64,000 nt of DNA, taken from the NCBI GenBank assembly GCA_021773835.1, contig JAJFJQ010000052.1:1-64000 (forward strand), written 5' to 3'. This document shows positions 1 to 64,000 of the stretch, in pieces; position 1 is the first letter of the stretch, and every line of letters begins with the position of its first letter. Below the pieces are notes generated by a model. It worked only from the letters and a program-made list of their open reading frames with translations. It was not told where the DNA came from and did no database searches. The DNA comes from Gammaproteobacteria bacterium. GTDB lineage: Bacteria > Pseudomonadota > Gammaproteobacteria > Ga0077536. A program made the translations under genes and the position numbers.

Positions 1-119
1 TCTAGGAAGTTAAATATCACTAAAATTAATAATTGCATTTCTTGACGCGGACACAACAATACCCCCGGTCGGGTTTTTTGTGGAGCCCGCTTCCGGTAAA
101 ATTGCCGCGATACTTGATA

Positions 120-148
120 GCCCGAGCAGGGTTTAGCCCTGCTCGGGC
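120..148. terminator. Perfect 12-bp hairpin upstream of dnaJ
   Basis: A GCCCGAGCAGGG arm (120-131) and its exact complement (137-148) flank a 5-nt loop. No T-run follows, so this is not a textbook intrinsic terminator. A weaker ACCC/GGGT stem followed by six T lies at 61-79. dnaK normally precedes dnaJ, so these structures may separate or attenuate dnaK-to-dnaJ readthrough. That role is inference, because dnaK is outside the window. Confidence 0.45.
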
Positions 149-182
149 TGAACTGTTAATGGGGTTGTAGAAAAACAAGACT

Positions 183-1313
183 ATGGCGAAGCGTGATTAC
201 TACGAGGTACTTGGGGTTGGTCGAGACGCCAGCGAAGCCGATCTTAAGAAGTCTTATCGCCGCTTGGCTATGAAGCACCATCCCGATCGCAATGAGGGAG
301 ATCTGGACTCGGAAGCCAAGTTTAAAGAAGCCAAGGAAGCATTCGAGGTTTTAAACGACCCACGCAAGCGTGCCGCCTACGATCAGTTTGGCCATGCCGG
401 GGTCGATTCGTCCGCGGGTGGTGGCGGTGGCGGCGCGGCCGGTTTTGGCGATATTTTTGATACCGTGTTCGGTGACATTTTTGGCAGCGGCGGCGGTCGT
501 GGCGGCAATCGGGCTTACCGCGGTAGCGATCTACGCTATGACCTGGCGTTGTCACTAGAAGATGCGGTACGCGGTACAGAAGTAAAGATCCGCGTACCGA
601 CGCTAATCGATTGCGAACCGTGCAAGGCTACCGGTAGCCGCACTGGGGCGCCGCCAAAATCTTGCGGCACCTGCGGGGGCGTTGGCCAGGTCCGCATGCA
701 ACAAGGCTTCTTCTCTGTGCAGCAACCGTGCCCACAATGCCGTGGCGCCGGCAGCACAGTAAGTGATCCTTGCAGTCCGTGTGGTGGTACCGGCAAAACA
801 CGGGGGCATAAAACGATCTCGGTGAAGGTACCCGCGGGGGTCGATAACGGCGACCGGATACGGTTGTCCGGCGAAGGGGAAGCAGGCCAAAGCGGTGGTC
901 CACCCGGCGACCTTTATGTCAACGTCGTGGTCGACGAGCATCCGATCTTCACACGTGAAGAGAACCATCTCTACTGCGAGGTGCCGATCGATTTTGTCAC
1001 GGCGGCCCTCGGCGGAGAACTTGAAGTACCGACCTTGAAGGGTCGTGTCCTCCTCAAAATTCCGAGTGAGACGCAAACCGGTAAGATGTTTCGCATGCGT
1101 GGTAAAGGCGTCAAAGGCGTACGTGGCGGCGGTGTTGGTGACCTGATCTGTCGGGTCGTTGTGGAAACGCCGATCAACCTCAATAAGAGTCAAAAGGACG
1201 CATTGCGCAGTTTTGGTGGATCATTGGCCGGCGAAGGTAAGAAGCACAGTCCGCGCGCGGATTCATGGCTCGATGGCGTTAAGAAGTTTTTCGAGGACAT
1301 GAAGTTCTCATAG
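183..1313 (+). CDS. dnaJ: Chaperone protein DnaJ (Hsp40)
   Basis: Cytoplasmic co-chaperone that delivers unfolded clients to DnaK and stimulates its ATPase. The 376 residues are the normal full length. Visible in order are the J domain (residues 1-70, with the HPD motif at 33-35), a Gly/Phe-rich linker with long glycine runs (about 73-115), a zinc region with four CxxC motifs (CEPC, CGTC, CPQC, CSPC, about 145-210), and the C-terminal substrate-binding domains. The first zinc repeat reads CxxCxATG instead of CxxCxGxG, a mild deviation. The ATG at 183 has only a weak ribosome binding site. It is followed 49 bp later by dapB, the common gammaproteobacterial order. Identification is firm. Confidence 0.98.
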
Positions 1314-1362
1314 AGCGTCGTTGCCAAACGCTCCGCAATTATGCAACGCAGAGGGGGCAGAC

Positions 1363-2172
1363 ATGGCCACCAGTACAAGAGTAGCAATCGCTGGCGCTGG
1401 CGGACGTATGGGTCGTACGTTGGTGGAGTTGATCCACGATCAGCCAAACGTCGTTTTGTGTGGTGGTTTTGACCACCCCGATTCTCCCGTTGTTGGTAGC
1501 GACCTCGGTCTTAATGCGGGCGTGGCTGAACTCGGTATGCGGATCGAATCAGACATCGCTGCGATCACAGAACAATACGATGTGCTGATCGATTTCACCC
1601 TGCCCGAGTCGACCATCGCGAACGTTGCATTCTGCCGCGAAGCACGCAAGCGCATGGTAATTGGGACAACCGGATTTGGCGATCGGCGTGCGGTGATCGA
1701 CGAGGCGGGAGCGGATATTGCCATCGTCTTTGCGCCTAATATGAGTGTTGGGGTGAACCTATGTTTCAAACTTACCGAACTTGCCGCAACCGCGCTCGGT
1801 GAGGATTTCGATGTTGAGATCATAGAAGCGCATCACCGCAACAAGGTCGACGCGCCGTCGGGAACAGCAGTAAGACTTGGCGAAATTGTTGCCGCAAGCT
1901 TAGACCGAGACCTAGCGACCGATGCAGTTTATGGACGCGAAGGACGGACGGGGATCCGCGAACGCAAAACTATCGGCTTTGAGACGATTCGTGCGGGCGA
2001 CATTGTCGGTGACCACACGGTGCTGTTCGGCGGGGTTGGTGAGCGCATCGAAATTACTCATCGAGCATCGAGTCGACTGACCTTCGCTGGCGGCGCGTTA
2101 CGTGCTGCGGCCTGGATAGTGAGTCGCGAAACCGGTGTCTACGATATGCAGGATGTCTTGAATTTACGCTAG
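1363..2172 (+). CDS. dapB: 4-hydroxy-tetrahydrodipicolinate reductase DapB
   Basis: Reduces the DapA product with NAD(P)H in the lysine/diaminopimelate pathway. The N-terminal nucleotide-binding motif GAGGRMGR is near residue 10. The catalytic segment EAHHRNKVDAPSGTA, with its His pair and Lys, lies at about residues 155-170. I chose the ATG at 1363 (269 residues) because GAGGGGG at 1351-1357 is a good ribosome binding site and the protein then begins where the family does. The longer TTG reading from 1321 adds 14 unlikely residues. It sits directly downstream of dnaJ. dapD, dapC and asd of the same pathway occur elsewhere in the window. Confidence 0.96.
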   Translation: MATSTRVAIAGAGGRMGRTLVELIHDQPNVVLCGGFDHPDSPVVGSDLGLNAGVAELGMRIESDIAAITEQYDVLIDFTLPESTIANVAFCREARKRMVIGTTGFGDRRAVIDEAGADIAIVFAPNMSVGVNLCFKLTELAATALGEDFDVEIIEAHHRNKVDAPSGTAVRLGEIVAASLDRDLATDAVYGREGRTGIRERKTIGFETIRAGDIVGDHTVLFGGVGERIEITHRASSRLTFAGGALRAAAWIVSRETGVYDMQDVLNLR

Positions 2173-2333
2173 CTAAACCCTTATATCGGGCCGCCGCCAC
2201 AGAGCAAAAGTTATACGAATTAAACACTTAAAATAGATTGAACCGAATGACTCTAGCTTCGTACCTACTGGGGTATGAAATGGCGTGAAACAACTCGATT
2301 TCTCCTAATGAGTGCAACGGATTCCGAATCTTC

Positions 2334-2945
2334 GTGAATCCACCTGCGAAATCTGCCGGCGTCCTTCCCACTACCGCGAAAGCGAAAGCGGAGGCGGAAC
2401 TCGAACAAATTGCGCAACTTAAGGCGGTGGCGGCGCAGGACCGCGATGCGTTTGACCGCATGTACCGCGACTACTACCCGCGGTTAATGGATTTCTTGGC
2501 GCGTATCGTCGGTCACGGCGGCTTAGCCGAAGAAGTGGTCAACGACACGATGTTCGTGGTTTGGACTCGCGCTAATACGTTTGCCGGCCGCTCGAAGGTA
2601 TCGACATGGATCTTTGGGATCGCCTATAAGCAAGCGATCAAGCGCCTTGAGCGAGAGGGCCGGCGACGGCACGAACGGTTGCCGGAAGACTGGGAATCGA
2701 CGTCGAACTCCATCAGCGTCGACAGTGATATCTCGACGCTTCAACTACAGGAAATGTTGGCCAAAGCGATACAAGGTCTTAGCGAAAATCACCGTAGTGT
2801 GGTCGAGTTGACTTACCAATTTGGCTACTCATACGGAGAAATTGCCGAAATCGTAGGATGTCCAATCAACACAGTGAAAACGCGAATGTTCCATGCTCGC
2901 GCGCAGCTACGACGAATATTGGAGGCACTCGCCAACCGCGTGTGA
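2334..2945 (+). CDS. ECF-family RNA polymerase sigma factor
   Basis: A 203-residue sigma-70 family protein with only the two conserved parts of extracytoplasmic-function sigmas. Region 2 (FDRMYRDYYPRLMDF through the VSTWIFGIAYKQA segment, about residues 42-105) binds core polymerase and the -10 element. Region 4 (about 145-200) contains the helix-turn-helix segment YGEIAEIVGCPINTVKTRM. An N-terminal extension of about 40 Ala/Lys/Glu-rich residues precedes region 2. The start is a GTG at 2334; a shorter start cannot be excluded. The next gene encodes a membrane anti-sigma factor and overlaps or nearly abuts it. The signal sensed and the regulon are unknown. Confidence 0.93.
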   Translation: MNPPAKSAGVLPTTAKAKAEAELEQIAQLKAVAAQDRDAFDRMYRDYYPRLMDFLARIVGHGGLAEEVVNDTMFVVWTRANTFAGRSKVSTWIFGIAYKQAIKRLEREGRRRHERLPEDWESTSNSISVDSDISTLQLQEMLAKAIQGLSENHRSVVELTYQFGYSYGEIAEIVGCPINTVKTRMFHARAQLRRILEALANRV

Positions 2946-2956
2946 CCCTTGGGAAT

Positions 2957-3655
2957 ATGAATAGAAAGTTTCACAACGGCGTTGCTGCACTCGGGGCTGA
3001 ACATGATCGTGTCTTCGCAAATCTACCTTGGCTCGTCAACGAAACTTTAGCCGACGAAGAGCAATTAGAAGCGACGTCACATATATCCTGTTGCTTGGTG
3101 TGTCGGCGAGAATTGGTCGCTTTAAATGCGTTGCGAGAAACTGTGGCGTCACGGACAGCCGAACCGCGATGTGAGGCAGCGCTAGATCGCTTGCATGAGC
3201 GAATAAATGAACGCGCCTGTGTGCGGCGGATCGTGCCGTGGGCAGCGGCAGCGGTATTGGTGCTGGTTCTCGGACTAACCGGCGTCGTCGCGTTCAACGC
3301 GGGGGTGATGAGTTCTAGCCATAATAAGGCAGCGTTAGCACCTGGCGCTGCGTCGGTTAATAAGGTCGTTGATGATGCCACCGCAGACCTGCCGGTGATG
3401 ATGCCGGACGATGACCCACCACAGGTGCCATTTGAGCAAAGCCTGGTAGCGCATGATGCGGGCAATCGGAATGCCGAAACTAGAATTAGGAATAATCGCC
3501 TGGCGGTGCCGCCCGCTCGGGGTAATCACAAATTCGTACCGCTGTGGCATATCCGAAAAACGGGCCTGCATAGTTCTGCACCGAATTCCAGCGAGGCGCA
3601 GGTGATCTTTTTCGAACCGGTACTGTCGCGTGACGCGCCTGCTAAAAAGGATTGA
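2957..3655 (+). CDS. Membrane-bound zinc-finger anti-sigma factor
   Basis: About 232 residues. The N-terminal cytoplasmic part carries H-x3-C-x2-C (HISCCLVC, about residues 43-50), the signature of zinc-binding anti-sigma (ZAS) domains that clamp ECF sigmas. A single transmembrane segment follows (WAAAAVLVLVLGLTGVVAF, about 94-112), then a periplasmic tail of about 110 residues with no recognised domain. The ATG at 2957 is my preferred start. A GTG at 2942 would overlap the sigma stop as GTGA and imply translational coupling. Membership follows from motif, topology and position behind the sigma gene. The periplasmic input is unknown. Confidence 0.87.
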   Translation: MNRKFHNGVAALGAEHDRVFANLPWLVNETLADEEQLEATSHISCCLVCRRELVALNALRETVASRTAEPRCEAALDRLHERINERACVRRIVPWAAAAVLVLVLGLTGVVAFNAGVMSSSHNKAALAPGAASVNKVVDDATADLPVMMPDDDPPQVPFEQSLVAHDAGNRNAETRIRNNRLAVPPARGNHKFVPLWHIRKTGLHSSAPNSSEAQVIFFEPVLSRDAPAKKD

Positions 3656-3842
3656 CAGGCGAACGTCGAATATCTGAGTAAATACCGTGCTGACACAGCC
3701 CAGGGCTCAAGCGATAGATCTATACATCGGATCCGATCGTTGCTATCGTTTCGCGTCAAATACCGCCGTCCATATACAACAATAATCGATCCCGCAGATT
3801 GGCGGCCATTGCAACCGCGTTTGAAGAGACACGACTGCGACC

Positions 3843-4823
3843 ATGAATAGATTGCGTGCAGCTGTCATAGGCATCGGCTATCTCGGCAATTTTCACGTCC
3901 AAAAATACTTGAGCCTGCCGGATGTCGAGGTGGTCGGCCTGGTCGAAACAGACCCTGGGCGTCGCGCGGACATTGCCGAAAAATACGACCTTCCGACCTA
4001 TGCCGATCACCGCGAAATCGTCGATTTGGTCGACCTCGTATCCATCGTGGTGCCACCCGATCGGCATTTCGAACTCGCACGCGATTTTCTGATGGCCGGT
4101 GTGCATGTGTTGGTTGAGAAGCCGGTGACAGAGACCGTCGCGCAAGCGGAAGAACTGATAGCGCTGGCTTCAGCGCATGCCTGTTTGTTTCAAGTTGGAC
4201 ATTTAGAACGTTTCAACCCGGCGGTTATTGCGTTGCGCGAACGGGTAACGAATCCACAGTTTATCGGCGCCCAACGTTTTGCGCCTTATAAGGCGCGTGG
4301 GACCGAAGTGGACGTTGTGCTCGATTTGATGATCCACGACATCGATATCGTCTTAAGCTTGGTAGGTTCGGAACTCATCAGTATTTCCTCATCGGGCCAG
4401 TCGGTTGTAACCGGCGACATCGATATGGCCAATGCCCGCCTCGAATTCGACGACGGTTGCATTGCCGAACTGGCCGCGAGCCGCGCCAGTCAGGACCAAG
4501 TTCGCGCAATGACTATTCGCCAACCGGATTCCTACATATCCGTAGATTATATGAATCACATGCTCCTGATCGGCGAGATCGACGAGCAAGGCCATGCCGA
4601 TGAGCACAAGGAAGTCTCTTTCGAGACGCACAAATTGTCTGGGACCGACGTGTTGATGGATGAGATCCGATCCTTCGTAGGTGCGGTGAGTGAAGGACTA
4701 CGGCCGGAAGTAACCGGCGAAGATGGCAAACGTGCCCTCGAAGTGGCAGTCGAGATTTCGCGCCGGATCAATGAGAAAAACGGCGCTAAACCGGCGCGGC
4801 TTAGCGACCGACCGCTGGCCTAA
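3843..4823 (+). CDS. Gfo/Idh/MocA-family NAD(P)-dependent oxidoreductase
   Basis: A 326-residue sugar-dehydrogenase-like protein. The Rossmann fold begins at residue 6 with the dinucleotide-binding AVIGIGYLGNFH. The family EKP motif (VHVLVEKPVTETV) lies near residue 92, and the predicted C-terminal catalytic/oligomerisation domain contains DLMIHDIDIVL. UDP-N-acetylglucosamine 3-dehydrogenase (GnnA-type) is one plausible specific role for such proteins in gammaproteobacteria, but no aminotransferase or acyltransferase partner is nearby, so the substrate stays open. It stands between the sigma/anti-sigma pair and carA, with its own 187-bp upstream gap. Confidence 0.85.
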   Translation: MNRLRAAVIGIGYLGNFHVQKYLSLPDVEVVGLVETDPGRRADIAEKYDLPTYADHREIVDLVDLVSIVVPPDRHFELARDFLMAGVHVLVEKPVTETVAQAEELIALASAHACLFQVGHLERFNPAVIALRERVTNPQFIGAQRFAPYKARGTEVDVVLDLMIHDIDIVLSLVGSELISISSSGQSVVTGDIDMANARLEFDDGCIAELAASRASQDQVRAMTIRQPDSYISVDYMNHMLLIGEIDEQGHADEHKEVSFETHKLSGTDVLMDEIRSFVGAVSEGLRPEVTGEDGKRALEVAVEISRRINEKNGAKPARLSDRPLA

Positions 4824-4887
4824 GAGATAGCGCCCCCGGATCCCGAACAAACGCACCGCCACCCTTTCGTAGGACGCGGCGCTCACG

Positions 4888-4893
4888 TATAAT
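4888..4893 (+). promoter_or_regulatory. Candidate -10 box upstream of carA
   Basis: A perfect TATAAT lies in the 145-bp gap between the oxidoreductase gene and carA, 75 bp ahead of the carA start. The hexamer 17 bp upstream (TTTCGT) is a poor -35 match, so this is only a candidate for a carAB promoter. I saw no clear ArgR or PurR operator by eye. Confidence 0.35.
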
Positions 4894-4968
4894 CGCGGCC
4901 ACTTCGTTAGCGGGATCATGCGCAGGGCGACTCCGCGTTTTCCCGTCCCTATTTAGGCAAATAAATCT

Positions 4969-6105
4969 GTGTCTGAAACTGCGATTTTGGCCCTGGCCGA
5001 CGGCAGCATCTATCCCGGGCGCGCGATCGGTGCGCGCGGATCAACCGTTGGTGAGGTTGTCTTTAATACCGCGATGACGGGTTATCAAGAGATCCTCACC
5101 GATCCGTCCTACAGCCACCAGCTTGTTACCCTGACCTATCCCCATATCGGGAACGTCGGTACGAACCCGCTCGACTGCGAGAGCGAGCGTGTCTATGCGG
5201 ACGGATTGATCATCCGTGATTGCTCAATTGTTACCAGTAATTTTCGCGCAACCGGCACATTGGCTGAGTATCTATCGGCGAACGACGTTGTCGCGATAGC
5301 GGATATCGATACGCGAAAATTAACCCGCCATTTGCGCAACCAGGGCGCTCAGAATGGCTGCATAATCGCCGGCAATGATCTCGATGCCGAGCAAGCGGTC
5401 AATCAAGCGCGCGCCTTCGCCGGACTTAAAGGGTCAGATCTGGCGAAAGTCGTCTCTACCCAAAGCGCCTATCACTGGTCACACGGGATCTGGGAGTTGG
5501 CCTCCAATAGCCACCGACATTTGTCCGGAGAACGCCGTCGACGGGTCGTGGCCTACGACTTCGGTGTTAAGCACAATATCCTGCGCTTATTGGCCGAGCG
5601 TGATTGCGAGCTTGAAGTCGTTCCGGCCAAGACGTCCGCTGCAGATGTCCTGGCGCGTGATCCAGACGGTGTATTTTTGTCCAATGGCCCGGGCGACCCC
5701 GAGCCATGCGATTACGCCATCGCCGCGATAGAGGAGATCCTCAAGGCGCGGGTACCGACGTTTGGCATTTGCCTCGGCCACCAACTGCTGGCACTCGCTT
5801 GCGGCGCGCGCACCGAGAAAATGAAATTTGGTCATCACGGTGCAAACCACCCAGTACAAGACCTGCGATCGAAGCAGGTATTAATCACCAGTCAAAATCA
5901 TGGTTTTGCCGTTGACGAAAAAAGTCTGCCGGATGGTGTGATAGCGACGCACCGCTCGCTGTTCGACGATAGTTTGCAAGGGATCGAGTGCCGCGACGCG
6001 CCCGCATTCGGTTTTCAGGGTCATCCTGAAGCAAGCCCTGGCCCACACGATATTAGCCCGTTGTTTGACCGCTTTATGTCACTGATCGATACCTATCGCG
6101 CATAG
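4969..6105 (+). CDS. carA: Carbamoyl-phosphate synthase small subunit
   Basis: The glutaminase subunit that releases ammonia from glutamine for CarB, feeding arginine and pyrimidine synthesis. The 378 residues match the usual length. The N-terminal CPSase small-chain domain contains the [20 protein letters not shown] block. The C-terminal class I glutamine amidotransferase domain has its nucleophile Cys268 in FGICLGHQ, with His352 and Glu354 in GHPEASPGP completing the triad. The start is a GTG at 4969 followed by [11 protein letters not shown], typical of the family. carB begins 4 bp after the stop, so the two are surely cotranscribed. Confidence 0.97.
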
Positions 6106-6109
6106 CCTT

Positions 6110-9314
<3,205 letters not shown>

Positions 9315-9322
<8 letters not shown>

Positions 9323-9791
9323 AGCGCCGATGACATTGGAGGGTGCGGAGCGCTTGCGCGAGGAATTGCACCAATTGAAAACCGTCGATCGACCACGTAT
9401 CTCGGCGGCGATCGCAGAAGCGCGCGCGCATGGCGATTTGAAGGAAAATGCTGAGTACCACGCCGCGCGTGAACAGCAAAGCTTCACAGAAGGCCGTATT
9501 CAGGATATCGACGGAAAATTATCGAACGCTCAAATTATCGATGTGACAAAGATCGATGCCCAAGGCAAGGTCATATTCGGTGCAACAGTAGATCTGCTCA
9601 ATCTTGCGACGGAGGAGGAGGTTACCTACAAAATCGTTGGGGAGGATGAGGCGGATATCAAGGCCGGAAAAGTATCATTCGGGTCGCCGGTTGCTCGCGC
9701 ATTGATCGGGAAACAAAGTGGTGACGAAGTCAATGTACAGGCACCCGGCGGTGACATTGAATATGAGATTATTGATATCCGATACATCTAA
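9315..9791 (+). CDS. greA: Transcription elongation factor GreA
   Basis: Rescues backtracked RNA polymerase by stimulating transcript cleavage. The N-terminal coiled-coil finger (about residues 8-75) carries the acidic-tip region around [16 protein letters not shown]. The C-terminal domain contains [12 protein letters not shown] and ends [11 protein letters not shown] chose the ATG at 9315: it gives exactly 158 residues, the usual GreA length, and GAGGAG at 9302-9307 is well placed. The gene therefore overlaps the carB end by 8 bp, which suggests coupling to carAB. The longer reading from 9300 is unnecessary. Confidence 0.97.
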
Positions 9792-9893
9792 TCGATCGGA
9801 TATTCAACGCCGGGCCGCGATTGGAGCCATCGCAAACAGACGTACCACAATCACCGACGCCCGTGCCCGCCGTAGTGCGACGACCTGCGTCTA

Positions 9894-10517
9894 ATGGCTT
9901 CGCGTCGATCGACCAGCAAGCAGTGGTTGCGTCGGCAGACCGCAGATCCCTATGTAAAACAACGTGATCGAGACGGCTATCGCTCACGTGCCGCGTTCAA
10001 GCTTAAAGAGATCCTCAAACGCGACCGATTAATCCGTAACGGAAGTTTCGTGCTCGATTTGGGTGCGAGCCCGGGGGGCTGGTCGCAGGTAGCGGCCGCC
10101 ATGGCTGGACCACAAGGAAAGGTCGTTGCGGTCGATTTGTTGCCAATGGAGCCGATCAATGGCGTACATTTCATTAACGGCGATTGCCGAGATCCAGACA
10201 CATTCGACAAAATTAGCGCCGAATTCGGCGAACGCCGCGCCGACCTTGTAATATCTGATATAGCCCCCAATATTACTGGGATACGGGATGTCGATGAGGC
10301 AAATTTTCTGGAGTTGGCGGATTTCGTCAGTGACATATCGAACCGCATGCTCGCCGCCGATGGCACGATGGTGATCAAGTTATTTCAATTTCCCGGAACC
10401 GATAGTTATATAGCGGAACTAAAGAAATCCTACGCCTCGATTTCCAGACGCAAACCTGAGTCGTCGCGCCGCGAGTCACGAGAATTATATGTCGTGGCAA
10501 AAGGATTTGGTATATAG
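9894..10517 (+). CDS. rlmE: 23S rRNA (uridine-2'-O)-methyltransferase RlmE (FtsJ/RrmJ)
   Basis: A heat-shock-linked methyltransferase that modifies U2552 in the ribosomal A-site. At 207 residues it is the normal length. Motifs visible are the SAM-binding DLGASPGGWSQVA (about 53-65) and the K-D-K-E catalytic set: Lys in RAAFKLKEI, Asp in VISDIAPN, Lys in MVIKLFQ, Glu in SRESRELYVVAKGF. In relatives the small RNA-binding gene yhbY often lies divergently between greA and rlmE. Here that 102-bp space is empty. ftsH follows after 43 bp in the usual order. Confidence 0.96.
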   Translation: MASRRSTSKQWLRRQTADPYVKQRDRDGYRSRAAFKLKEILKRDRLIRNGSFVLDLGASPGGWSQVAAAMAGPQGKVVAVDLLPMEPINGVHFINGDCRDPDTFDKISAEFGERRADLVISDIAPNITGIRDVDEANFLELADFVSDISNRMLAADGTMVIKLFQFPGTDSYIAELKKSYASISRRKPESSRRESRELYVVAKGFGI

Positions 10518-10560
10518 TTGATTGTATGAGCTTTTTTGAATACGGGATGAACCGGAGCAA

Positions 10561-12501
10561 GTGAACGATATGGCACGAAATATGGTCTTGTGGGTGGTAA
10601 TCGCACTCGTGTTGATGCTTGTCTTCCAAAACTTCACCCCGAAGCATGGCACCACGCAGGAATTGGAATATTCCGATTTCGTCAAAGAGGTTAAATCTGG
10701 ACGGGTTGCGAAAGTGACCCTTGATGGACAGACCATCGAACTCGAGACCCACGATGGCGTGCGATTGTTCTCCTACAGCCCAGAATCCGACAACGGACCG
10801 ATGATCGGTATGTTGCTCGAAAACAATGTCCGCATTGTCGCCCAGCCCCCGGATCGACAGGGGATATTGATGCAGATCTTCATATCCTGGTTCCCCTTCC
10901 TGCTCCTAATCGCGGTATGGATCTATTTGATGCGGCAAATGCAAGGCGGCGGCAACGGCCGCGGCGCACTTTCGTTTGGTAAGAGTCGCGCCCGTATGTT
11001 GGGCGAGGATCAGATCCGGGTAACCTTCAATGATGTTGCTGGAGTCGACGAAGCCAAAGAAGAAGTTAAGGAACTCGTCGACTTCCTATCCGACCCCGGG
11101 AAGTTTCAAAAACTCGGCGGCAAGATCCCGCGCGGCGTGCTGATGGTCGGCTCTCCGGGAACTGGTAAGACCTTGCTTGCGCGAGCGATCGCTGGCGAGG
11201 CCAAAGTGCCGTTTTTTACGATATCGGGGTCGGATTTTGTCGAAATGTTCGTCGGCGTCGGTGCTTCACGGGTACGCGACATGTTCGAACAAGCGAAGAA
11301 GCACTCGCCGTGCATTATTTTCATTGATGAGATAGACGCCGTTGGGCGGCATCGCGGTGCTGGTGTGGGTGGCGGGCATGACGAACGCGAACAAACGCTG
11401 AATCAACTCCTGGTCGAAATGGACGGCTTCGATGGTAACGAAGGAGTCATTGTGATTGCTGCGACCAACCGACCGGACGTACTCGACCCTGCGCTGTTGC
11501 GCCCAGGTCGCTTTGACCGGCAAGTCGTCGTGCCGTTACCGGATATCCGAGGCCGCGAACAGATCTTAAAAGTCCATATGCGCAAGGTACCCATCGATGA
11601 CAACGTGAGACCGAGCCTGTTAGCGCGTGGCACGCCTGGGTTTTCCGGTGCGGATTTAGCTAACCTCGTCAACGAAGCGGCATTATTTGCGGCACGCGGC
11701 GACAAGCGCTTGGTCGACATGGAAGAATTCGAAAAGGCCAAAGATAAGATCATGATGGGCACGGAGCGACGCTCAATGGTGATGAGCGAAAGCGAGAAAA
11801 AGCTGACCGCTTATCACGAAGCCGGTCACGCAATTGTTGGCCGTAAAGTGCCGTCGCACGACCCAGTCTACAAGGTATCGATAATTCCCCGCGGACGCGC
11901 CCTCGGGATCACGATGTTTCTACCGGAGGAAGATCGCCTGAGCTACTCGCGCGAGCGCTTGGAAAGTTCGATCTCAAGCCTTTTCGGTGGCCGGATCGCC
12001 GAGGAACTCATTTTCGGTCAGGATTCGGTCACCACCGGGGCCTCGAACGACATCGAGCGCGCAACGGAAATCGCGCGCAACATGGTGACGAAGTGGGGAT
12101 TATCGCGAGAGCTGGGGCCCATGAGCTACAGCGAAGATGACGGCGAAGTCTTTCTTGGACATTCGGTAACGCAGCACAAGTCCGTATCAGACGAAACGGC
12201 CCACAAGATCGACGAAGAAGTCCGGTCAATCGTAGACCGAAATTACGAGCGTGCGAACTCGATCCTCACCGAAAATTTGGAGAAGCTGCACCTGATGGCG
12301 AAGGCGTTGATCAAATTCGAAACCATCGATAGCGACCAAATCGACGACATCATGGCAGGGAAGGAGCCGCGCGTGCCAAGTGATTGGATGGATGATGATA
12401 GCGGGGGACCGCCGTTGCCTGCGACGGAGGACGCCGAGGAACCGAAATCCGATACTACGATTGGCGGCCCGGCGAGTTCACACCAACGATCACGATTCTG
12501 A
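10561..12501 (+). CDS. ftsH: ATP-dependent zinc metalloprotease FtsH
   Basis: A membrane-anchored AAA+ protease that degrades misfolded membrane proteins and regulators such as LpxC and sigma-32. At 646 residues it is full length. Two transmembrane segments (about 7-23 and 103-122) flank the periplasmic domain. The AAA module has Walker A GSPGTGKT, Walker [12 protein letters not shown], and the second region of homology around [17 protein letters not shown]. The protease active site is HEAGH, near residue 420. The GTG at 10561 gives MNDMARN; an in-frame ATG at 10570 also matches known FtsH starts and is better spaced from GGAG at 10555-10558. folP, often between ftsH and glmM, is absent here. 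Confidence 0.98.
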
Positions 12502-12657
12502 CGTCACCGAGTCACGCGAAACGCAAAAAAAAACAGAATAATAATATTTATTCATTGCGGTTCGTTAACTACTGTTACCGCCTGAACTACGTCCCGGTTC
12601 GTTGTGGCTATGAGACGTAAGCTCCAAGGCTTGGGGTTCAAAAATTAAGGGCAGACT

Positions 12658-14049
12658 ATGTCACAGCAGGAACGGAAGTACTTCGGTACCGATGGGATTC
12701 GAGGAACGGTAGGGCAGGCGCCCATCACACCAGATTTTGTAATGAAGCTCGGATGGGCTGCGGGCCGCGTCTTAACGCGGGGCAGCACCGACCGTAACAA
12801 GGTTCTGATCGGCAAAGATACTCGCGTTTCCGGTTACATGTTTGAATCGGCGCTGGAAGCAGGCCTTGCCGCCGCTGGGGTTGACACGCATCTCCTCGGT
12901 CCCATGCCAACCCCTGGGATCGCCTATCTCACACGAACCTTTAATGCCCATGCCGGCATCGTCATCAGCGCGTCGCATAACCGATTCGAGGACAACGGCA
13001 TAAAATTCTTTTGCGGCAATGGATCGAAGTTGCCAGATGACGTTGAACATGCAATAGAGCAAGAACTTGAAAAACCGATGGAGTCGGTGACGTCTCGGGA
13101 ACTCGGTAAGGCGCATCGCGTGACCGATGCCGCCGGGCGCTATATCGAATTTTGTAAGAGCACATTCTCCAACGACATCAATCTTAGTGGATTAAAAATC
13201 GTCGTCGATTGCGCGCATGGTGCGACCTATCATATCGCGCCGGCGGTGATGTCGGAGCTTGGTGCGAATGTGATCGCGCTCGGCAACCAACCGGATGGAT
13301 TTAACATCAACGAAGGATACGGCGCGACTTCTCCCGAAGCACTGCAACAAGCGGTACTCGCCGAGGGCGCCGATGTTGGGATAGCTTTGGATGGCGATGG
13401 TGATCGCTTGATCATGGTGGATCATACCGGCGCTGTAGTTGATGGAGACGAGATCACTTTTATCATCGCGCGCCAACGCTATCAGCGAGGCTTGTTACGT
13501 GGTGCAGTCGTTGGAACGCAAATGAGCAACCTCGGCTTCGAGCGTGCCGTGCAGACCCTTGGATTAGATTTTAAGCGCGTCAGCGTCGGCGACCGCTACA
13601 TTTTGGAGATGTTGCAGGCAAATGATTGGGTGCTCGGTGGAGAAACCTCCGGTCACATTATCTGTCTCGATCTGACCACCACCGGCGACGGCATAATTTC
13701 TGCCCTGCAGACCTTAGAGGCGATGGTGCGCAGCGGTCACAAGCTGAGCGCGCTGAAAGCAGGGATGACGAAATTTCCGCAGCGATTGATCAATGTCCGA
13801 TTAGGTGAACGTACAGATGTGAAAAACTGCGAGAAGATCGCTTCAGCTGTCGCGGCGGCTGAACAACGCCTAGGTGATACTGGTCGAGTCCTCTTACGTC
13901 CTTCCGGTACCGAGCCACTGATGCGGGTTATGGTTGAGGGGCAAGATGCGGGACTCGTCGATGAGCTAGCCGAACACATCGCCGACGTCGTGCAACAGTC
14001 TGTAGACGAGGCCGGTACGGCCGACGTTGTAAGGCTACGTAAGGCGTAA
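12658..14049 (+). CDS. glmM: Phosphoglucosamine mutase GlmM
   Basis: Interconverts glucosamine-6-phosphate and glucosamine-1-phosphate on the way to UDP-GlcNAc for peptidoglycan and LPS. 463 residues. The phosphoserine motif is ISASHN with the catalytic serine at position 106. The metal-binding loop DGDGDR is near residue 245, the sugar-binding GETSGH near 330, and the phosphate-binding [12 protein letters not shown] near 420. The ATG at 12658 follows a moderate purine-rich site (AAGGGCAG). A 156-bp gap separates it from ftsH, so it may have its own promoter. Confidence 0.97.
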
Positions 14050-14093
14050 TCCGCGGCGAAAACTCCAACGGTGATCGTTGGACCATTCGATTC

Positions 14094-14378
14094 ATGTTCA
14101 AGGTTCCGTTATTCGTTGGGCTACTCGGTTTTGCCGCCACAGCTTGGTGCGCACCGGGTGGGCAATCGGTGCTGCCATCCGACCAGCAAGGTCAATGCCG
14201 TTACGGTGCCGAGCACATGATCGCATTTGGTGAGCAAGCCTTACTGGAAGCCAGCAGTCGTCCTGAGCGGATTGCCAAACGTCGAAAGCTTGTCGAAGAC
14301 TGGAAAACTCGTTTGGCTAATAACGAGGACCCGTGCCTCATCTACGCCGATATTCAAAAAGCGGCGACGACTTTTTGA
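14094..14378 (+). CDS. Small hypothetical exported protein
   Basis: 94 residues that I do not recognise. The first 20 or so (MFKVPLFVGLLGFAATAWCA) look like a signal peptide with cleavage after the AWCA segment. The mature part is about 75 residues with two cysteines (QGQCRYG and DPCLIY) that could form a disulfide. A charged helix-like stretch (SRPERIAKRRKLVEDWKTRLANN) lies between them. It starts 44 bp after glmM, where tpiA-secG often stand in related genomes, and converges with dapD 19 bp further on. The coding call rests on the signal peptide and coherent composition. No function can be assigned. Confidence 0.6.
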   Translation: MFKVPLFVGLLGFAATAWCAPGGQSVLPSDQQGQCRYGAEHMIAFGEQALLEASSRPERIAKRRKLVEDWKTRLANNEDPCLIYADIQKAATTF

Positions 14379-14397
14379 TCCTCATCGGATCGAGGGA

Positions 14398-15219
14398 CTA
14401 AATATCACGGAGTAATTCGTTGATGCCCACCTTCGCGCGCGTCTTTGCGTCCACCCGTTTCACTATCACCGCGCAATAGAGGCTGTGGCTACCGTCCGGC
14501 GCGGGTAGGTTTCCGGAAACAACGACCGAGCCGGGTGGCACGTAACCACTGGTGATCGTACCTGACTCTCGGTCATAAATTTTTGTACTTTGTCCGATGA
14601 AGACACCCATGGAGATCACCGATCCTTCGCCGACGATGACACCCTCGACGACTTCGGAGCGCGCACCCACGAAGCAGTTATCTTCGATGATGGTCGGACT
14701 TGCTTGCAGCGGCTCGAGTACACCGCCGATACCGACGCCACCTGATAGATGAACGTTTTTGCCGATCTGGGCGCACGAACCAACCGTTGCCCAGGTGTCG
14801 ACCATGGTGCCTGAATCGACGAAGGCGCCGATGTTGACGTAGCTCGGCATCAGGATGACCCCAGGTGCAATATGACAGCCACGCCGAACGATTGCCGGCG
14901 GCACGACGCGGGCCCCGATCTCCCGGAAGTCGCTTTCGCTGCTGCCGGCAAACTTACTCGGGACTTTGTCGTAATAGTTGGTGTAGCCACCTTCCATCAC
15001 GGCGTTGTCGTTCAGTCGAAATGACAATAACACGGCTTTTTTGGCCCACTCGTTGACGACCCATTGCCCATCTTTCTTCTCGGCGACGCGTAGCGCACCA
15101 CTATCAAGCTGGCGAAAACATTCGTCTACGGCATTTCGTACATCGTCGGGCGCGCTGTTCGGCGCGAAATCCGCGCGCGACTCGAATGCAGCATTGATAG
15201 TTTGTTCAAGATTTTTCAT
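14398..15219 (-). CDS. dapD: Tetrahydrodipicolinate N-succinyltransferase DapD
   Basis: Transfers succinyl from succinyl-CoA to tetrahydrodipicolinate, committing the cell to the succinylase branch of diaminopimelate synthesis. 273 residues, the usual length. The N-terminal helical domain ([16 protein letters not shown]) is followed by a left-handed beta-helix of hexapeptide repeats (about 105-220, for example [20 protein letters not shown] and [15 protein letters not shown]). The C-terminal strand region contains [12 protein letters not shown]. dapC lies 51 bp upstream on the same strand, so the two form a small dapC-dapD operon. Confidence 0.97.
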
Positions 15220-15270
15220 GCGTGTTCCTTGGTTAATGTATTGCTGGCAGCAGATTGACTGGTGCGACGT

Positions 15271-16476
15271 CTATTTTGCATGCTGGGCGAGTAAGGCCGC
15301 GATGCGTTTGGCGCCCTCGACACAGATATCAAGTTTGTCGGTGAGCACAATCCGCGCGCGATTCTGTCCCGGGTTGCCATACGTTCCCGGTCGCGCGAGA
15401 AAGCGACCCGGCAATGTAATGACGTTTTGTTTTTCGATCAACGTGCGGCAAAATTCGACGTCGTCGAGCGGGAGAGACGGCCATAGGTAAAAGCCGGCCT
15501 CCGGCTCCGGGATATCGAGATACGGTTGCAAGATCGGGATGACCGCACTAAATCTTTCGCGATTTTGCTGCCGATTCTCTCGCACATGCGCCTCATCACT
15601 CCACGCCGCGGTACTCGCCGCCTGTACCTGCAGTGCCATGGCGCCGCCGTGGTAGGTCCGGTAATGCAGGTAGGTGCGGATCAAGTCCGCGTCGCCGGCT
15701 ACGAAGCCGGAACGTAGGCCGGGCGCATTCGACCGTTTCGACAAACTGTGCATCACAATGCAACGGCGATAGTCGGTCCGGCCAAGTGAGGCCGCTACCT
15801 CTAGTAAGCCGACCGGCGGCTTGGCTTCGTCAAGATATAGTTCGGAATAACATTCGTCTGAGACAATGACAAAGTCGTGGCGATCGGCGAGTTCGATAAG
15901 GTCAGCAATCTGGGACGCATCCATCACCCGTCCCGATGGGTTTCCCGGTGTGCAAATATAGGCTAATTGACAATCGTCCCATGCCTTAGCCGATACCGAC
16001 TCCAGCGCGGGCAAAAATCCGTTTTCGCTTGGGCAGGGGATATACATCGGCTGCGCGCCGGCGAGCAAGGCCGCGCCCTCGTAAATTTGGTAGAACGGGT
16101 TGGGCATGGCTACTTTCGGCGCCGGCCGGCGTGGATCCACGAGGCATTGAGCAATGGAGAACAAGGCCTCGCGGGTACCGTTCACCGGCACTACATGACG
16201 TTCGTAATCGAGCGTCCCGGGCGGCAGTTTGAAACGGGTGCTTAACCACTCGGCAATTGCACTGCGTAAACCGTCGGAGCCACGGGTCGATGGATACTTG
16301 CCGGTGGCGGCGATCGCGTCGATCAGCGCCGCATGAATAAATTGCGGCGTCGGCGCCTGCGGCTCGCCAATCGACATGTTGATCGGCGTCAGATATTCCG
16401 GCGCGACCACACTTTTGCGTAACTGCGCCAGGCGCTCAAACGGGTATGGTTGCAGGTGTTCTAGTCCGGGATTCAT
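15271..16476 (-). CDS. dapC: Succinyldiaminopimelate transaminase DapC
   Basis: A PLP-dependent fold-type I aminotransferase (401 residues) that aminates N-succinyl-2-amino-6-oxopimelate with glutamate. Visible are the substrate/cofactor block [12 protein letters not shown] near residue 33, the family motif [11 protein letters not shown], the Asp in [10 protein letters not shown], and the Schiff-base lysine in [16 protein letters not shown] near residue 245. It resembles the DapC subgroup rather than AspC, and its position directly ahead of dapD supports that. It is divergent from leuB with only 112 bp between start codons, so both promoters must lie there. Confidence 0.93.
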
Positions 16477-16588
16477 CGTTGTTCAACACTGGCTGGTAGC
16501 GGTGATTATAGAGCACGGTTTATCGGTGTTGCCGGTCTATCGTTTACGGTATCCTACGCGCCCTTTCGAATACCAGCAGCGAAGCCTT

Positions 16589-17668
16589 ATGACGCATAAG
16601 ATATTAGTTCTGGCCGGTGATGGCATCGGTCCCGAGATCATGGAAGCAACCGAGCTTGTGATCGGCGCTTTGGTTAAGCGATTTGGTCTCGATGTAAGCT
16701 TAGAACACGCATTGATGGGTGGTGCGGCGATCGATGATTGCGGCGAGCCATTGCCGGCTTCCACACTCGATCTTGCTCGTCGTTCGGATGCAATCCTGCT
16801 CGGCGCTGTGGGCGGGCCGAAATGGGAGAAAATCGATCGCGCGCGGCGACCAGAGCGTGGTCTTTTGGCCTTACGGTCAGAACTCGAATTATTCTGCAAT
16901 CTCCGCCCGGCCGTGCTGTTCGCGCCGCTCGCCGCGAGTTCGACACTTAAACCCGACGTTGTTGCTGGTCTCGACATCATGATCATCCGAGAACTGACCG
17001 GCGGGATCTATTTTGGTGAGCCGCGTGGGATCGAAGTAGCGCCCGATGGCACCCGTAGCGGTCGCAATACCATGGTGTACAACGAGCACGAAATTAGTCG
17101 TATTGCGCGCCTTGGCTTTGACATCGCGGGCAAACGACAAGGCCGTTTGTGCTCGGTGGATAAAGCGAATGTGCTTGAGACGACAGAGCTATGGCGCGAT
17201 ATCGTGACGTCATTAGGTGATGAATATCCCGCCATTGAGCTGTCGCATATGTATGTTGACAACGCCGCAATGCAGCTCGTACGTAATCCAAAGCAGTTTG
17301 ACGTTATTGTCACCTCTAACCTATTCGGCGATGTATTGTCGGACCTCGCATCGATGTTGACCGGCTCGATCGGGATGTTGCCTTCCGCTTCGCTCGATGC
17401 GGACGGCAAGGGTATGTTCGAACCGGTGCATGGGTCGGCGCCGGATATTGCCGGTCAGGACTTGGCCAATCCACTGGCAACGATCCAATCGCTGGCGATG
17501 ATGTTGCGTTATACGCTGGATGAATCAGCGCACGCCGAGCGAATCGAGCGTGCGGTGGCACGAACACTGGATAAGGGCTACCGAACTGGCGATATCTATA
17601 GTGACGGCATGCAGAAAATTGGCACGCGCGCAATGGCAGAGCAGGTTGTGACTGCCCTTGGCGATTGA
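16589..17668 (+). CDS. leuB: 3-isopropylmalate dehydrogenase LeuB
   Basis: Oxidatively decarboxylates 3-isopropylmalate in leucine synthesis. I chose the ATG at 16589 (359 residues, [18 protein letters not shown]), which matches family length; the open frame extends 71 codons upstream into the dapC region and is not expected to be used. Diagnostic segments are [43 protein letters not shown], and the metal/NAD-binding [20 protein letters not shown] and [12 protein letters not shown]. leuC and leuD, frequent upstream neighbours, are not here. asd follows after 13 bp. Confidence 0.97.
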
Positions 17669-17681
17669 GTAATACGGGTAA

Positions 17682-18707
17682 ATGATGAGCAAGGAATTCA
17701 ACATTGCAGTAGTTGGTGCCACCGGCGCGGTCGGCGAGACCATGTTGTCGATCTTAGCCGAACGCAAGTTTCCGGCGGCCAAGGTCCACGCGGTTGCAAG
17801 TCACCGATCGGCGGGTTCGCGCGTCATGTTTGGGGACACACGGCTGGTTGTTGAAGACCTCGAAACTTTCGATTTTAGCGATGTTGGTATTGCCATCTTC
17901 TCCCCGGGTGCAAGTGTCTCGGCGATATACGCGCCACAAGCTGCGGCTGCCGGTTGCATTGTCATCGACAATACCTCCCAGTTTCGCTACGACGATGACA
18001 TCCCATTGGTCGTACCAGAGGTCAATCCGGAGGCGATCGCCGAGTTCGAAAATCGCAATATCATCGCCAATCCGAATTGCTCGACGATCCAGATGTTGGT
18101 GGCGCTAAAGCCAATTGACGACGCCGTCGGAATTGAACGGATCAATGTCGCGACCTATCAAGCAGTTTCAGGTACGGGCAAAGAAGCGATGGAGGAGCTG
18201 GCCAAGCAGACCGCCGACTTGCTGAACGCGCGACCGATCGCCGAGAAGGTCTATCCGAAGCAAATAGCGTTCAATTGCCTGCCGCATATCGATACCTTCC
18301 AGGACAACGGCTACACCAAAGAAGAGATGAAAATGGTGTGGGAGACGCGAAAAATATTGGGCCGAGAAGATATTCAGGTTAACCCGACGTGCGTGCGAGT
18401 CCCTGTTTTTTATGGGCATTCTGAGGCCGTACATATTGAAACGCGGTCTAAGATCAGCGCCACTGAGGTCCGCGACCTATTGGCGAAGGCGCCAGGAATC
18501 AAGGTTTTGGATGCGCATACGGATGGCGGTTACCCGACCGCTGTGACCGAAGGCGCGAACGCCGATCTGGTGTTTGTTGGACGGATCCGTGAAGACATAT
18601 CACATCCCCGCGGGATCAATCTGTGGGTGGTTGCCGACAACGTCCGTAAGGGCGCGGCCTTGAATAGTGTACAGATTGCCGAAATTTTGGTAAAAAGCTA
18701 TTTATAA
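17682..18707 (+). CDS. asd: Aspartate-semialdehyde dehydrogenase
   Basis: Reduces aspartyl phosphate to aspartate semialdehyde, the branch point to lysine/diaminopimelate and to homoserine (methionine, threonine). 341 residues. The N-terminal NADP-binding VVGATGAVGETML is at residues 9-21. The catalytic cysteine is in NPNCSTIQM near residue 130. The C-terminal HTDGGYPTAVTEGAN is typical. Two ATGs (17682 and 17685) are adjacent, and either could be used. It lies between leuB and fimV as in Pseudomonas. It supplies substrate for dapB/dapD/dapC and metZ in this window. Confidence 0.97.
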   Translation: MMSKEFNIAVVGATGAVGETMLSILAERKFPAAKVHAVASHRSAGSRVMFGDTRLVVEDLETFDFSDVGIAIFSPGASVSAIYAPQAAAAGCIVIDNTSQFRYDDDIPLVVPEVNPEAIAEFENRNIIANPNCSTIQMLVALKPIDDAVGIERINVATYQAVSGTGKEAMEELAKQTADLLNARPIAEKVYPKQIAFNCLPHIDTFQDNGYTKEEMKMVWETRKILGREDIQVNPTCVRVPVFYGHSEAVHIETRSKISATEVRDLLAKAPGIKVLDAHTDGGYPTAVTEGANADLVFVGRIREDISHPRGINLWVVADNVRKGAALNSVQIAEILVKSYL

Positions 18708-18838
18708 GCTATAGTTAACACCCAATTGTAAAGTTTATTCGAAGGTTGTTTTGGCGGGTCGCGCCGATAGGCAAACGATGCTTATGTCGGCGATCCAACG
18801 ATGCGTACCCCGAACAATGAACAACTAAGGAAGCGACC

Positions 18839-21800
18839 ATGTTACGGAATCTCGCCGCGGCTCTGGCTTTAGTTTTGATGTCCCAAACGGCGCTTGGCCT
18901 TGGTTTGGGAACACTCAAGCAGTCGTCAGCCTTGAACGAACCCTTCGATGGGCGTATCGAAATCCTCGGCGTAACCGCGTCTGACCTCGAAGGCATTCGG
19001 GTCCGGCTGGCCGACGAAGCGCAATTTGAGCGGGCCAATGTCCATCGCAGTGCAGTCCTACTATTTCTGCGATTCAAGGTCGTTAATAGTGCGACCGGCG
19101 CCGACTACGTCCAAATCACGTCGCGCGAGCCGATCCGCGAACCGTTCCTGAATTTCCTACTTGAAATGAATTGGGCGAATGGTCGGATGGTGCGCGAGTA
19201 CACTGTCTTACTCGATCCACCGCTCTACGATCATGCACGCCGCCGCACGACCACGGCCACACCGCCGGTCGCCGCCGCGCCGGCACCGACGCCTGTGCCG
19301 GCGCCAGCGACTCCGGTAACGTCGAGCCGCCCCGTGATAGCTACGGCCGCAACTGCCGCACCAACGGTGTCGCCAGCCGCGACACCAACCACACCGTCTA
19401 GTTATAGTGCTGATTCGACAATAGCGGTCCAGGCGAACGATACCTTGTGGTCGATTGCCAGCGCTAATCGCCCAGATGATTCCACCAGCGTTCAACAAAT
19501 GATGCTCGCCTTGTTACGTGCCAACCCCGAGGCGTTTGGCAATGACAACATCAATATCTTGAAACGCGGTTCGATATTGCGACTGCCCGAAGCGGGCGCG
19601 ACTGATGTCATGACGCAAACCGAGGCAATCGCTGAGGTCCGACGTCAACACCAACTCTGGAATGAGTATCGAGACATTGCAACCGAGACGGTCGCCGATG
19701 CGCCACTAGGCCAAGAGCCGAGCGTCGAAGACGAGCCAATGGATGACGCTGAACCGACGGCCGACAGTGAGCCGATGGATGACCCAGAGTCGATGGCTGA
19801 CAGTGAGCCGATGGCTGACAGTGAGCCAATGGACGATCCAGAGCCGGCGATCGACGAAGGGACGGACGCACGCTTAGAACTTGTGGCCCCTGGCGATGGC
19901 GATGCGATGGGTGCAGGCGCAGCCGATGACGGCGCTGCCGAAATTACCTTAGCGCGTGAGGAACTGGATGCCCAGGTCCAGGAAAATGCCGAACTTCAGG
20001 CCCGTATCGCCGAGGCCAATGAAATCATCGATTTGATGAGCCGCCAAGTTGATATTAAGGACGACGAACTGGCCGCATTACAAGCACGTCTGCTCGAACT
20101 CGGTATTGAGGCCCCTATCGAAGGAGTCGCCGAAGCGGAAATGCCGGTTGATGGCGACACGGAAACTGCGATGGACGACGGCACGGACAGTGCCGTCGAC
20201 ATGGGGGACGGCGATGACGAAATCCCGATTGCAACAGGTGATATCCCCGATGTCGACATTACTATTGGCGATGATCCAGACACAGCGCCCGGCGACTCGC
20301 CACCAGCGGACACAGTACCCGATCTCGACGAACCTGAAATCGCGATGGATGAAGGTGGAGGGACGGAACCGGACTCCGGCGGCTCGTTGCTCGGTGGCCT
20401 CATACCTCAGCATATAACGAACATGGTCCCTGGTGGGGCCATGACGATTTTAGGCATCCTTGCGGTGGTCCTATTGGGCGCCTTTGCAGCGCTGTTCAAA
20501 CTTATTGGTGGTCGCGGTGACGCAGATAGCGAGACGGTCGATGCGATTGCAACGACGGCCGACGATGATGACCCAACTGCCCTCACGGAAGGCTTCGGAG
20601 AGGACGAACCGATAACGGAAACTCGCGAAGATGAAGATGAAGTTGAAGAGTTTTCCTCTGAGGACACGACCGAGGTCGCCCCGGAAAACGCCGCGATGGC
20701 GGAAACCAGTCCGGATTTAAGAACGCTAGAATCAACGGCAGCGGAACTAGCGGCTGAAGAGCCCGAAGAAGACCCACTAGAAGAAGTCAATGTCTACCTT
20801 GCCTATGAGCGCTTCGACCAAGCAGAAGAACTCGTACGCAAAGTCATTGCGGAACACCCTGACGAGCACAAATATAAACTGCGCTTATTAGAGGTCTTTT
20901 ATTCTTCGAACAACCAAGCCGCCTACGAAGAGGCAGCGAGATCACTAAACGACAGCGTCGGTGAAAGCGATCCCTTGTGGGAAAGCGCGGTGGCGATGTG
21001 GACCGAAATGTCGCCGACTCGTGCATTGTTCGCCGAAGGCGACCCTGCTGCAGATGTGGCTTCGCATGACCAATCAGCACAACAGGTTGTTGATATCACG
21101 GCCGACGATGAGGCAGGCGCGCATACCATGACTATGGCGCCCGGTAGCGACGCGGTATTGGAAAGTACGCAAGTCGGCCTGGGGCCTGGAGACGAAACCG
21201 ACGACCAAGATCCCGGCAGTCTCGACTTTGATCTTGGGTCGGAAGGTGGCGAGGCGGCGGGTGATGACATCTTTGATCTAACCGCTACAACCGATTCGTT
21301 ACACAAAGATGAGGGCACGCTTGACGTTAGCGTCGGCGAGGATGGTGATGCTGCAGCAGCGGATAGTATGTCCGTGACACAAGGCGACGCGTTGGATGTT
21401 AGCGCGCCCGCTGATTTGAGTGCCACGGACGACGATATTCTGGATCTCACCGCGCCCGCCCCAGATGGCGAACATGACCTGCTGGATGTCACATCAACCG
21501 GGATGTTGACCGACGATCATCCGGACGATCTGCTAAACGTCACCTCGCCGGGATTAATGGGCAGTGACGAACCGACGGCCGATGCTGATGTCAGCGAGAG
21601 CGGTGGCAGCAGTGGTGGCATCGATTTCGATATCAGCGATACGGTCTCTCCCGCGTTCGGTGCAGATGACGAAGTGGCGGATGGCGACGACGGTACGTTC
21701 GACATTACCGCGCCGAGTGGAACGGATGATGACGCGCCCTTGGATTTCGATATCGGAGAGCTCGAAGAGGCTCCGATGGAAACCGATGACGACGATTTGA

Positions 21801-22702
21801 CGCTCGATATCAGCGGAGGCCTCGACTTCGATTCGACCACGAGCGAGGCTGACGGTGAGAGTCTTGAACTCGACATCGCGCCGGAGGGTTCACTCGATAC
21901 GCCGGACAGCGTCGACACGGTAGAAATGGAGGCTATTCCAGCGCCGCCAACCGGCGACATCTCAGATGACATCTCCGAAATTGACACCGTGTCGCTGGAT
22001 GAATCTCCAGCGAGTGAGGATGACGACCTCGAATTCGACCTATCATTGCAAAGCTCCGAACTAGACGACCTTGCTGTAGGTGGTGACACCATCGGTGGTC
22101 CGGACGAATCGGACAGTGAATCGGAAATTGAATTCGATCTGGCACTCGAAGACACGACGGAGATGGACAACCTCGTGATTGATGAGACCTTAGAGCTACC
22201 GAAAGCAGATACGGCAGATGATTCTCTCGACGATCTTGCCAAGTCGATGGAAGAAAGTATGGCGGATCTCGATATAGGCGACGACGACCTCGGTCTGGAC
22301 GACGACGCTGGCGAACTCGACCTCAGCCTTGCGGACACCAGTGGTGGTCTAGATTTGGACTTTGGTGCGGCTGACGATGGCAGCGATACCGAGACCAGTC
22401 TCGATTTTGACCTTGAAGATCTCGATCTCGAAGATATGGATCAGGCAGACACGATCGCGATGGATATGAGTGGCGAACTAGAGACAACACCGGACGAAGA
22501 AGAGACGGTGGTCTTACCGGTAGATGATGACGTGGAAACGCAAACCGAAGCCGATGAGATCGACACAAAGTTGAACCTCGCGAAAGCTTACATTGAGCTG
22601 GGGGATAACGACGGTGCTCGTTCGATTCTCGACGAGGTGGCGCGTGACGGATCTGATAGCCAGCAAAGCGAGGCGCAGCGGCTAATCGAACAGCTCACAT
22701 AG
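18839..22702 (+). CDS. fimV: FimV-like inner-membrane/LysM protein
   Basis: A 1287-residue FimV homologue; known members organise cell-pole assemblies and support type IV pili. Order: signal peptide (1-20), FimV N-terminal domain (about 22-125, with SALNEPFDGRIEI), Pro/Ala/Thr-rich linker, LysM-type peptidoglycan-binding motif (about 196-250, NDTLWSIASANRP), an acidic repeat tract of DSEPM-D-D-P type (about 300-335), a coiled coil (about 370-420), one membrane segment (about 534-555), a cytoplasmic TPR-like part (about 655-700), a long Asp-rich low-complexity region, and the C-terminal FimV TPR-like motif (KLNLAKAYIELGDNDGARSI) ending in EQLT. Position between asd and truA is conserved. The Asp-rich region of about 500 residues is long even for this family. 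Confidence 0.92.
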   Translation: MLRNLAAALALVLMSQTALGLGLGTLKQSSALNEPFDGRIEILGVTASDLEGIRVRLADEAQFERANVHRSAVLLFLRFKVVNSATGADYVQITSREPIREPFLNFLLEMNWANGRMVREYTVLLDPPLYDHARRRTTTATPPVAAAPAPTPVPAPATPVTSSRPVIATAATAAPTVSPAATPTTPSSYSADSTIAVQANDTLWSIASANRPDDSTSVQQMMLALLRANPEAFGNDNINILKRGSILRLPEAGATDVMTQTEAIAEVRRQHQLWNEYRDIATETVADAPLGQEPSVEDEPMDDAEPTADSEPMDDPESMADSEPMADSEPMDDPEPAIDEGTDARLELVAPGDGDAMGAGAADDGAAEITLAREELDAQVQENAELQARIAEANEIIDLMSRQVDIKDDELAALQARLLELGIEAPIEGVAEAEMPVDGDTETAMDDGTDSAVDMGDGDDEIPIATGDIPDVDITIGDDPDTAPGDSPPADTVPDLDEPEIAMDEGGGTEPDSGGSLLGGLIPQHITNMVPGGAMTILGILAVVLLGAFAALFKLIGGRGDADSETVDAIATTADDDDPTALTEGFGEDEPITETREDEDEVEEFSSEDTTEVAPENAAMAETSPDLRTLESTAAELAAEEPEEDPLEEVNVYLAYERFDQAEELVRKVIAEHPDEHKYKLRLLEVFYSSNNQAAYEEAARSLNDSVGESDPLWESAVAMWTEMSPTRALFAEGDPAADVASHDQSAQQVVDITADDEAGAHTMTMAPGSDAVLESTQVGLGPGDETDDQDPGSLDFDLGSEGGEAAGDDIFDLTATTDSLHKDEGTLDVSVGEDGDAAAADSMSVTQGDALDVSAPADLSATDDDILDLTAPAPDGEHDLLDVTSTGMLTDDHPDDLLNVTSPGLMGSDEPTADADVSESGGSSGGIDFDISDTVSPAFGADDEVADGDDGTFDITAPSGTDDDAPLDFDIGELEEAPMETDDDDLTLDISGGLDFDSTTSEADGESLELDIAPEGSLDTPDSVDTVEMEAIPAPPTGDISDDISEIDTVSLDESPASEDDDLEFDLSLQSSELDDLAVGGDTIGGPDESDSESEIEFDLALEDTTEMDNLVIDETLELPKADTADDSLDDLAKSMEESMADLDIGDDDLGLDDDAGELDLSLADTSGGLDLDFGAADDGSDTETSLDFDLEDLDLEDMDQADTIAMDMSGELETTPDEEETVVLPVDDDVETQTEADEIDTKLNLAKAYIELGDNDGARSILDEVARDGSDSQQSEAQRLIEQLT
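19733..19857 (+). repeat. Short tandem coding repeats in fimV
   Basis: Imperfect 18-27 bp units encode ADSEPM, DDPEP and close variants in a row (EPMDDAEPTADSEPMDD and onward). Near-identical copies of the GAGCCGATGGCTGACAGT unit suggest recent slippage, so copy number may vary between strains. Confidence 0.7.
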
Positions 22703-22708
22703 GAACGG

Positions 22709-23533
22709 ATGCAGCGGGCATTTGGCCCGATGAAAGTCGCCTTCGGCGTCGAATACGACGGCTCAAAGTTCGTTGGGTGGCAACGCCAAACGATCGGGCG
22801 CACGGTCCAAGCTTGCGTCGAGCAAGCGCTCTCCACGGTTGCAAACGAGCCGTTGAAGGTCTACTGCGCGGGTCGTACAGACACCGGCGTTCACGCTACC
22901 GGCCAAGTCATACACACCGAAACGAGCGTCCGGCGCACGCGTCGCTCGTGGGTCCTGGGCGCTAATTCAAACCTCCCAAGCGATATCGCCGTGCAGTGGG
23001 CCCACGAAGTCCCCGACGATTTTCACGCGCGCTTCTCGGCAACCGGCAGGACTTACCAATATACTATTTGCAATAGGGTTGCACGTCCCGGGCTATGGGC
23101 GGGTAAGGTGAGCTTTGTGTATCAACCCTTGGACGCGGCGTTGATGTCTCAAGCGGCGCGTTGCCTCGTTGGCTACCACGACTTCACGTCGTTTCGAGCG
23201 AGTGGTTGCCAGGCGCCGCACGCGATGCGGGAGGTGCGTCGGATCGACGTTCGACGCACTGGCGAGTTCGTGACCATCGTTATCAGCGCAAACGCGTTTT
23301 TGCAACACATGGTGCGTAACATTGTGGGGGCATTGCTGCGTGTGGGCGATGGGCGCGATTCACCCGAATGGGTGCACGAAGTGTTAAGCGCGCGCGACCG
23401 AAAAGTCGGCGGGATGACGGCAGATGCTGCCGGCTTATATCTAACCGACGTCGGCTATCCTGAACACTTCACGCTGCCGAAATCGGTGGCCTTGTGTAGC
23501 CCGTGGACGCTACTCGAAACGGATATGGGTTGA
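22709..23533 (+). CDS. truA: tRNA pseudouridine synthase TruA
   Basis: Makes pseudouridine at positions 38-40 of tRNA anticodon arms. 274 residues. The catalytic aspartate is in the family motif GRTDTGVHA (about residue 59). Other family blocks are FVGWQRQ, the DDFHARFSATGRTYQY segment and the C-terminal FLQHMVRNIVGALL. It begins 6 bp after fimV at the ATG at 22709, with AGGAACGG upstream. An ATG at 22730 would remove 7 residues and is a possible alternative. The fimV-truA junction is conserved in Pseudomonas. Confidence 0.97.
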   Translation: MQRAFGPMKVAFGVEYDGSKFVGWQRQTIGRTVQACVEQALSTVANEPLKVYCAGRTDTGVHATGQVIHTETSVRRTRRSWVLGANSNLPSDIAVQWAHEVPDDFHARFSATGRTYQYTICNRVARPGLWAGKVSFVYQPLDAALMSQAARCLVGYHDFTSFRASGCQAPHAMREVRRIDVRRTGEFVTIVISANAFLQHMVRNIVGALLRVGDGRDSPEWVHEVLSARDRKVGGMTADAAGLYLTDVGYPEHFTLPKSVALCSPWTLLETDMG

Positions 23534-23867
23534 ATCAAGTAACGAGAAACGGATCAGCATCGGGCCGGATTGGTCATTGGGCTAGCGAATGCCGTAGGCA
23601 TTTTGGTCATAAGTGACGCTCGGCGAAATTCTCAAGTAGCCAGCCCCTCGTTTGCGCCGATCGCTTGGTTTCAAGCAATTGGGTAACGAATGGTGCGCTT
23701 TGTATGCGCCGCGCTTTGGAAATGAGACAATCGACTGGTCGAAATTGAGACGGTTTGCGCTCACAGTGATGATATCGGCAACATTTCTCGCGACTACGCG
23801 CTGGATGATGCCGGACCGACGAACAATGACATTTTTGCTGATAACCTACGCGGGGTCTCCGTGAACA
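23534..23867. other. Intergenic stretch truA-trpF
   Basis: 334 bp without a convincing gene. A 70-codon frame (23652-23864) ends just before trpF but has no recognisable domain or good start. I found no tryptophan-rich leader peptide or attenuator stem ahead of trpF. Confidence 0.5.
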
Positions 23868-24485
23868 ATGCGTCCAAGAACCCGGGTTAAATTTTGTGGG
23901 ATCACTCAATTCGACGACGCCCGGTTGGCTGTCGAATTGGGGGTCGACGCCTTGGGATTCGTGTTCTACGACAAAAGTCCTCGGTGTATTAGCGTTGGGA
24001 CGGCGGCAGATATTGTGCGCCAACTGCCGCCATTGGTTTGCAAAGTAGGCCTGTTCGTCAACGCCAATCCCAACGACGTGGCCGGCGTTGTTACCGAGGT
24101 ACCGTTAGACCTGGTGCAGTTTCACGGAGAGGAATCGGCGGAACAATGCGATCGACTCGGGCGCCCGTATGTAAAAGCGGTCCGTATGTCGCCTGGTTTA
24201 GATCTCTTGGCCGAAGCGGAACGCTTTGCAAGTGCAGCCGCACTGCTCGTCGATGCCTTCGACCCAGTGGTGTTCGGCGGGACGGGTAACGCATTTGAGT
24301 GGGGCCGCGTGCCTCAGGGAGTGCCAAAACCGATCATTTTGGCTGGTGGTCTCGACGCTTCTAATGTCGCGCGGGCGATTGAGGTGGTCAGGCCATACGC
24401 GGTCGACGTTAGCAGTGGTATCGAGCGCGATAAGGGCATTAAGGATCACGCTAAAATGCAGGCATTTATGCAAGAGGTGACATAG
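23868..24485 (+). CDS. trpF: Phosphoribosylanthranilate isomerase TrpF
   Basis: A TIM-barrel enzyme (205 residues) isomerising phosphoribosylanthranilate to CdRP in tryptophan synthesis. The catalytic Cys is in VKFCGIT (residues 7-13), the general acid Asp in LLVDAFD, and phosphate-binding loops in [10 protein letters not shown] and DVSSGIER. It is monofunctional, not fused to TrpC. trpB follows 1 bp after its stop and trpA after that. trpC, trpD and trpE are not in the window, the split-operon arrangement common in gammaproteobacteria such as Pseudomonas. Confidence 0.96.
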
Positions 24486-24486
24486 C

Positions 24487-25722
24487 TTGAGTGCGAAGGT
24501 AACCGCAAGTACTTCGGATCCGCAAAGCGATGCGGGACTTCCCGATGCGTCCGGCCATTTTGGCATTTACGGTGGCAAATTTGTCGCCGAGACGCTTATG
24601 GGTCCGTTGGCGGAGCTTGAGGACGCTTATTTGACGTGCATCCGCGACCCGGAATTTCTGGCCGAATTTGATCACGATCTGCAGCACTATGTCGGACGGC
24701 CGTCACCGCTTTACCATGCAAAACGCCTTTCCGATGAGCTCGGCGGTGCCCAGGTATACCTGAAGCGCGAAGACCTAAACCATACTGGCGCACACAAAAT
24801 AAATAACACCATCGGCCAGGCGCTGTTGGCGCGCCACATGGGCAAGCAGCGTGTCATTGCTGAAACGGGTGCCGGTCAACATGGCGTTGCGACGGCAACC
24901 GTTGCCGCACGTTTCGGTATGCAGTGTGTGGTTTACATGGGCGCTGAAGATATCCAACGACAATCGCCCAATGTCTTTCGGATGAAGCTACTCGGTGCCG
25001 AAGTGGTGCCGGTCGATTCCGGATCGCGCACCTTAAAGGACGCGTTGAACGAAGCGCTGCGCGACTGGGTGTCTAATGTTGATGATACGTTTTACATCAT
25101 CGGCACTGTCGCCGGCCCCCATCCTTATCCCGCAATGGTACGTGATTTTCAATGCGTGATCGGACGGGAAGCTCGGCGTCAGTCACTCGAGCAGATAGGC
25201 CGGTTGCCCGATGCTCTGGTTGCATGCGTTGGCGGTGGATCGAATGCTATTGGATTGTTTCATCCTTTCATCGACGATTCGGACGTACAATTGATTGGCG
25301 TTGAGGCCGGTGGTGATGGGGTCGAAACTGGTCGCCACTCTGCCCCGCTGAACGCGGGTCGCCCCGGTATCTTGCACGGCAACCGCACCTACCTAATGCA
25401 GGATGATGATGGACAAATTGTTCCCACGCATTCCGTTTCCGCGGGACTCGATTATCCTGGGGTGGGTCCGGAACACGCGTGGCTAAAAGATAATGGGCGC
25501 GCGGAGTACGTCTGTATCAATGACGATGCGGCGATAGCGGCATTCCATCAATTGACCCGAGTAGAAGGGATCATTCCCGCGTTGGAATCTAGTCACGCCT
25601 TGGCCTATGTGAATAAACTGGCGCCGACGATGACACGTGAGCAAACAATTGTCGTCAATTTATCCGGTCGTGGGGACAAAGACGTACAAACGGTTGCGGC
25701 CTTGTCGGGTATCACACTTTAG
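24487..25722 (+). CDS. trpB: Tryptophan synthase beta chain
   Basis: The PLP enzyme that condenses indole with serine. 411 residues. The Schiff-base lysine is in [15 protein letters not shown] (about residue 102), the PLP-phosphate loop in [10 protein letters not shown], and the catalytic Glu in AETGAGQHG. The start is a TTG at 24487: it lies 1 bp after the trpF stop, and GAGGTG at 24474-24479 is at ideal spacing. The frame then opens with a short nonconserved leader before the [11 protein letters not shown] block. The TTG start and tight spacing suggest translation coupled to trpF. Confidence 0.97.
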
Positions 25723-25796
25723 GCGCGATAACATATGCGTTCTCGGACATTGTCACAGCGCAATTACCCTAGTGCTAGTTTAGATAGACAAACACT

Positions 25797-26615
25797 ATGA
25801 CAAATCGACTTGATTGTTGTTTCTCGGATCTGAATGATGCCGGCCGTTGTGCGTTGGTAACTTACGTGACCGCAGGCGATCCGGAAACAGCGGCGACGCT
25901 TAGCATTATGCACACGCTAGTTGCCGCCGGCGCTGATGTCATCGAACTTGGTGTGCCATTTTCTGATCCAATGGCCGATGGCCCAACGATTCAACGGGCC
26001 AGCGAGCGTGCCTTAGCTAATGGTATGTCGCTGACCGGCGTACTGGATCTCGTGCGCGAATTTCGCAACGACAACCAAACAGTTCCGATTGTGTTGATGG
26101 GTTATCTCAACCCGATCGAGGCGATGGGATATGTGAATTTTGTCGGGCAAGCGGCAAGTGCAGGGGTCGACGGCGTATTGATAGTTGACGTACCGCCGGA
26201 AGAGGCAGCGGATATCAATTCGCAGCTAGTCGCCAATAAGTTGAAACAAATATTCCTCGTGGCGCCGAATTCGTCGCCGAACCGGATCGAAGATGTGTGT
26301 AAGTTCGCCAGCGGCTTCGTCTATTATGTCTCGGTCAAGGGTGTGACCGGCAGCAAGTCGATCGACGCGGATGAAGTCAGTGCGCGAATTAAGCAATTTC
26401 GACAACGCTTGTCCCTGCCCATTGGTGTTGGATTTGGGATCAAATCACCGGAAGCCGCCGCCGCTATTGCCTGTGCGGGCGATGCCGTGATTGTTGGCAG
26501 TGCGATTATAGAAATAATTGAACGCCACGCGTCGGATCGCCAGACGATGCTGGACCATATCAAATCGTTCGTCGGGCAACTGCGCGTAGCGCTCGACACG
26601 GCCCGCGCGGCATAG
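25797..26615 (+). CDS. trpA: Tryptophan synthase alpha chain
   Basis: Cleaves indole-3-glycerol phosphate and passes indole to TrpB. A 272-residue TIM barrel. The catalytic Glu is in ADVIELGVPFSDPMADGP (about residue 50), and the Asp lies in GVDGVLIVDVPPEEA (about 130). The glycine-rich phosphate loops are VSVKGVTGSK and GVGFGIKSPE. It follows trpB by 74 bp and precedes accD by 75 bp. Identification is firm. Confidence 0.97.
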   Translation: MTNRLDCCFSDLNDAGRCALVTYVTAGDPETAATLSIMHTLVAAGADVIELGVPFSDPMADGPTIQRASERALANGMSLTGVLDLVREFRNDNQTVPIVLMGYLNPIEAMGYVNFVGQAASAGVDGVLIVDVPPEEAADINSQLVANKLKQIFLVAPNSSPNRIEDVCKFASGFVYYVSVKGVTGSKSIDADEVSARIKQFRQRLSLPIGVGFGIKSPEAAAAIACAGDAVIVGSAIIEIIERHASDRQTMLDHIKSFVGQLRVALDTARAA

Positions 26616-26690
26616 GCAACCAGTAATGAATTTAGGAAGGAAGAACGACGTCTCGCCGCCCTATTTGGCTTAAGCTCGTCGCACAGATTA

Positions 26691-27662
26691 ATGGAAATGA
26701 GTTGGTTTAAAAAACTTCTACCGTCACGCATTCGCATCGAAGGTGCGAACAAAAAGTCGATTCCAGAGGGGGTATGGACAAGCTGTCCTGCATGCAACGC
26801 CGTACTTTACAAAGCCGAGCTTAAGCGCAACCTCGATGTCTGCATGAAATGCGGGCACCACTTGCGCATCGGTGCCCGCCAACGGATTGAATATTTTCTT
26901 GACGACGACGCGATTGACTACATCGGTATGTCATTAGCACCGGTCGACTTTCTGAAATTCAAAGACAGTAAACGCTATAAAGACCGCCTCTCCGCCGAGC
27001 AGAAGAAAACCGGCGAAAATGAAGCCATGATTGTTGCTACTGGAACGTTGAAGTCGTTGCCGGTAGTCGTGTCTGCGTTCGAATTCGGTTTTATGGGTGG
27101 GTCAATGGCGTCAGTCGTTGGCGAGCGTTTCGTACGTGGGATCCGTCATTGCATCGAAGAGCACAAGCCGATGATCTGTATTTGCGCAAGCGGCGGCGCA
27201 CGCATGCAAGAGGCGTTGGTGTCGTTAATGCAAATGGCTAAGACAAGTACCGCGGTCGCAGAATTGCGGGAAAGTCGCCTACCGTATATCTCAGTACTGA
27301 CGGATCCGACCATGGGCGGTGTTTCGGCCAGTATCGGCACGCTCGGAGACATTATCGTTGCCGAACCTAACGCCTTGATTGGTTTCGCCGGGCCCCGGGT
27401 TATAGAGCAGACCGTGCGGCAAGTGCTGCCCGAGGGGTTTCAGCGCAGCGAGTTTCTCCTGGAACATGGCGCAATCGATATGATCCTTGATCGTCGGTTG
27501 ATGCGCGACCGCCTCGCGTCGGTCCTCAGAATTTTGATGCACCAAGAGGTGATTGAGCAGGCTGATGATGCGGCCGCAATAACGGAGGAGGCTTCGGCGC
27601 CGGAAGAAGCAGAAGAGATCGCGGAAATTATAGAGATCGATGAACCGCGCGACGATGTTTAA
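26691..27662 (+). CDS. accD: Acetyl-CoA carboxylase carboxyltransferase subunit beta
   Basis: Beta half of the carboxyltransferase that makes malonyl-CoA. 323 residues. The N-terminal four-cysteine zinc ribbon reads C-x2-C-x15-C-x2-C (CPAC ... CMKC, residues 28-50). The crotonase-fold carboxyltransferase region contains [29 protein letters not shown] and [10 protein letters not shown]. The last 40 residues form a Glu/Ala/Ile-rich acidic tail. Start at ATG 26691, or ATG 26697, which would give the more typical MSWF beginning. accD next to folC is a conserved pair. Confidence 0.97.
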
Positions 27663-27772
27663 CGATAACTTGCCAACCGCTGGAGCTAGTACGTACAAGC
27701 ACCGGGACCAACTGCTTCCGCTCGAGCACCAAGTGAGGGCAATGCCTCCCCTTTATAGATCGGTGGCACACG

Positions 27773-29101
27773 GTGTGGTCGATGTCCGCTAGTAGCTCAC
27801 TCTCCGACGTGAGCTTTGATTCGCTTGATGCTTGGCTCGCCTGGCAAGAATCGCTCAGCGTCACCGACATCGAACTAGGCCTCGACCGCTCTAGGCTTGT
27901 GGCGAACAACATGGGAATCAAGGCAATTGCGCCGACAGTTGTAACAGTTGCCGGTACCAATGGGAAAGGATCAAGTGTTGCAATGCTGGATTCAATATTG
28001 CGACAAGCCGGATACCGTGTCGCAACGTATACCTCGCCGCATTTGCGCAGCTACAATGAGCGTATTCGGATAGACGGTACGCCAGTGTCCGATCAGGACA
28101 TCTGTGGAGCGTTCGAGCGGGTCGAATTCGCGCGTGCCGGGACGCCGCTAACCTACTTTGAATTCGGAACCTTGGCGGCGTTGTCCCTGTTCAGTGACGC
28201 GGTGCTCGATATCGTGATCCTCGAGGTCGGCTTAGGCGGACGTTTGGACGCGGTGAATATTATTGATGCCGATGTCGCACTGATCGCGACGATTGGTATC
28301 GATCATACAGAGTTTCTTGGGGATAACCGTGAGCAGATCTCGCTCGAGAAAGCGGGGATCTTGCGCATGGGGAAACCCGCTGTTTGCTCTGACATTGACG
28401 TTACCAGTAGCATTAAGCGATTCGCCCGGGAGCTGCCGACACAATTGGAAATACTTGGTAGCTCGTACCGTTTCTCAGACGACGGCGACCACTGGAGTTG
28501 GTGGAGTGGCGATACTGTGCGCACTGAATTGCCAAAACCAAGTTTGGCCGGCGACTACCAATTGGGTAACGCGGCCGGGGTTTTGATGGTTCTCGAGATC
28601 CTGAAAGGTCGCGTACCGGTGACCGATATCGACATTGTTCGTGGCTTAACCGACATTAGCCTACCCGGCCGTTTTCAACGGATCAGCGGGGAGATTGAGA
28701 CGATTCTTGATGTCGCTCATAACGCACAAGCTGTCGAAGCGTTTGTGCGAACATTACTTAGGCTCGAACCCCGCCGCACGCATGTTCTCCTCGGCATGCT
28801 GCGCACGAAAGACCATCCCAGTGTGATCCGATCATTGGAACCGATAGTCGATACCTGGCATTTAGCGACGGTAAATGCTCGCCGGCGCGCGACCGGAATC
28901 GAGCTGTACGCGTCGCTAAAATTAGTAGCTGGTCGCTCAGCCCATGCTCGTACCTATGACTCCGTTGCTAGTGCTTATCAAGGCATCACTGGCATCGTCA
29001 AACCGGGCGACCGGATCGTTGCACTCGGGTCCTTTTTAGTCGTCTCCGAGGTAATGGCATGTCTGGCGGATCGACAAGATCCGCCAGACATTGTGAATTA
29101 A
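27773..29101 (+). CDS. folC: Folylpolyglutamate / dihydrofolate synthase FolC
   Basis: A Mur-ligase-fold enzyme adding glutamate to dihydropteroate and folates. 442 residues. The ATP-binding P-loop is VAGTNGKGSSVAML (about residue 62), the following TYTSPHLRSYNERI is a family hallmark, and EVGLGGRLDAVN is the Mur-ligase central motif. The C-terminal domain starts near LPGRFQRI. Start is GTG 27773 or, perhaps better, ATG 27782. A striking hairpin lies in the last codons (see 29061-29089). With ftsH-glmM lacking folP here, folC is the only folate gene seen. Confidence 0.95.
   Translation: MWSMSASSSLSDVSFDSLDAWLAWQESLSVTDIELGLDRSRLVANNMGIKAIAPTVVTVAGTNGKGSSVAMLDSILRQAGYRVATYTSPHLRSYNERIRIDGTPVSDQDICGAFERVEFARAGTPLTYFEFGTLAALSLFSDAVLDIVILEVGLGGRLDAVNIIDADVALIATIGIDHTEFLGDNREQISLEKAGILRMGKPAVCSDIDVTSSIKRFARELPTQLEILGSSYRFSDDGDHWSWWSGDTVRTELPKPSLAGDYQLGNAAGVLMVLEILKGRVPVTDIDIVRGLTDISLPGRFQRISGEIETILDVAHNAQAVEAFVRTLLRLEPRRTHVLLGMLRTKDHPSVIRSLEPIVDTWHLATVNARRRATGIELYASLKLVAGRSAHARTYDSVASAYQGITGIVKPGDRIVALGSFLVVSEVMACLADRQDPPDIVN
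29061..29089 (+). terminator. Perfect 12-bp hairpin inside the folC 3' end
   Basis: GTCTGGCGGATC (29061-29072) pairs exactly with GATCCGCCAGAC (29078-29089) around a GACAA loop, 12 bp before the folC stop. There is no T-run, so it is more likely an mRNA-stabilising or partly attenuating structure than a classic terminator. It lies before the dedD-cvpA-purF genes. Confidence 0.5.
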
Positions 29102-29111
29102 TGGTGCGCTA

Positions 29112-29654
29112 ATGGATCCACAACTGAAGCAAAGGGTGGTCGGTGCGGCAGTGCTGGTTGCCATTGGGGTTGTCTTTATTCCGATATTTTTGGACGAAAC
29201 CGCTCGCGAAAATGAAATATCGACGGGACTAGGGGTCGAGAGCGCGCCGCCGCAGGACTTCAATTCGCGTGTCGTTCCGCTCGACGACAAGATGATGGAA
29301 CAAGTCGAACGCGCAATGGACGCGACACCTCAGGAGTTAACAAAGCCCCAGGACTGGAGCGGCGGACCGCCGCGTGTTCCTGAACCAGCGTCTGAAGTCA
29401 CCACGCCGCGGACTGGTGTTACGGCATGGGTGATCCAGGTCGGGAGTTTTAGTAGTGAAGAAAACGCAAAGGCGCTGGTGGATAAGCTAAGAAACGGCGG
29501 CTATACCGCTTTTATCGAGCAACTCAGGGATGGCACAAAGCAGGTCTTTCGAGTCCGCGTAGGTCCTGAGCTAACGAAGGTGACGGCGGACAAAATCCGC
29601 GATGAACTCGCCAAAGATATCGATCTCGACGGTATCGTGATGCGGTATCCCTAA
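29112..29654 (+). CDS. dedD: DedD-like SPOR-domain membrane protein
   Basis: 180 residues. A short cytoplasmic start leads into one transmembrane helix (about 8-26, VVGAAVLVAIGVVFIPIFL), then a Pro/Glu-rich periplasmic linker and a C-terminal SPOR domain (about 105-180, AWVIQVGSFSSEENAKALVDK). SPOR domains bind denuded septal glycan, and E. coli DedD assists cell division. Position between folC and cvpA is the conserved one for this family. Functional equivalence to E. coli DedD is inferred. Confidence 0.9.
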   Translation: MDPQLKQRVVGAAVLVAIGVVFIPIFLDETARENEISTGLGVESAPPQDFNSRVVPLDDKMMEQVERAMDATPQELTKPQDWSGGPPRVPEPASEVTTPRTGVTAWVIQVGSFSSEENAKALVDKLRNGGYTAFIEQLRDGTKQVFRVRVGPELTKVTADKIRDELAKDIDLDGIVMRYP

Positions 29655-29703
29655 GCATCGCTCATTTGTTAAAATCGCGCACTCCCACCCAGCGATCACC
29701 GGT

Positions 29704-30195
29704 ATGAATTTGGCCGATATAGTTATCTTGACCATAATCGGTATATCTGTGTTGATCAGCATATTTAGAGGATTCGTGCGCGAGGCACTCTCGCTCGTAG
29801 GTCTAATCGCATCGATCTGGATCGCTGTGACCTTCTACAATCCAGCGGCGGATCTACTGATCGATTTCATATCGGTCCCAACCGGCCGCCGGGTATTGGC
29901 ATTTATCGGTATTATGGTGGTGTCGTTACTCGTGACCGGCTTGATCAACCACCTCATTGGAAAATTGATCGAAAAGACCGGCTTGAGCGGTACCGATCGC
30001 ATGCTGGGTGTGGTGTTTGGCGCCGTTCGTGGGATTGCTATTGTCGGCGTTGTAGTGGTGGGGCTTGGACTCACCCAGGTGCCGAGCGACCCTTGGTGGC
30101 GCGAATCGATGCTAATGAGACATTTCGAGCAACTTGCACATATTGCGATCAGCTTTCTGCCGCCCGATATACAAGCGCATTTTAGTTATTCATGA
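29704..30195 (+). CDS. cvpA: CvpA family membrane protein
   Basis: 163 residues with four hydrophobic segments (about 3-20, 27-46, 60-82 and 100-122). The family's N-terminal pattern NLADIVILTIIGISVLISIF and the RGFVREALSL motif are present. CvpA was named for colicin V production in E. coli and is linked to envelope function; its biochemical role is unsettled. It begins 49 bp after dedD and ends 32 bp before purF, the usual neighbours. Confidence 0.93.
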   Translation: MNLADIVILTIIGISVLISIFRGFVREALSLVGLIASIWIAVTFYNPAADLLIDFISVPTGRRVLAFIGIMVVSLLVTGLINHLIGKLIEKTGLSGTDRMLGVVFGAVRGIAIVGVVVVGLGLTQVPSDPWWRESMLMRHFEQLAHIAISFLPPDIQAHFSYS

Positions 30196-30227
30196 AATTT
30201 CCATTGAACCTAATCGGATAAAACACT

Positions 30228-31757
30228 ATGTGTGGCATTGTCGGAATTGTTGCTAAGACGGCAGTCAACCAAGCCCTTTATGACGGCTTAACGGTCCTGC
30301 AGCATCGTGGTCAGGATGCCGCAGGCATTGCAACCTATGAAGACGGCCATCTATTTCTGCGCAAATCTGCCGGCTACGTACGCGATGTGTTTCGGACTCG
30401 CCATATGCGCAATCTGCGCGGACGCATGGGTATCGGACATGTGCGCTATCCCACGGCTGGTGTTTCCTCGAACGCTGAAGCGCAACCGTTCTACGTGAAT
30501 TCACCGTATGGTATTACGCTTGGGCACAACGGCAATCTGACGAACTCCGAGCAATTGAAGCAAGAGTTGTTCGAAGAAGATTTGCGGCATATCAACACCG
30601 ACTCCGACTCTGAAGTCTTACTGAACGTGTTTGCGCACGAGCTACAACGTTCTGGCAAATTACGCATCGATTCCAACGATATCTTCAATGCGATCGAGAA
30701 GGTCCATCAACGATGCAAAGGTGGTTATGCCGCGATTTCAATGATCACCGGAGTCGGCATTATCGGCTTCCGGGACCCACACGGGATCCGTCCAATTGTG
30801 TACGGCAAACGTGAGACGGATCTCGGCACCGAATATATGATCGCCTCTGAAAGTGTTGCGATCGATGTCTTAGGCTTCGAACTCATTGGCGATATTGCTC
30901 CTGGTGAGGTCATCTTCATCAGCAAGGAGGGCGAGCTACTGCGAAAACAGTGCGCACCGAAAAAAGAAATGGCGCCATGCATCTTCGAGTATGTCTATCT
31001 CGCACGCCCGGATTCTATAATCGACGGCATTTCCGTGCATAAAGCGAGAATGCGCATGGGCGAAGCGCTCGCGCAAAAAATTCGACGCCAATGGGGCGAA
31101 CACGACGTCGATGTCGTGATCCCAATCCCTGATACTTCGCGCACTGCAGCGCTTGAACTAGCGCATGAACTAAAGGTCAATTACCGCGAAGGCTTTGTGA
31201 AGAACCGCTATATCCCGCGCACGTTTATCATGCCGGGCCAGGCGCTGCGGCAAAAGTCCGTGCGCCAAAAGCTGAACGCCATCGGCCTTGAGTTCGAAGG
31301 TAAGAATGTTCTGTTAGTGGATGATTCAATTGTTCGCGGTACAACCTCTAGTCAGATCATCCAAATGGCCCGCGAAGCCGGCGCCAAGAAAGTCTACTTC
31401 GCCTCCGCAGCACCGCCCGTTGCCTATCCGAATGTCTATGGTATCGATATGCCTACTGGGGAAGAATTGATTGGCGCGAGCCGATCGGTCGATGAAGTGG
31501 GGATCCTCATTGGCGCAGACAAGATCATTTATCAAGACTTGGACGATCTCGTCGATGCGGCGCGCAAAGGCAACATGGAGGTGAAGCGTTTCGACTTATC
31601 GTGTTTCGATGGCGACTACGTCACCGGTGACGTCAACGAGACCTACCTCAACCGAATAGAGGCATTGCGATCCGATGAAGCCAAATCGCAACGCGCATCC
31701 ACGCACAACGCGCTCAGCGATATGCACAATTCTGAGGAGATGCCGGCGGACGTGTGA
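30228..31757 (+). CDS. purF: Amidophosphoribosyltransferase PurF
   Basis: First committed enzyme of purine synthesis: glutamine plus PRPP to phosphoribosylamine. 509 residues. The N-terminal nucleophile Cys2 (MCGIVGIV) implies removal of the initiator Met. The Ntn glutaminase domain contains [11 protein letters not shown] and HNGNLTN. The phosphoribosyltransferase domain has the PRPP loop [17 protein letters not shown] near residue 365. In Pseudomonas metZ follows directly; here 2.8 kb of other genes separate them. Confidence 0.98.
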
Positions 31758-32076
31758 GCTGTCCGTGCCCTCGCATTGATTGCGTTGCGCCTGCTCGTAT
31801 CGGATCTGGTCGTGAGGCAATGGGTCCGCCCAGACCCGGCAGGACCGTGTAGTAAGCCCTCAATTTTGAATGAGAAAGCATACGACTGAACTAACAAACA
31901 GACCATATCTGTCCAGATACTTTACAAATCGATAGCGCAATAGTCCTCGATATTCTTAGAAACTTTACATTGCCAAGCTCAGTTGTTGGCTAAACTGTTG
32001 ATTAGGCACATTAATCGTTAATGGCATGGATATTGCTGCCAACCCATACAGTACCTAATTGCCTGGAGCGCTTCCC
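31758..32076. other. Intergenic stretch purF to the PEP-CTERM gene
   Basis: About 320 bp, AT-richer toward its end than the flanking genes. I see no gene, strong terminator or clear promoter boxes. It marks the left edge of the segment inserted between purF and metZ. Confidence 0.5.
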
Positions 32077-32679
32077 ATGGACTTCAAAAAGATAAGGTTA
32101 TTGGTTGCAATCGCCATAGTCGTAGGCGCTATGAATGCTGCTGCAGTTGTGATTTATGACGAATCTGTTGACGGCTCTCTGGGCGCGATTGGAACCAATA
32201 TTGGCCCATTAGGCGACGGGGTCAACGAGATAATTGGAATACTCGGCGTAACGCCGAGCACTGATGTCGACAACTTTTTTTTCGATTTACCAATGGGATT
32301 GGACGTTGTCAGCATCGTGTTGAGCTTCGAAGCACTCGCTAACGGAGAGGTACTCAACACGGGACTATCTACCCCGGGTAACAACCTATTCGACGACAAT
32401 TTCGGCGCGTTCACAATGGCAGGCGACAGCGGCGTAACCGCGTCATTGGTGGATACCACAGGGCCTGATACTGGAGCGTTAGGAGGGCCCCTGTGGCGCG
32501 TTGAGCTTAATGGGTCGGTTGTTTTTCCTTCTTCGATGGGTATTGAATGGATGCTGACGGTGCAGACGCGCAACGATGGAACATTTATTCCGCCAACAGA
32601 TATGCCGGAACCTACCTCACTCGCACTCTTCGGTCTCGGGCTTGTGGGACTCGGAGTCAGTAGCAGGAAGAAAGTTTAG
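32077..32679 (+). CDS. PEP-CTERM sorting domain protein
   Basis: A 200-residue exported protein of unknown function. The signal peptide (about 1-22, with KKIRLLVAIAIVVGAMNAAA) is followed by a Gly/Asp-rich domain with no cysteines and repeated hydrophobic strands. The tail carries a PEP motif, a hydrophobic helix and a basic end (PEPTSLALFGLGLVGLGV then SSRKKV), the signature for exosortase/EpsH processing. I chose ATG 32077 because GGAGC at 32064-32068 is well spaced; the frame is open back to a TTG at 32059. No exosortase gene is visible in the window. Confidence 0.88.
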   Translation: MDFKKIRLLVAIAIVVGAMNAAAVVIYDESVDGSLGAIGTNIGPLGDGVNEIIGILGVTPSTDVDNFFFDLPMGLDVVSIVLSFEALANGEVLNTGLSTPGNNLFDDNFGAFTMAGDSGVTASLVDTTGPDTGALGGPLWRVELNGSVVFPSSMGIEWMLTVQTRNDGTFIPPTDMPEPTSLALFGLGLVGLGVSSRKKV

Positions 32680-32830
32680 CTCTAATTCCAATTCAATTAT
32701 TTGAGCCCTACCTTGTAAGCGGGCTTGTTAAGCGGAAAAGTGACGTCGCGCATTTCATGTCTCGAATTGCGTCACAGCACGTAGGGATGCCCGCATACTC
32801 CGTGGCATCGTCAAGGGTAAGGAAATCAAT

Positions 32831-33574
32831 ATGGTCCGTGATACCGACATCAGTAACCGTATTTTCTTCGGCGCGATTATCTTATTATCGAGCCTGCTCT
32901 TATCTGGACAAGCGATTGCGGCAACGGTCTTTGTCGATTCGGTGAGAGTTTCTACTAGTTCAGATGACGCCGAATCGGCTGTTACTGGTTCGGCCTACAC
33001 TCACGCCAGCTCCGACCTTGAACTACCGCGCGACAATTCCGTGCAACAGGTGATTGGACTGCGGTTTCAAGCAGTGCCGATCCCTAAAGGCGCAATTGTC
33101 ACCGACGCGCGGATCGTGTTCGAGATCGACTCGACCGCGAAAGAGGTCATTGAAGGCTACGGAGCACCAATTGACCTACTCATCGCCGGTGAAAGTATGC
33201 TCGGTTCACGCGAAACGTTTAGCGCTGGCAATCAGCCCAGGGATAGGCCCCTTACTACCGCAATGGTCGACTGGGAGACCGCGGACTATCCGGCAGTGAA
33301 CGAACTGCTAACGACCGCCAACATTTCTTTGATATTGAACGAACTGGTGAGCGATCCGTCATGGCCAACCATCGGCGGTACCGATATTGTTCTCTTGTTA
33401 GATCAAGATCCGCTCGCTGGCGTTGGGCCATTCGGCAGCCGCGAGGTTGAATCCTGGGACGGGGAATCCACTGCAGCGCCACTACTTACGTTCACCTATA
33501 GGGTCGTACCCTTACCGCCTGCCATGATTTTGATGGCGTCTGGGTTGTTCGGTTTATTGTTACGACGCCGGTAG
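32831..33574 (+). CDS. VPLP-type C-terminal sorting protein, surface-exposed
   Basis: 247 residues. An N-terminal signal/anchor (about 10-31, IFFGAIILLSSLLLSGQAIA) leads into a beta-rich domain whose start (VSTSSDDAESAV, SSDLELPRDNSVQQVIGLRF, IPKGAIVTDARI) resembles a domain common in exported proteins of environmental bacteria. The tail VVPLPPAMILMASGLFGLLL followed by RRR is a VPLPA-like variant of the PEP-CTERM signal, so exosortase-type processing is inferred. It lies 150 bp after the PEP-CTERM gene on the same strand. Function unknown, perhaps adhesion or matrix. Confidence 0.82.
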   Translation: MVRDTDISNRIFFGAIILLSSLLLSGQAIAATVFVDSVRVSTSSDDAESAVTGSAYTHASSDLELPRDNSVQQVIGLRFQAVPIPKGAIVTDARIVFEIDSTAKEVIEGYGAPIDLLIAGESMLGSRETFSAGNQPRDRPLTTAMVDWETADYPAVNELLTTANISLILNELVSDPSWPTIGGTDIVLLLDQDPLAGVGPFGSREVESWDGESTAAPLLTFTYRVVPLPPAMILMASGLFGLLLRRR

Positions 33575-33749
33575 CGTCAATTAACTAGTCAAGCAATGAT
33601 GCCGCTTGTAGTGCTACAGTGTTAGCGCTGCCCGAGATTGGTATCACCCCAGACGGCTGTGCTGGTCGAAAATTCATCGGAGTCAACATGTAACTTCGAG
33701 GTATGTTTCGGCCCAGATCGCGTTAAGCCTGATTGTTACTGATCGATTA

Positions 33750-34124
33750 TCAAACTTCGCGACGTGCCCAACGTTCCGCTTCGTTAATATCTCGAAACAC
33801 TTCGAATTCCAAATGAACAATTTCGTTTAGCATGATGAACATGCGCGATAGGCCAAATTGCAGATCGCTGCCTGCGACAAGTGCGAGTCTCGCCTCGTTG
33901 TGACGACCGCTCGTTTGGTGTGCGACTTCGCCAAGTTGACGCATTTCCTCCTCGGAAAAACCCTCAACTTCACATCCTCGATAGTCCCATACGCTTGGCA
34001 TATCGGATCTGAAATCAGGATGATCAAGCAACTGAAATATTGCGGCTACCACGTCGTTATGGGTGACACGTCCGGAGAAAGTAATGCGCGCAATTCCGGA
34101 TAATTTGTCCACCACCATTTCCAC
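33750..34124 (-). CDS. SpoIIAA/STAS-like small protein
   Basis: 124 residues. Pattern and length resemble the SpoIIAA-like/STAS-fold group: an N-terminal beta-rich start (VDKLSGIARITFSGRVTHND), a DYRGCEV segment after the second strand, and a C-terminal FEVFRDINEAERWARREV helix typical of that group. No signal peptide or membrane segment. It is a single gene on the minus strand with empty flanks, so it has no informative partner. The fold call is by resemblance only, and the function is unknown. Confidence 0.62.
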   Translation of the reverse strand: MEMVVDKLSGIARITFSGRVTHNDVVAAIFQLLDHPDFRSDMPSVWDYRGCEVEGFSEEEMRQLGEVAHQTSGRHNEARLALVAGSDLQFGLSRMFIMLNEIVHLEFEVFRDINEAERWARREV

Positions 34125-34590
34125 TGGGAAATTACGCAGGCAGCCTACAGCAGGAATTGATGAGATGTTTCGTCATAGATTTCGACCATGACAATTCGTT
34201 TAACGCTAGACTATCCTGAAAACTCAATCTCTAGAGGTCGCGGTCTTCCGGGCTTAATTCGACCGCCGCAGCGTTTGCGCTTGTGTTGAAAATTAAGTCT
34301 ACGCCCCGATAAAACCAAAGTCGACGATGAATTCCGACGCCTCGTTGACTTCGACGCATGTTCGTAATAGTGTGCGCGCCATTAAGCGCCGATTTGATAT
34401 CAGCTTGCGGGCGCTATAGAAGAACAGCTAAAACGAGATCTGCTCGAGACGTTTTCCGTCGCACTGTTCCTCAAGACCCGCAACTCCTAAATCGGCAATA
34501 AACGGTGACCAGATACCGAGGTCCGATATTGTAGTGTCCGCGGGATCCGGCCCAGATCGATTAATTTAGATCACGGTTCGGGATAGACAT
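34125..34590. other. Gene-poor stretch before metZ
   Basis: 466 bp without a supportable gene. Short frames such as the one around 34340-34420 look coding-like for 20-30 codons and then hit stops, so decayed coding sequence is possible but unproven. The metZ promoter probably lies at the right end. Confidence 0.45.
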
Positions 34591-35778
34591 ATGAACGCAA
34601 TTAATGATTTTGATGACGCGCTATCGACCATCGCGTGCCATGCCGGCAGCCTCCAGAGCGCCGAGTTTGAAAACAGCGATCCAATTTTCGTTACCTCGAG
34701 TTTTAGCTTCGAGAACGCTGCGCAAGCGGCGGCGCGATTTTCTGGCAATGAGCCCGGCAATGTGTATTCACGATTTACGAATCCGACGGTACGGACGTTT
34801 GAGCAACGCCTAGCTGCGCTAGAAGGTGGTGAATGTGCCGTTGGAACGGCATCCGGCATGAGCGCCATCATGACCTTGTGCCTGGGAGTGTTAGCCGCGG
34901 GCGATCACGTTGTGTGTTCCTACAGCGTATTTGGCAGCACGATCAATCTTTTTAAAAATATCTTGGCAAATTTCAGTATTGAATTCACCTTCGTCGACCT
35001 GATCGACCTAGAGGCATGGAAAGGTGCGGTGCGGCCGAATACGAAACTCTTTTTTCTGGAGACCCCATCGAATCCATTAACCGAGGTAGCCGATATTGGT
35101 GCACTATCCGCGCTAGCGCATGAATCGGATAGCCTCCTGGTAGTCGATAATTGTTTTTGCACGCCAATATTGCAGCGGCCGCTGTCGCATGGCGCGGACA
35201 TTGTCATTCATTCCGCTACTAAGTACCTCGACGGACAGGGTCGCTGCGTTGGTGGTGCGATCGTGGCGCCGGAAGCCATGGTCGAGGAGAAATTGATCCC
35301 AGTCATGCGCTCGGGCGGTGCGAGCATGAGCCCGTTCAATGCGTGGGTATTTCTTAAAGGCTTGGAAACACTTTCGATCCGCATTCAACAGCATTGCAGA
35401 GCCGCCGGTACGGTTGCGGCGTGGTTGGAGGAGCAAGATCAAATAAAGCGGGTTTATTATCCGGGCCTCGCCAACCATCCACAGCATGATCTCGCAAGTC
35501 GGCAACAAAATGGATACGGCGGGGTCGTGGCCTTCGAGGTAGATGGCGATCGTGACCGCGCATGGCGAGTCATCGATTCGCTGCGTTTGTTCTCGATCAC
35601 GGGAAACCTCGGGGACACACGCAGTATCGTGACGCATCCGGCCACGACGACCCATTCGCGGGTGAGCGCCGAAGATCGCGCGCGTAGTGGTATTGGTGAT
35701 GATTTGATCCGCCTTTCAATTGGGCTAGAAGAACCCGAGGACCTGCTTGCAGATCTCGCTCAAGCCTTGAGTAGCTAG
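34591..35778 (+). CDS. metZ: O-succinylhomoserine sulfhydrylase MetZ
   Basis: A PLP enzyme of the Cys/Met metabolism family (395 residues) that makes homocysteine directly from O-succinylhomoserine and sulfide. Family blocks: YSRFTNPTVRTFEQRLAALE near residue 55, GTASGMSAIM, the PLP aspartate in LLVVDNCFCTP, and the Schiff-base lysine in HSATKYLDGQGR near residue 212. The assignment to MetZ over MetB or MetY rests on resemblance and on the Pseudomonas-like order purF-metZ. Asd in this window supplies its upstream precursor. ppc follows 16 bp after the stop. Confidence 0.92.
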   Translation: MNAINDFDDALSTIACHAGSLQSAEFENSDPIFVTSSFSFENAAQAAARFSGNEPGNVYSRFTNPTVRTFEQRLAALEGGECAVGTASGMSAIMTLCLGVLAAGDHVVCSYSVFGSTINLFKNILANFSIEFTFVDLIDLEAWKGAVRPNTKLFFLETPSNPLTEVADIGALSALAHESDSLLVVDNCFCTPILQRPLSHGADIVIHSATKYLDGQGRCVGGAIVAPEAMVEEKLIPVMRSGGASMSPFNAWVFLKGLETLSIRIQQHCRAAGTVAAWLEEQDQIKRVYYPGLANHPQHDLASRQQNGYGGVVAFEVDGDRDRAWRVIDSLRLFSITGNLGDTRSIVTHPATTTHSRVSAEDRARSGIGDDLIRLSIGLEEPEDLLADLAQALSS

Positions 35779-35794
35779 ACAACGAGCTGTTGCG

Positions 35795-38578
35795 ATGAGC
35801 ACGCAAACGCCATTGATTAAGACCGTTGTTCCGATTGCGCCCGAGGAGAGTACGGTTGGCATAGAGGCCGCTGCCTACGCTGCTCGGACCACTGAGTTAC
35901 TCGCAAGCATACTGTTGGGCGTGATCAAAAAGCGCGAACCGGCGCTCGAGCCCATCTTATTATCTAGTGACAAGCTTGCCACTCTAGACGAAGCACTGCT
36001 GATGCGCGCGCTGCAGGCGCTCGGTATCTGGTATCAACTGCTCAATATTGCGGAAGAGATTGCGAGCCAACGTCGGCGCCGAATGCTTGAGGTAGCGAAG
36101 GATCCGAGCGCGGTGCCCGGCACCTTCGCCAACGTGTTCAAAGAAGCCCGAAGTGATGGGGTGCAGCCGGATCAGATCCGATCGGTATTCGAGCAGGCGT
36201 TGATAGCACCGGTTATTACGGCGCATCCAACCGAAGCTAAACGGGTCACCGTGCTGGAGATCCATCGGCGCATTTATGTGATCCTATTTGAACTCGAATC
36301 GGACATTTGGACGCCGCGCGAACGCGACAACATCGTCGGTCGGCTCACCGCGGAAATTGAGCTGTTGTGGCTTACCGGCGAGCTTCGTATTGAACGGCCG
36401 ACAGTTGAAGACGAAGTTGCTTGGGGGTTGCATTTCTTCAACGAATCGCTCTATACGCAACTACCGATTTTGATGCAAAAATTGCGTGCGGCACTCGCGG
36501 TATCGTATCCCGACGATGACTTTGAGCTGCCGGCGATATTTCGTTTTGGCTCTTGGGTTGGCGGTGACCGTGACGGAAACCCTGGTGTCCGTAACCGTGC
36601 CACGCATGATGCTTTACATCACAATCGCCTCTCCGTGCTTAGACACTATTGCAATGGCTTGCTGCGGTTGAGCGAGCGCCTGAGCGTCGCGGGTCACGCA
36701 GTTGCTATCGATCCGGCATTTTCGATGGCGCTTGAGCGGATCCTCGACGACAGCGGTACGCCCGCAGCCATTGAGCAGAGAAATCCCGGAGAAGTCTTTC
36801 GGCAGTACGCGGCGTGCATGTTGGCGCGCATGCATTCGACCCAACAGGCGGCGGAGCAGCGTACCCGGCCAGCCGCCGGGGCATTCGCTTATCGAGACGC
36901 AGACCAATTTATTCGGGACCTGCGCGCTTTGGAGCATGGGTTGCATGGCGCAGCGTGCGGACCGATTAGCCGCGAGTTGCTAACGCCGCTCATTGACACC
37001 GCGGAAACGTTTCGCTTTTGCACAGCCAGTCTCGACATCCGTGAAAACAGTGCGGTGGTTGCGGCATGCCTGCGCGACATTTGGCGTCTCGTCGAACACA
37101 AAGACCTATCGGAGTGTCCCGATCGCCGCTCGCAAGCGTGGTGTGATTGGCTGGTCGAGCGTCTAGCGGATGACGTTCCGAGTCCATTCGACAAGCACAA
37201 GCTCACTCCTGAAACATTGGAGGTGGTGGAACTATTCGAGTTGATCGAGGAGGCGCGTCGTGAAAATGATCGCCACGCCGTGGCGACGTTTGTTCTCAGC
37301 ATGACCGAATGTGCGGCGGACATCATTGGCATCTACTTGCTCGCACGATTCACGGGTATCTTGGCTACAGGTTCGGGGGACGCGCGACTACCGTTACAAG
37401 TTGTGCCACTGTTCGAGACGATCGCCGATTTACGTGCCGCGCCGGCAATTGTCGACGCCTTACTCGATGTGGCCGTCATCCGCGAACTGTTCGAAACTAG
37501 TGGCGCGGTGTTCGAGATCATGATTGGCTATTCTGACTCGAACAAGGACGGCGGCTTCCTATGTTCGACCTGGGAGACCAATCGCGCGCAACGCCGTCTC
37601 ACCGATCTCGGCCGGCAACGCGGGATTGGGATCGCATTTTTCCATGGGCGCGGCGGATCGGTTGGCCGCGGCGGTGCGCCGACCGGGCACGCCATCGCGG
37701 CGCAACCAGCAGGGTCGGTCGCCGGTCGGCTTCGCGTGACGGAGCAGGGTGAAGTGGTGTCGTATAAATATGCGAACCATGGCACCGCGCTCTACAACAT
37801 GGAATTGCTATCCGCGAGCGTATTGGCGCATACCCTGAAGTCGGAGAATGAAGACGCCTTGCGGCCCGAGCCGGCGCGAGAAGATTCCTTGGATGCCCTG
37901 GCGCAACATTCATTTACGTCCTACCGACGGTTTCTTGAGCAACCAGGTTTGGTTGAATACTTCGAGCAAGCGAGCCCCGTCAACGAATTGGTTTTGCTCA
38001 ACATCGGATCGCGCCCGCCACGACGACGCGAGGACGCAGACCTGTCTGGATTACGGGCGATACCGTGGGTCTTTGCGTGGACGCAAAATCGGCACCTCGT
38101 ACCCGGATGGTATGGGATCGGGTCTGCATTGGCGCAGTTTGTCGACGAACGGGGTAATGCCGCCAACGCGACCCTAGCGCAGCTATATCAGGGATCCCGT
38201 GTTTTTCGTCTCAGTATCGACGAGGTTGAAAAGGCCCTGGCGCAGACTGACCTCACTATCGCTCGGGCCTATGCCGGATTGGTCGAAAATGCGGCCACCA
38301 AGCAAGCGATCTCGGCCATGATCGATGCGGAGTACCAGCTAACAACGGAGAAGATCTTGCAACTCAACGGTGGTCGGCGCCTTGGCGATAGATTCCCGCG
38401 GTTTCGCCGGCGCTTATCGCGGCGTTTGCATGCGCTCGATATGGTCAACTACAAACAGGTAGAGCTCCTCGCCGCGTTTCGAGGGATGGGGGACGACGAC
38501 GCCCGGCGCCCACAGACCGTCGCGTCGTTATTATTGTCAATTAATTGCCTAGCGGCCGGATTTGGCTGGACCGGTTGA
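35795..38578 (+). CDS. ppc: Phosphoenolpyruvate carboxylase
   Basis: Carboxylates PEP to oxaloacetate, replenishing the TCA cycle and feeding aspartate-family synthesis. 927 residues, full length. The catalytic histidine is in TAHPTEAKR (about residue 150). Other signatures are GSWVGGDRDGNPGV (about 252), GYSDSNKDGGFL (about 575) and the mobile loop FFHGRGGSVGRGGAP (about 615). The last residue is the conserved C-terminal glycine. It begins 16 bp after metZ; both serve aspartate-derived metabolism, so cotranscription is plausible. Confidence 0.97.
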   Translation: MSTQTPLIKTVVPIAPEESTVGIEAAAYAARTTELLASILLGVIKKREPALEPILLSSDKLATLDEALLMRALQALGIWYQLLNIAEEIASQRRRRMLEVAKDPSAVPGTFANVFKEARSDGVQPDQIRSVFEQALIAPVITAHPTEAKRVTVLEIHRRIYVILFELESDIWTPRERDNIVGRLTAEIELLWLTGELRIERPTVEDEVAWGLHFFNESLYTQLPILMQKLRAALAVSYPDDDFELPAIFRFGSWVGGDRDGNPGVRNRATHDALHHNRLSVLRHYCNGLLRLSERLSVAGHAVAIDPAFSMALERILDDSGTPAAIEQRNPGEVFRQYAACMLARMHSTQQAAEQRTRPAAGAFAYRDADQFIRDLRALEHGLHGAACGPISRELLTPLIDTAETFRFCTASLDIRENSAVVAACLRDIWRLVEHKDLSECPDRRSQAWCDWLVERLADDVPSPFDKHKLTPETLEVVELFELIEEARRENDRHAVATFVLSMTECAADIIGIYLLARFTGILATGSGDARLPLQVVPLFETIADLRAAPAIVDALLDVAVIRELFETSGAVFEIMIGYSDSNKDGGFLCSTWETNRAQRRLTDLGRQRGIGIAFFHGRGGSVGRGGAPTGHAIAAQPAGSVAGRLRVTEQGEVVSYKYANHGTALYNMELLSASVLAHTLKSENEDALRPEPAREDSLDALAQHSFTSYRRFLEQPGLVEYFEQASPVNELVLLNIGSRPPRRREDADLSGLRAIPWVFAWTQNRHLVPGWYGIGSALAQFVDERGNAANATLAQLYQGSRVFRLSIDEVEKALAQTDLTIARAYAGLVENAATKQAISAMIDAEYQLTTEKILQLNGGRRLGDRFPRFRRRLSRRLHALDMVNYKQVELLAAFRGMGDDDARRPQTVASLLLSINCLAAGFGWTG

Positions 38579-38675
38579 ACTGATTTCCAGCCAAGCCATC
38601 ACGCCGGTTCCCGCCGCGGAGTTGTGGTGGCACAATGCGCGGTGGTTCTAATGCCTGATAAATGGAGATGCGATA

Positions 38676-39161
38676 GTGACAATTAAAGTTGGTGACAAAG
38701 TACCTGAGGGTGGTTTCGCGGTAATGGGCGCAGACGGCCCTGGGGGCGTGACCTCAGCCGAATTATTTGATGGCAAAAAAGTCGTGCTGTTTTCGGTACC
38801 CGGCGCGTTCACGCCGGCGTGTTCCGCGACCCATTTGCCAGGCTATGTGGCGAATGCCGATGCAATAAAAGCGAAGGGCGTCGATACGGTCGCGTGCCTT
38901 GCGGTGAATGACGTATTTGTGATGAATGCCTGGGGATCAGGCGCCGGAGCCGATGGCAAGGTCACCATGCTTGCCGATGGTAATGGCGATTACACCAAGG
39001 CGCTCGGTCTTGAACTCGATGCTTCCGGTTTTGGGATGGGCACTCGTGGTTTGCGCTTTGCGCTAATCGTCGACAACGGCGTTGTTTCGCAGTGTCTTGT
39101 CGAGGACTCGCCGTCCGAAGTGAAGGCCAGCTCGGCAGAGAACGTACTCAGCAATTTATAG
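38676..39161 (+). CDS. Peroxiredoxin, Prx5-type
   Basis: A 161-residue thiol peroxidase of the atypical Prx5/AhpE-like type. The peroxidatic cysteine lies in VPGAFTPACSATHLPGY (about residue 49, with Thr upstream in the PxxxT/SxxC frame). A second Cys (VACLAVND, about 73) and a third near the C-terminus (SQCLVEDSP) may resolve the sulfenate or be unused. No fused glutaredoxin domain. The start is a GTG at 38676 with GGAGATG upstream. It reduces peroxides and alkyl hydroperoxides using thioredoxin or glutaredoxin (family knowledge). Confidence 0.94.
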   Translation: MTIKVGDKVPEGGFAVMGADGPGGVTSAELFDGKKVVLFSVPGAFTPACSATHLPGYVANADAIKAKGVDTVACLAVNDVFVMNAWGSGAGADGKVTMLADGNGDYTKALGLELDASGFGMGTRGLRFALIVDNGVVSQCLVEDSPSEVKASSAENVLSNL

Positions 39162-39231
39162 GGCTAAGTGCGCAAACGGGATCGGACCCCGCTTGGATTC
39201 ACCGGTGGCGTTCCGATCCGTTGTTCGACAA

Positions 39232-39325
39232 GTTAACCGCGGAGAACACAAACAACACAGAGGATTAAGATTTAAAACTATATCTTAATAAATCTCCGTG
39301 TACTCCGTGATCTCCGTGGTTTTTA
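39232..39325. repeat. Miniature inverted-repeat element related to the GxxExxY cassette
   Basis: Left arm GTTAACCGCGGAGAACAC (from 39232) and right arm, read on the other strand as AAAAACCACGGAGATCACGG, form imperfect inverted repeats of about 30 bp around an AT-rich centre. The same terminal sequence bounds the GxxExxY gene at 46295-46737. This copy has no coding capacity, so it looks like an internally deleted derivative. Confidence 0.7.
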
Positions 39326-39413
39326 TGTTGGTTAAATCGACTGGCGGATCTCGCTACGTTTCAACGCGTAGTACCAATGATCCCGAGCTCCACTATTTAT
39401 TCCGCGACCTGCA

Positions 39414-40865
39414 GTGACAGCCAAAGATAGTAGTGGATTCCATATGTCGCCGGAGGACTTTCGGCGTGAGGGATATGCGCTGATCGATTGGTTGGCGGAC
39501 TACGCGTCGAATGTCGAACAGTACCCAGTGCTGTCGCAGGTCGCCCCGGGCGACATCCGCGCGGCGTTGCCGGATCAGGCGCCGCCGATCGGTGAGCCGT
39601 TCGCCAATATCATGGCCGATTTCGAACGTCATATCTTGCCTGGGATCACCCATTGGCAATCTCCGAACTTCTTTGCCTATTTTCCGGCGAATACTTCTGG
39701 CCCCTCCATATTGGGCGAGTTGCTGAGCGCAGGACTCGGTGTGCAAGGGATGCTGTGGCTAACCAGCCCCGCCTGCACGGAGCTCGAAACCCACGTGCTC
39801 GACTGGATCGTCGACATGCTGGGGCTGCCGGGAAAATTTAAATCAACCAGCGATGGCGGCGGCGTTATCCAAGACTCCGCCTCGAGCGCGACCTTATGTG
39901 CAGTATTGGCCGCACGCGAGCGCGCTACCCGTTTCAATGCCAAAACGTGCGGCCCGAATGGACGTCTCATTGCCTATTGCTCCACCGAGACGCACTCGTC
40001 GCTTGATAAGGCGTGCGCCATCGCCGGGATCGGCACGGACAACGTACGCAAGATAGCGACCGACGATGCACTGGCGATGGATCCGCAAGCGCTAGCCGAA
40101 CAAATCGAGCGCGACCGTAATGCCGGGCTTATTCCGTTTTTTGTGTGCGCGACCATTGGCACCACATCCTCGCTGGCCGTTGATCCGGTCCCAGCGATTG
40201 CGGCGACCTGTGAACAGAATCGCTTATGGTTACATGTGGATGCAGCGATGGCAGGTACGGCTGCGATGTGCGAGGAGCACCGCGCACTACATCGCGGTGT
40301 CGAGCACGCCGATAGCTATTGTTTCAATCCGCACAAATGGATGTTTACAAATTTCGATTGCGATTGTTTCTACGTCGCCGATCGACAAGAGTTGATCAAC
40401 ACCCTAACGATCCTTCCGGAGTATTTGCGCAACGCCGCAACGGATTCCGGTGAAGTAATCGACTACCGCGATTGGCACGTACCACTTGGCCGTCGCTTTC
40501 GTGCCTTGAAACTCTGGTTCGTGATCCGTCATTATGGTGTTGAAGGTCTCAAGCATCACATACGGGAACACGTGCGATTGGCGGCCGAATTTGCCAAATG
40601 GGTAGGCAACTCAGAAGAATTTGAGATCGCCGCACCCCCGCGCTTGAATCTCGTGTGTTTTCGCCACACTGGCGGTGATGAGTTTAACCGGACCTTGATC
40701 GACCGCTTAAATAAAAGCGGTCGATTGTTTCTGTCACACACGAGCATCGCCGGAAAGGTCTGCCTACGCCTATGCATAGGCCAAACGCAGACGACGGATT
40801 CTCATGTAGCCGCCGCCTGGCGGTTGATTGAAGGTACGGCGAGACAACTTGGAGAGCAGCAATGA
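39414..40865 (+). CDS. PLP-dependent aromatic-L-amino-acid decarboxylase family protein
   Basis: A group II decarboxylase, 483 residues. Family blocks are THWQSPNFFAYFPAN (about 82-96), the DSASSATLCAVLAARE segment, HSSLDKACAIAGIG, the PLP aspartate in LWLHVDAAMAGTA (about 280) and the Schiff-base lysine in FNPHKWMFTNFDC (about 308). Resemblance is to aromatic amino acid (Phe/Tyr/Trp/Dopa) decarboxylases rather than glutamate decarboxylase; the substrate cannot be fixed from sequence alone. Start GTG 39414, or ATG 39444 (MSPEDFRREGYAL), which is nearer the usual family beginning. Its stop overlaps the next start by ATGA. Confidence 0.93.
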   Translation: MTAKDSSGFHMSPEDFRREGYALIDWLADYASNVEQYPVLSQVAPGDIRAALPDQAPPIGEPFANIMADFERHILPGITHWQSPNFFAYFPANTSGPSILGELLSAGLGVQGMLWLTSPACTELETHVLDWIVDMLGLPGKFKSTSDGGGVIQDSASSATLCAVLAARERATRFNAKTCGPNGRLIAYCSTETHSSLDKACAIAGIGTDNVRKIATDDALAMDPQALAEQIERDRNAGLIPFFVCATIGTTSSLAVDPVPAIAATCEQNRLWLHVDAAMAGTAAMCEEHRALHRGVEHADSYCFNPHKWMFTNFDCDCFYVADRQELINTLTILPEYLRNAATDSGEVIDYRDWHVPLGRRFRALKLWFVIRHYGVEGLKHHIREHVRLAAEFAKWVGNSEEFEIAAPPRLNLVCFRHTGGDEFNRTLIDRLNKSGRLFLSHTSIAGKVCLRLCIGQTQTTDSHVAAAWRLIEGTARQLGEQQ

Positions 40866-41572
40866 AACGGAGTTATAACGCGGCGATTGTCGCTACAATT
40901 ATTGCATTGGTTTCGGCTGGCGCAGCATATGCGCATGATGCAGACCCCACCTACGACAGAATTTCCCTAACCGCGAGCGCCGAGCGAGAAGTCGAAAACG
41001 ACACGCTTGTGGCGGTTCTATTTGCCGAACACCAGGCGCAACGCCAACAAGCAGTGTCGCAAGCCGTGAATACCGCGATCAGCTGGGCGCTCGATAAATC
41101 GAAGGCCACCGAGAGCATCAAAGTGCAGACGATGCAGTACAATACCTCGCCCTTATACGACAAGAAAATCATTACCGGTTGGCGCGCACGCCAATCGATC
41201 CGGCTAGAAAGTAAGGACGCCGAGAAGCTTAGCGATCTCATTGGCGAACTCCAGGAACGTCTGTCGATAGGCTCAGTGAACTACGCCGTGTCGAAAGCGG
41301 CGCGCGACTTGGCAGAAGAAGCGCTTACCAGCGAAGCACTTGCGCAATACCGTCGGCGCGCGGAGCTCGTCACCCGTGATCTCGGGCGGAAAACCTATCG
41401 CATCGTCCAGCTCAATATCAATTCTCACGGTGCGCGCCCGCGCCAGATCGCTTACGCCACCAGAGGCATGGCGGCAATGGAAAAATCGGCCGGACCGGCA
41501 ATCGAGGCCGGCGTGCAAACCGTCAGCGTGAACGTTTCGGGTACGATTGAGGTAGACGCCGGTTCGATGTAG
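40862..41572 (+). CDS. SIMPL (DUF541) domain periplasmic protein
   Basis: 236 residues. A signal peptide (about 1-24, ending AGAAYA) precedes a SIMPL domain: DRISLTASAEREVENDTLVAVL at the start, then a coiled middle, and a C-terminal VQTVSVNVSGTIEV strand. SIMPL proteins are periplasmic or outer-membrane-associated and are linked to oxidative-stress tolerance in E. coli (YggE); no enzymatic activity is established. The start codon overlaps the decarboxylase stop (ATGA), so the two are translationally coupled. The pairing has no obvious explanation. Confidence 0.88.
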   Translation: MKRSYNAAIVATIIALVSAGAAYAHDADPTYDRISLTASAEREVENDTLVAVLFAEHQAQRQQAVSQAVNTAISWALDKSKATESIKVQTMQYNTSPLYDKKIITGWRARQSIRLESKDAEKLSDLIGELQERLSIGSVNYAVSKAARDLAEEALTSEALAQYRRRAELVTRDLGRKTYRIVQLNINSHGARPRQIAYATRGMAAMEKSAGPAIEAGVQTVSVNVSGTIEVDAGSM

Positions 41573-41581
41573 TCATTGCGC

Positions 41582-41878
41582 ATGCTGCACCTAGCGCTAC
41601 ATTTCATTGTTCCTGCGCTGGTCGCTCGTTGGGGTTACACACAACGCTGGATTCATGTATACCTTATGATGATGGCGACCATGGCGGTCGACCTCGATCA
41701 TCTACTCGCCGATCCCATCTACGATCCCAACCGCTGCAGTATCGGCTTCCATCCACTGCACGGTGCCGTTCCAATTGCCGTGTACATCGGACTCTGCGTA
41801 GTCCCGAAATCGCGGGTCGTCGGCATTGGCCTAGTCATCCACATGTTACTTGACGGGCTAGACTGCGCATCGATGTAA
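41582..41878 (+). CDS. DUF6122-like small membrane protein
   Basis: 98 residues, mostly hydrophobic, with about three predicted membrane segments. Conserved-looking polar islands are MATMAVDLDHLLADPIYDPN and IGFHPLHGAV, a pattern I associate with the DUF6122 family, some of whose members look like small metal-dependent-hydrolase-like membrane proteins (His/Asp rich). I prefer ATG 41582 over the TTG at 41576. It begins 9 bp after the SIMPL gene and may be the third gene of that operon. Function unknown. Confidence 0.78.
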   Translation: MLHLALHFIVPALVARWGYTQRWIHVYLMMMATMAVDLDHLLADPIYDPNRCSIGFHPLHGAVPIAVYIGLCVVPKSRVVGIGLVIHMLLDGLDCASM

Positions 41879-42033
41879 CTATCGATGCAGCCAGTCGCAC
41901 ATCCACGGCCCGTAGCGCAGACGTCTCCACTGCATCATTTCCACGTACCCACTCCGTCAACCGGCGCACTCATTCTGTCGTCCGACCTACTAAGTGATCC
42001 GATTGTGCCTACTTCGTCATCCCATCGTTCCAA

Positions 42034-42381
42034 TTTCGTCATCCCGGCGTACGCCGGGATCCATCGGCCCATGCAGCCCAACATCACTAAAACAAAACGT
42101 TAAGCTTCTACCCCTGCCGCCTCCAACCCCTTGCGAACAGCCGCCAGCTCCGCATTACTCAACGTCCCATAAGGCCGCATCCAAGGCCGCTCGCAACCCC
42201 AACGGACCTATTTCGTCATCCCGGCGTATGCGGAGATCCATCGGCGCATGCGGCCCAACGTCAGCAAAACCAAACGTCAAGGTTCCAATCCTGCCGCCTT
42301 CAACCCCTCGCGAACAGCTGTCAGCTCCGCATCACTCAACGTCCCATAAGGCCGCCTATAGGGCCACCCATAACCCCAGCG
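42034..42381. repeat. Tandem duplication, 177-bp unit, with REP-like palindrome
   Basis: Copy A (42034-42205) and copy B (42211-42381) share the same order: TTCGTCATCCCGGCGTA, ATCCATCGGC, GCCCAAC, a linker, then the reverse-strand 3' end of the downstream gene. They differ at many positions. The CCCGGCGTACGCCGGG palindrome of copy A is a REP-like element; in copy B it has decayed. Confidence 0.85.
42100..42205 (-). pseudogene. Duplicated C-terminal fragment of the 42277-42690 gene
   Basis: Read on the minus strand, this piece encodes RWGCERPWMRPYGTLSNAE, then LAAVRKGLEAAGVEA and a stop. That matches the last 34 or so residues of the intact neighbour (RWGYGWPYRRPYGTLSDAE and onward). It has no start or upstream domain, so it is a leftover of the tandem duplication. 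Confidence 0.8.
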
Positions 42382-42690
42382 AAACGCGGTCGGCAAGTAC
42401 GGCGATCCGCCGACCCGCACACCAGCGAACATCAACGATGCAATCGTCGGCTCTCCAACCGCGTTGACGCACTGTTTCAAAACCCGGTCTGCCTGCAGTC
42501 GCTGCTCAGCAGTCCCGCCCTGCCAGTACGCAATATCGTGAACGGTGCAACACGCAAGCCACAACGTCGGCTTACTCGACGTGCCATCAGGAAATCGACT
42601 ACAACCGTCGGTAGTAAATGGCGCAAGATCTGACGCTTGTACACCCACATAAGCGAACAAAAAAACAACAACAAGGAATGGTTTCATCAA
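42277..42690 (-). CDS. Small exported protein with phospholipase A2-like CC-x2-HD motif
   Basis: 137 residues. A signal peptide (about 1-19, MKPFLVVVFLFAYVGVQA) leads into DGCSRFPDGT and the segment WLACCTVHDIAYWQGGT (about 45-61). The paired cysteines followed by HD match the PLA2 catalytic pattern CCxxHD, where His and Asp are the active-site pair. Further Cys (KQCVNAVGE) could pair. Only this motif supports the assignment; the calcium loop is not clear, so enzymatic activity is inference. Its 3' end is duplicated in tandem downstream. Confidence 0.72.
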   Translation of the reverse strand: MMKPFLVVVFLFAYVGVQASDLAPFTTDGCSRFPDGTSSKPTLWLACCTVHDIAYWQGGTAEQRLQADRVLKQCVNAVGEPTIASLMFAGVRVGGSPYLPTAFRWGYGWPYRRPYGTLSDAELTAVREGLKAAGLEP

Positions 42691-42788
42691 GTATGCATAA
42701 AACTGCGCGTCAAATATGGAGCAGAAGTATCATCTCAGCGCGATCGCTATTACCGATGCTAAGCTCGCTAGGCGACGTTCGATTAACC

Positions 42789-43340
42789 CTACAAATGCAT
42801 CTCATCCGGCAAACTAGCAATAAACGCAGGCCGCCCAATGCGAAGCGTTAAGCGCTCATCATAGTTTGACGGGTCGTAGGAAACCGGATCATTGTCCAAC
42901 CAATCCACCGCGCGTCCACCGAGTTGCTGGAAATGGGCAATGATTCCGACACCAAGGCGTTCCAAAAGCGGCTCGGGCCCATCAAACGGCGCCGCGAAAA
43001 CCCTCATCGCACAAAGCTGGCTCATCAGCGCCGGGTACTCAGCAACAAAGCGATCACTGCCATTCTCCGGGCGATAAACCGGTGTTAGCGTTCCGGCCTC
43101 AAGGTCGCCTGGATCGTAAAAAGTCCGACGCCCGGCGAGAAAATCGGCAAGATGCTCGTTATGTCGCCCCGCAAGACTGTGGTCGCATACCCCTGCGAAA
43201 TTCACCCGGTGCGCCTGATTGTAGAGAAAGGTCCACAGATAAATTCCCGGCGCCCACACCGCAGAATCGGCCAATAGTAGCGGCACGTCGTCGCTGTTCG
43301 GCAGTAGGGCGTAAGGACCGGAAAAATTGATCTCCAACAT
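42789..43340 (-). CDS. Divergent GIY-YIG-like protein
   Basis: 183 residues from the ATG at 43340 (MLEINFSGPYALLPNSD). The segment from about 30 to 65 reads PGIYLWTFLYN, then NFAGVCDHSLAGRHNEHL, then LAGRRTFYDPGDLEAG. This follows the GIY-(x13)-YIG-(x8)-R layout of GIY-YIG nucleases, with GIY, Arg and a His-rich EH pair kept but the second triad changed to FAG. The rest (PVYRPENGSDRFVAEY and HFQQLGGRA) fits a family I have seen among bacterial GIY-YIG hypotheticals. Nuclease activity is uncertain given the altered YIG. The frame is open upstream to 43373. Confidence 0.6.
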   Translation of the reverse strand: MLEINFSGPYALLPNSDDVPLLLADSAVWAPGIYLWTFLYNQAHRVNFAGVCDHSLAGRHNEHLADFLAGRRTFYDPGDLEAGTLTPVYRPENGSDRFVAEYPALMSQLCAMRVFAAPFDGPEPLLERLGVGIIAHFQQLGGRAVDWLDNDPVSYDPSNYDERLTLRIGRPAFIASLPDEMHL

Positions 43341-43373
43341 GGTGGTCAGGCTCCGTCTTGTGGCTGAGGCCAA

Positions 43374-44141
43374 GGATACAAGTTTTTAAATTAAAAAGTA
43401 AAAAGGGGTCGGAGTAAATTAAAAAGGGGTCGGAGCAAATTGTTTAGATGAACAATTCTGACACGATAGAACGATTAAGTTAGAACATATCGAAAATAGT
43501 CAAGAAGCGAAATGACATAGAACCCACACAATGAGATTACGGTTACTTCACACCATGTTGTGCAACGAGAAGAAATCGTCCTGCAATTTCGTCGGCTACC
43601 GTCGAGCATGGCGTATCTCCTGAAGGTCTAGGCCTCGCGGATTAAGAGAACGACAGTCATTCGCGCAGCGCCATTTGGATTACGTACCGTCGAAGTATCG
43701 TAACGAAAACCTAAATTACTCCGACCCCATAAATTAACCGTCGCATAGGCAGAAAAGCTTTGCGAAATTAACCTGCATGCGTATAGGAAAACTTCCCGAC
43801 TCATCTGCCATGTGAGAACCGGCAGTGACAGTATCATTTCAAGTACGCGTGGCATTCCGTGCAGGTTCAATAAGTTACTCGTTGATACTAGCGCGTGACC
43901 GACATAACGCGGGACGGTGGCGAAATTTGCGAATACGCCCTGCAATCCCCTAAATAGTGTTCATGCGGCGTAGGGTATAGCTATGCTAAAAATCCATCGT
44001 AGATGCTATCAACCTGCGCGCTTAGAAATCACAAAAGCATTTTAATTAGGAACGAGAAATGCGCGTCCGAGGAAAAATGTAAACCTAATCGTTTATACCT
44101 TGGATGTTGCAGCTTCAAATATTTTTCATGCTTAAGGTCTG
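43374..44141. other. Noncoding, repeat-bearing stretch before the secretion genes
   Basis: 768 bp with no supportable gene. It contains the repeat-bounded element at 43401-43728 and then about 400 bp of unremarkable sequence that must hold the promoter of the type I secretion operon. The 105-codon minus-strand frame at 43628-43945 has no recognisable features. Confidence 0.5.
43401..43728. mobile_element. Non-autonomous element with Y1-transposase-type repeats
   Basis: Two tandem copies of AAAAGGGGTCGGAG(T/C)AAATT (43401-43420 and 43421-43441) face one inverted AAATTACTCCGACCCC (43713-43728). The same repeat flanks the Y1 transposase gene at 48203. No transposase is inside, so this looks like a passive or decayed copy of about 330 bp. 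Confidence 0.6.
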
Positions 44142-46286
44142 ATGACAGATCCCAACGAACAGCGCGTGGACCGTGACACTGGAATCATGTGTCTAACTAT
44201 CGCGGCACGTCTGCATCATCTCCCAGCAGATCCCAAACAACTGGAGCACGAATTTGGCTCGAGTGAGCACGCCTTCGAAACGCGCGACCTGTTGCGTGCG
44301 GCAAAATGGCTGGGCCTGAAATCACGCGCGGTTCAGTCCAACTGGGATAAACTTGGCTCAACGCACTTCCCGTGCATCGCACGGCTCGCTCAAGATCGCT
44401 TTGTTCTCATCGGTGGCCTAAAAGACGATGAGGTCTTAATCAAGGATCCGCTCGAAGAGTCACCGAAAAAGATCGGTCGTGAAGAACTCGAGTCCCACTG
44501 GACCGGCGAGCTCATTCTGATAACGCGGCGTGCAGGTCTGGCCGCGACGTATAAGCAATTCGATTTCTCCTGGTTCATTCCATTTATCCTTAAGTACAAG
44601 CGATACTTGGGCGATGTACTGATTGCGTCGTTTTTCCTGCAACTATTTGCGCTCGTCACGCCACTCTTTTTCCAGGTTGTCGTCGATAAGGTCCTCGTTC
44701 ATCGCGGGCTGACAACCCTAGACGTGCTTGCCATTGGCTTACTGGCTGTTTCAGTCTTCGAAGTAGTGCTCGGCGGCTTACGAACTTATGTCTTTGCCCA
44801 CACCACGAATCGCATCGATGTCGCACTCGGTACCGATCTATTCAAACATCTTCTACGGCTGCCAGTGGCCTATTTTGAGGCCAGGCGCGTCGGCGATACG
44901 GTCGCACGAGTACGTGAATTGGAGACGATCCGAAGTTTCATCACGGGATCCTCGATCACTCTGGTGGTCGATCTGTTCTTCACCTTGGTCTTCTTCGCGG
45001 TTCTGTATCTATATAGTCCATTGCTCACACTTATCGTCGCGGGCACCTTGCCGCTCTATACGATCCTCGCGATAAGCATCACCCCGACATTGCGTACGCG
45101 CCTGCATGAAAAATTTAATCGCGGCGCCGACAATCAGGCCTATCTCGTGGAGTCGGTTACCGGTATTGAGACCCTCAAGGCATCAGCCGTCGAACCGTCA
45201 ACGCAACGCCGGTGGGAAGAACGCCTTTCGGCTTACGTCACAGCGAGTTTTAAGGCGACGAATCTCTCGAATATTGCGAATCAAGCAGCCTCGCTCATCA
45301 ATAAACTGATGGTGCTCGGGATCCTCTGGCTCGGCGCGCGACTCGTGATCAATGGAGAACTGACTGTCGGGCAGTTGGTTGCCTTCAACATGATCGCCGG
45401 ACGGATCTCAGGACCCATCCTGAGGTTGGTTCAGTTGTGGCAGGACTTCCAACAGGCGGGTATTTCGGTACAACGCTTGGGCGACATTCTTAATGCCCAG
45501 CCCGAGCCTGCGCATAGTCCGAGCCGCGGATCGTTACCCGACCTCAAAGGGCTGGTGAGTTTCGAACACGTGAGGTTTCGCTATCGGGTGGGAGGCCCAG
45601 AGGTGCTGCAGGAAATTTCCCTCGAGGTGCAGCCCGGCGAAGTTATCGGCATCGTCGGCCGGTCGGGATCCGGTAAGAGTACGTTGACGAAGTTGGTGCA
45701 GCGACTTTACGTGCCGGAATCTGGTCGCGTTCTAGTGGATGGGGTCGACCTCGCCATGGTCGACACCGCCTGGCTGCGTCGTAGTATTGGCGTCGTACTA
45801 CAGGAAAACGTGCTATTCAATCGCAGCGTCCGCGATAACGTTGCCATATCGGATCCTGCCATGCCAATCGAAAGAGTCGTGCACGCAGCGAAACTTTCTG
45901 GTGCTCACGAATTCATTCTGGAACTTGCAGAAGGCTACGACACGATGGTGGGCGAGCATGGTTCAACGCTGTCTGGCGGCCAACGCCAACGCATTGCCAT
46001 AGCCCGCGCGTTGGTCACGGATCCCAAGATCCTCATTTTCGATGAAGCCACCAGCGCCCTCGACTACGAGTCCGAAGCCATCATCCATCAGAACATGCGC
46101 TACATTTGCAAGGGTAGAACGGTGTTTGTTATTGCGCATCGCCTCTCGAGCGTCCGCATCGCGGATCGAATATTGGTGATCGATAAAGGACGTGTGGTTG
46201 AGACTGGCGGGCATTCGGACCTGATCGAGCAGGGTGGTTATTACGCACGGTTGCATCAGCATCAGGCTGGGATGGCGGTTGGTTAG
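44142..46286 (+). CDS. Type I secretion ABC transporter (HlyB-like permease/ATPase)
   Basis: 714 residues: an N-terminal C39-like domain (about 1-130), a six-helix exporter domain (about 150-430) and an ATPase domain (about 480-714). Walker A is GIVGRSGSGKST, the signature LSGGQRQRIAIARAL, Walker B ILIFDEATSALD. In the C39-like domain the catalytic cysteine position is Thr13 (DTGIMCL instead of xCGxxCL), and the histidine position appears as Arg in QDRFVLIG. It is therefore an inactive CLD-type domain that recognises rather than cleaves the substrate, as in HlyB. The likely cargo is an RTX-type protein, but none is in the window. Confidence 0.94.
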   Translation: MTDPNEQRVDRDTGIMCLTIAARLHHLPADPKQLEHEFGSSEHAFETRDLLRAAKWLGLKSRAVQSNWDKLGSTHFPCIARLAQDRFVLIGGLKDDEVLIKDPLEESPKKIGREELESHWTGELILITRRAGLAATYKQFDFSWFIPFILKYKRYLGDVLIASFFLQLFALVTPLFFQVVVDKVLVHRGLTTLDVLAIGLLAVSVFEVVLGGLRTYVFAHTTNRIDVALGTDLFKHLLRLPVAYFEARRVGDTVARVRELETIRSFITGSSITLVVDLFFTLVFFAVLYLYSPLLTLIVAGTLPLYTILAISITPTLRTRLHEKFNRGADNQAYLVESVTGIETLKASAVEPSTQRRWEERLSAYVTASFKATNLSNIANQAASLINKLMVLGILWLGARLVINGELTVGQLVAFNMIAGRISGPILRLVQLWQDFQQAGISVQRLGDILNAQPEPAHSPSRGSLPDLKGLVSFEHVRFRYRVGGPEVLQEISLEVQPGEVIGIVGRSGSGKSTLTKLVQRLYVPESGRVLVDGVDLAMVDTAWLRRSIGVVLQENVLFNRSVRDNVAISDPAMPIERVVHAAKLSGAHEFILELAEGYDTMVGEHGSTLSGGQRQRIAIARALVTDPKILIFDEATSALDYESEAIIHQNMRYICKGRTVFVIAHRLSSVRIADRILVIDKGRVVETGGHSDLIEQGGYYARLHQHQAGMAVG

Positions 46287-46294
46287 GGTTGCTA

Positions 46295-46737
46295 GTTAAC
46301 CACGAAGAACACGGAGGTTTTGTAGTGAAGATTGCTGATGAGCGTTTGGTCGCCGATGTTATTGGCGCCGCAATAGAGGTTCATCGTGTTCTTGGTCCGG
46401 GGTTGTTGGACTCAGTAGATGAGAGAGCGCTGGCGTATGAATTATCTTTGCTGGGTGTGGGGTTTGAAAGACAGAAGGTCGTTTCAGTTTCCTATAAAGG
46501 TGTTGCGCTCGAATTCGGGTTTCGCTCGGATTTAGTAGTCGAAAAGCAACTAGTTTTCGGACTGAAAACAGTGGAGAGGACCCTTGCATTACACACCGCA
46601 CAAATCATTACGTATTTGAAATTGCTAGACATCAAACGAAGCTTAATATTTAACTTCAATTCGACACTGCTGAAAAATGGAATCAAAAGAATATCCATCT
46701 GAATTTCTCCGTGTCCTTAGTGCTCTCCGTGGTTAAC
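46295..46737. mobile_element. GxxExxY cassette bounded by inverted repeats
   Basis: GTTAACCACGAAGAACACGG starts at 46295. Its imperfect inverse CTCTCCGTGGTTAAC ends at 46737, with a further CTCCGTGTCC copy inside. One gene lies between. The element occupies all but 13 bp of the gap between the secretion ATPase and adaptor genes. Related ends occur at 39232-39325. No transposase is encoded, so the mechanism of movement is unknown. Confidence 0.7.
46325..46702 (+). CDS. GxxExxY family protein
   Basis: 125 residues from the GTG at 46325, preferred because GGAGG at 46313-46317 is 7 bp upstream; that GGAGG is part of the cassette's terminal repeat. Family features are IGAAIEVHRVLGPGLLDSV, LSLLGVGFERQKVVSVSYKG, FRSDLVVEKQLVFGLKTVE, and the C-terminal NFNSTLLKNGIKRI. 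The eponymous motif is altered: where relatives have GLLESVY, this copy has GLLDSVD, losing both Glu and Tyr. The family function is unknown; some resemblance to a nuclease-like core has been proposed in general terms, which I cannot test. Confidence 0.88.
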   Translation: MKIADERLVADVIGAAIEVHRVLGPGLLDSVDERALAYELSLLGVGFERQKVVSVSYKGVALEFGFRSDLVVEKQLVFGLKTVERTLALHTAQIITYLKLLDIKRSLIFNFNSTLLKNGIKRISI

Positions 46738-46742
46738 CCGTA

Positions 46743-48086
46743 ATGAGTAGCAAACCCGACACCCTAGAATTCCTCCCAGCGGCACTAGAGATAGAGCAAA
46801 CCCCGCCGCTACCGGTTAGCCGATACATCCTGTGGGCCATCATGCTCCTATTCACGATCGCCGTCGTTTGGGCCTGCATAGGACACATTGATATTGTAGG
46901 GGTCGCACAAGGAAAAATCGTCCCCTCCGGACGTGTCAAGACTGTGCAGCCGCTCGAAACAGGTATCGTTAAGGCCATTCACATCACGGAAGGCCAGCAC
47001 GTAAACGCGAGTGAAGTTCTTATCGAACTCGAAGACGCCAAAGTCCAAGCCGACCTCAATCGCTTTCGCCAAGAACGACGCGCAGCGGAGGCGGAACGAA
47101 CGAAACTCGACACGCAAATCGAAGCACTCAATCGATTCGCAACCCCCTCCGCATTTTTCGACCGCGATCTGAATTCGAGAATCATGCAGACTGACGCACA
47201 GCCGAACATTGTTGCGCGGGTCACGAAAGCCTTAAACGAGCATTACGCCAATGTCGGCGCGATTGAAGAGCAGATGACACAAAACCGCGCCGAACGTACA
47301 ACCTATGAACGCCGCATCGCCCAGCTCGATGCCACTATCCCGCTCATCGCGGAACGCGCAGCGGCCGTGAAAGAACTCGAAAAACAGTCTCTCGCGCCGC
47401 GGGCAAGCTGGTTAGAACTGGAAGAGGATCGAGTCGAGCAGGAAAAAGATCGCGATGTGATCCGAGCCCAACTGGCGGTGACCGATGCGGCGTATCAGAA
47501 CCTCAGGCAACGGCGCGCCGCACTGGTAGCACAAACACAATCCGACTGGCTGACGGAACGTACAGAGCTTGAAACCAAACTCAAGTCGTTTGATCAAGAG
47601 ATATTGAAAACACAAACACGGGTTAAAGAGCTGCAACTCCGAGCGCCTGTCGCGGGCACTGTTCAACAGCTCGCCGTGAATACAGTTGGCGGGGTGGTTA
47701 CTCCCGCAGAGAAACTGATGCTCATCATACCCAGCGACGACGCGCTCCGGGTCGAGGCATGGATCCCCAACAAAGACATTGGTTTTGTACAGGACGGGCA
47801 GGCTGCAGAGATAAAGGTAGAAACTTTTCCGTTCACCAAGTACGGCGTTATCGATGGGGAGATCGCCACCATCTCCAACGATGCGATTGCGGACGAAAAT
47901 CTAGGTCTCGTGTATCTCGCGCAAGTGAGTATGGCGAAGACCACGATGTGGATGAAGGATAGGCTCGTGAATCTCTCGCCGGGGATGACGGTGACAGTGG
48001 AAGTTAATATGGGTCAGAGGCGCTTGATTGAGTTTCTTCTGACACCGTTACTCCGTTACAAAGACGAAGGGTTACAGGAGAGATGA
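46743..48086 (+). CDS. HlyD-family type I secretion membrane fusion protein
   Basis: 447 residues. A short cytoplasmic N-terminus precedes one transmembrane helix (about 28-47, ILWAIMLLFTIAVVWACIGH). Then come the first lipoyl half-motif (GRVKTVQPLETGIVKAIHIT), a long alpha-helical hairpin (about 100-280) with Glu/Arg-rich coiled coil, the second lipoyl half (LRAPVAGTVQQLAVNTVGGVV) and the beta-barrel and membrane-proximal end with NLSPGMTVTVEVNMGQR. It pairs with the upstream ATPase to bridge to a TolC-type outer-membrane channel, not seen here. No good ribosome binding site precedes its ATG; the GxxExxY cassette ends 5 bp upstream. Confidence 0.94.
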   Translation: MSSKPDTLEFLPAALEIEQTPPLPVSRYILWAIMLLFTIAVVWACIGHIDIVGVAQGKIVPSGRVKTVQPLETGIVKAIHITEGQHVNASEVLIELEDAKVQADLNRFRQERRAAEAERTKLDTQIEALNRFATPSAFFDRDLNSRIMQTDAQPNIVARVTKALNEHYANVGAIEEQMTQNRAERTTYERRIAQLDATIPLIAERAAAVKELEKQSLAPRASWLELEEDRVEQEKDRDVIRAQLAVTDAAYQNLRQRRAALVAQTQSDWLTERTELETKLKSFDQEILKTQTRVKELQLRAPVAGTVQQLAVNTVGGVVTPAEKLMLIIPSDDALRVEAWIPNKDIGFVQDGQAAEIKVETFPFTKYGVIDGEIATISNDAIADENLGLVYLAQVSMAKTTMWMKDRLVNLSPGMTVTVEVNMGQRRLIEFLLTPLLRYKDEGLQER

Positions 48087-48202
48087 CTAGAAATAAGGAA
48101 AAAGAAAAAAGGGGTCGGAGTAAATTATCAGGATTGAAAACGCTGTTGCGAGTACCAACAAAGACGAATGTAAGAAGGTGGCGACTAAAGTAAGGGGGCA
48201 TA

Positions 48203-48898
48203 ATGGCAAGGAAGCCACGCAATTACATCGCCGATATCCCGTGTCATGTCGTACAACGGGGAAATGATCGTCAAGCGACGTTTTATACAAATGCCGATTA
48301 TGGTGTGTACCTTGAGAGTCTACGTCTTGCGTGTGAAGACTACGAATGTGAGTTGCACTGCTATGTGTTAATGACGAACCATGTTCATTTGCTACTGACG
48401 CCGCGCACGACAGACGGGATCTCAAAGGTGATGCAATCGCTGGGACGACGCTACGTCCGTTATATTAATGGGCGGTATGCAAGGACCGGGACGTTGTGGG
48501 AAGGGCGACACCATGCGAATCTGATCCAATCGAGCCTGTATCTCCTCAGGTGTTACCGCTACATCGAGCTCAATCCGGTGCGCGCGGGGATCGTAGATCA
48601 TCCTAACAAGTATCGATGGTCGAGTTATCACTATCATGGTAGTGGAGCAGTGAGCCACTTAATTGAGCCTCATCCAGAATATCGGGCGCTAGGTCGGACG
48701 GACGCGGAGCGCCAATCGCAGTATCGTGCACTGATGGGGATGGATATCGAGGCGGTGGAATCCGACGCCATACGCCGTTGTATTCACCATGGTCTTCCGT
48801 TGGGGGATGCACGATTCAAGGAGGAGGTCGAAACGCTACTTGGTCGACGCCTTGAAGACAGGGGCCCTGGAAGGCCACGCAAGACCCCGGCTGTCTAG
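48203..48898 (+). CDS. REP-associated tyrosine transposase (Y1_Tnp / IS200-like)
   Basis: 231 residues. The HUH motif is HVHLLLTP in CYVLMTNHVHLLLTP (about residues 54-68), and the nucleophile tyrosine is in the YLLRCYRYIELNPVRAG helix (about 113-130). An N-terminal MARKPRNYIADIPCHVVQRG and a C-terminal basic tail (GRPRK) are typical of the RAYT group. These single-strand transposases are linked to the spread of REP palindromes. The flanking GGGGTCGGAGTAAATT repeats are its likely recognition or end sequences (inference). The ATG is preceded by AAGGGGGC. Confidence 0.95.
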   Translation: MARKPRNYIADIPCHVVQRGNDRQATFYTNADYGVYLESLRLACEDYECELHCYVLMTNHVHLLLTPRTTDGISKVMQSLGRRYVRYINGRYARTGTLWEGRHHANLIQSSLYLLRCYRYIELNPVRAGIVDHPNKYRWSSYHYHGSGAVSHLIEPHPEYRALGRTDAERQSQYRALMGMDIEAVESDAIRRCIHHGLPLGDARFKEEVETLLGRRLEDRGPGRPRKTPAV

Positions 48899-48913
48899 CC
48901 GTCGAGTTTCCTA

Positions 48914-49000
48914 ATTTACTCCGACCCCGTTTATTCTCCGATTTACTCCGACCCCGTTTATTCTCCGACCCCGTTTATTACCCCGTTTATTCGGTTTATT
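48914..49000. repeat. Decaying tandem repeat array beside the transposase
   Basis: Two identical 27-bp units ATTTACTCCGACCCCGTTTATTCTCCG (48914-48940 and 48941-48967, by position) are followed by two 12-bp ACCCCGTTTATT units (48968-48979 and 48980-48991) and a last CGGTTTATT (48992-49000). Each successive unit is a 5'-truncated version of the first. Confidence 0.88.
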
Positions 49001-49330
49001 TTCATGCTATTAGCTGGCGGTATGCCGCAGTACCGTGCGAAATGCGACGCGATGGCGAAAGAGAATTACCGTGGCTCGATGCTCGATTGAGTTGACTAGA
49101 GATCGAGAATTTCCCTGCTGGTTTGCTTCTGCGAGCGTGCGCAATCAGACTGACGGTCTTTCTGACTACGCGTCGCGGAGATTGCCGGGCTGCAGAGGCT
49201 CGGACCGGCGGGCAATTGCAGGCGGCGATGGACGCGAGAAGGGTGGTGGCCGCACCGGAAAGTTGTGTAGGGCGTCGTTATTTTCTAGCGACAATTCATG
49301 TTGCTAAAGACAAATGTGGAGGACACAAAG
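49001..49330. other. Noncoding stretch upstream of katG
   Basis: 330 bp between the repeat array and the catalase-peroxidase start. Overlapping open frames of about 90-100 codons lack domains and good starts. The katG promoter and any OxyR site must lie here, but I could not pick out either with confidence. GGAGG at 49318-49322 is the ribosome binding site that fixes the katG start at 49331. Confidence 0.5.
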
Positions 49331-51589
49331 ATGCTGAGACCTATCGTTACTTCTCTCATCGCCATTATGGTGGCCGTCACCGTACTCTTACCGGCAAGCT
49401 TACTTGCGGCGGGTGCCGTGGCTAAATCGAACCAGTTCTGGTGGCCGGACAAACTCAACCTGGAGCAACTTCGCGCACATGATTCGGCGTCGAATCCCTA
49501 TGGTGCCGATTTCGATTATGCCAGGGCGTTCAGCAGCGTCGACCTGAAAGCTTTGAAAGCGGACATTGAAAAAGTTTTAAAGACTTCACAGGACTGGTGG
49601 CCAGCAGATTTTGGTCACTACGGCGGTTTGATGATCCGGATGGCCTGGCACAGTGCAGGTACCTATCGTGTAAATGACGGTCGTGGCGGTGCAGATGGCG
49701 GCCAACAGCGCTTCGAACCGCTCAACAGCTGGCCAGATAATGCCAGCCTGGACAAAGCGCGCCGATTGTTGTGGCCGGTCAAGCAAAAGTACGGTCGCAA
49801 TGTCTCCTGGGCGGACCTGATGATCCTGACGGGTAATGTCGCGCTGGAGTCCATGGGTTTTGAAACCCTCGGATTCGCCGGCGGACGCGTAGATGACTGG
49901 GAAGCTGACTTGGTTTACTGGGGCCCAGAGACCGTAATGCTGAAAGACAACAAAAAGCGTTACGACAAAGACGGCAATTTGGAAAACCCCCTCGCCGCTG
50001 TGCAGATGGGCTTAATCTACGTGAATCCGGAAGGACCGAACGGTAATAGTGACCCGCTTTCTGCCGCCGCCGACATGCGTGAATCATTTGGTCGCATGGC
50101 GATGAACGACCAAGAAATCGTCGCACTTGTCGCCGGGGGTCACACCCTGGGTAAGGCGCACGGTGCCCATTCCGCCGACTGTATTGGACCGGAACCCGCC
50201 GCCTCGGGCATCGAAGAACAGGGCTTCGGGTGGAAGAACAAGTGCGGTACTGGTAAAGGTGCGGACGCTATGACCAGTGGTCTGGAAGGCGCATGGACCT
50301 CCACGCCAACCGCGTGGTCAATGCTCTATCTTGATAATCTATTCCGCTTCGAATGGAAGCAAACAAAGAGTCCGGCCGGAGCCACGCAGTGGATTCCGAC
50401 CGACGACGCGGCGGCCAACCTCGTGCCGGATGCCCATGACCCGAAAAAACGACATGCGCCAATTATGTTTACAACGGACATGGCGCTGAAAAAGGATCCT
50501 AGCTTTCGCAAGATTTCCGAGCACTTCCTGAAAACTCCGAAGGAGTTTGATCTTGCTTTTGCCAAAGCCTGGTTCAAGCTGACACATCGCGACCTGGGTC
50601 CGCGTGCGCGCTATCTCGGTGCCGAGGTACCGAAGGAAGTATTTCTTTGGCAAGACCCGATTCCAACCGTGGATCACAAGCTCATCACTAATGATGAGGC
50701 TGAAAAACTTGAGGCCACGATCCTCAAGTCAGGGCTGACCATACCTGAACTCGTTAGAACCGCTTGGGCATCGGCGTCGACTTTTCGTGGTTCTGACATG
50801 CGCGGTGGCGCCAACGGAGCGCGCATTCGGCTGGCGCCGCAAAAGGACTGGGAAGTCAACAATCCCGCGGAGTTGGTCAAGGTGTTGACGACCCTGGAAG
50901 AGATCCGGCAGGACTTTAACAAGTCACTATCTGGGGGGAAGAAGGTTTCCCTGTCCGATGTTATTGTCATAGGCGGTAATGCAGCTGTTGAAGAAGCAGC
51001 GAAGAAGGCAGGCCATCGTATCGAGGTCTCATTCACGCCGGGACGTGCGGACGCGACCCAGGAACAGACCGACGTGACGTCTTTCGCCGTGCTCGAACCC
51101 ACCGCGGATGCGTTCCGGAATTACTATGATGATAAGAGCTACGGCTCACCGACGAGAATGTTGGTGGAAAAGGCTGACCTGCTAACCTTAACTGTACCGG
51201 AAATGACGGTGCTGTTGGGCGGTATGCGCGTCTTGAACGCCAATACAGGCCAGACCAATCATGGTGTCATGACCAGCAAGCCTGGCACCTTGAACAATGC
51301 ATTCTTCGTCAACCTGCTCGATATGTCGACGGTATGGGGCAAATCAAAGGAAAATTCCGGTTTGTACGAGGGTCTGGAGCGTAAATCAGGCAACTTCAAG
51401 TGGAATGCAACGTCTGTCGATTTGATTTTCGGATCCAATTCCGAGTTGCGTGCTATTGCAGAAGCCTACGCGTCTAATGATGGCAAACAGAAGTTCGTAA
51501 ACGACTTCGTTGCCGCTTGGACCAAAGTGATGAACTTGGATCGTTTTGAGCCCGTTGTGGCTGGAGGAAGCGCTGTAGCCAAACGCTAA
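49331..51589 (+). CDS. katG: Catalase-peroxidase with signal peptide (periplasmic KatG/KatP type)
   Basis: A 752-residue haem enzyme that breaks down hydrogen peroxide. The ATG at 49331 is fixed by GGAGG 8 bp upstream. A signal peptide (about 1-32, [24 protein letters not shown]) indicates export, unlike the usual cytoplasmic KatG. Active-site features: distal [11 protein letters not shown], the adduct tyrosine in [12 protein letters not shown], the adduct methionine in FGRMAMND, and proximal histidine in [10 protein letters not shown]. Both KatG halves are present (the second begins near [10 protein letters not shown]). Neighbours do not form an obvious operon. The exported form should protect the periplasm from external peroxide. 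Confidence 0.96.
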
Positions 51590-51704
51590 AACGGCAATGC
51601 TCAACAGACGATTGGCGCTTGTTCGTTTGGTCGGCAGTGTGCAACGGTCGAACGACCGCCGCGTCTGTCGCGATCGGTAGAATATTCGAGCGGAGGAAAC
51701 CCCG

Positions 51705-52658
51705 ATGCTAGAGCCCGACTTTAAGATGATCGACACCAACGGCGTCACTCTGCGCACCGTCGTCGAAGGCGACGGGCCGTTGGTCATTCTGCTGCACGGC
51801 TGGCCACAGTGCTGGTATTTGTGGCGCTATCAGATTGCGCCGCTCGCCGCCGCTGGCTACACCGTCGCGGTCCCTGACCAGCGCGGCTACGGCGGCAGTA
51901 GCAAGCCGGCCGCGGTGCGTGACTACAACATTCGTGCGCTTGCGGACGGCGTCGTTGGCTTGTGCACGGCGCTCGGCTTTGACGAGTTCAACTTGTTTGG
52001 CCACGACTGGGGTTGCCTAGTGGCGTGGAACACTGCGCTCCTGCACGAAGACACCTGTAAGTCCGTCATGGGTTTGTCGGTGCCGTTCTGGCGTTGGGAC
52101 ACAGACGGGCTAAACCCGCCGGGTTTGGATGACCGCTTTTGGTACGCGCGCTACTTCCAGGACGAGGGCGTGGTCGAGGCAGAACTCGAGGCCGATATTC
52201 GCGGCAGCCTGCTGCAGATCTACTACGGCCTGTCCGGCAACGGACTGTGGATGAAACAACGGGAATGTCCGCGTTCCGCCGGGCTGCTCGACGCCATGCC
52301 CAAGACCGACAAGCCGACGAAGGGATTCACCGACGAGGACATGGACTACTACGTCGAGCAGTATATGGTGAGTGGTTTCCGCGGGCCGTGTAACTGGTAT
52401 CGCAACGTTCCGCAGTTGCGCACCGACACGCCGGAGGCCGAGGGCAAGAATTTTTCGCAACCGGCGGCTTTCGTGGCGGGTTCGATCGACGACGTGCTGC
52501 TCTACGATCCCAACTGGCGTGATTGGTTTCCAAAGTCTTTCGATGACCTGCGCTTCATCGAAATCATCGAGGGGTCCGGACACTGGTTGCAGTGCGACAA
52601 CCCAGCGGCGACGACGGCGCAAATGCTGCGCTTTCTTGCCGAAGTGGAACCGGTTTAA
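51705..52658 (+). CDS. Alpha/beta-hydrolase epoxide hydrolase
   Basis: 317 residues. The oxyanion motif HGWPQCWYLWRYQ is at about 31-43, and the nucleophile Asp is in FGHDWGCLVAW (about residue 103). Lid-domain tyrosines and the catalytic histidine in GSGHWLQCDNPA (near 295) complete the pattern of soluble epoxide hydrolases; haloalkane dehalogenase is less likely. Its ATG at 51705 follows GGAGG at 51691-51696. A second, different epoxide hydrolase starts 48 bp after its stop, and a Baeyer-Villiger oxygenase converges from the other strand. This and its two neighbours look more GC-rich than the rest of the window. Confidence 0.88.
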   Translation: MLEPDFKMIDTNGVTLRTVVEGDGPLVILLHGWPQCWYLWRYQIAPLAAAGYTVAVPDQRGYGGSSKPAAVRDYNIRALADGVVGLCTALGFDEFNLFGHDWGCLVAWNTALLHEDTCKSVMGLSVPFWRWDTDGLNPPGLDDRFWYARYFQDEGVVEAELEADIRGSLLQIYYGLSGNGLWMKQRECPRSAGLLDAMPKTDKPTKGFTDEDMDYYVEQYMVSGFRGPCNWYRNVPQLRTDTPEAEGKNFSQPAAFVAGSIDDVLLYDPNWRDWFPKSFDDLRFIEIIEGSGHWLQCDNPAATTAQMLRFLAEVEPV

Positions 52659-52706
52659 CTGCCTCGCCGATACACTAAACGCTAATACGTAAACCGGGAG
52701 CCCGCT

Positions 52707-53852
52707 ATGAGCGCCATCCGCCCGTTCCGATTCGACGTCCCGCAGTCCGATCTCGATGACCTTGAAGAGCGGCTGTCCGCAACGCGCTGGCCGGATCGGG
52801 AGACGCCTGCGGACTGGAGTCAGGGTATTCCGCTCGCCTACCTGCGTGAGTTGTGCGACTACTTGCAAAACGACTATGACTGGCGCCGGTGCGAGGCCGC
52901 GCTGAATGCACTGCCTCAATTCATAACCGAGCTGGATGGCCTCGACATCCAGTTCATACATGTGCGTTCACCACACGACGATGCGCTGCCGATGATCATG
53001 ACCCATGGCTGGCCAGGATCGGTAATCGAGTTCATGAACGTTATCGGACCGTTGACCGATCCCGAGGCGCACGGCGGGCGGCGCGAGGACGCCTTCCACC
53101 TCGTGTGCCCGAGCCTGCCGGGCTTCGGCTGGTCCGGCAAGCCGCAGGCCTCAGGCTGGAACGTCGGGCGCATCGGCCGCGCCTGGGGCGAACTCATGGC
53201 GCGGCTCGGCTACTCGCGCTGGGTGGCGCAGGGCGGTGATTGGGGATCACTGGTCGCAGACTGCATTGCGCAGCGTGAGCCGCCAGCCTGTATCGCCGTG
53301 CATACCAACATGCCGATGCTGTCGCCAAGTAAGGCCTTACTTGAGGAACCGACCGAGTTCGAACAGCAGGCACTGGCCCGCATGCAGCAGTACTGGGACT
53401 GGGAATCCGGATACTCCAAGGAGCAGAGCACCCGGCCGCAGACCTTGGGCTACGGCCTGGTCGACTCGCCGGTCGCGCAGGTGGCCTGGATCGCTGAGAA
53501 GTACTGGTGCTGGACCGATTGCAAGGGCCATCCGGAGAACGCGCTGGCCCGCGACGAGCTACTAGACAACATCATGATGTACTGGTTGCCGGCCGCCGGC
53601 GCATCCTCGGCGCGCTTGTACTGGGAATCGTTTCGGGATCTGACGCGCGAGCAGCCGGCGATCGACATACCGGTAGGGGTCAGCGTCTTTCCAGAGGAGA
53701 TATTCCGCGCGTCGCGGCGCTGGTGCGAGGAGCGCTTCAGCAACCTCGTCCACTACAACGTATTGCCACAGGGCGGCCATTTCGCGGCCTTCGAGCAGCC
53801 TGAGTTGTTCGTCGACGAGCTCCGGACCTGCTTTCGGCACGCACGCGATTGA
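52707..53852 (+). CDS. Epoxide hydrolase, microsomal-type (EHN domain)
   Basis: 381 residues with the N-terminal EHN helical domain (about 1-110, IRPFRFDVPQSDLDDLEERL) seen in microsomal and juvenile-hormone epoxide hydrolases. The alpha/beta-hydrolase core follows: oxyanion segment MTHGWPGSVIEF, nucleophile Asp in AQGGDWGSLVAD (about residue 178), and histidine in GGHFAAFEQPE near the end. The presence of two unrelated epoxide hydrolase types side by side suggests a catabolic or detoxification cassette. It ends 7 bp from the convergent oxygenase stop. Confidence 0.92.
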   Translation: MSAIRPFRFDVPQSDLDDLEERLSATRWPDRETPADWSQGIPLAYLRELCDYLQNDYDWRRCEAALNALPQFITELDGLDIQFIHVRSPHDDALPMIMTHGWPGSVIEFMNVIGPLTDPEAHGGRREDAFHLVCPSLPGFGWSGKPQASGWNVGRIGRAWGELMARLGYSRWVAQGGDWGSLVADCIAQREPPACIAVHTNMPMLSPSKALLEEPTEFEQQALARMQQYWDWESGYSKEQSTRPQTLGYGLVDSPVAQVAWIAEKYWCWTDCKGHPENALARDELLDNIMMYWLPAAGASSARLYWESFRDLTREQPAIDIPVGVSVFPEEIFRASRRWCEERFSNLVHYNVLPQGGHFAAFEQPELFVDELRTCFRHARD

Positions 53853-53859
53853 TCGCTGA

Positions 53860-55461
53860 TCAGCTGAAGGTGAAGCCTGCGTAACCGCTTTCAGCTTGCT
53901 CGTCGCACTTACGGCGGTACGTCGGAAGGCCGGCCGCGTAGAGTAGGAAGTGGCGATCCTGTCGACCCGGAAGATTAGAGTTGATGGCGGTGAACCAGGA
54001 ATCAACCTTGGTCAACAGCATGCGCTCCGCCGACTCGTGGACGTGCGTCGTCCACTCTGCCTCGGCCACTGCGGATGCCTCGACGGCGGCCAGTCCGTGA
54101 TCGCGCATGTGACGGAGAAGATCGGTTACCCACTCGACGTTTTGCTCTATGCAACGAGGCATATTGCAAAAGGTGGCCGCGTTATGTGGACCGACCAGGG
54201 TAAACAAGTTGGGAAAGCCCGGTACGGTCAAGCCTAGCAGTGTGCGTGGTCCGTTGGCCCACTTATCCTTGAGTGTGCATCCGTCACGGCCACGGATCTC
54301 GACGTGTTCGAAGCCACCCAGTACCGCGTTGAAGCCTGTGGCGTAGACGATGCAATCCAGGTCGTGCTGCTCGGCGCTGGTGCGGATCCCGTGCGCCGTG
54401 ATGCGCTCTATCGGGGTATCGTTGAGATCGACCAGACGTACGTGCGGCTCGTTGTAGGTCTCGTAGTAATTCGTTTCCAGCGGCACACGTCGCGTGCCGA
54501 AACCGTGGTTCCGTGGGATCAGCTTTTCCGCGATCACTGGATCATTGACTCGAGCACGGATCTTATTCGCGACGAATTCGCTCAGGGTCGCATTGGCCGC
54601 CTCGTCGACGAGCACGTCGCGGAAGTTGCCCATCCAAATGCCGAAGCCGGGCTCGTTGTAGAGCTTTTCGTAGACGGCATCGCGTTCCTCGGCCGACAGA
54701 TCGAGCGCGTTGCGTCGGTCGGACACGTGCATGAAGCCGGTATAACTCTCGCGGCAAAGCGCCAGGATGGCGTCGTAATCGGCCTTGATGCGTGCCTGAT
54801 CGGCGTCGTTTATCGGGCTATTCAGCAGCGGCGCGCACCAGTTCGGATTACGCTGGAAGACGGTCAAGTGGCGCGCGGTTTTGGCGACCTCGGGAATGAG
54901 CTGCACCGCGGTCGCGCCACTACCGATAACACCGACCCGCTTGCCCGCGAAGCTAACCGGCTCGTGCGGCCAATTTGCCGTGTGATGGGCCTCGCCCGCG
55001 AAGTTCTCGATCCCGCGGATGTCCGGCATGGTCGGGCTTGAAAACGGGCCCATGGCACTGATGAGGTAGCGCGTCCGTGCACCGCCGCCGTCGGCAAAGG
55101 CGACCTCCCAGATCTGGTCGTCGTCGTCGTAATGCGCTGCGACGACCTCGCGTTCGAAATCGATGTCACGGCGCAGATCGAAGCGTTCGGCGACATGTTG
55201 CAGATACCGCAGCGTCTCGGGTTGGGCGGCAAAATGCTCGCTCCAGTTCCACTCGGCGAGCAACTCTGGCGAAAATGAGTACGCATAGCTGTAGGATTCT
55301 GAGTCGAAGCGGGCGCCAGGGTAGCGATTTCGGTACCAGGTGCCGCCAATATCGCTCGCGCGCTCCACGACCCGCGTGCGTAAGCCGAGCGCGCGCAGAC
55401 AATGGAGTTGGTATAGGCCGGATACGCCGGCGCCGATGATGAGCGCGTCGAAGTCTTGCAT
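53860..55461 (-). CDS. Class I Baeyer-Villiger monooxygenase (flavoprotein)
   Basis: 533 residues. The FAD-binding GxGxxG is GAGVSGLYQL (9-18), and the Baeyer-Villiger fingerprint FxGxxxHTxxWP is exactly FAGEAHHTANWP (about 160-171). The NADPH Rossmann motif is VIGSGATAVQLIPEVA (about 185). The enzyme inserts oxygen next to a ketone to give an ester or lactone; the substrate is not predictable (cyclohexanone-type relatives are the nearest I recognise). Preceded on its strand by tRNA-Gln, and convergent with the epoxide hydrolases, so it may act in the same pathway though it is not in their operon. Confidence 0.93.
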   Translation of the reverse strand: MQDFDALIIGAGVSGLYQLHCLRALGLRTRVVERASDIGGTWYRNRYPGARFDSESYSYAYSFSPELLAEWNWSEHFAAQPETLRYLQHVAERFDLRRDIDFEREVVAAHYDDDDQIWEVAFADGGGARTRYLISAMGPFSSPTMPDIRGIENFAGEAHHTANWPHEPVSFAGKRVGVIGSGATAVQLIPEVAKTARHLTVFQRNPNWCAPLLNSPINDADQARIKADYDAILALCRESYTGFMHVSDRRNALDLSAEERDAVYEKLYNEPGFGIWMGNFRDVLVDEAANATLSEFVANKIRARVNDPVIAEKLIPRNHGFGTRRVPLETNYYETYNEPHVRLVDLNDTPIERITAHGIRTSAEQHDLDCIVYATGFNAVLGGFEHVEIRGRDGCTLKDKWANGPRTLLGLTVPGFPNLFTLVGPHNAATFCNMPRCIEQNVEWVTDLLRHMRDHGLAAVEASAVAEAEWTTHVHESAERMLLTKVDSWFTAINSNLPGRQDRHFLLYAAGLPTYRRKCDEQAESGYAGFTFS

Positions 55462-55486
55462 ATCGGGTCCAGGACCTGTTTTAAAT

Positions 55487-55560
55487 TGGCTGGGGGAGAG
55501 GGATTCGAACCCCCGCTGGCGGAGTCAGAGTCCGCAGTCCTACCACTAGACGATCCCCCA
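55487..55560 (-). tRNA. tRNA-Gln (anticodon CTG)
   Basis: A 74-nt gene including CCA. Read on the minus strand it folds as acceptor TGGGGGA/TCCCCCA with discriminator G and encoded CCA, a D-arm, the anticodon stem GCGGA/TCCGC enclosing CTCTGAC (anticodon CTG, codon CAG), and a T-arm GGGGG/CCCTC with loop TTCGAAT. The T1-A72 pair fits tRNA-Gln. Confidence 0.96.
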
Positions 55561-55611
55561 GGAGACGTTAAAGCTGCGGTCTAATTGCATTCGGTGCTTA
55601 ATTCTAACCGA

Positions 55612-55759
55612 AGTCGGGAGAGGGATGGATGAGCAAACAAAGTGTTGTTTGCTCACCCCTTCGTGGCGACCTACGGTCGTCCCATCTCGCATGTGCGAGA
55701 TGGGCGAACTCCCGCTGGCGGAGCCAGAGTCAGCGATCCTAACATTAGACGATCCCCCA
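55612..55759 (-). pseudogene. tRNA-Gln copy interrupted in the T-loop by a 78-bp insert
   Basis: Minus-strand sequence from 55759 repeats the real tRNA-Gln: TGGGGGATCGTCTA, a D-arm with changes, an anticodon loop CTCTGGC (CTG kept), and GCGGGAGTTCG. After that a 78-bp insert (55627-55704) precedes the rest of the T-arm and a damaged acceptor end. The anticodon and T-stems each carry a mismatch, the three outer acceptor pairs are broken, and there is no CCA. It is probably nonfunctional. It lies 51 bp upstream of the intact copy. Confidence 0.75.
55627..55704. repeat. Hairpin-rich insert within the tRNA-Gln copy
   Basis: Three consecutive perfect stems fill the insert: GAGCAAACAA-AGTG-TTGTTTGCTC (55631-55654), CGACC-TAC-GGTCG (55667-55679), and CCCATCTCGC-ATGT-GCGAGATGGG (55681-55704). 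The last ends exactly at the right insert boundary. It encodes nothing recognisable. Confidence 0.8.
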
Positions 55760-55804
55760 AATTCAGGCGCAGTAAACAGTATCCATGTGTCAAAGCCAAG
55801 GGGA

Positions 55805-56182
55805 TTAAGTCGATGCGAGCATGGACCCGTTACGGGTCTTTTCGCGGTAGTCATTGATCAGACCTTGAAGCATGCTCGAAATCTTTAGAGACTCCGCGAT
55901 CAGATCGATCGATTGTCCGTTATCGATGATGCCGAGTTCTCCTGCTATGTAGAGGTGAGTTCTTAGTTCGGCGCAGGAGCCTTTCGCGTTTTCAAGATAA
56001 CGTCGACGTTGAGCTTGTGAGGTGCGCTCGTATCCAGCGGCAACGTTGGATGCTATCGCCAGTGAGGCGCGGGTTACGAGATCGCGAAAGCCGTTGTCGT
56101 GACATTCGTGTAGCGTGCGGTGGGTTTGAATCGCCAGATCACAGGAGCGATTCCAGATATTAATACCGTCTAGCGTCTTCAT
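55805..56182 (-). CDS. Four-helix bundle protein (S23/IVP family)
   Basis: 125 residues. The pattern IWNRSCDLAIQTHR, RDLVTRASLAIASNVAAGYER, RRYLENAKGSCAELRTHLYIA, then LKISSMLQGLINDYRE matches the four-helix-bundle family first noted as 23S rRNA intervening-sequence proteins. The function is unknown. A textbook AAGGAGGT lies just upstream of the ATG (56187-56194 on the plus axis), the strongest ribosome binding site I saw in the window. It stands on the minus strand 75 bp beyond rpsI, with the tRNA copies further along. There is no rRNA here, so it is a stand-alone copy. Confidence 0.92.
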   Translation of the reverse strand: MKTLDGINIWNRSCDLAIQTHRTLHECHDNGFRDLVTRASLAIASNVAAGYERTSQAQRRRYLENAKGSCAELRTHLYIAGELGIIDNGQSIDLIAESLKISSMLQGLINDYREKTRNGSMLAST

Positions 56183-56205
56183 AAGTACCTCCTTGTACTT
56201 AGATA

Positions 56206-56241
56206 AAAACCCGGTTTTTAGCGCGGACTCCTTGCCCGCGC
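56206..56241 (-). terminator. Possible terminator after rpsI
   Basis: On the minus strand GCGCGG (56241-56236) pairs with CCGCGC (56226-56221) around a 9-nt loop, then TAAAAACCGGGTTTTTAT. The T-run is displaced by a second short A/T-stem, so strength is doubtful. It would separate rplM-rpsI from the four-helix-bundle gene. Confidence 0.35.
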
Positions 56242-56257
56242 GTTGCGCTACTACAAA

Positions 56258-56650
56258 TTAGCGCTTGCTGTACTGCGGTCGCTTGCGTGCTTTGTGCAAA
56301 CCAATTTTCTTGCGTTCGACTTCGCGTGAATCGCGAGTTACGAAACCGGCGACCCGCAGTGGCCGTCGTAGTGTTTCATCGTATGCGATAAGTGCTCTAG
56401 TGATCCCGTGGCGTATGGCGCCTGCCTGTCCCGAATTGCCGCCGCCTTTGACGGTAACGTTAATGTCGAAATCGGTGTCCATGTCCACTTTGACGAGCGG
56501 CTGACGCACAATCATGCGGCCGGTTTCGCGGCCAAAGTATTCGTCAATGGTTCGACCGTTAATGATGATATTACCGGTGCCGCGCTTCAAAAAGACGCGT
56601 GCTGCAGAACTCTTGCGTCGACCGATGGTGTGATAGGTATCTGTTGCCAT
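56258..56650 (-). CDS. rpsI: 30S ribosomal protein S9
   Basis: 130 residues, normal length. It begins [20 protein letters not shown], contains [15 protein letters not shown], and ends in the conserved basic tail [10 protein letters not shown], which reaches the P-site tRNA anticodon loop. rplM lies 5 bp upstream, the universal operon. Confidence 0.98.
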
Positions 56651-56655
56651 GAGGA

Positions 56656-57084
56656 CTATATATCGAGTGTTTGTGGTTGTTGTGGGGCGTGGCGATGTTC
56701 GGGCCCCGCGTATACTTTTAGTTTACGAAACATGTCGCGACCAAGCGGTCCGCGTGGGAGCATACCCTTCACGGCTTTGTTGATCGCCTCGGTCGGCGCT
56801 TTTTCCATTAGCTTGTCGAAGCTGATTTGTTTCAGGCCGCCGGGGTAGCCAGAGTGCCGATAGTAAATTTTATCGGTGTTCTTTTTCCCCGTAACGCGGA
56901 CCTTCTCCGCATTGACCACGATGATGTAATCACCGGTATCAAGATTCGGCGTATACTCGGGCTTGTGTTTCCCCCGAAGACGGTTCGCAATTTCCGTAGC
57001 GAGCCGGCCGAGGACTTTATCGGTGGCGTCAACAACGTACCAATCGCGTTTGATGGTTTTCGCCGAGGCGGTGTAGGTAGTCAT
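56656..57084 (-). CDS. rplM: 50S ribosomal protein L13
   Basis: 142 residues. Signature segments are the [20 protein letters not shown] start region, the [12 protein letters not shown]-like [13 protein letters not shown], and [19 protein letters not shown]. An early assembly protein of the large subunit. It is the first gene of the rplM-rpsI operon and diverges from coq7 across 116 bp, where both promoters must lie. Confidence 0.98.
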
Positions 57085-57200
57085 GCTGGTAGAAGGCTTG
57101 AAAAAAGAGCGGCAATGGTACGGATTGACCGCACCAGTGTCAACGCCGAGATCGTATCTAGGCGCTTGATTCTGGCCGGAAATCTACCTATCTAGCGGCC

Positions 57201-57860
57201 ATGAATCAAGACCAATCCGAGACCCGAACGTATACACCACTCGATCGCCTGATCGGGTCCGTCGACCAGCTCGTTCGGACCATTGCGCCACCGCAGCAAA
57301 GAGCGAACCGGCCGTCGCCCGCCGCGGACCAGCCGGAGCTGCCGTTAGCCGACCGTGATAGGCGCCATTCGGCCGGTTTGATGCGGGTTAATCATACCGG
57401 TGAGGTGTGCGCCCAAGCCCTCTATCTCGGTCAGGCGCTGGTCGCCCGCGACGACCAACTCAAGCGATTTTTAAGCGATGCCGCGGCTGAGGAGCGCGAT
57501 CATCTTATCTGGTGCGCTCAGCGATTGACTGAACTTGATAGCCGGCCAAGTTTGCTGAATCCCGCCTGGTTTGCCGGCTCGGTCGCAATTGCAGTGACCG
57601 CGGCCGCCGTCAGCGACGAAATTAGTCTCGGGTTTGTCGAAGAAACGGAGCGTCAGGTGTGCGCCCACCTGGACGGACATCTGAATGAACTCAGCGAGGA
57701 TGACCGACGTAGCCGTGCGGTTATCGCCGAGATGCGCGCCGATGAGGCGCAACATGCAACCAACGCAAATCTCCAAGGCGCAAAAACGCTACCGCCGCTA
57801 ATGAAGCACCTAATGCGCCTGCAATCGCGCGTGATGACCACTCTGGCCTACTGGCTTTAA
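57201..57860 (+). CDS. coq7: Ubiquinone biosynthesis hydroxylase Coq7
   Basis: Diiron-carboxylate hydroxylase converting demethoxyubiquinol toward ubiquinol. 219 residues. Iron ligands appear in NHTGEVCAQ, AEERDHLIW, LGFVEETERQV and RADEAQHATNA. An N-terminal extension of about 50 polar residues precedes the core, as in bacterial Coq7. Many gammaproteobacteria use the flavoprotein UbiF at this step; having Coq7 means an oxygen-dependent ubiquinone route of the Pseudomonas/Legionella type. Its ATG at 57201 stands 116 bp from the divergent rplM start. Confidence 0.96.
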   Translation: MNQDQSETRTYTPLDRLIGSVDQLVRTIAPPQQRANRPSPAADQPELPLADRDRRHSAGLMRVNHTGEVCAQALYLGQALVARDDQLKRFLSDAAAEERDHLIWCAQRLTELDSRPSLLNPAWFAGSVAIAVTAAAVSDEISLGFVEETERQVCAHLDGHLNELSEDDRRSRAVIAEMRADEAQHATNANLQGAKTLPPLMKHLMRLQSRVMTTLAYWL

Positions 57861-57974
57861 CTCGGTCTCGGCGTACTGGGCCGCGGCCTTGAGATCGCCC
57901 TGATTAAACCCAATATCATCTAAAAGGAGCGGTGAATATCCACCGAGCCATTGTGGCGGGTGCTCACGGGCTAG

Positions 57975-58916
<942 letters not shown>

Positions 58917-58972
58917 TCCGTATAATGTAGGGATCAGTGCCGACTAAATTGCCGAAGTTAGGGGATCCGCGG

Positions 58973-60355
58973 ATGGGCTCACACAAATTGTCACGCGTTG
59001 TCAGCGCCGTCTGCGTTGCCCTGGTGGTCGCCGGCGCCGGCCCGATGTCTCAAGCGGCATTGCCGCGCGTTCAAGCCGGCCAAGAAATGCCGAGTTTGGC
59101 CCCGATGCTCGATCGGGTCACCCCAGCGGTTGTTAATATCGCTACCGAAGGGCACGTCGAGATTCGCACCAATCCATTATTTAATGACCCGTTTTTTCGG
59201 CGTTTTTTCAACGCACCCGATCAACCGCGTCGACGTAAGACCCAGAGTCTAGGCTCCGGTGTCATTATCGATGCAAAGCGCGGTCTCGTGGTTACCAACA
59301 ATCATGTCATCGCCAATGCCGATCAAATCACAGTAAAACTCCGTGATGGACGCACTTTAAAGGCAAAATTGGTCGGCTCGGATCCCGACACAGATGTTGC
59401 GGTAGTAAAAATTAGCGGCAAGCGCTTAACCGCCGTCCCGCTCGCCGATTCAGACAAACTTCGAGTTGGCGACTACGTGGTGGCGATCGGAAATCCGTTT
59501 GGCTTAGGGCAGACGGTTACTTCTGGCATCATCAGCGCGCTCGCGCGCAGTGGCCTCGGTATCACCGGTTATGAAGATTTGATCCAGACGGATGCGTCGA
59601 TCAATCCCGGCAACTCGGGCGGCGCCTTGGTAAATCTTCGCGGTGAGTTGGTCGGGATCAACACGGCAATCTTTTCGCAATCCGGTGGCAACATCGGCAT
59701 CGGTTTCGCAATCCCAACCAATATGGTGCGCCAAATTACCGACCAACTGGTCGAGCACGGCGAGGTGCGGCGCGGGTTTCTCGGTGCTCAACTACAAGAT
59801 CTCGACCCTGATCTCGCCGGCGCATTTGGTATCGCATCGCGGCATGGGGCCGTATTGGTCAACATTATTGAAGGTTCCCCGGCGCACCAAGCAGGGCTCC
59901 AACCCGGCGACGTCGTCATCGCTGCTAACGACAAACCGGTGACGAATGCGGCCGATCTGCGTAACCAAGTTGGTCTTAAACGCATCGGCGAGAAAGTTAA
60001 GCTCAAGGTCATGCGTGAGGGTAGTGAGAAAACGGTAACCATTACCGTCGCCGAACGGGACACTGCTGAATTAGCCGGCGAATTACGTAATCCGCGTTTG
60101 GCCGGTGCGACCTTCGGTGAAATTCCTGAGCAATCGCGTGCCTACGGGCGTATCCAGGGCGTTATGGTGTATGAGGTCGAACGCGGCTCTCGAGTTGGCC
60201 GCGCGGGCTTGCGCGAGGGTGACATTATTACTTCGGTTAACCGCCGTCCGACGCGCGACCTTGATGAGTTTTTGAATGTGGTGAATCGTTTGAACGGCGA
60301 ACTATTGGTGCGGGTATTTCGCGGCAACCAAGGCGCCTTTATGGTGATCAAATAA
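58973..60355 (+). CDS. Periplasmic Do-family serine protease (DegQ/MucD-like)
   Basis: About 460 residues from the ATG at 58973 (AGGGG at 58960-58964 fits; a GTG at 58937 would add 12). A signal peptide (about 1-28, KLSRVVSAVCVALVVAGAG) leads into a trypsin-like domain with triad His in TNNHVIANAD, Asp in DPDTDVAVVK and Ser in NPGNSGGALVNLRG. Two PDZ domains follow (from about 265 and 370). It degrades or refolds damaged periplasmic proteins. A TATAAT lies upstream at 58921. The exact name (degQ, degP or mucD) cannot be fixed from sequence alone, so I leave the symbol empty. Confidence 0.94.
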   Translation: MGSHKLSRVVSAVCVALVVAGAGPMSQAALPRVQAGQEMPSLAPMLDRVTPAVVNIATEGHVEIRTNPLFNDPFFRRFFNAPDQPRRRKTQSLGSGVIIDAKRGLVVTNNHVIANADQITVKLRDGRTLKAKLVGSDPDTDVAVVKISGKRLTAVPLADSDKLRVGDYVVAIGNPFGLGQTVTSGIISALARSGLGITGYEDLIQTDASINPGNSGGALVNLRGELVGINTAIFSQSGGNIGIGFAIPTNMVRQITDQLVEHGEVRRGFLGAQLQDLDPDLAGAFGIASRHGAVLVNIIEGSPAHQAGLQPGDVVIAANDKPVTNAADLRNQVGLKRIGEKVKLKVMREGSEKTVTITVAERDTAELAGELRNPRLAGATFGEIPEQSRAYGRIQGVMVYEVERGSRVGRAGLREGDIITSVNRRPTRDLDEFLNVVNRLNGELLVRVFRGNQGAFMVIK

Positions 60356-60438
60356 CAAGGAAGAAAAGCTGCGGTTAGCTGCTATTGGGTCAACTGAATC
60401 GCGCACCTTGGATCGCAAGGTGATCCGGTTAAAGCGAT

Positions 60439-61251
60439 CTAGGCGATGGCGATCCGGACACCATCTTCGGTTTCGGGGATGTCCAATTCGTTTTGCTGTT
60501 CGACTAAATGCTCTAGCAACGCCACATCGACCAACTCGTGCTCATCGGCATCGCCACTGATGACTTTAAATGGTTGGTCCCCCTCACCGAGGCTATCGAC
60601 CACGAGGCTCGCGTTTGGAAAGTGATGGTGACGGGTGAAGAAATGTGTCGTTATTATTGTCGTCAACCCCGCGCTAGTGGCGGCGACGCATCCGTTAATC
60701 GTGTCTTCGACGGCAACAGCATGTGCCGGATCGAGTTTTAGGATACCGAGCGCAGAATTGTAGACGGCCGGTGATGGTTTTTTCTTAGACACCGTGTCGC
60801 AGGTTGCAATTGCCGAAAACCAGGACATCCAGTCCTGAGGTAGGTTACGGTCAAGTAACGTTTTTAGGTTGGTAAATGTCGAGCTCGTGGCGATGGCCAA
60901 GCTTAGCCCTGAATCGCGGATCTCGTTGAGAAGGCGTTCTACGCCAGGTCGGAGCGGGACTTCACCGTCGTCCAACATCTCCGCATAAATTCTAGACTTT
61001 ACTTGGTGCATCTCGAGCACGTAGTGTTCAAATTTTTCGCGGGAGCGAAACTCGTCAAGGAGATCTGCGCCGTAATAGGTGATCCGTTCGCGGCCGCCGG
61101 AGATCGAGAGCAGCTCCTCATAGAGTGTCGGCGTCCAGTTCCAGTCCAACTCGAACTCTTTGAAGGCCTGGTTAAACGCTTGGCGGTGGACCTCCTCGGT
61201 GTCCGCGAGGGTGCCGTCGACGTCAAAGATGATGGCTTCGAGTTGTCTCAT
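60439..61251 (-). CDS. HAD-superfamily hydrolase, CbbY-like
   Basis: 270 residues. The HAD nucleophile motif is FDVDGTLADTEEVHRQAF (9-26), motif II the AIATSSTFTN segment, and the Lys/Asp region SKKKPSPAVY with AVEDTINGC. The cap position is C1 (helical, between residues 20 and 95), as in CbbY/beta-phosphoglucomutase relatives. Related CbbY proteins dephosphorylate sugar bisphosphates; no RuBisCO is visible here, so the substrate is open. The C-terminal 60 residues are an unrelated acidic tail. It converges with the Do protease gene. Confidence 0.9.
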   Translation of the reverse strand: MRQLEAIIFDVDGTLADTEEVHRQAFNQAFKEFELDWNWTPTLYEELLSISGGRERITYYGADLLDEFRSREKFEHYVLEMHQVKSRIYAEMLDDGEVPLRPGVERLLNEIRDSGLSLAIATSSTFTNLKTLLDRNLPQDWMSWFSAIATCDTVSKKKPSPAVYNSALGILKLDPAHAVAVEDTINGCVAATSAGLTTIITTHFFTRHHHFPNASLVVDSLGEGDQPFKVISGDADEHELVDVALLEHLVEQQNELDIPETEDGVRIAIA

Positions 61252-61356
61252 GTTCGCTTGCTTTTCCGAAGGTTGCAGTAGACCCTTCGAATTCTAGTAC
61301 ATATTTCAGTTATAACTAGTTGAACCTCGTGTGAAATACGTCACAGGCGAACCGGC

Positions 61357-62772
61357 TTACTCATTGTTTTGCAATTGACCCGTGGATCCGTCCGTTGGCT
61401 CCAGTTCGACACGCTCAATTTTTTCGAAGCGATTGGAGATCTTGACCGCGGAGGTGTGTACCCGCTGTACATCCTCGTTGGCTTGCTCGATGTGGCGTGC
61501 TAATTGGTCCATTCGTTCTCGAAATCGCTGAAAATCCTTACCTAACAGGCCAAGGTGCTCCTGAATGATGTCAACTTGTTCGCGGGTCGCGGCATCCTTT
61601 AGCACGCTGCAGGCGGTATTCAGGATCGCCCACAGCGTGGTCGGCGACACGATCCACACATGTGCCGCATGCGCTTCGTCAATCAACTCCGGGTGATGCG
61701 CATGGAGTTCGGCAAATACCGCTTCGGCTGGAATGAACATCATGGCGCCGTCCGCCGTTTCGCCCGGAATAATGTATTTAGCGGCAATGTCTCGAATATG
61801 TTTACGGATGTCTTGCTTGAACTGGCGCTGGGCTTGACGGCGGTCGTGCTCGCCGATGTCAAAGTCGCTGAGGCGCCGATACGACTCCAGCGGAAATTTC
61901 GAATCGATCGCGACTGTGCCGGTAGGTTCTGGCAAATACAATACACAATCGGCGATGCGGTCGTTCGATAGCGTGTGCTGCAGTGAGAAATGTGTCTCGG
62001 GAATGACGTTTGCAACAAGCGTATTCAATTGAACTTCGCCAAACGCACCGCGCGATCTTTTGTCGGCAAGAATATGCTGTAGGCCAACCACTTCACTGGA
62101 CAACGCCGTTATTTTCTTTTGCGCTTCGTCGATTAGTGCGAGACGTCGCAGCACATCGGCAAATGTCGTCGTGGTCTTTTCAAAACCTTCGGCAAGGCGT
62201 CGATCAACCTGGCCACCTATCTCGCGAAGACGTTCATCGGTGGTGCGGGTGAGGCTCTCGACGCGTTGGCCCAACTCGGTTGCATTATTGAGTAAGGATG
62301 TCCCCAATTGCTTATGCAACTCATTGAATCCATTTTGCATGCTGTCGAAGATCGTTTTTGATACCTCTGATTGACGCTGTTCGAGACCGCTCTGGTATGT
62401 GCTTAACCTGGTGCTTAGCTGTTCCCTGAGTTCCGCCAGTGACTGGACCATAAGGGTTCGTTCGTCGCCCAGCTGTGCGGTCACCGAATGTCGCGATTCA
62501 TCCATACGCTCGATAACATTTTCGCGCATGCGCGCGGCATCCTCTGCCGCCTGGGCGTGTAATTGGTTCAATCGACGTTCGAGCATTTCAAGCGTCGCTT
62601 GTTGGACCTGCACCGCAGCGGTAACCGTCCTCAGCTCCGCAGTGATCTGAGCACCTTGGGCACTGCGTTTGAGTAACCAGATCAGTAGCACGATGACGAT
62701 TAAGAGCAGCGCTGCGACGAGCGTCCACGGGTCGAGCTGAATCTGAGGGATTGTGCTGGTAAATTTATTCAA
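61357..62772 (-). CDS. rmuC: DNA recombination protein RmuC
   Basis: 471 residues. One N-terminal membrane helix (about 16-34, LVAALLLIVIVLLIWLLKR) is followed by a long coiled coil (about 40-230) and the RmuC nuclease-like domain (about 235-430) with RGAFGEVQLNTLVANVIPE and TVAIDSKFPLESYRRL. In E. coli RmuC limits inversions at short inverted repeats, an interesting job in a genome with many such repeats. Divergent from the SirB1-like gene across about 200 bp without other genes. Confidence 0.94.
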   Translation of the reverse strand: MNKFTSTIPQIQLDPWTLVAALLLIVIVLLIWLLKRSAQGAQITAELRTVTAAVQVQQATLEMLERRLNQLHAQAAEDAARMRENVIERMDESRHSVTAQLGDERTLMVQSLAELREQLSTRLSTYQSGLEQRQSEVSKTIFDSMQNGFNELHKQLGTSLLNNATELGQRVESLTRTTDERLREIGGQVDRRLAEGFEKTTTTFADVLRRLALIDEAQKKITALSSEVVGLQHILADKRSRGAFGEVQLNTLVANVIPETHFSLQHTLSNDRIADCVLYLPEPTGTVAIDSKFPLESYRRLSDFDIGEHDRRQAQRQFKQDIRKHIRDIAAKYIIPGETADGAMMFIPAEAVFAELHAHHPELIDEAHAAHVWIVSPTTLWAILNTACSVLKDAATREQVDIIQEHLGLLGKDFQRFRERMDQLARHIEQANEDVQRVHTSAVKISNRFEKIERVELEPTDGSTGQLQNNE

Positions 62773-62968
62773 GAAACGTAGCTTTAGCTCTCAAGCGGAC
62801 GCCAGTGATGTCGTTAGGCAGCAAGCTGTTATGGTGCGCCGGTACGAGGAACCCACGATCAAGCGCTTAGATGAGGTCTTAGCACGTTGGCAGATTTTCA
62901 AGGATAATAAACGGCACCGCCTGCGTTAGCTGGACATGATACTACGCAGTTCAAGGAAAGGTCGATCT

Positions 62969-63817
62969 ATGCAGTTTATCGAAACCGCAGTTAGCCAGGA
63001 TTTTACGCGGGAAGTCGCATTGCCGGAATCCGCGATGAACCTCGCGCGTGCTGGTTTGCTATTCGCTAAAGCAGAATATCCGCAGTTGGACTGCGACTGG
63101 TATCTCGGTCAGCTCGACCTTATTGCCGCCGACATTAGTGCGCGTTCCGATCCTGACGCCGATCTTGGTGTGCGACTCGCAGTGATGAACGAATATCTAT
63201 TCGATGACCTTGGGTACTCGGGCAACATGGACGATTATTACGATCCTCGCAACAGCTACTTAAATGAGGTTATCGATCGGCGAGTAGGGCTTCCTATCAC
63301 CTTGTCGATAGTGTTTCTTGAGTTGGCTCAGCGCGTCGGGCTGCACGCACGGGGTATTTCATTTCCTGGACATTTTCTCGTTTCCGTCTCGGAAGGTAAT
63401 GGCGACATCATCGTCGACGCCTTCGACGGTGGGGTGTGCCTTGCTAAGGCAACCTTCCTTGAACGATTACGAGAACGAGCGGAGGCGAATACATCGCTTG
63501 CCGCGCTGGAATCCGCATTGGCGCCTGCGTCGAAAGCCGACATTCTCTTACGCCAACTGCGGAATTTGAAGGCGGTCTATATCGAACAAGGCAAGGTCGA
63601 GAAAAGCTTAAATGTTGCCAACCATATGCTGACGATTAACCCCGACCTGGTACCGGAGCTGCTGGAGCGTGCCGGTTTATATAATTCGCTTGGTTATTCA
63701 CGCGGTGCCGTCGTGGACTACGAGCGGGCGTTGACCCAGATGCCGACCGGTGATCTACAAGCTGAGGTACGCGAGCGCCTTGGAAAGGCGAAGGAGCAAG
63801 CGCAACGTTTGCATTAA
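62969..63817 (+). CDS. SirB1-like transglutaminase/TPR protein
   Basis: 282 residues from the ATG at 62969 (AAGGAAAGG 8 bp upstream). The N-terminal SirB1 domain (about 25-150) shows DYYDPRNSYLNEVIDRRVGLPITLS and ARGISFPGHFLV. The C-terminal half contains TPR-like helices (about 190-275: KAVYIEQGKVEKSLNVANHM and YNSLGYSRGAVVDYERAL). The SirB1 domain is of the transglutaminase fold but the activity is not established. It precedes the partial radical SAM gene. An upstream ATG at 62936 would add 11 residues and has a weaker ribosome binding site. Confidence 0.9.
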   Translation: MQFIETAVSQDFTREVALPESAMNLARAGLLFAKAEYPQLDCDWYLGQLDLIAADISARSDPDADLGVRLAVMNEYLFDDLGYSGNMDDYYDPRNSYLNEVIDRRVGLPITLSIVFLELAQRVGLHARGISFPGHFLVSVSEGNGDIIVDAFDGGVCLAKATFLERLRERAEANTSLAALESALAPASKADILLRQLRNLKAVYIEQGKVEKSLNVANHMLTINPDLVPELLERAGLYNSLGYSRGAVVDYERALTQMPTGDLQAEVRERLGKAKEQAQRLH

Positions 63818-63832
63818 TGTGAAATTCGCACG

Positions 63833-64000
63833 ATGTCATCACCTCCAGGTATGAAACCCCGACGCGGCCGCGGTGCAAGCGGTAATCCGGATGGTCGCTA
63901 TCTCCCTACCACTCGGGAGGAATATGACGACGGCTGGACCAACGATGATCGCGACGTGCCGCAGCTAAAAACAACGGTTACCGAAGAACGATCGAAATCG
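63833..64000 (+). CDS. Probable PA0069-family radical SAM protein, N-terminal fragment
   Basis: 56 codons from the ATG at 63833 to the window edge, still open. The reading MKPRRGRGASGNPDGRYLP and the following DDGW, then LKTTVTEERSKS, matches the N-terminal lead of PA0069/Rv2578c-type radical SAM proteins, which continue into a CxxxCxxC cluster beyond this window. The catalytic cysteines are not visible, so this rests on the lead sequence alone. The first ATG is followed by a second at codon 7. Confidence 0.7.
   Translation, partial: MSSPPGMKPRRGRGASGNPDGRYLPTTREEYDDGWTNDDRDVPQLKTTVTEERSKS

Follow-up and report, generated by a model that had tools for sequence, protein, structure and literature searches.

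A cassette of 443 bp, in which a GxxExxY gene (PF13366/TIGR04256) lies between inverted arms, fills the hlyB-hlyD junction of a gammaproteobacterial type I secretion operon. We consider it probable that the cassette is one decayed member of an element that resembles the REP/RAYT systems in combining palindromes with a nuclease, the enzyme here being of PD-(D/E)XK type. The intact element would be a short Cas4/RecB-like nuclease gene between inverted arms made of units of about 9 nt, and its genome would also contain many further copies of the arms in the form of gene-less hairpins. Such elements would be sited at gene ends, for the most part within a pair of co-directional genes whose orientation they share.

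The stretch of DNA analysed (64,000 nucleotides, hereafter the window) has a HlyB-type ATPase gene followed by a HlyD-type adaptor gene, the order that identifies a hlyB-hlyD operon of type I secretion (Table 1). As the preliminary description had it, the cassette exactly fills the gap between the two, only 8 and 5 bp of operon spacer being left outside it. The gene within scores 116.4 bits with TIGR04256 (cut-off 35) and 112.3 bits with PF13366 (cut-off 22); its best start is a GTG, and its ribosome-binding site would be supplied by the left arm. The arms are 23 nt each and 83% complementary. Taken alone the stem is marginal, since its score of 12 was reached by 1/57 and 7/250 background windows in two sets; it is held to be more than chance because the same arms recur in the window's own genome and flank GxxExxY genes of other genomes. 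Just outside the cassette, at 46286-46294 and 46748-46756, is an imperfect 9-nt inverted repeat (GGGTTGCTA / TAGCAAACC), which may be a palindrome that the target had before or may be due to chance. A search of Rfam with positions 46200-46800 gave one sub-threshold SNORD113 match only, judged to be chance, and ten related loci gave no match at the gathering level. PADLOC had no match for the window protein or that of locus L134, and a match for the L086 protein (E 0.0096) was likewise put down to chance.

Table 1. Features of the hlyB-hlyD junction, and a gene-less hairpin elsewhere in the window
Feature	Position	Strand	Evidence or remark
Solo hairpin, same ends as cassette	39235..39321		fold z -8.75
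hlyB-type permease/ATPase, C39-like domain, 5' of cassette	44142..46286	+	TIGR01846 1046.5 bits (cut-off 725.55); Pfam
Left 8-bp rest of operon spacer	46287..46294
Left terminal arm, units CCACGAAGA ACACGGAGG	46295..46317	+	same family as solo hairpins of own genome
GGAGG, Shine-Dalgarno of GxxExxY gene, within left arm	46313..46317	+	-10.2 kcal/mol
GxxExxY gene, 125 aa, PD-(D/E)XK fold, predicted catalytically dead	46325..46702 (GTG to end of stop codon)	+	E79G; motif E29D, Y32D
Right arm, three units CCACGGAGA GCACTAAGG ACACGGAG	extending to about 46706	-	inverted-repeat pairs
Right terminal arm, inverted copy of left arm	46715..46737	-
Right 5-bp rest of operon spacer	46738..46742
hlyD-type adaptor, 3' of cassette, ATG 46743	46743..48086	+	TIGR01843 387.7 bits (cut-off 208.65)

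Is the cassette a newcomer at this site? The preliminary description proposed insertion into an operon junction, which the relatives support well. The adaptor was matched in 56 of 96 genomes searched; from the best relatives 29 loci were retained, and in 27 of these hlyB was also readable. A GxxExxY match was found in none of the 27 junctions. The uninterrupted ATPase-HlyD junction that the same description asked to be sought is present: in eight of the nine closest relatives (L003-L011) the distance from stop to start, measured to the nearest plausible start codon, is -8 to +16 nt. Relatives with this gene order therefore do not all carry the gene at this spot, and the end repeats are not absent from the genomes, being recurrent in that of the window. 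The spacer of L010 holds about 325 nt of other, repeat-like sequence (CGTCATTCCCGCGAAAGC..., presumably a repeat), and in that genome a different repeat may thus have settled at this junction; longer spacers, again without a GxxExxY gene, are present in L017 and L021 as well. The three genus mates searched gave no match to the adaptor, so that the site itself could not be read in any close relative. A PF13366 gene occurs in 3 of 36 genomes of the window genome's family.

The consequences suggested for hlyD were examined at its translation start. The adaptor ATG had been described as having no convincing ribosome binding site, and its Shine-Dalgarno sequence is indeed weak (-2.2 kcal/mol), but in six of the seven close relatives examined it likewise falls short of -6.5, the 5% level for random sequence, and joining the flanks in silico brings the window value to -4.1 kcal/mol. 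The idea that insertion weakened HlyD translation is therefore not borne out. Judging by these values a slight loss of Shine-Dalgarno strength through insertion may have occurred, and loss of the close stop-start coupling of hlyB and hlyD is plausible; any effect of the cassette on hlyD, including the cassette control that the preliminary description envisaged, is one that we infer.

Gain, loss and decay can be followed at another site. Two further cassette junctions are, judging from the sequences, ribF-ileS and pheA-hisC. In the genus of G119, ribF was matched in 19 of 23 genomes. The ribF-ileS junction has an intact GxxExxY gene in G119, one with a frameshift in G111, genes with internal deletions between preserved arms in G140, G275 and G251, and short remnants in G132 and (without arms) G297; in G215 and G223 the arms surround a stretch that looks gene-like by eye and has no tblastn match. 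Five genomes were scored as empty (G136, G103, G204, G115, and G354 with a long unrelated spacer), and in five more ileS does not adjoin ribF. Weak tblastn matches in two of the empty genomes, G204 (E 0.001) and G136 (E 0.011), with 33% identity over fewer than 30 residues, were taken as chance; a trace of the element there is possible. Filled genomes are scattered among empty ones in the ribF tree, which takes four changes, at least three of them forced by supported branches. After insertion the gene would decay by point mutation and internal deletion, the arms often staying behind.

The end of RibF is also informative. In the five empty genomes the protein stops one residue past Ile-Leu, and in G119, G275, G251 and G140 it runs into the element, which points to insertion at the ribF stop codon; where ileS is not beside ribF the length of this end is variable, at one to seven residues. 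The same observation weighs against the idea that the window gene is an old resident of its operon, lost by the relatives, with no insertion at all. We regard this as scarcely credible, for it would have the gene missing from 27 of 27 readable relatives; what speaks for it is that the three genus mates lack an adaptor match and so leave no close relative readable. Identity between the ribF cassettes of G119 and G111 was considered as a sign of transfer and rejected: the pair is mosaic, its identity being 83.9% overall and that of the flanks 81.1% and 91.7%. Recombination therefore acts as well.

The protein encoded by the window cassette was modelled with AlphaFold2 from 102 sequences, giving a mean pLDDT of 93. 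Foldseek found no match to the model at E 0.001 or better, the best being 4ic1 (SSO0001, which we take to be a Cas4 nuclease) at 2.6e-3. VIA-align also put 4ic1 first, with Z 9.5 and an rmsd of 3.1 over 98 residues, and restriction-enzyme and Holliday-resolvase folds behind it at 7 to 8. A sequence profile found nothing in the PDB up to E 1. The fold is accordingly predicted, from the model, to be that of a Cas4/RecB-like PD-(D/E)XK nuclease. Residues D69, K81, H90, Q93 and Y97 are invariant in 102/102 sequences, Q93 and Y97 forming a QxxxY pattern, and the glutamate of the ExK motif (E79) is present in 101/102. In modelled fold and in these residues the family resembles Cas4, lambda exonuclease and AddB; it differs from them in being a minimal domain of about 117 aa. 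The single exception at E79 is the window copy itself, which has E79G and keeps D69 and K81 of the catalytic D...E-x-K that the other 101 sequences possess in full. Its name motif, G-x-x-E-x-x-Y, reads GLLDSVD, the E and the Y each being present in 101/102 sequences. E79G, E29D and Y32D are thus peculiar to the window copy, within a sample that favours intact copies since its loci were chosen by best score. Having lost the ExK glutamate and the motif residues, the window copy, although its frame is open, is probably a dead nuclease, to be classed from its sequence as a degenerate GxxExxY homologue and not an active member.

Inverted arms around GxxExxY genes are the rule. A first set comprised 33 loci from the window's own genome, its family and a phylum sample; among the 32 with sufficient flanks, 27 had inverted arms scoring 12 or more, compared with 6 in direct orientation and 1/57 in the background. 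A second set consisted of named loci, archaeal ones as well as those of many bacterial phyla. It was taken as the best-scoring 80 of at least 583 and is therefore not a random draw; within it, the 77 loci with flanks gave 60 with inverted arms and 17 with direct (background 7/250), leaving 17 of these 77 without clear inverted arms. The units are about 9 nt long, and the commonest ends are TT(A/C)ACC ... GGT(T/G)AA. Within a locus, one arm matches the other at 21.1 of 27 nt, against 14.5 between loci, and none of 10000 permutations was as high; this comparison covers the 56 of 102 loci with anchored arms.

Arm types may also go with the protein. Among the 102 loci CRCNRAG is found on both sides in 78, CRCNGAT in 5 and neither in 19. 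For four of the five GAT-type proteins the nearest relative is another GAT-type protein, and 82 of the 83 typed loci share their arm type with the nearest protein relative, the best of 2000 shuffles being 80, though only five loci are GAT-type. In 400 kb read from G119 both arm types occur, and a separate gene and separate gene-less hairpins belong to each. At the ribF-ileS site the type is CRCNRAG in G215 and G223, mixed in G132 and CRCNGAT in G119, a pattern not accounted for by simply matching arm type to protein clade. From G119:C1:232589 onward (L246) there are about ten tandem copies of the CACAGATAAA unit; arms can thus expand as tandem arrays.

Terminal inverted repeats, together with short gene-less copies that share them with a gene-bearing element, recall MITEs and their parent insertion sequences. 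One might accordingly suppose that a DDE transposase encoded elsewhere moves an ordinary IS/MITE pair, in which GxxExxY is a passenger. A target-site duplication was sought in 56 loci and none was found (2.43 nt in the mean, compared with 2.53 for shuffled partners); the ends do not enclose a DDE transposase gene, and it is the same nuclease family that lies between arms in archaea and many bacterial phyla. We hold this explanation to be very improbable.

The arms of the window cassette are not confined to it. A single-arm pattern allowing two mismatches matched its own genome 33 times, compared with 8 for the reversed control, and besides one GxxExxY gene the genome has 11 solo hairpins with arms of the cassette type. 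Nine of these fold at z -2.3 or below and two are degenerate. By a longest-ORF rule, tandem genes surround six of the 11 and convergent genes four; the remaining hairpin touches a stop codon and overlaps with a short ORF in antisense. The junction of one solo hairpin (C21:450417) was found in one of the three genus mates searched, G003, in which it measures 21 nt (the window genome has 154 nt) at about 82% DNA identity. The G003 junction is an empty site, but about 60 nt of the difference in length lie outside the hairpin, and the empty state could have arisen by deletion. With one mismatch allowed, arms are not clearly more frequent than the control in the genus mates (G001, 17 vs 12; G002, 10 vs 6; G003, 8 vs 11).

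Arms outnumber genes elsewhere as well. In 49 gene-bearing genomes, which come from 50 of the best 80 (of at least 583) loci, the arm pattern has 2139 matches (median 19) and the reversed pattern 15; 32 of the genomes have at least ten matches and four have none, and copies reach about 250 per genome. Where arms are neighbours within 150 nt, as counted in G397, 20 pairs face as hairpins and one the opposite way. Within the family f89 the median is 15 arms in genomes with the gene (n=45) and 0 in those without (n=29; p 3e-7, kinship uncorrected); outside f89, 12 gene-bearing genomes have a median of just 1. Some genomes are rich in arms and have no detected gene, namely G354 (35 arms), G099 (25) and G012 (90, control 31); perhaps these are relics or incomplete assemblies. 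One query protein found GxxExxY on plasmids in 8 of 72,556 records and in none of 50,697 phage records.

These distributions bear on whether the hairpins could be regulatory or mRNA-stabilising repeats maintained by the host and spread by recombination, with GxxExxY a passenger that uses them without moving them. The position of solo hairpins 3' of genes (six tandem and four convergent of the 11), the lack of target-site duplications and the genomes with many arms and no detected gene would all suit it, but arm abundance tracks gene presence in f89, and cassette and solo arms are of the same type within a genome, G119 having two types each with its own gene. On this evidence we think such an origin distinctly unlikely.

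Cassettes share a preference in their landing sites. We mapped 45, from the best 80 of at least 583 loci, that have arms and neighbours within 500 nt: 34 are between co-directional genes in sense, one against, and six and four in the mixed orders. The 34 are partly non-independent (nine at one site, three at another, two at a third and possibly two more) and have median spacers of 5.5 and 15 nt, so the 8 and 5 nt of the window cassette are typical. By Pfam families the site common to three is trpD-trpC, and further junctions are those of a MiaB-like gene with a glutamyl/glutaminyl-tRNA synthetase gene and of hemN-hemH. Co-direction of the neighbours as such was rejected as a special feature, because co-direction is also common among the other pairs of adjacent ORFs in these loci (175 of 237); sense orientation of the gene is the sole landing-site feature that stands out. 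Lying in sense between co-directional genes, the nuclease gene would be read by the host operon.

Sense orientation would equally suit a cassette acting at the RNA level, like the intervening sequences of 23S rRNA (Coxiella, Leptospira), with a stem in the mRNA at which RNase III would cut so that the cassette is excised or separated, and with rare spread by other means. Size and layout agree: the Coxiella intervening sequence is 428 nt long with a 28-bp terminal stem, an ORF in the loop and heptamer repeats ahead of the S23 ORF (PMC4990558). The outer arms of the cassette RNA can pair, giving a fold of z -2.18 that 2 of 100 shuffles equalled in stability, and most of the solo hairpins are stable too. 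The family of the intervening-sequence protein, PF05635, is also found between inverted tandem arms, with 19/29 loci scoring 12 or more (direct orientation 4/29, background 1/57). Against this, the element is intergenic, here between hlyB and hlyD and outside rRNA; its protein is PF13366, not PF05635, with a modelled fold of DNA-nuclease type; its units are of about 9 nt; and four of the 11 solo hairpins are between convergent genes. An RNA-level cassette seems to us unlikely. The PF05635 (23S rRNA IVP/S23 four-helix) loci, L095-L124, have arms with units of about 7 nt (for example GTAGGCA, GTGAGTA, GTGAGAT). The only PF05635 gene of the window's genome, at window positions 55862-56161 and apparently downstream of rpsI, is without inverted arms, and a common end of GxxExxY and PF05635 genes in this genome was rejected on that ground.

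The reading that we prefer, a nuclease paired with palindromes, follows the REP/RAYT case by analogy. There the gene is flanked by two inverted palindromic repeats, the repeats far exceed the gene in number, their abundance follows that of the gene, and they are intergenic (PMC2817692). GxxExxY genes likewise are flanked by inverted repeats that are overrepresented and whose abundance is correlated with the gene. For coevolution of repeat and enzyme the sequences compared give mixed indications. The differences are that the modelled enzyme is Cas4/RecB-like PD-(D/E)XK and that of REP/RAYT a Y1/HUH transposase, that the arms here are tandem units of about 9 nt, and that the elements here occur in bacteria and archaea. 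Since the enzyme is unlike RAYT, a REP/RAYT-like system is proposed, not membership. By this analogy the nuclease would act on the arms and cause their spread, most likely by cutting arms folded as hairpins and so leading to the copying of arm pairs, and the gene-less hairpins would be non-autonomous copies. No Cas4/RecB-like nuclease is known to transpose by itself. Against this preferred reading stand the lack of a target-site duplication, the arm-rich genomes in which no gene was detected and the want of a clear arm excess in the genus mates, as do the 17 of 77 loci without clear inverted arms, the mosaic ribF cassettes, the differing arm types at ribF-ileS, the possible deletion in G003 and the want of a Foldseek match at E 0.001 or better.

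We put forward more tentatively, as a possibility falling a little short of an even chance, that GxxExxY genes with palindromes of 9-nt units form a new class of prokaryotic DNA element, present across bacteria and archaea, in which the minimal nuclease copies or moves hairpin repeats as an enzymatically independent counterpart of REP/RAYT, and that the S23/IVP four-helix genes between arms of 7-nt units may be a second class. If so, the latter would link the intervening sequences of 23S rRNA to intergenic repeats. In the portions of open-access full texts available GxxExxY appears only as an annotation label, and description elsewhere is possible; PDDEXK_3 was not found in the open-access texts searched, and among the titles listed for the arm strings there were unrelated subjects only and nothing otherwise on the element. 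For Thiomargarita, MITEs and palindromic repeats have been reported, with no such nuclease in the part of that report available (PMC4853749). Many genomes have annotated GxxExxY genes to which no role is assigned, and the framing of these genes by matched inverted repeats would give them a concrete and testable function, that of a nuclease acting on its own palindromes. This model would account for one class of hairpins between genes of bacteria and archaea, would show that REP/RAYT-like arrangements can arise with an unrelated nuclease, and would mark operon junctions as landing places.

A RAYT-like gene is itself close by. Directly after hlyD, at window positions 48203-48898, lies a gene for a RAYT-like Y1 transposase (NF047646, 71.3 bits, below the cut-off of 80). 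Repeats of the GGGGTCGGAGTAAATT type were seen by eye on both sides of it and before hlyB (near 43400, 43720, 48110 and 48910-48990), and two repeat-nuclease systems thus seem to meet at the hlyB-hlyD operon.
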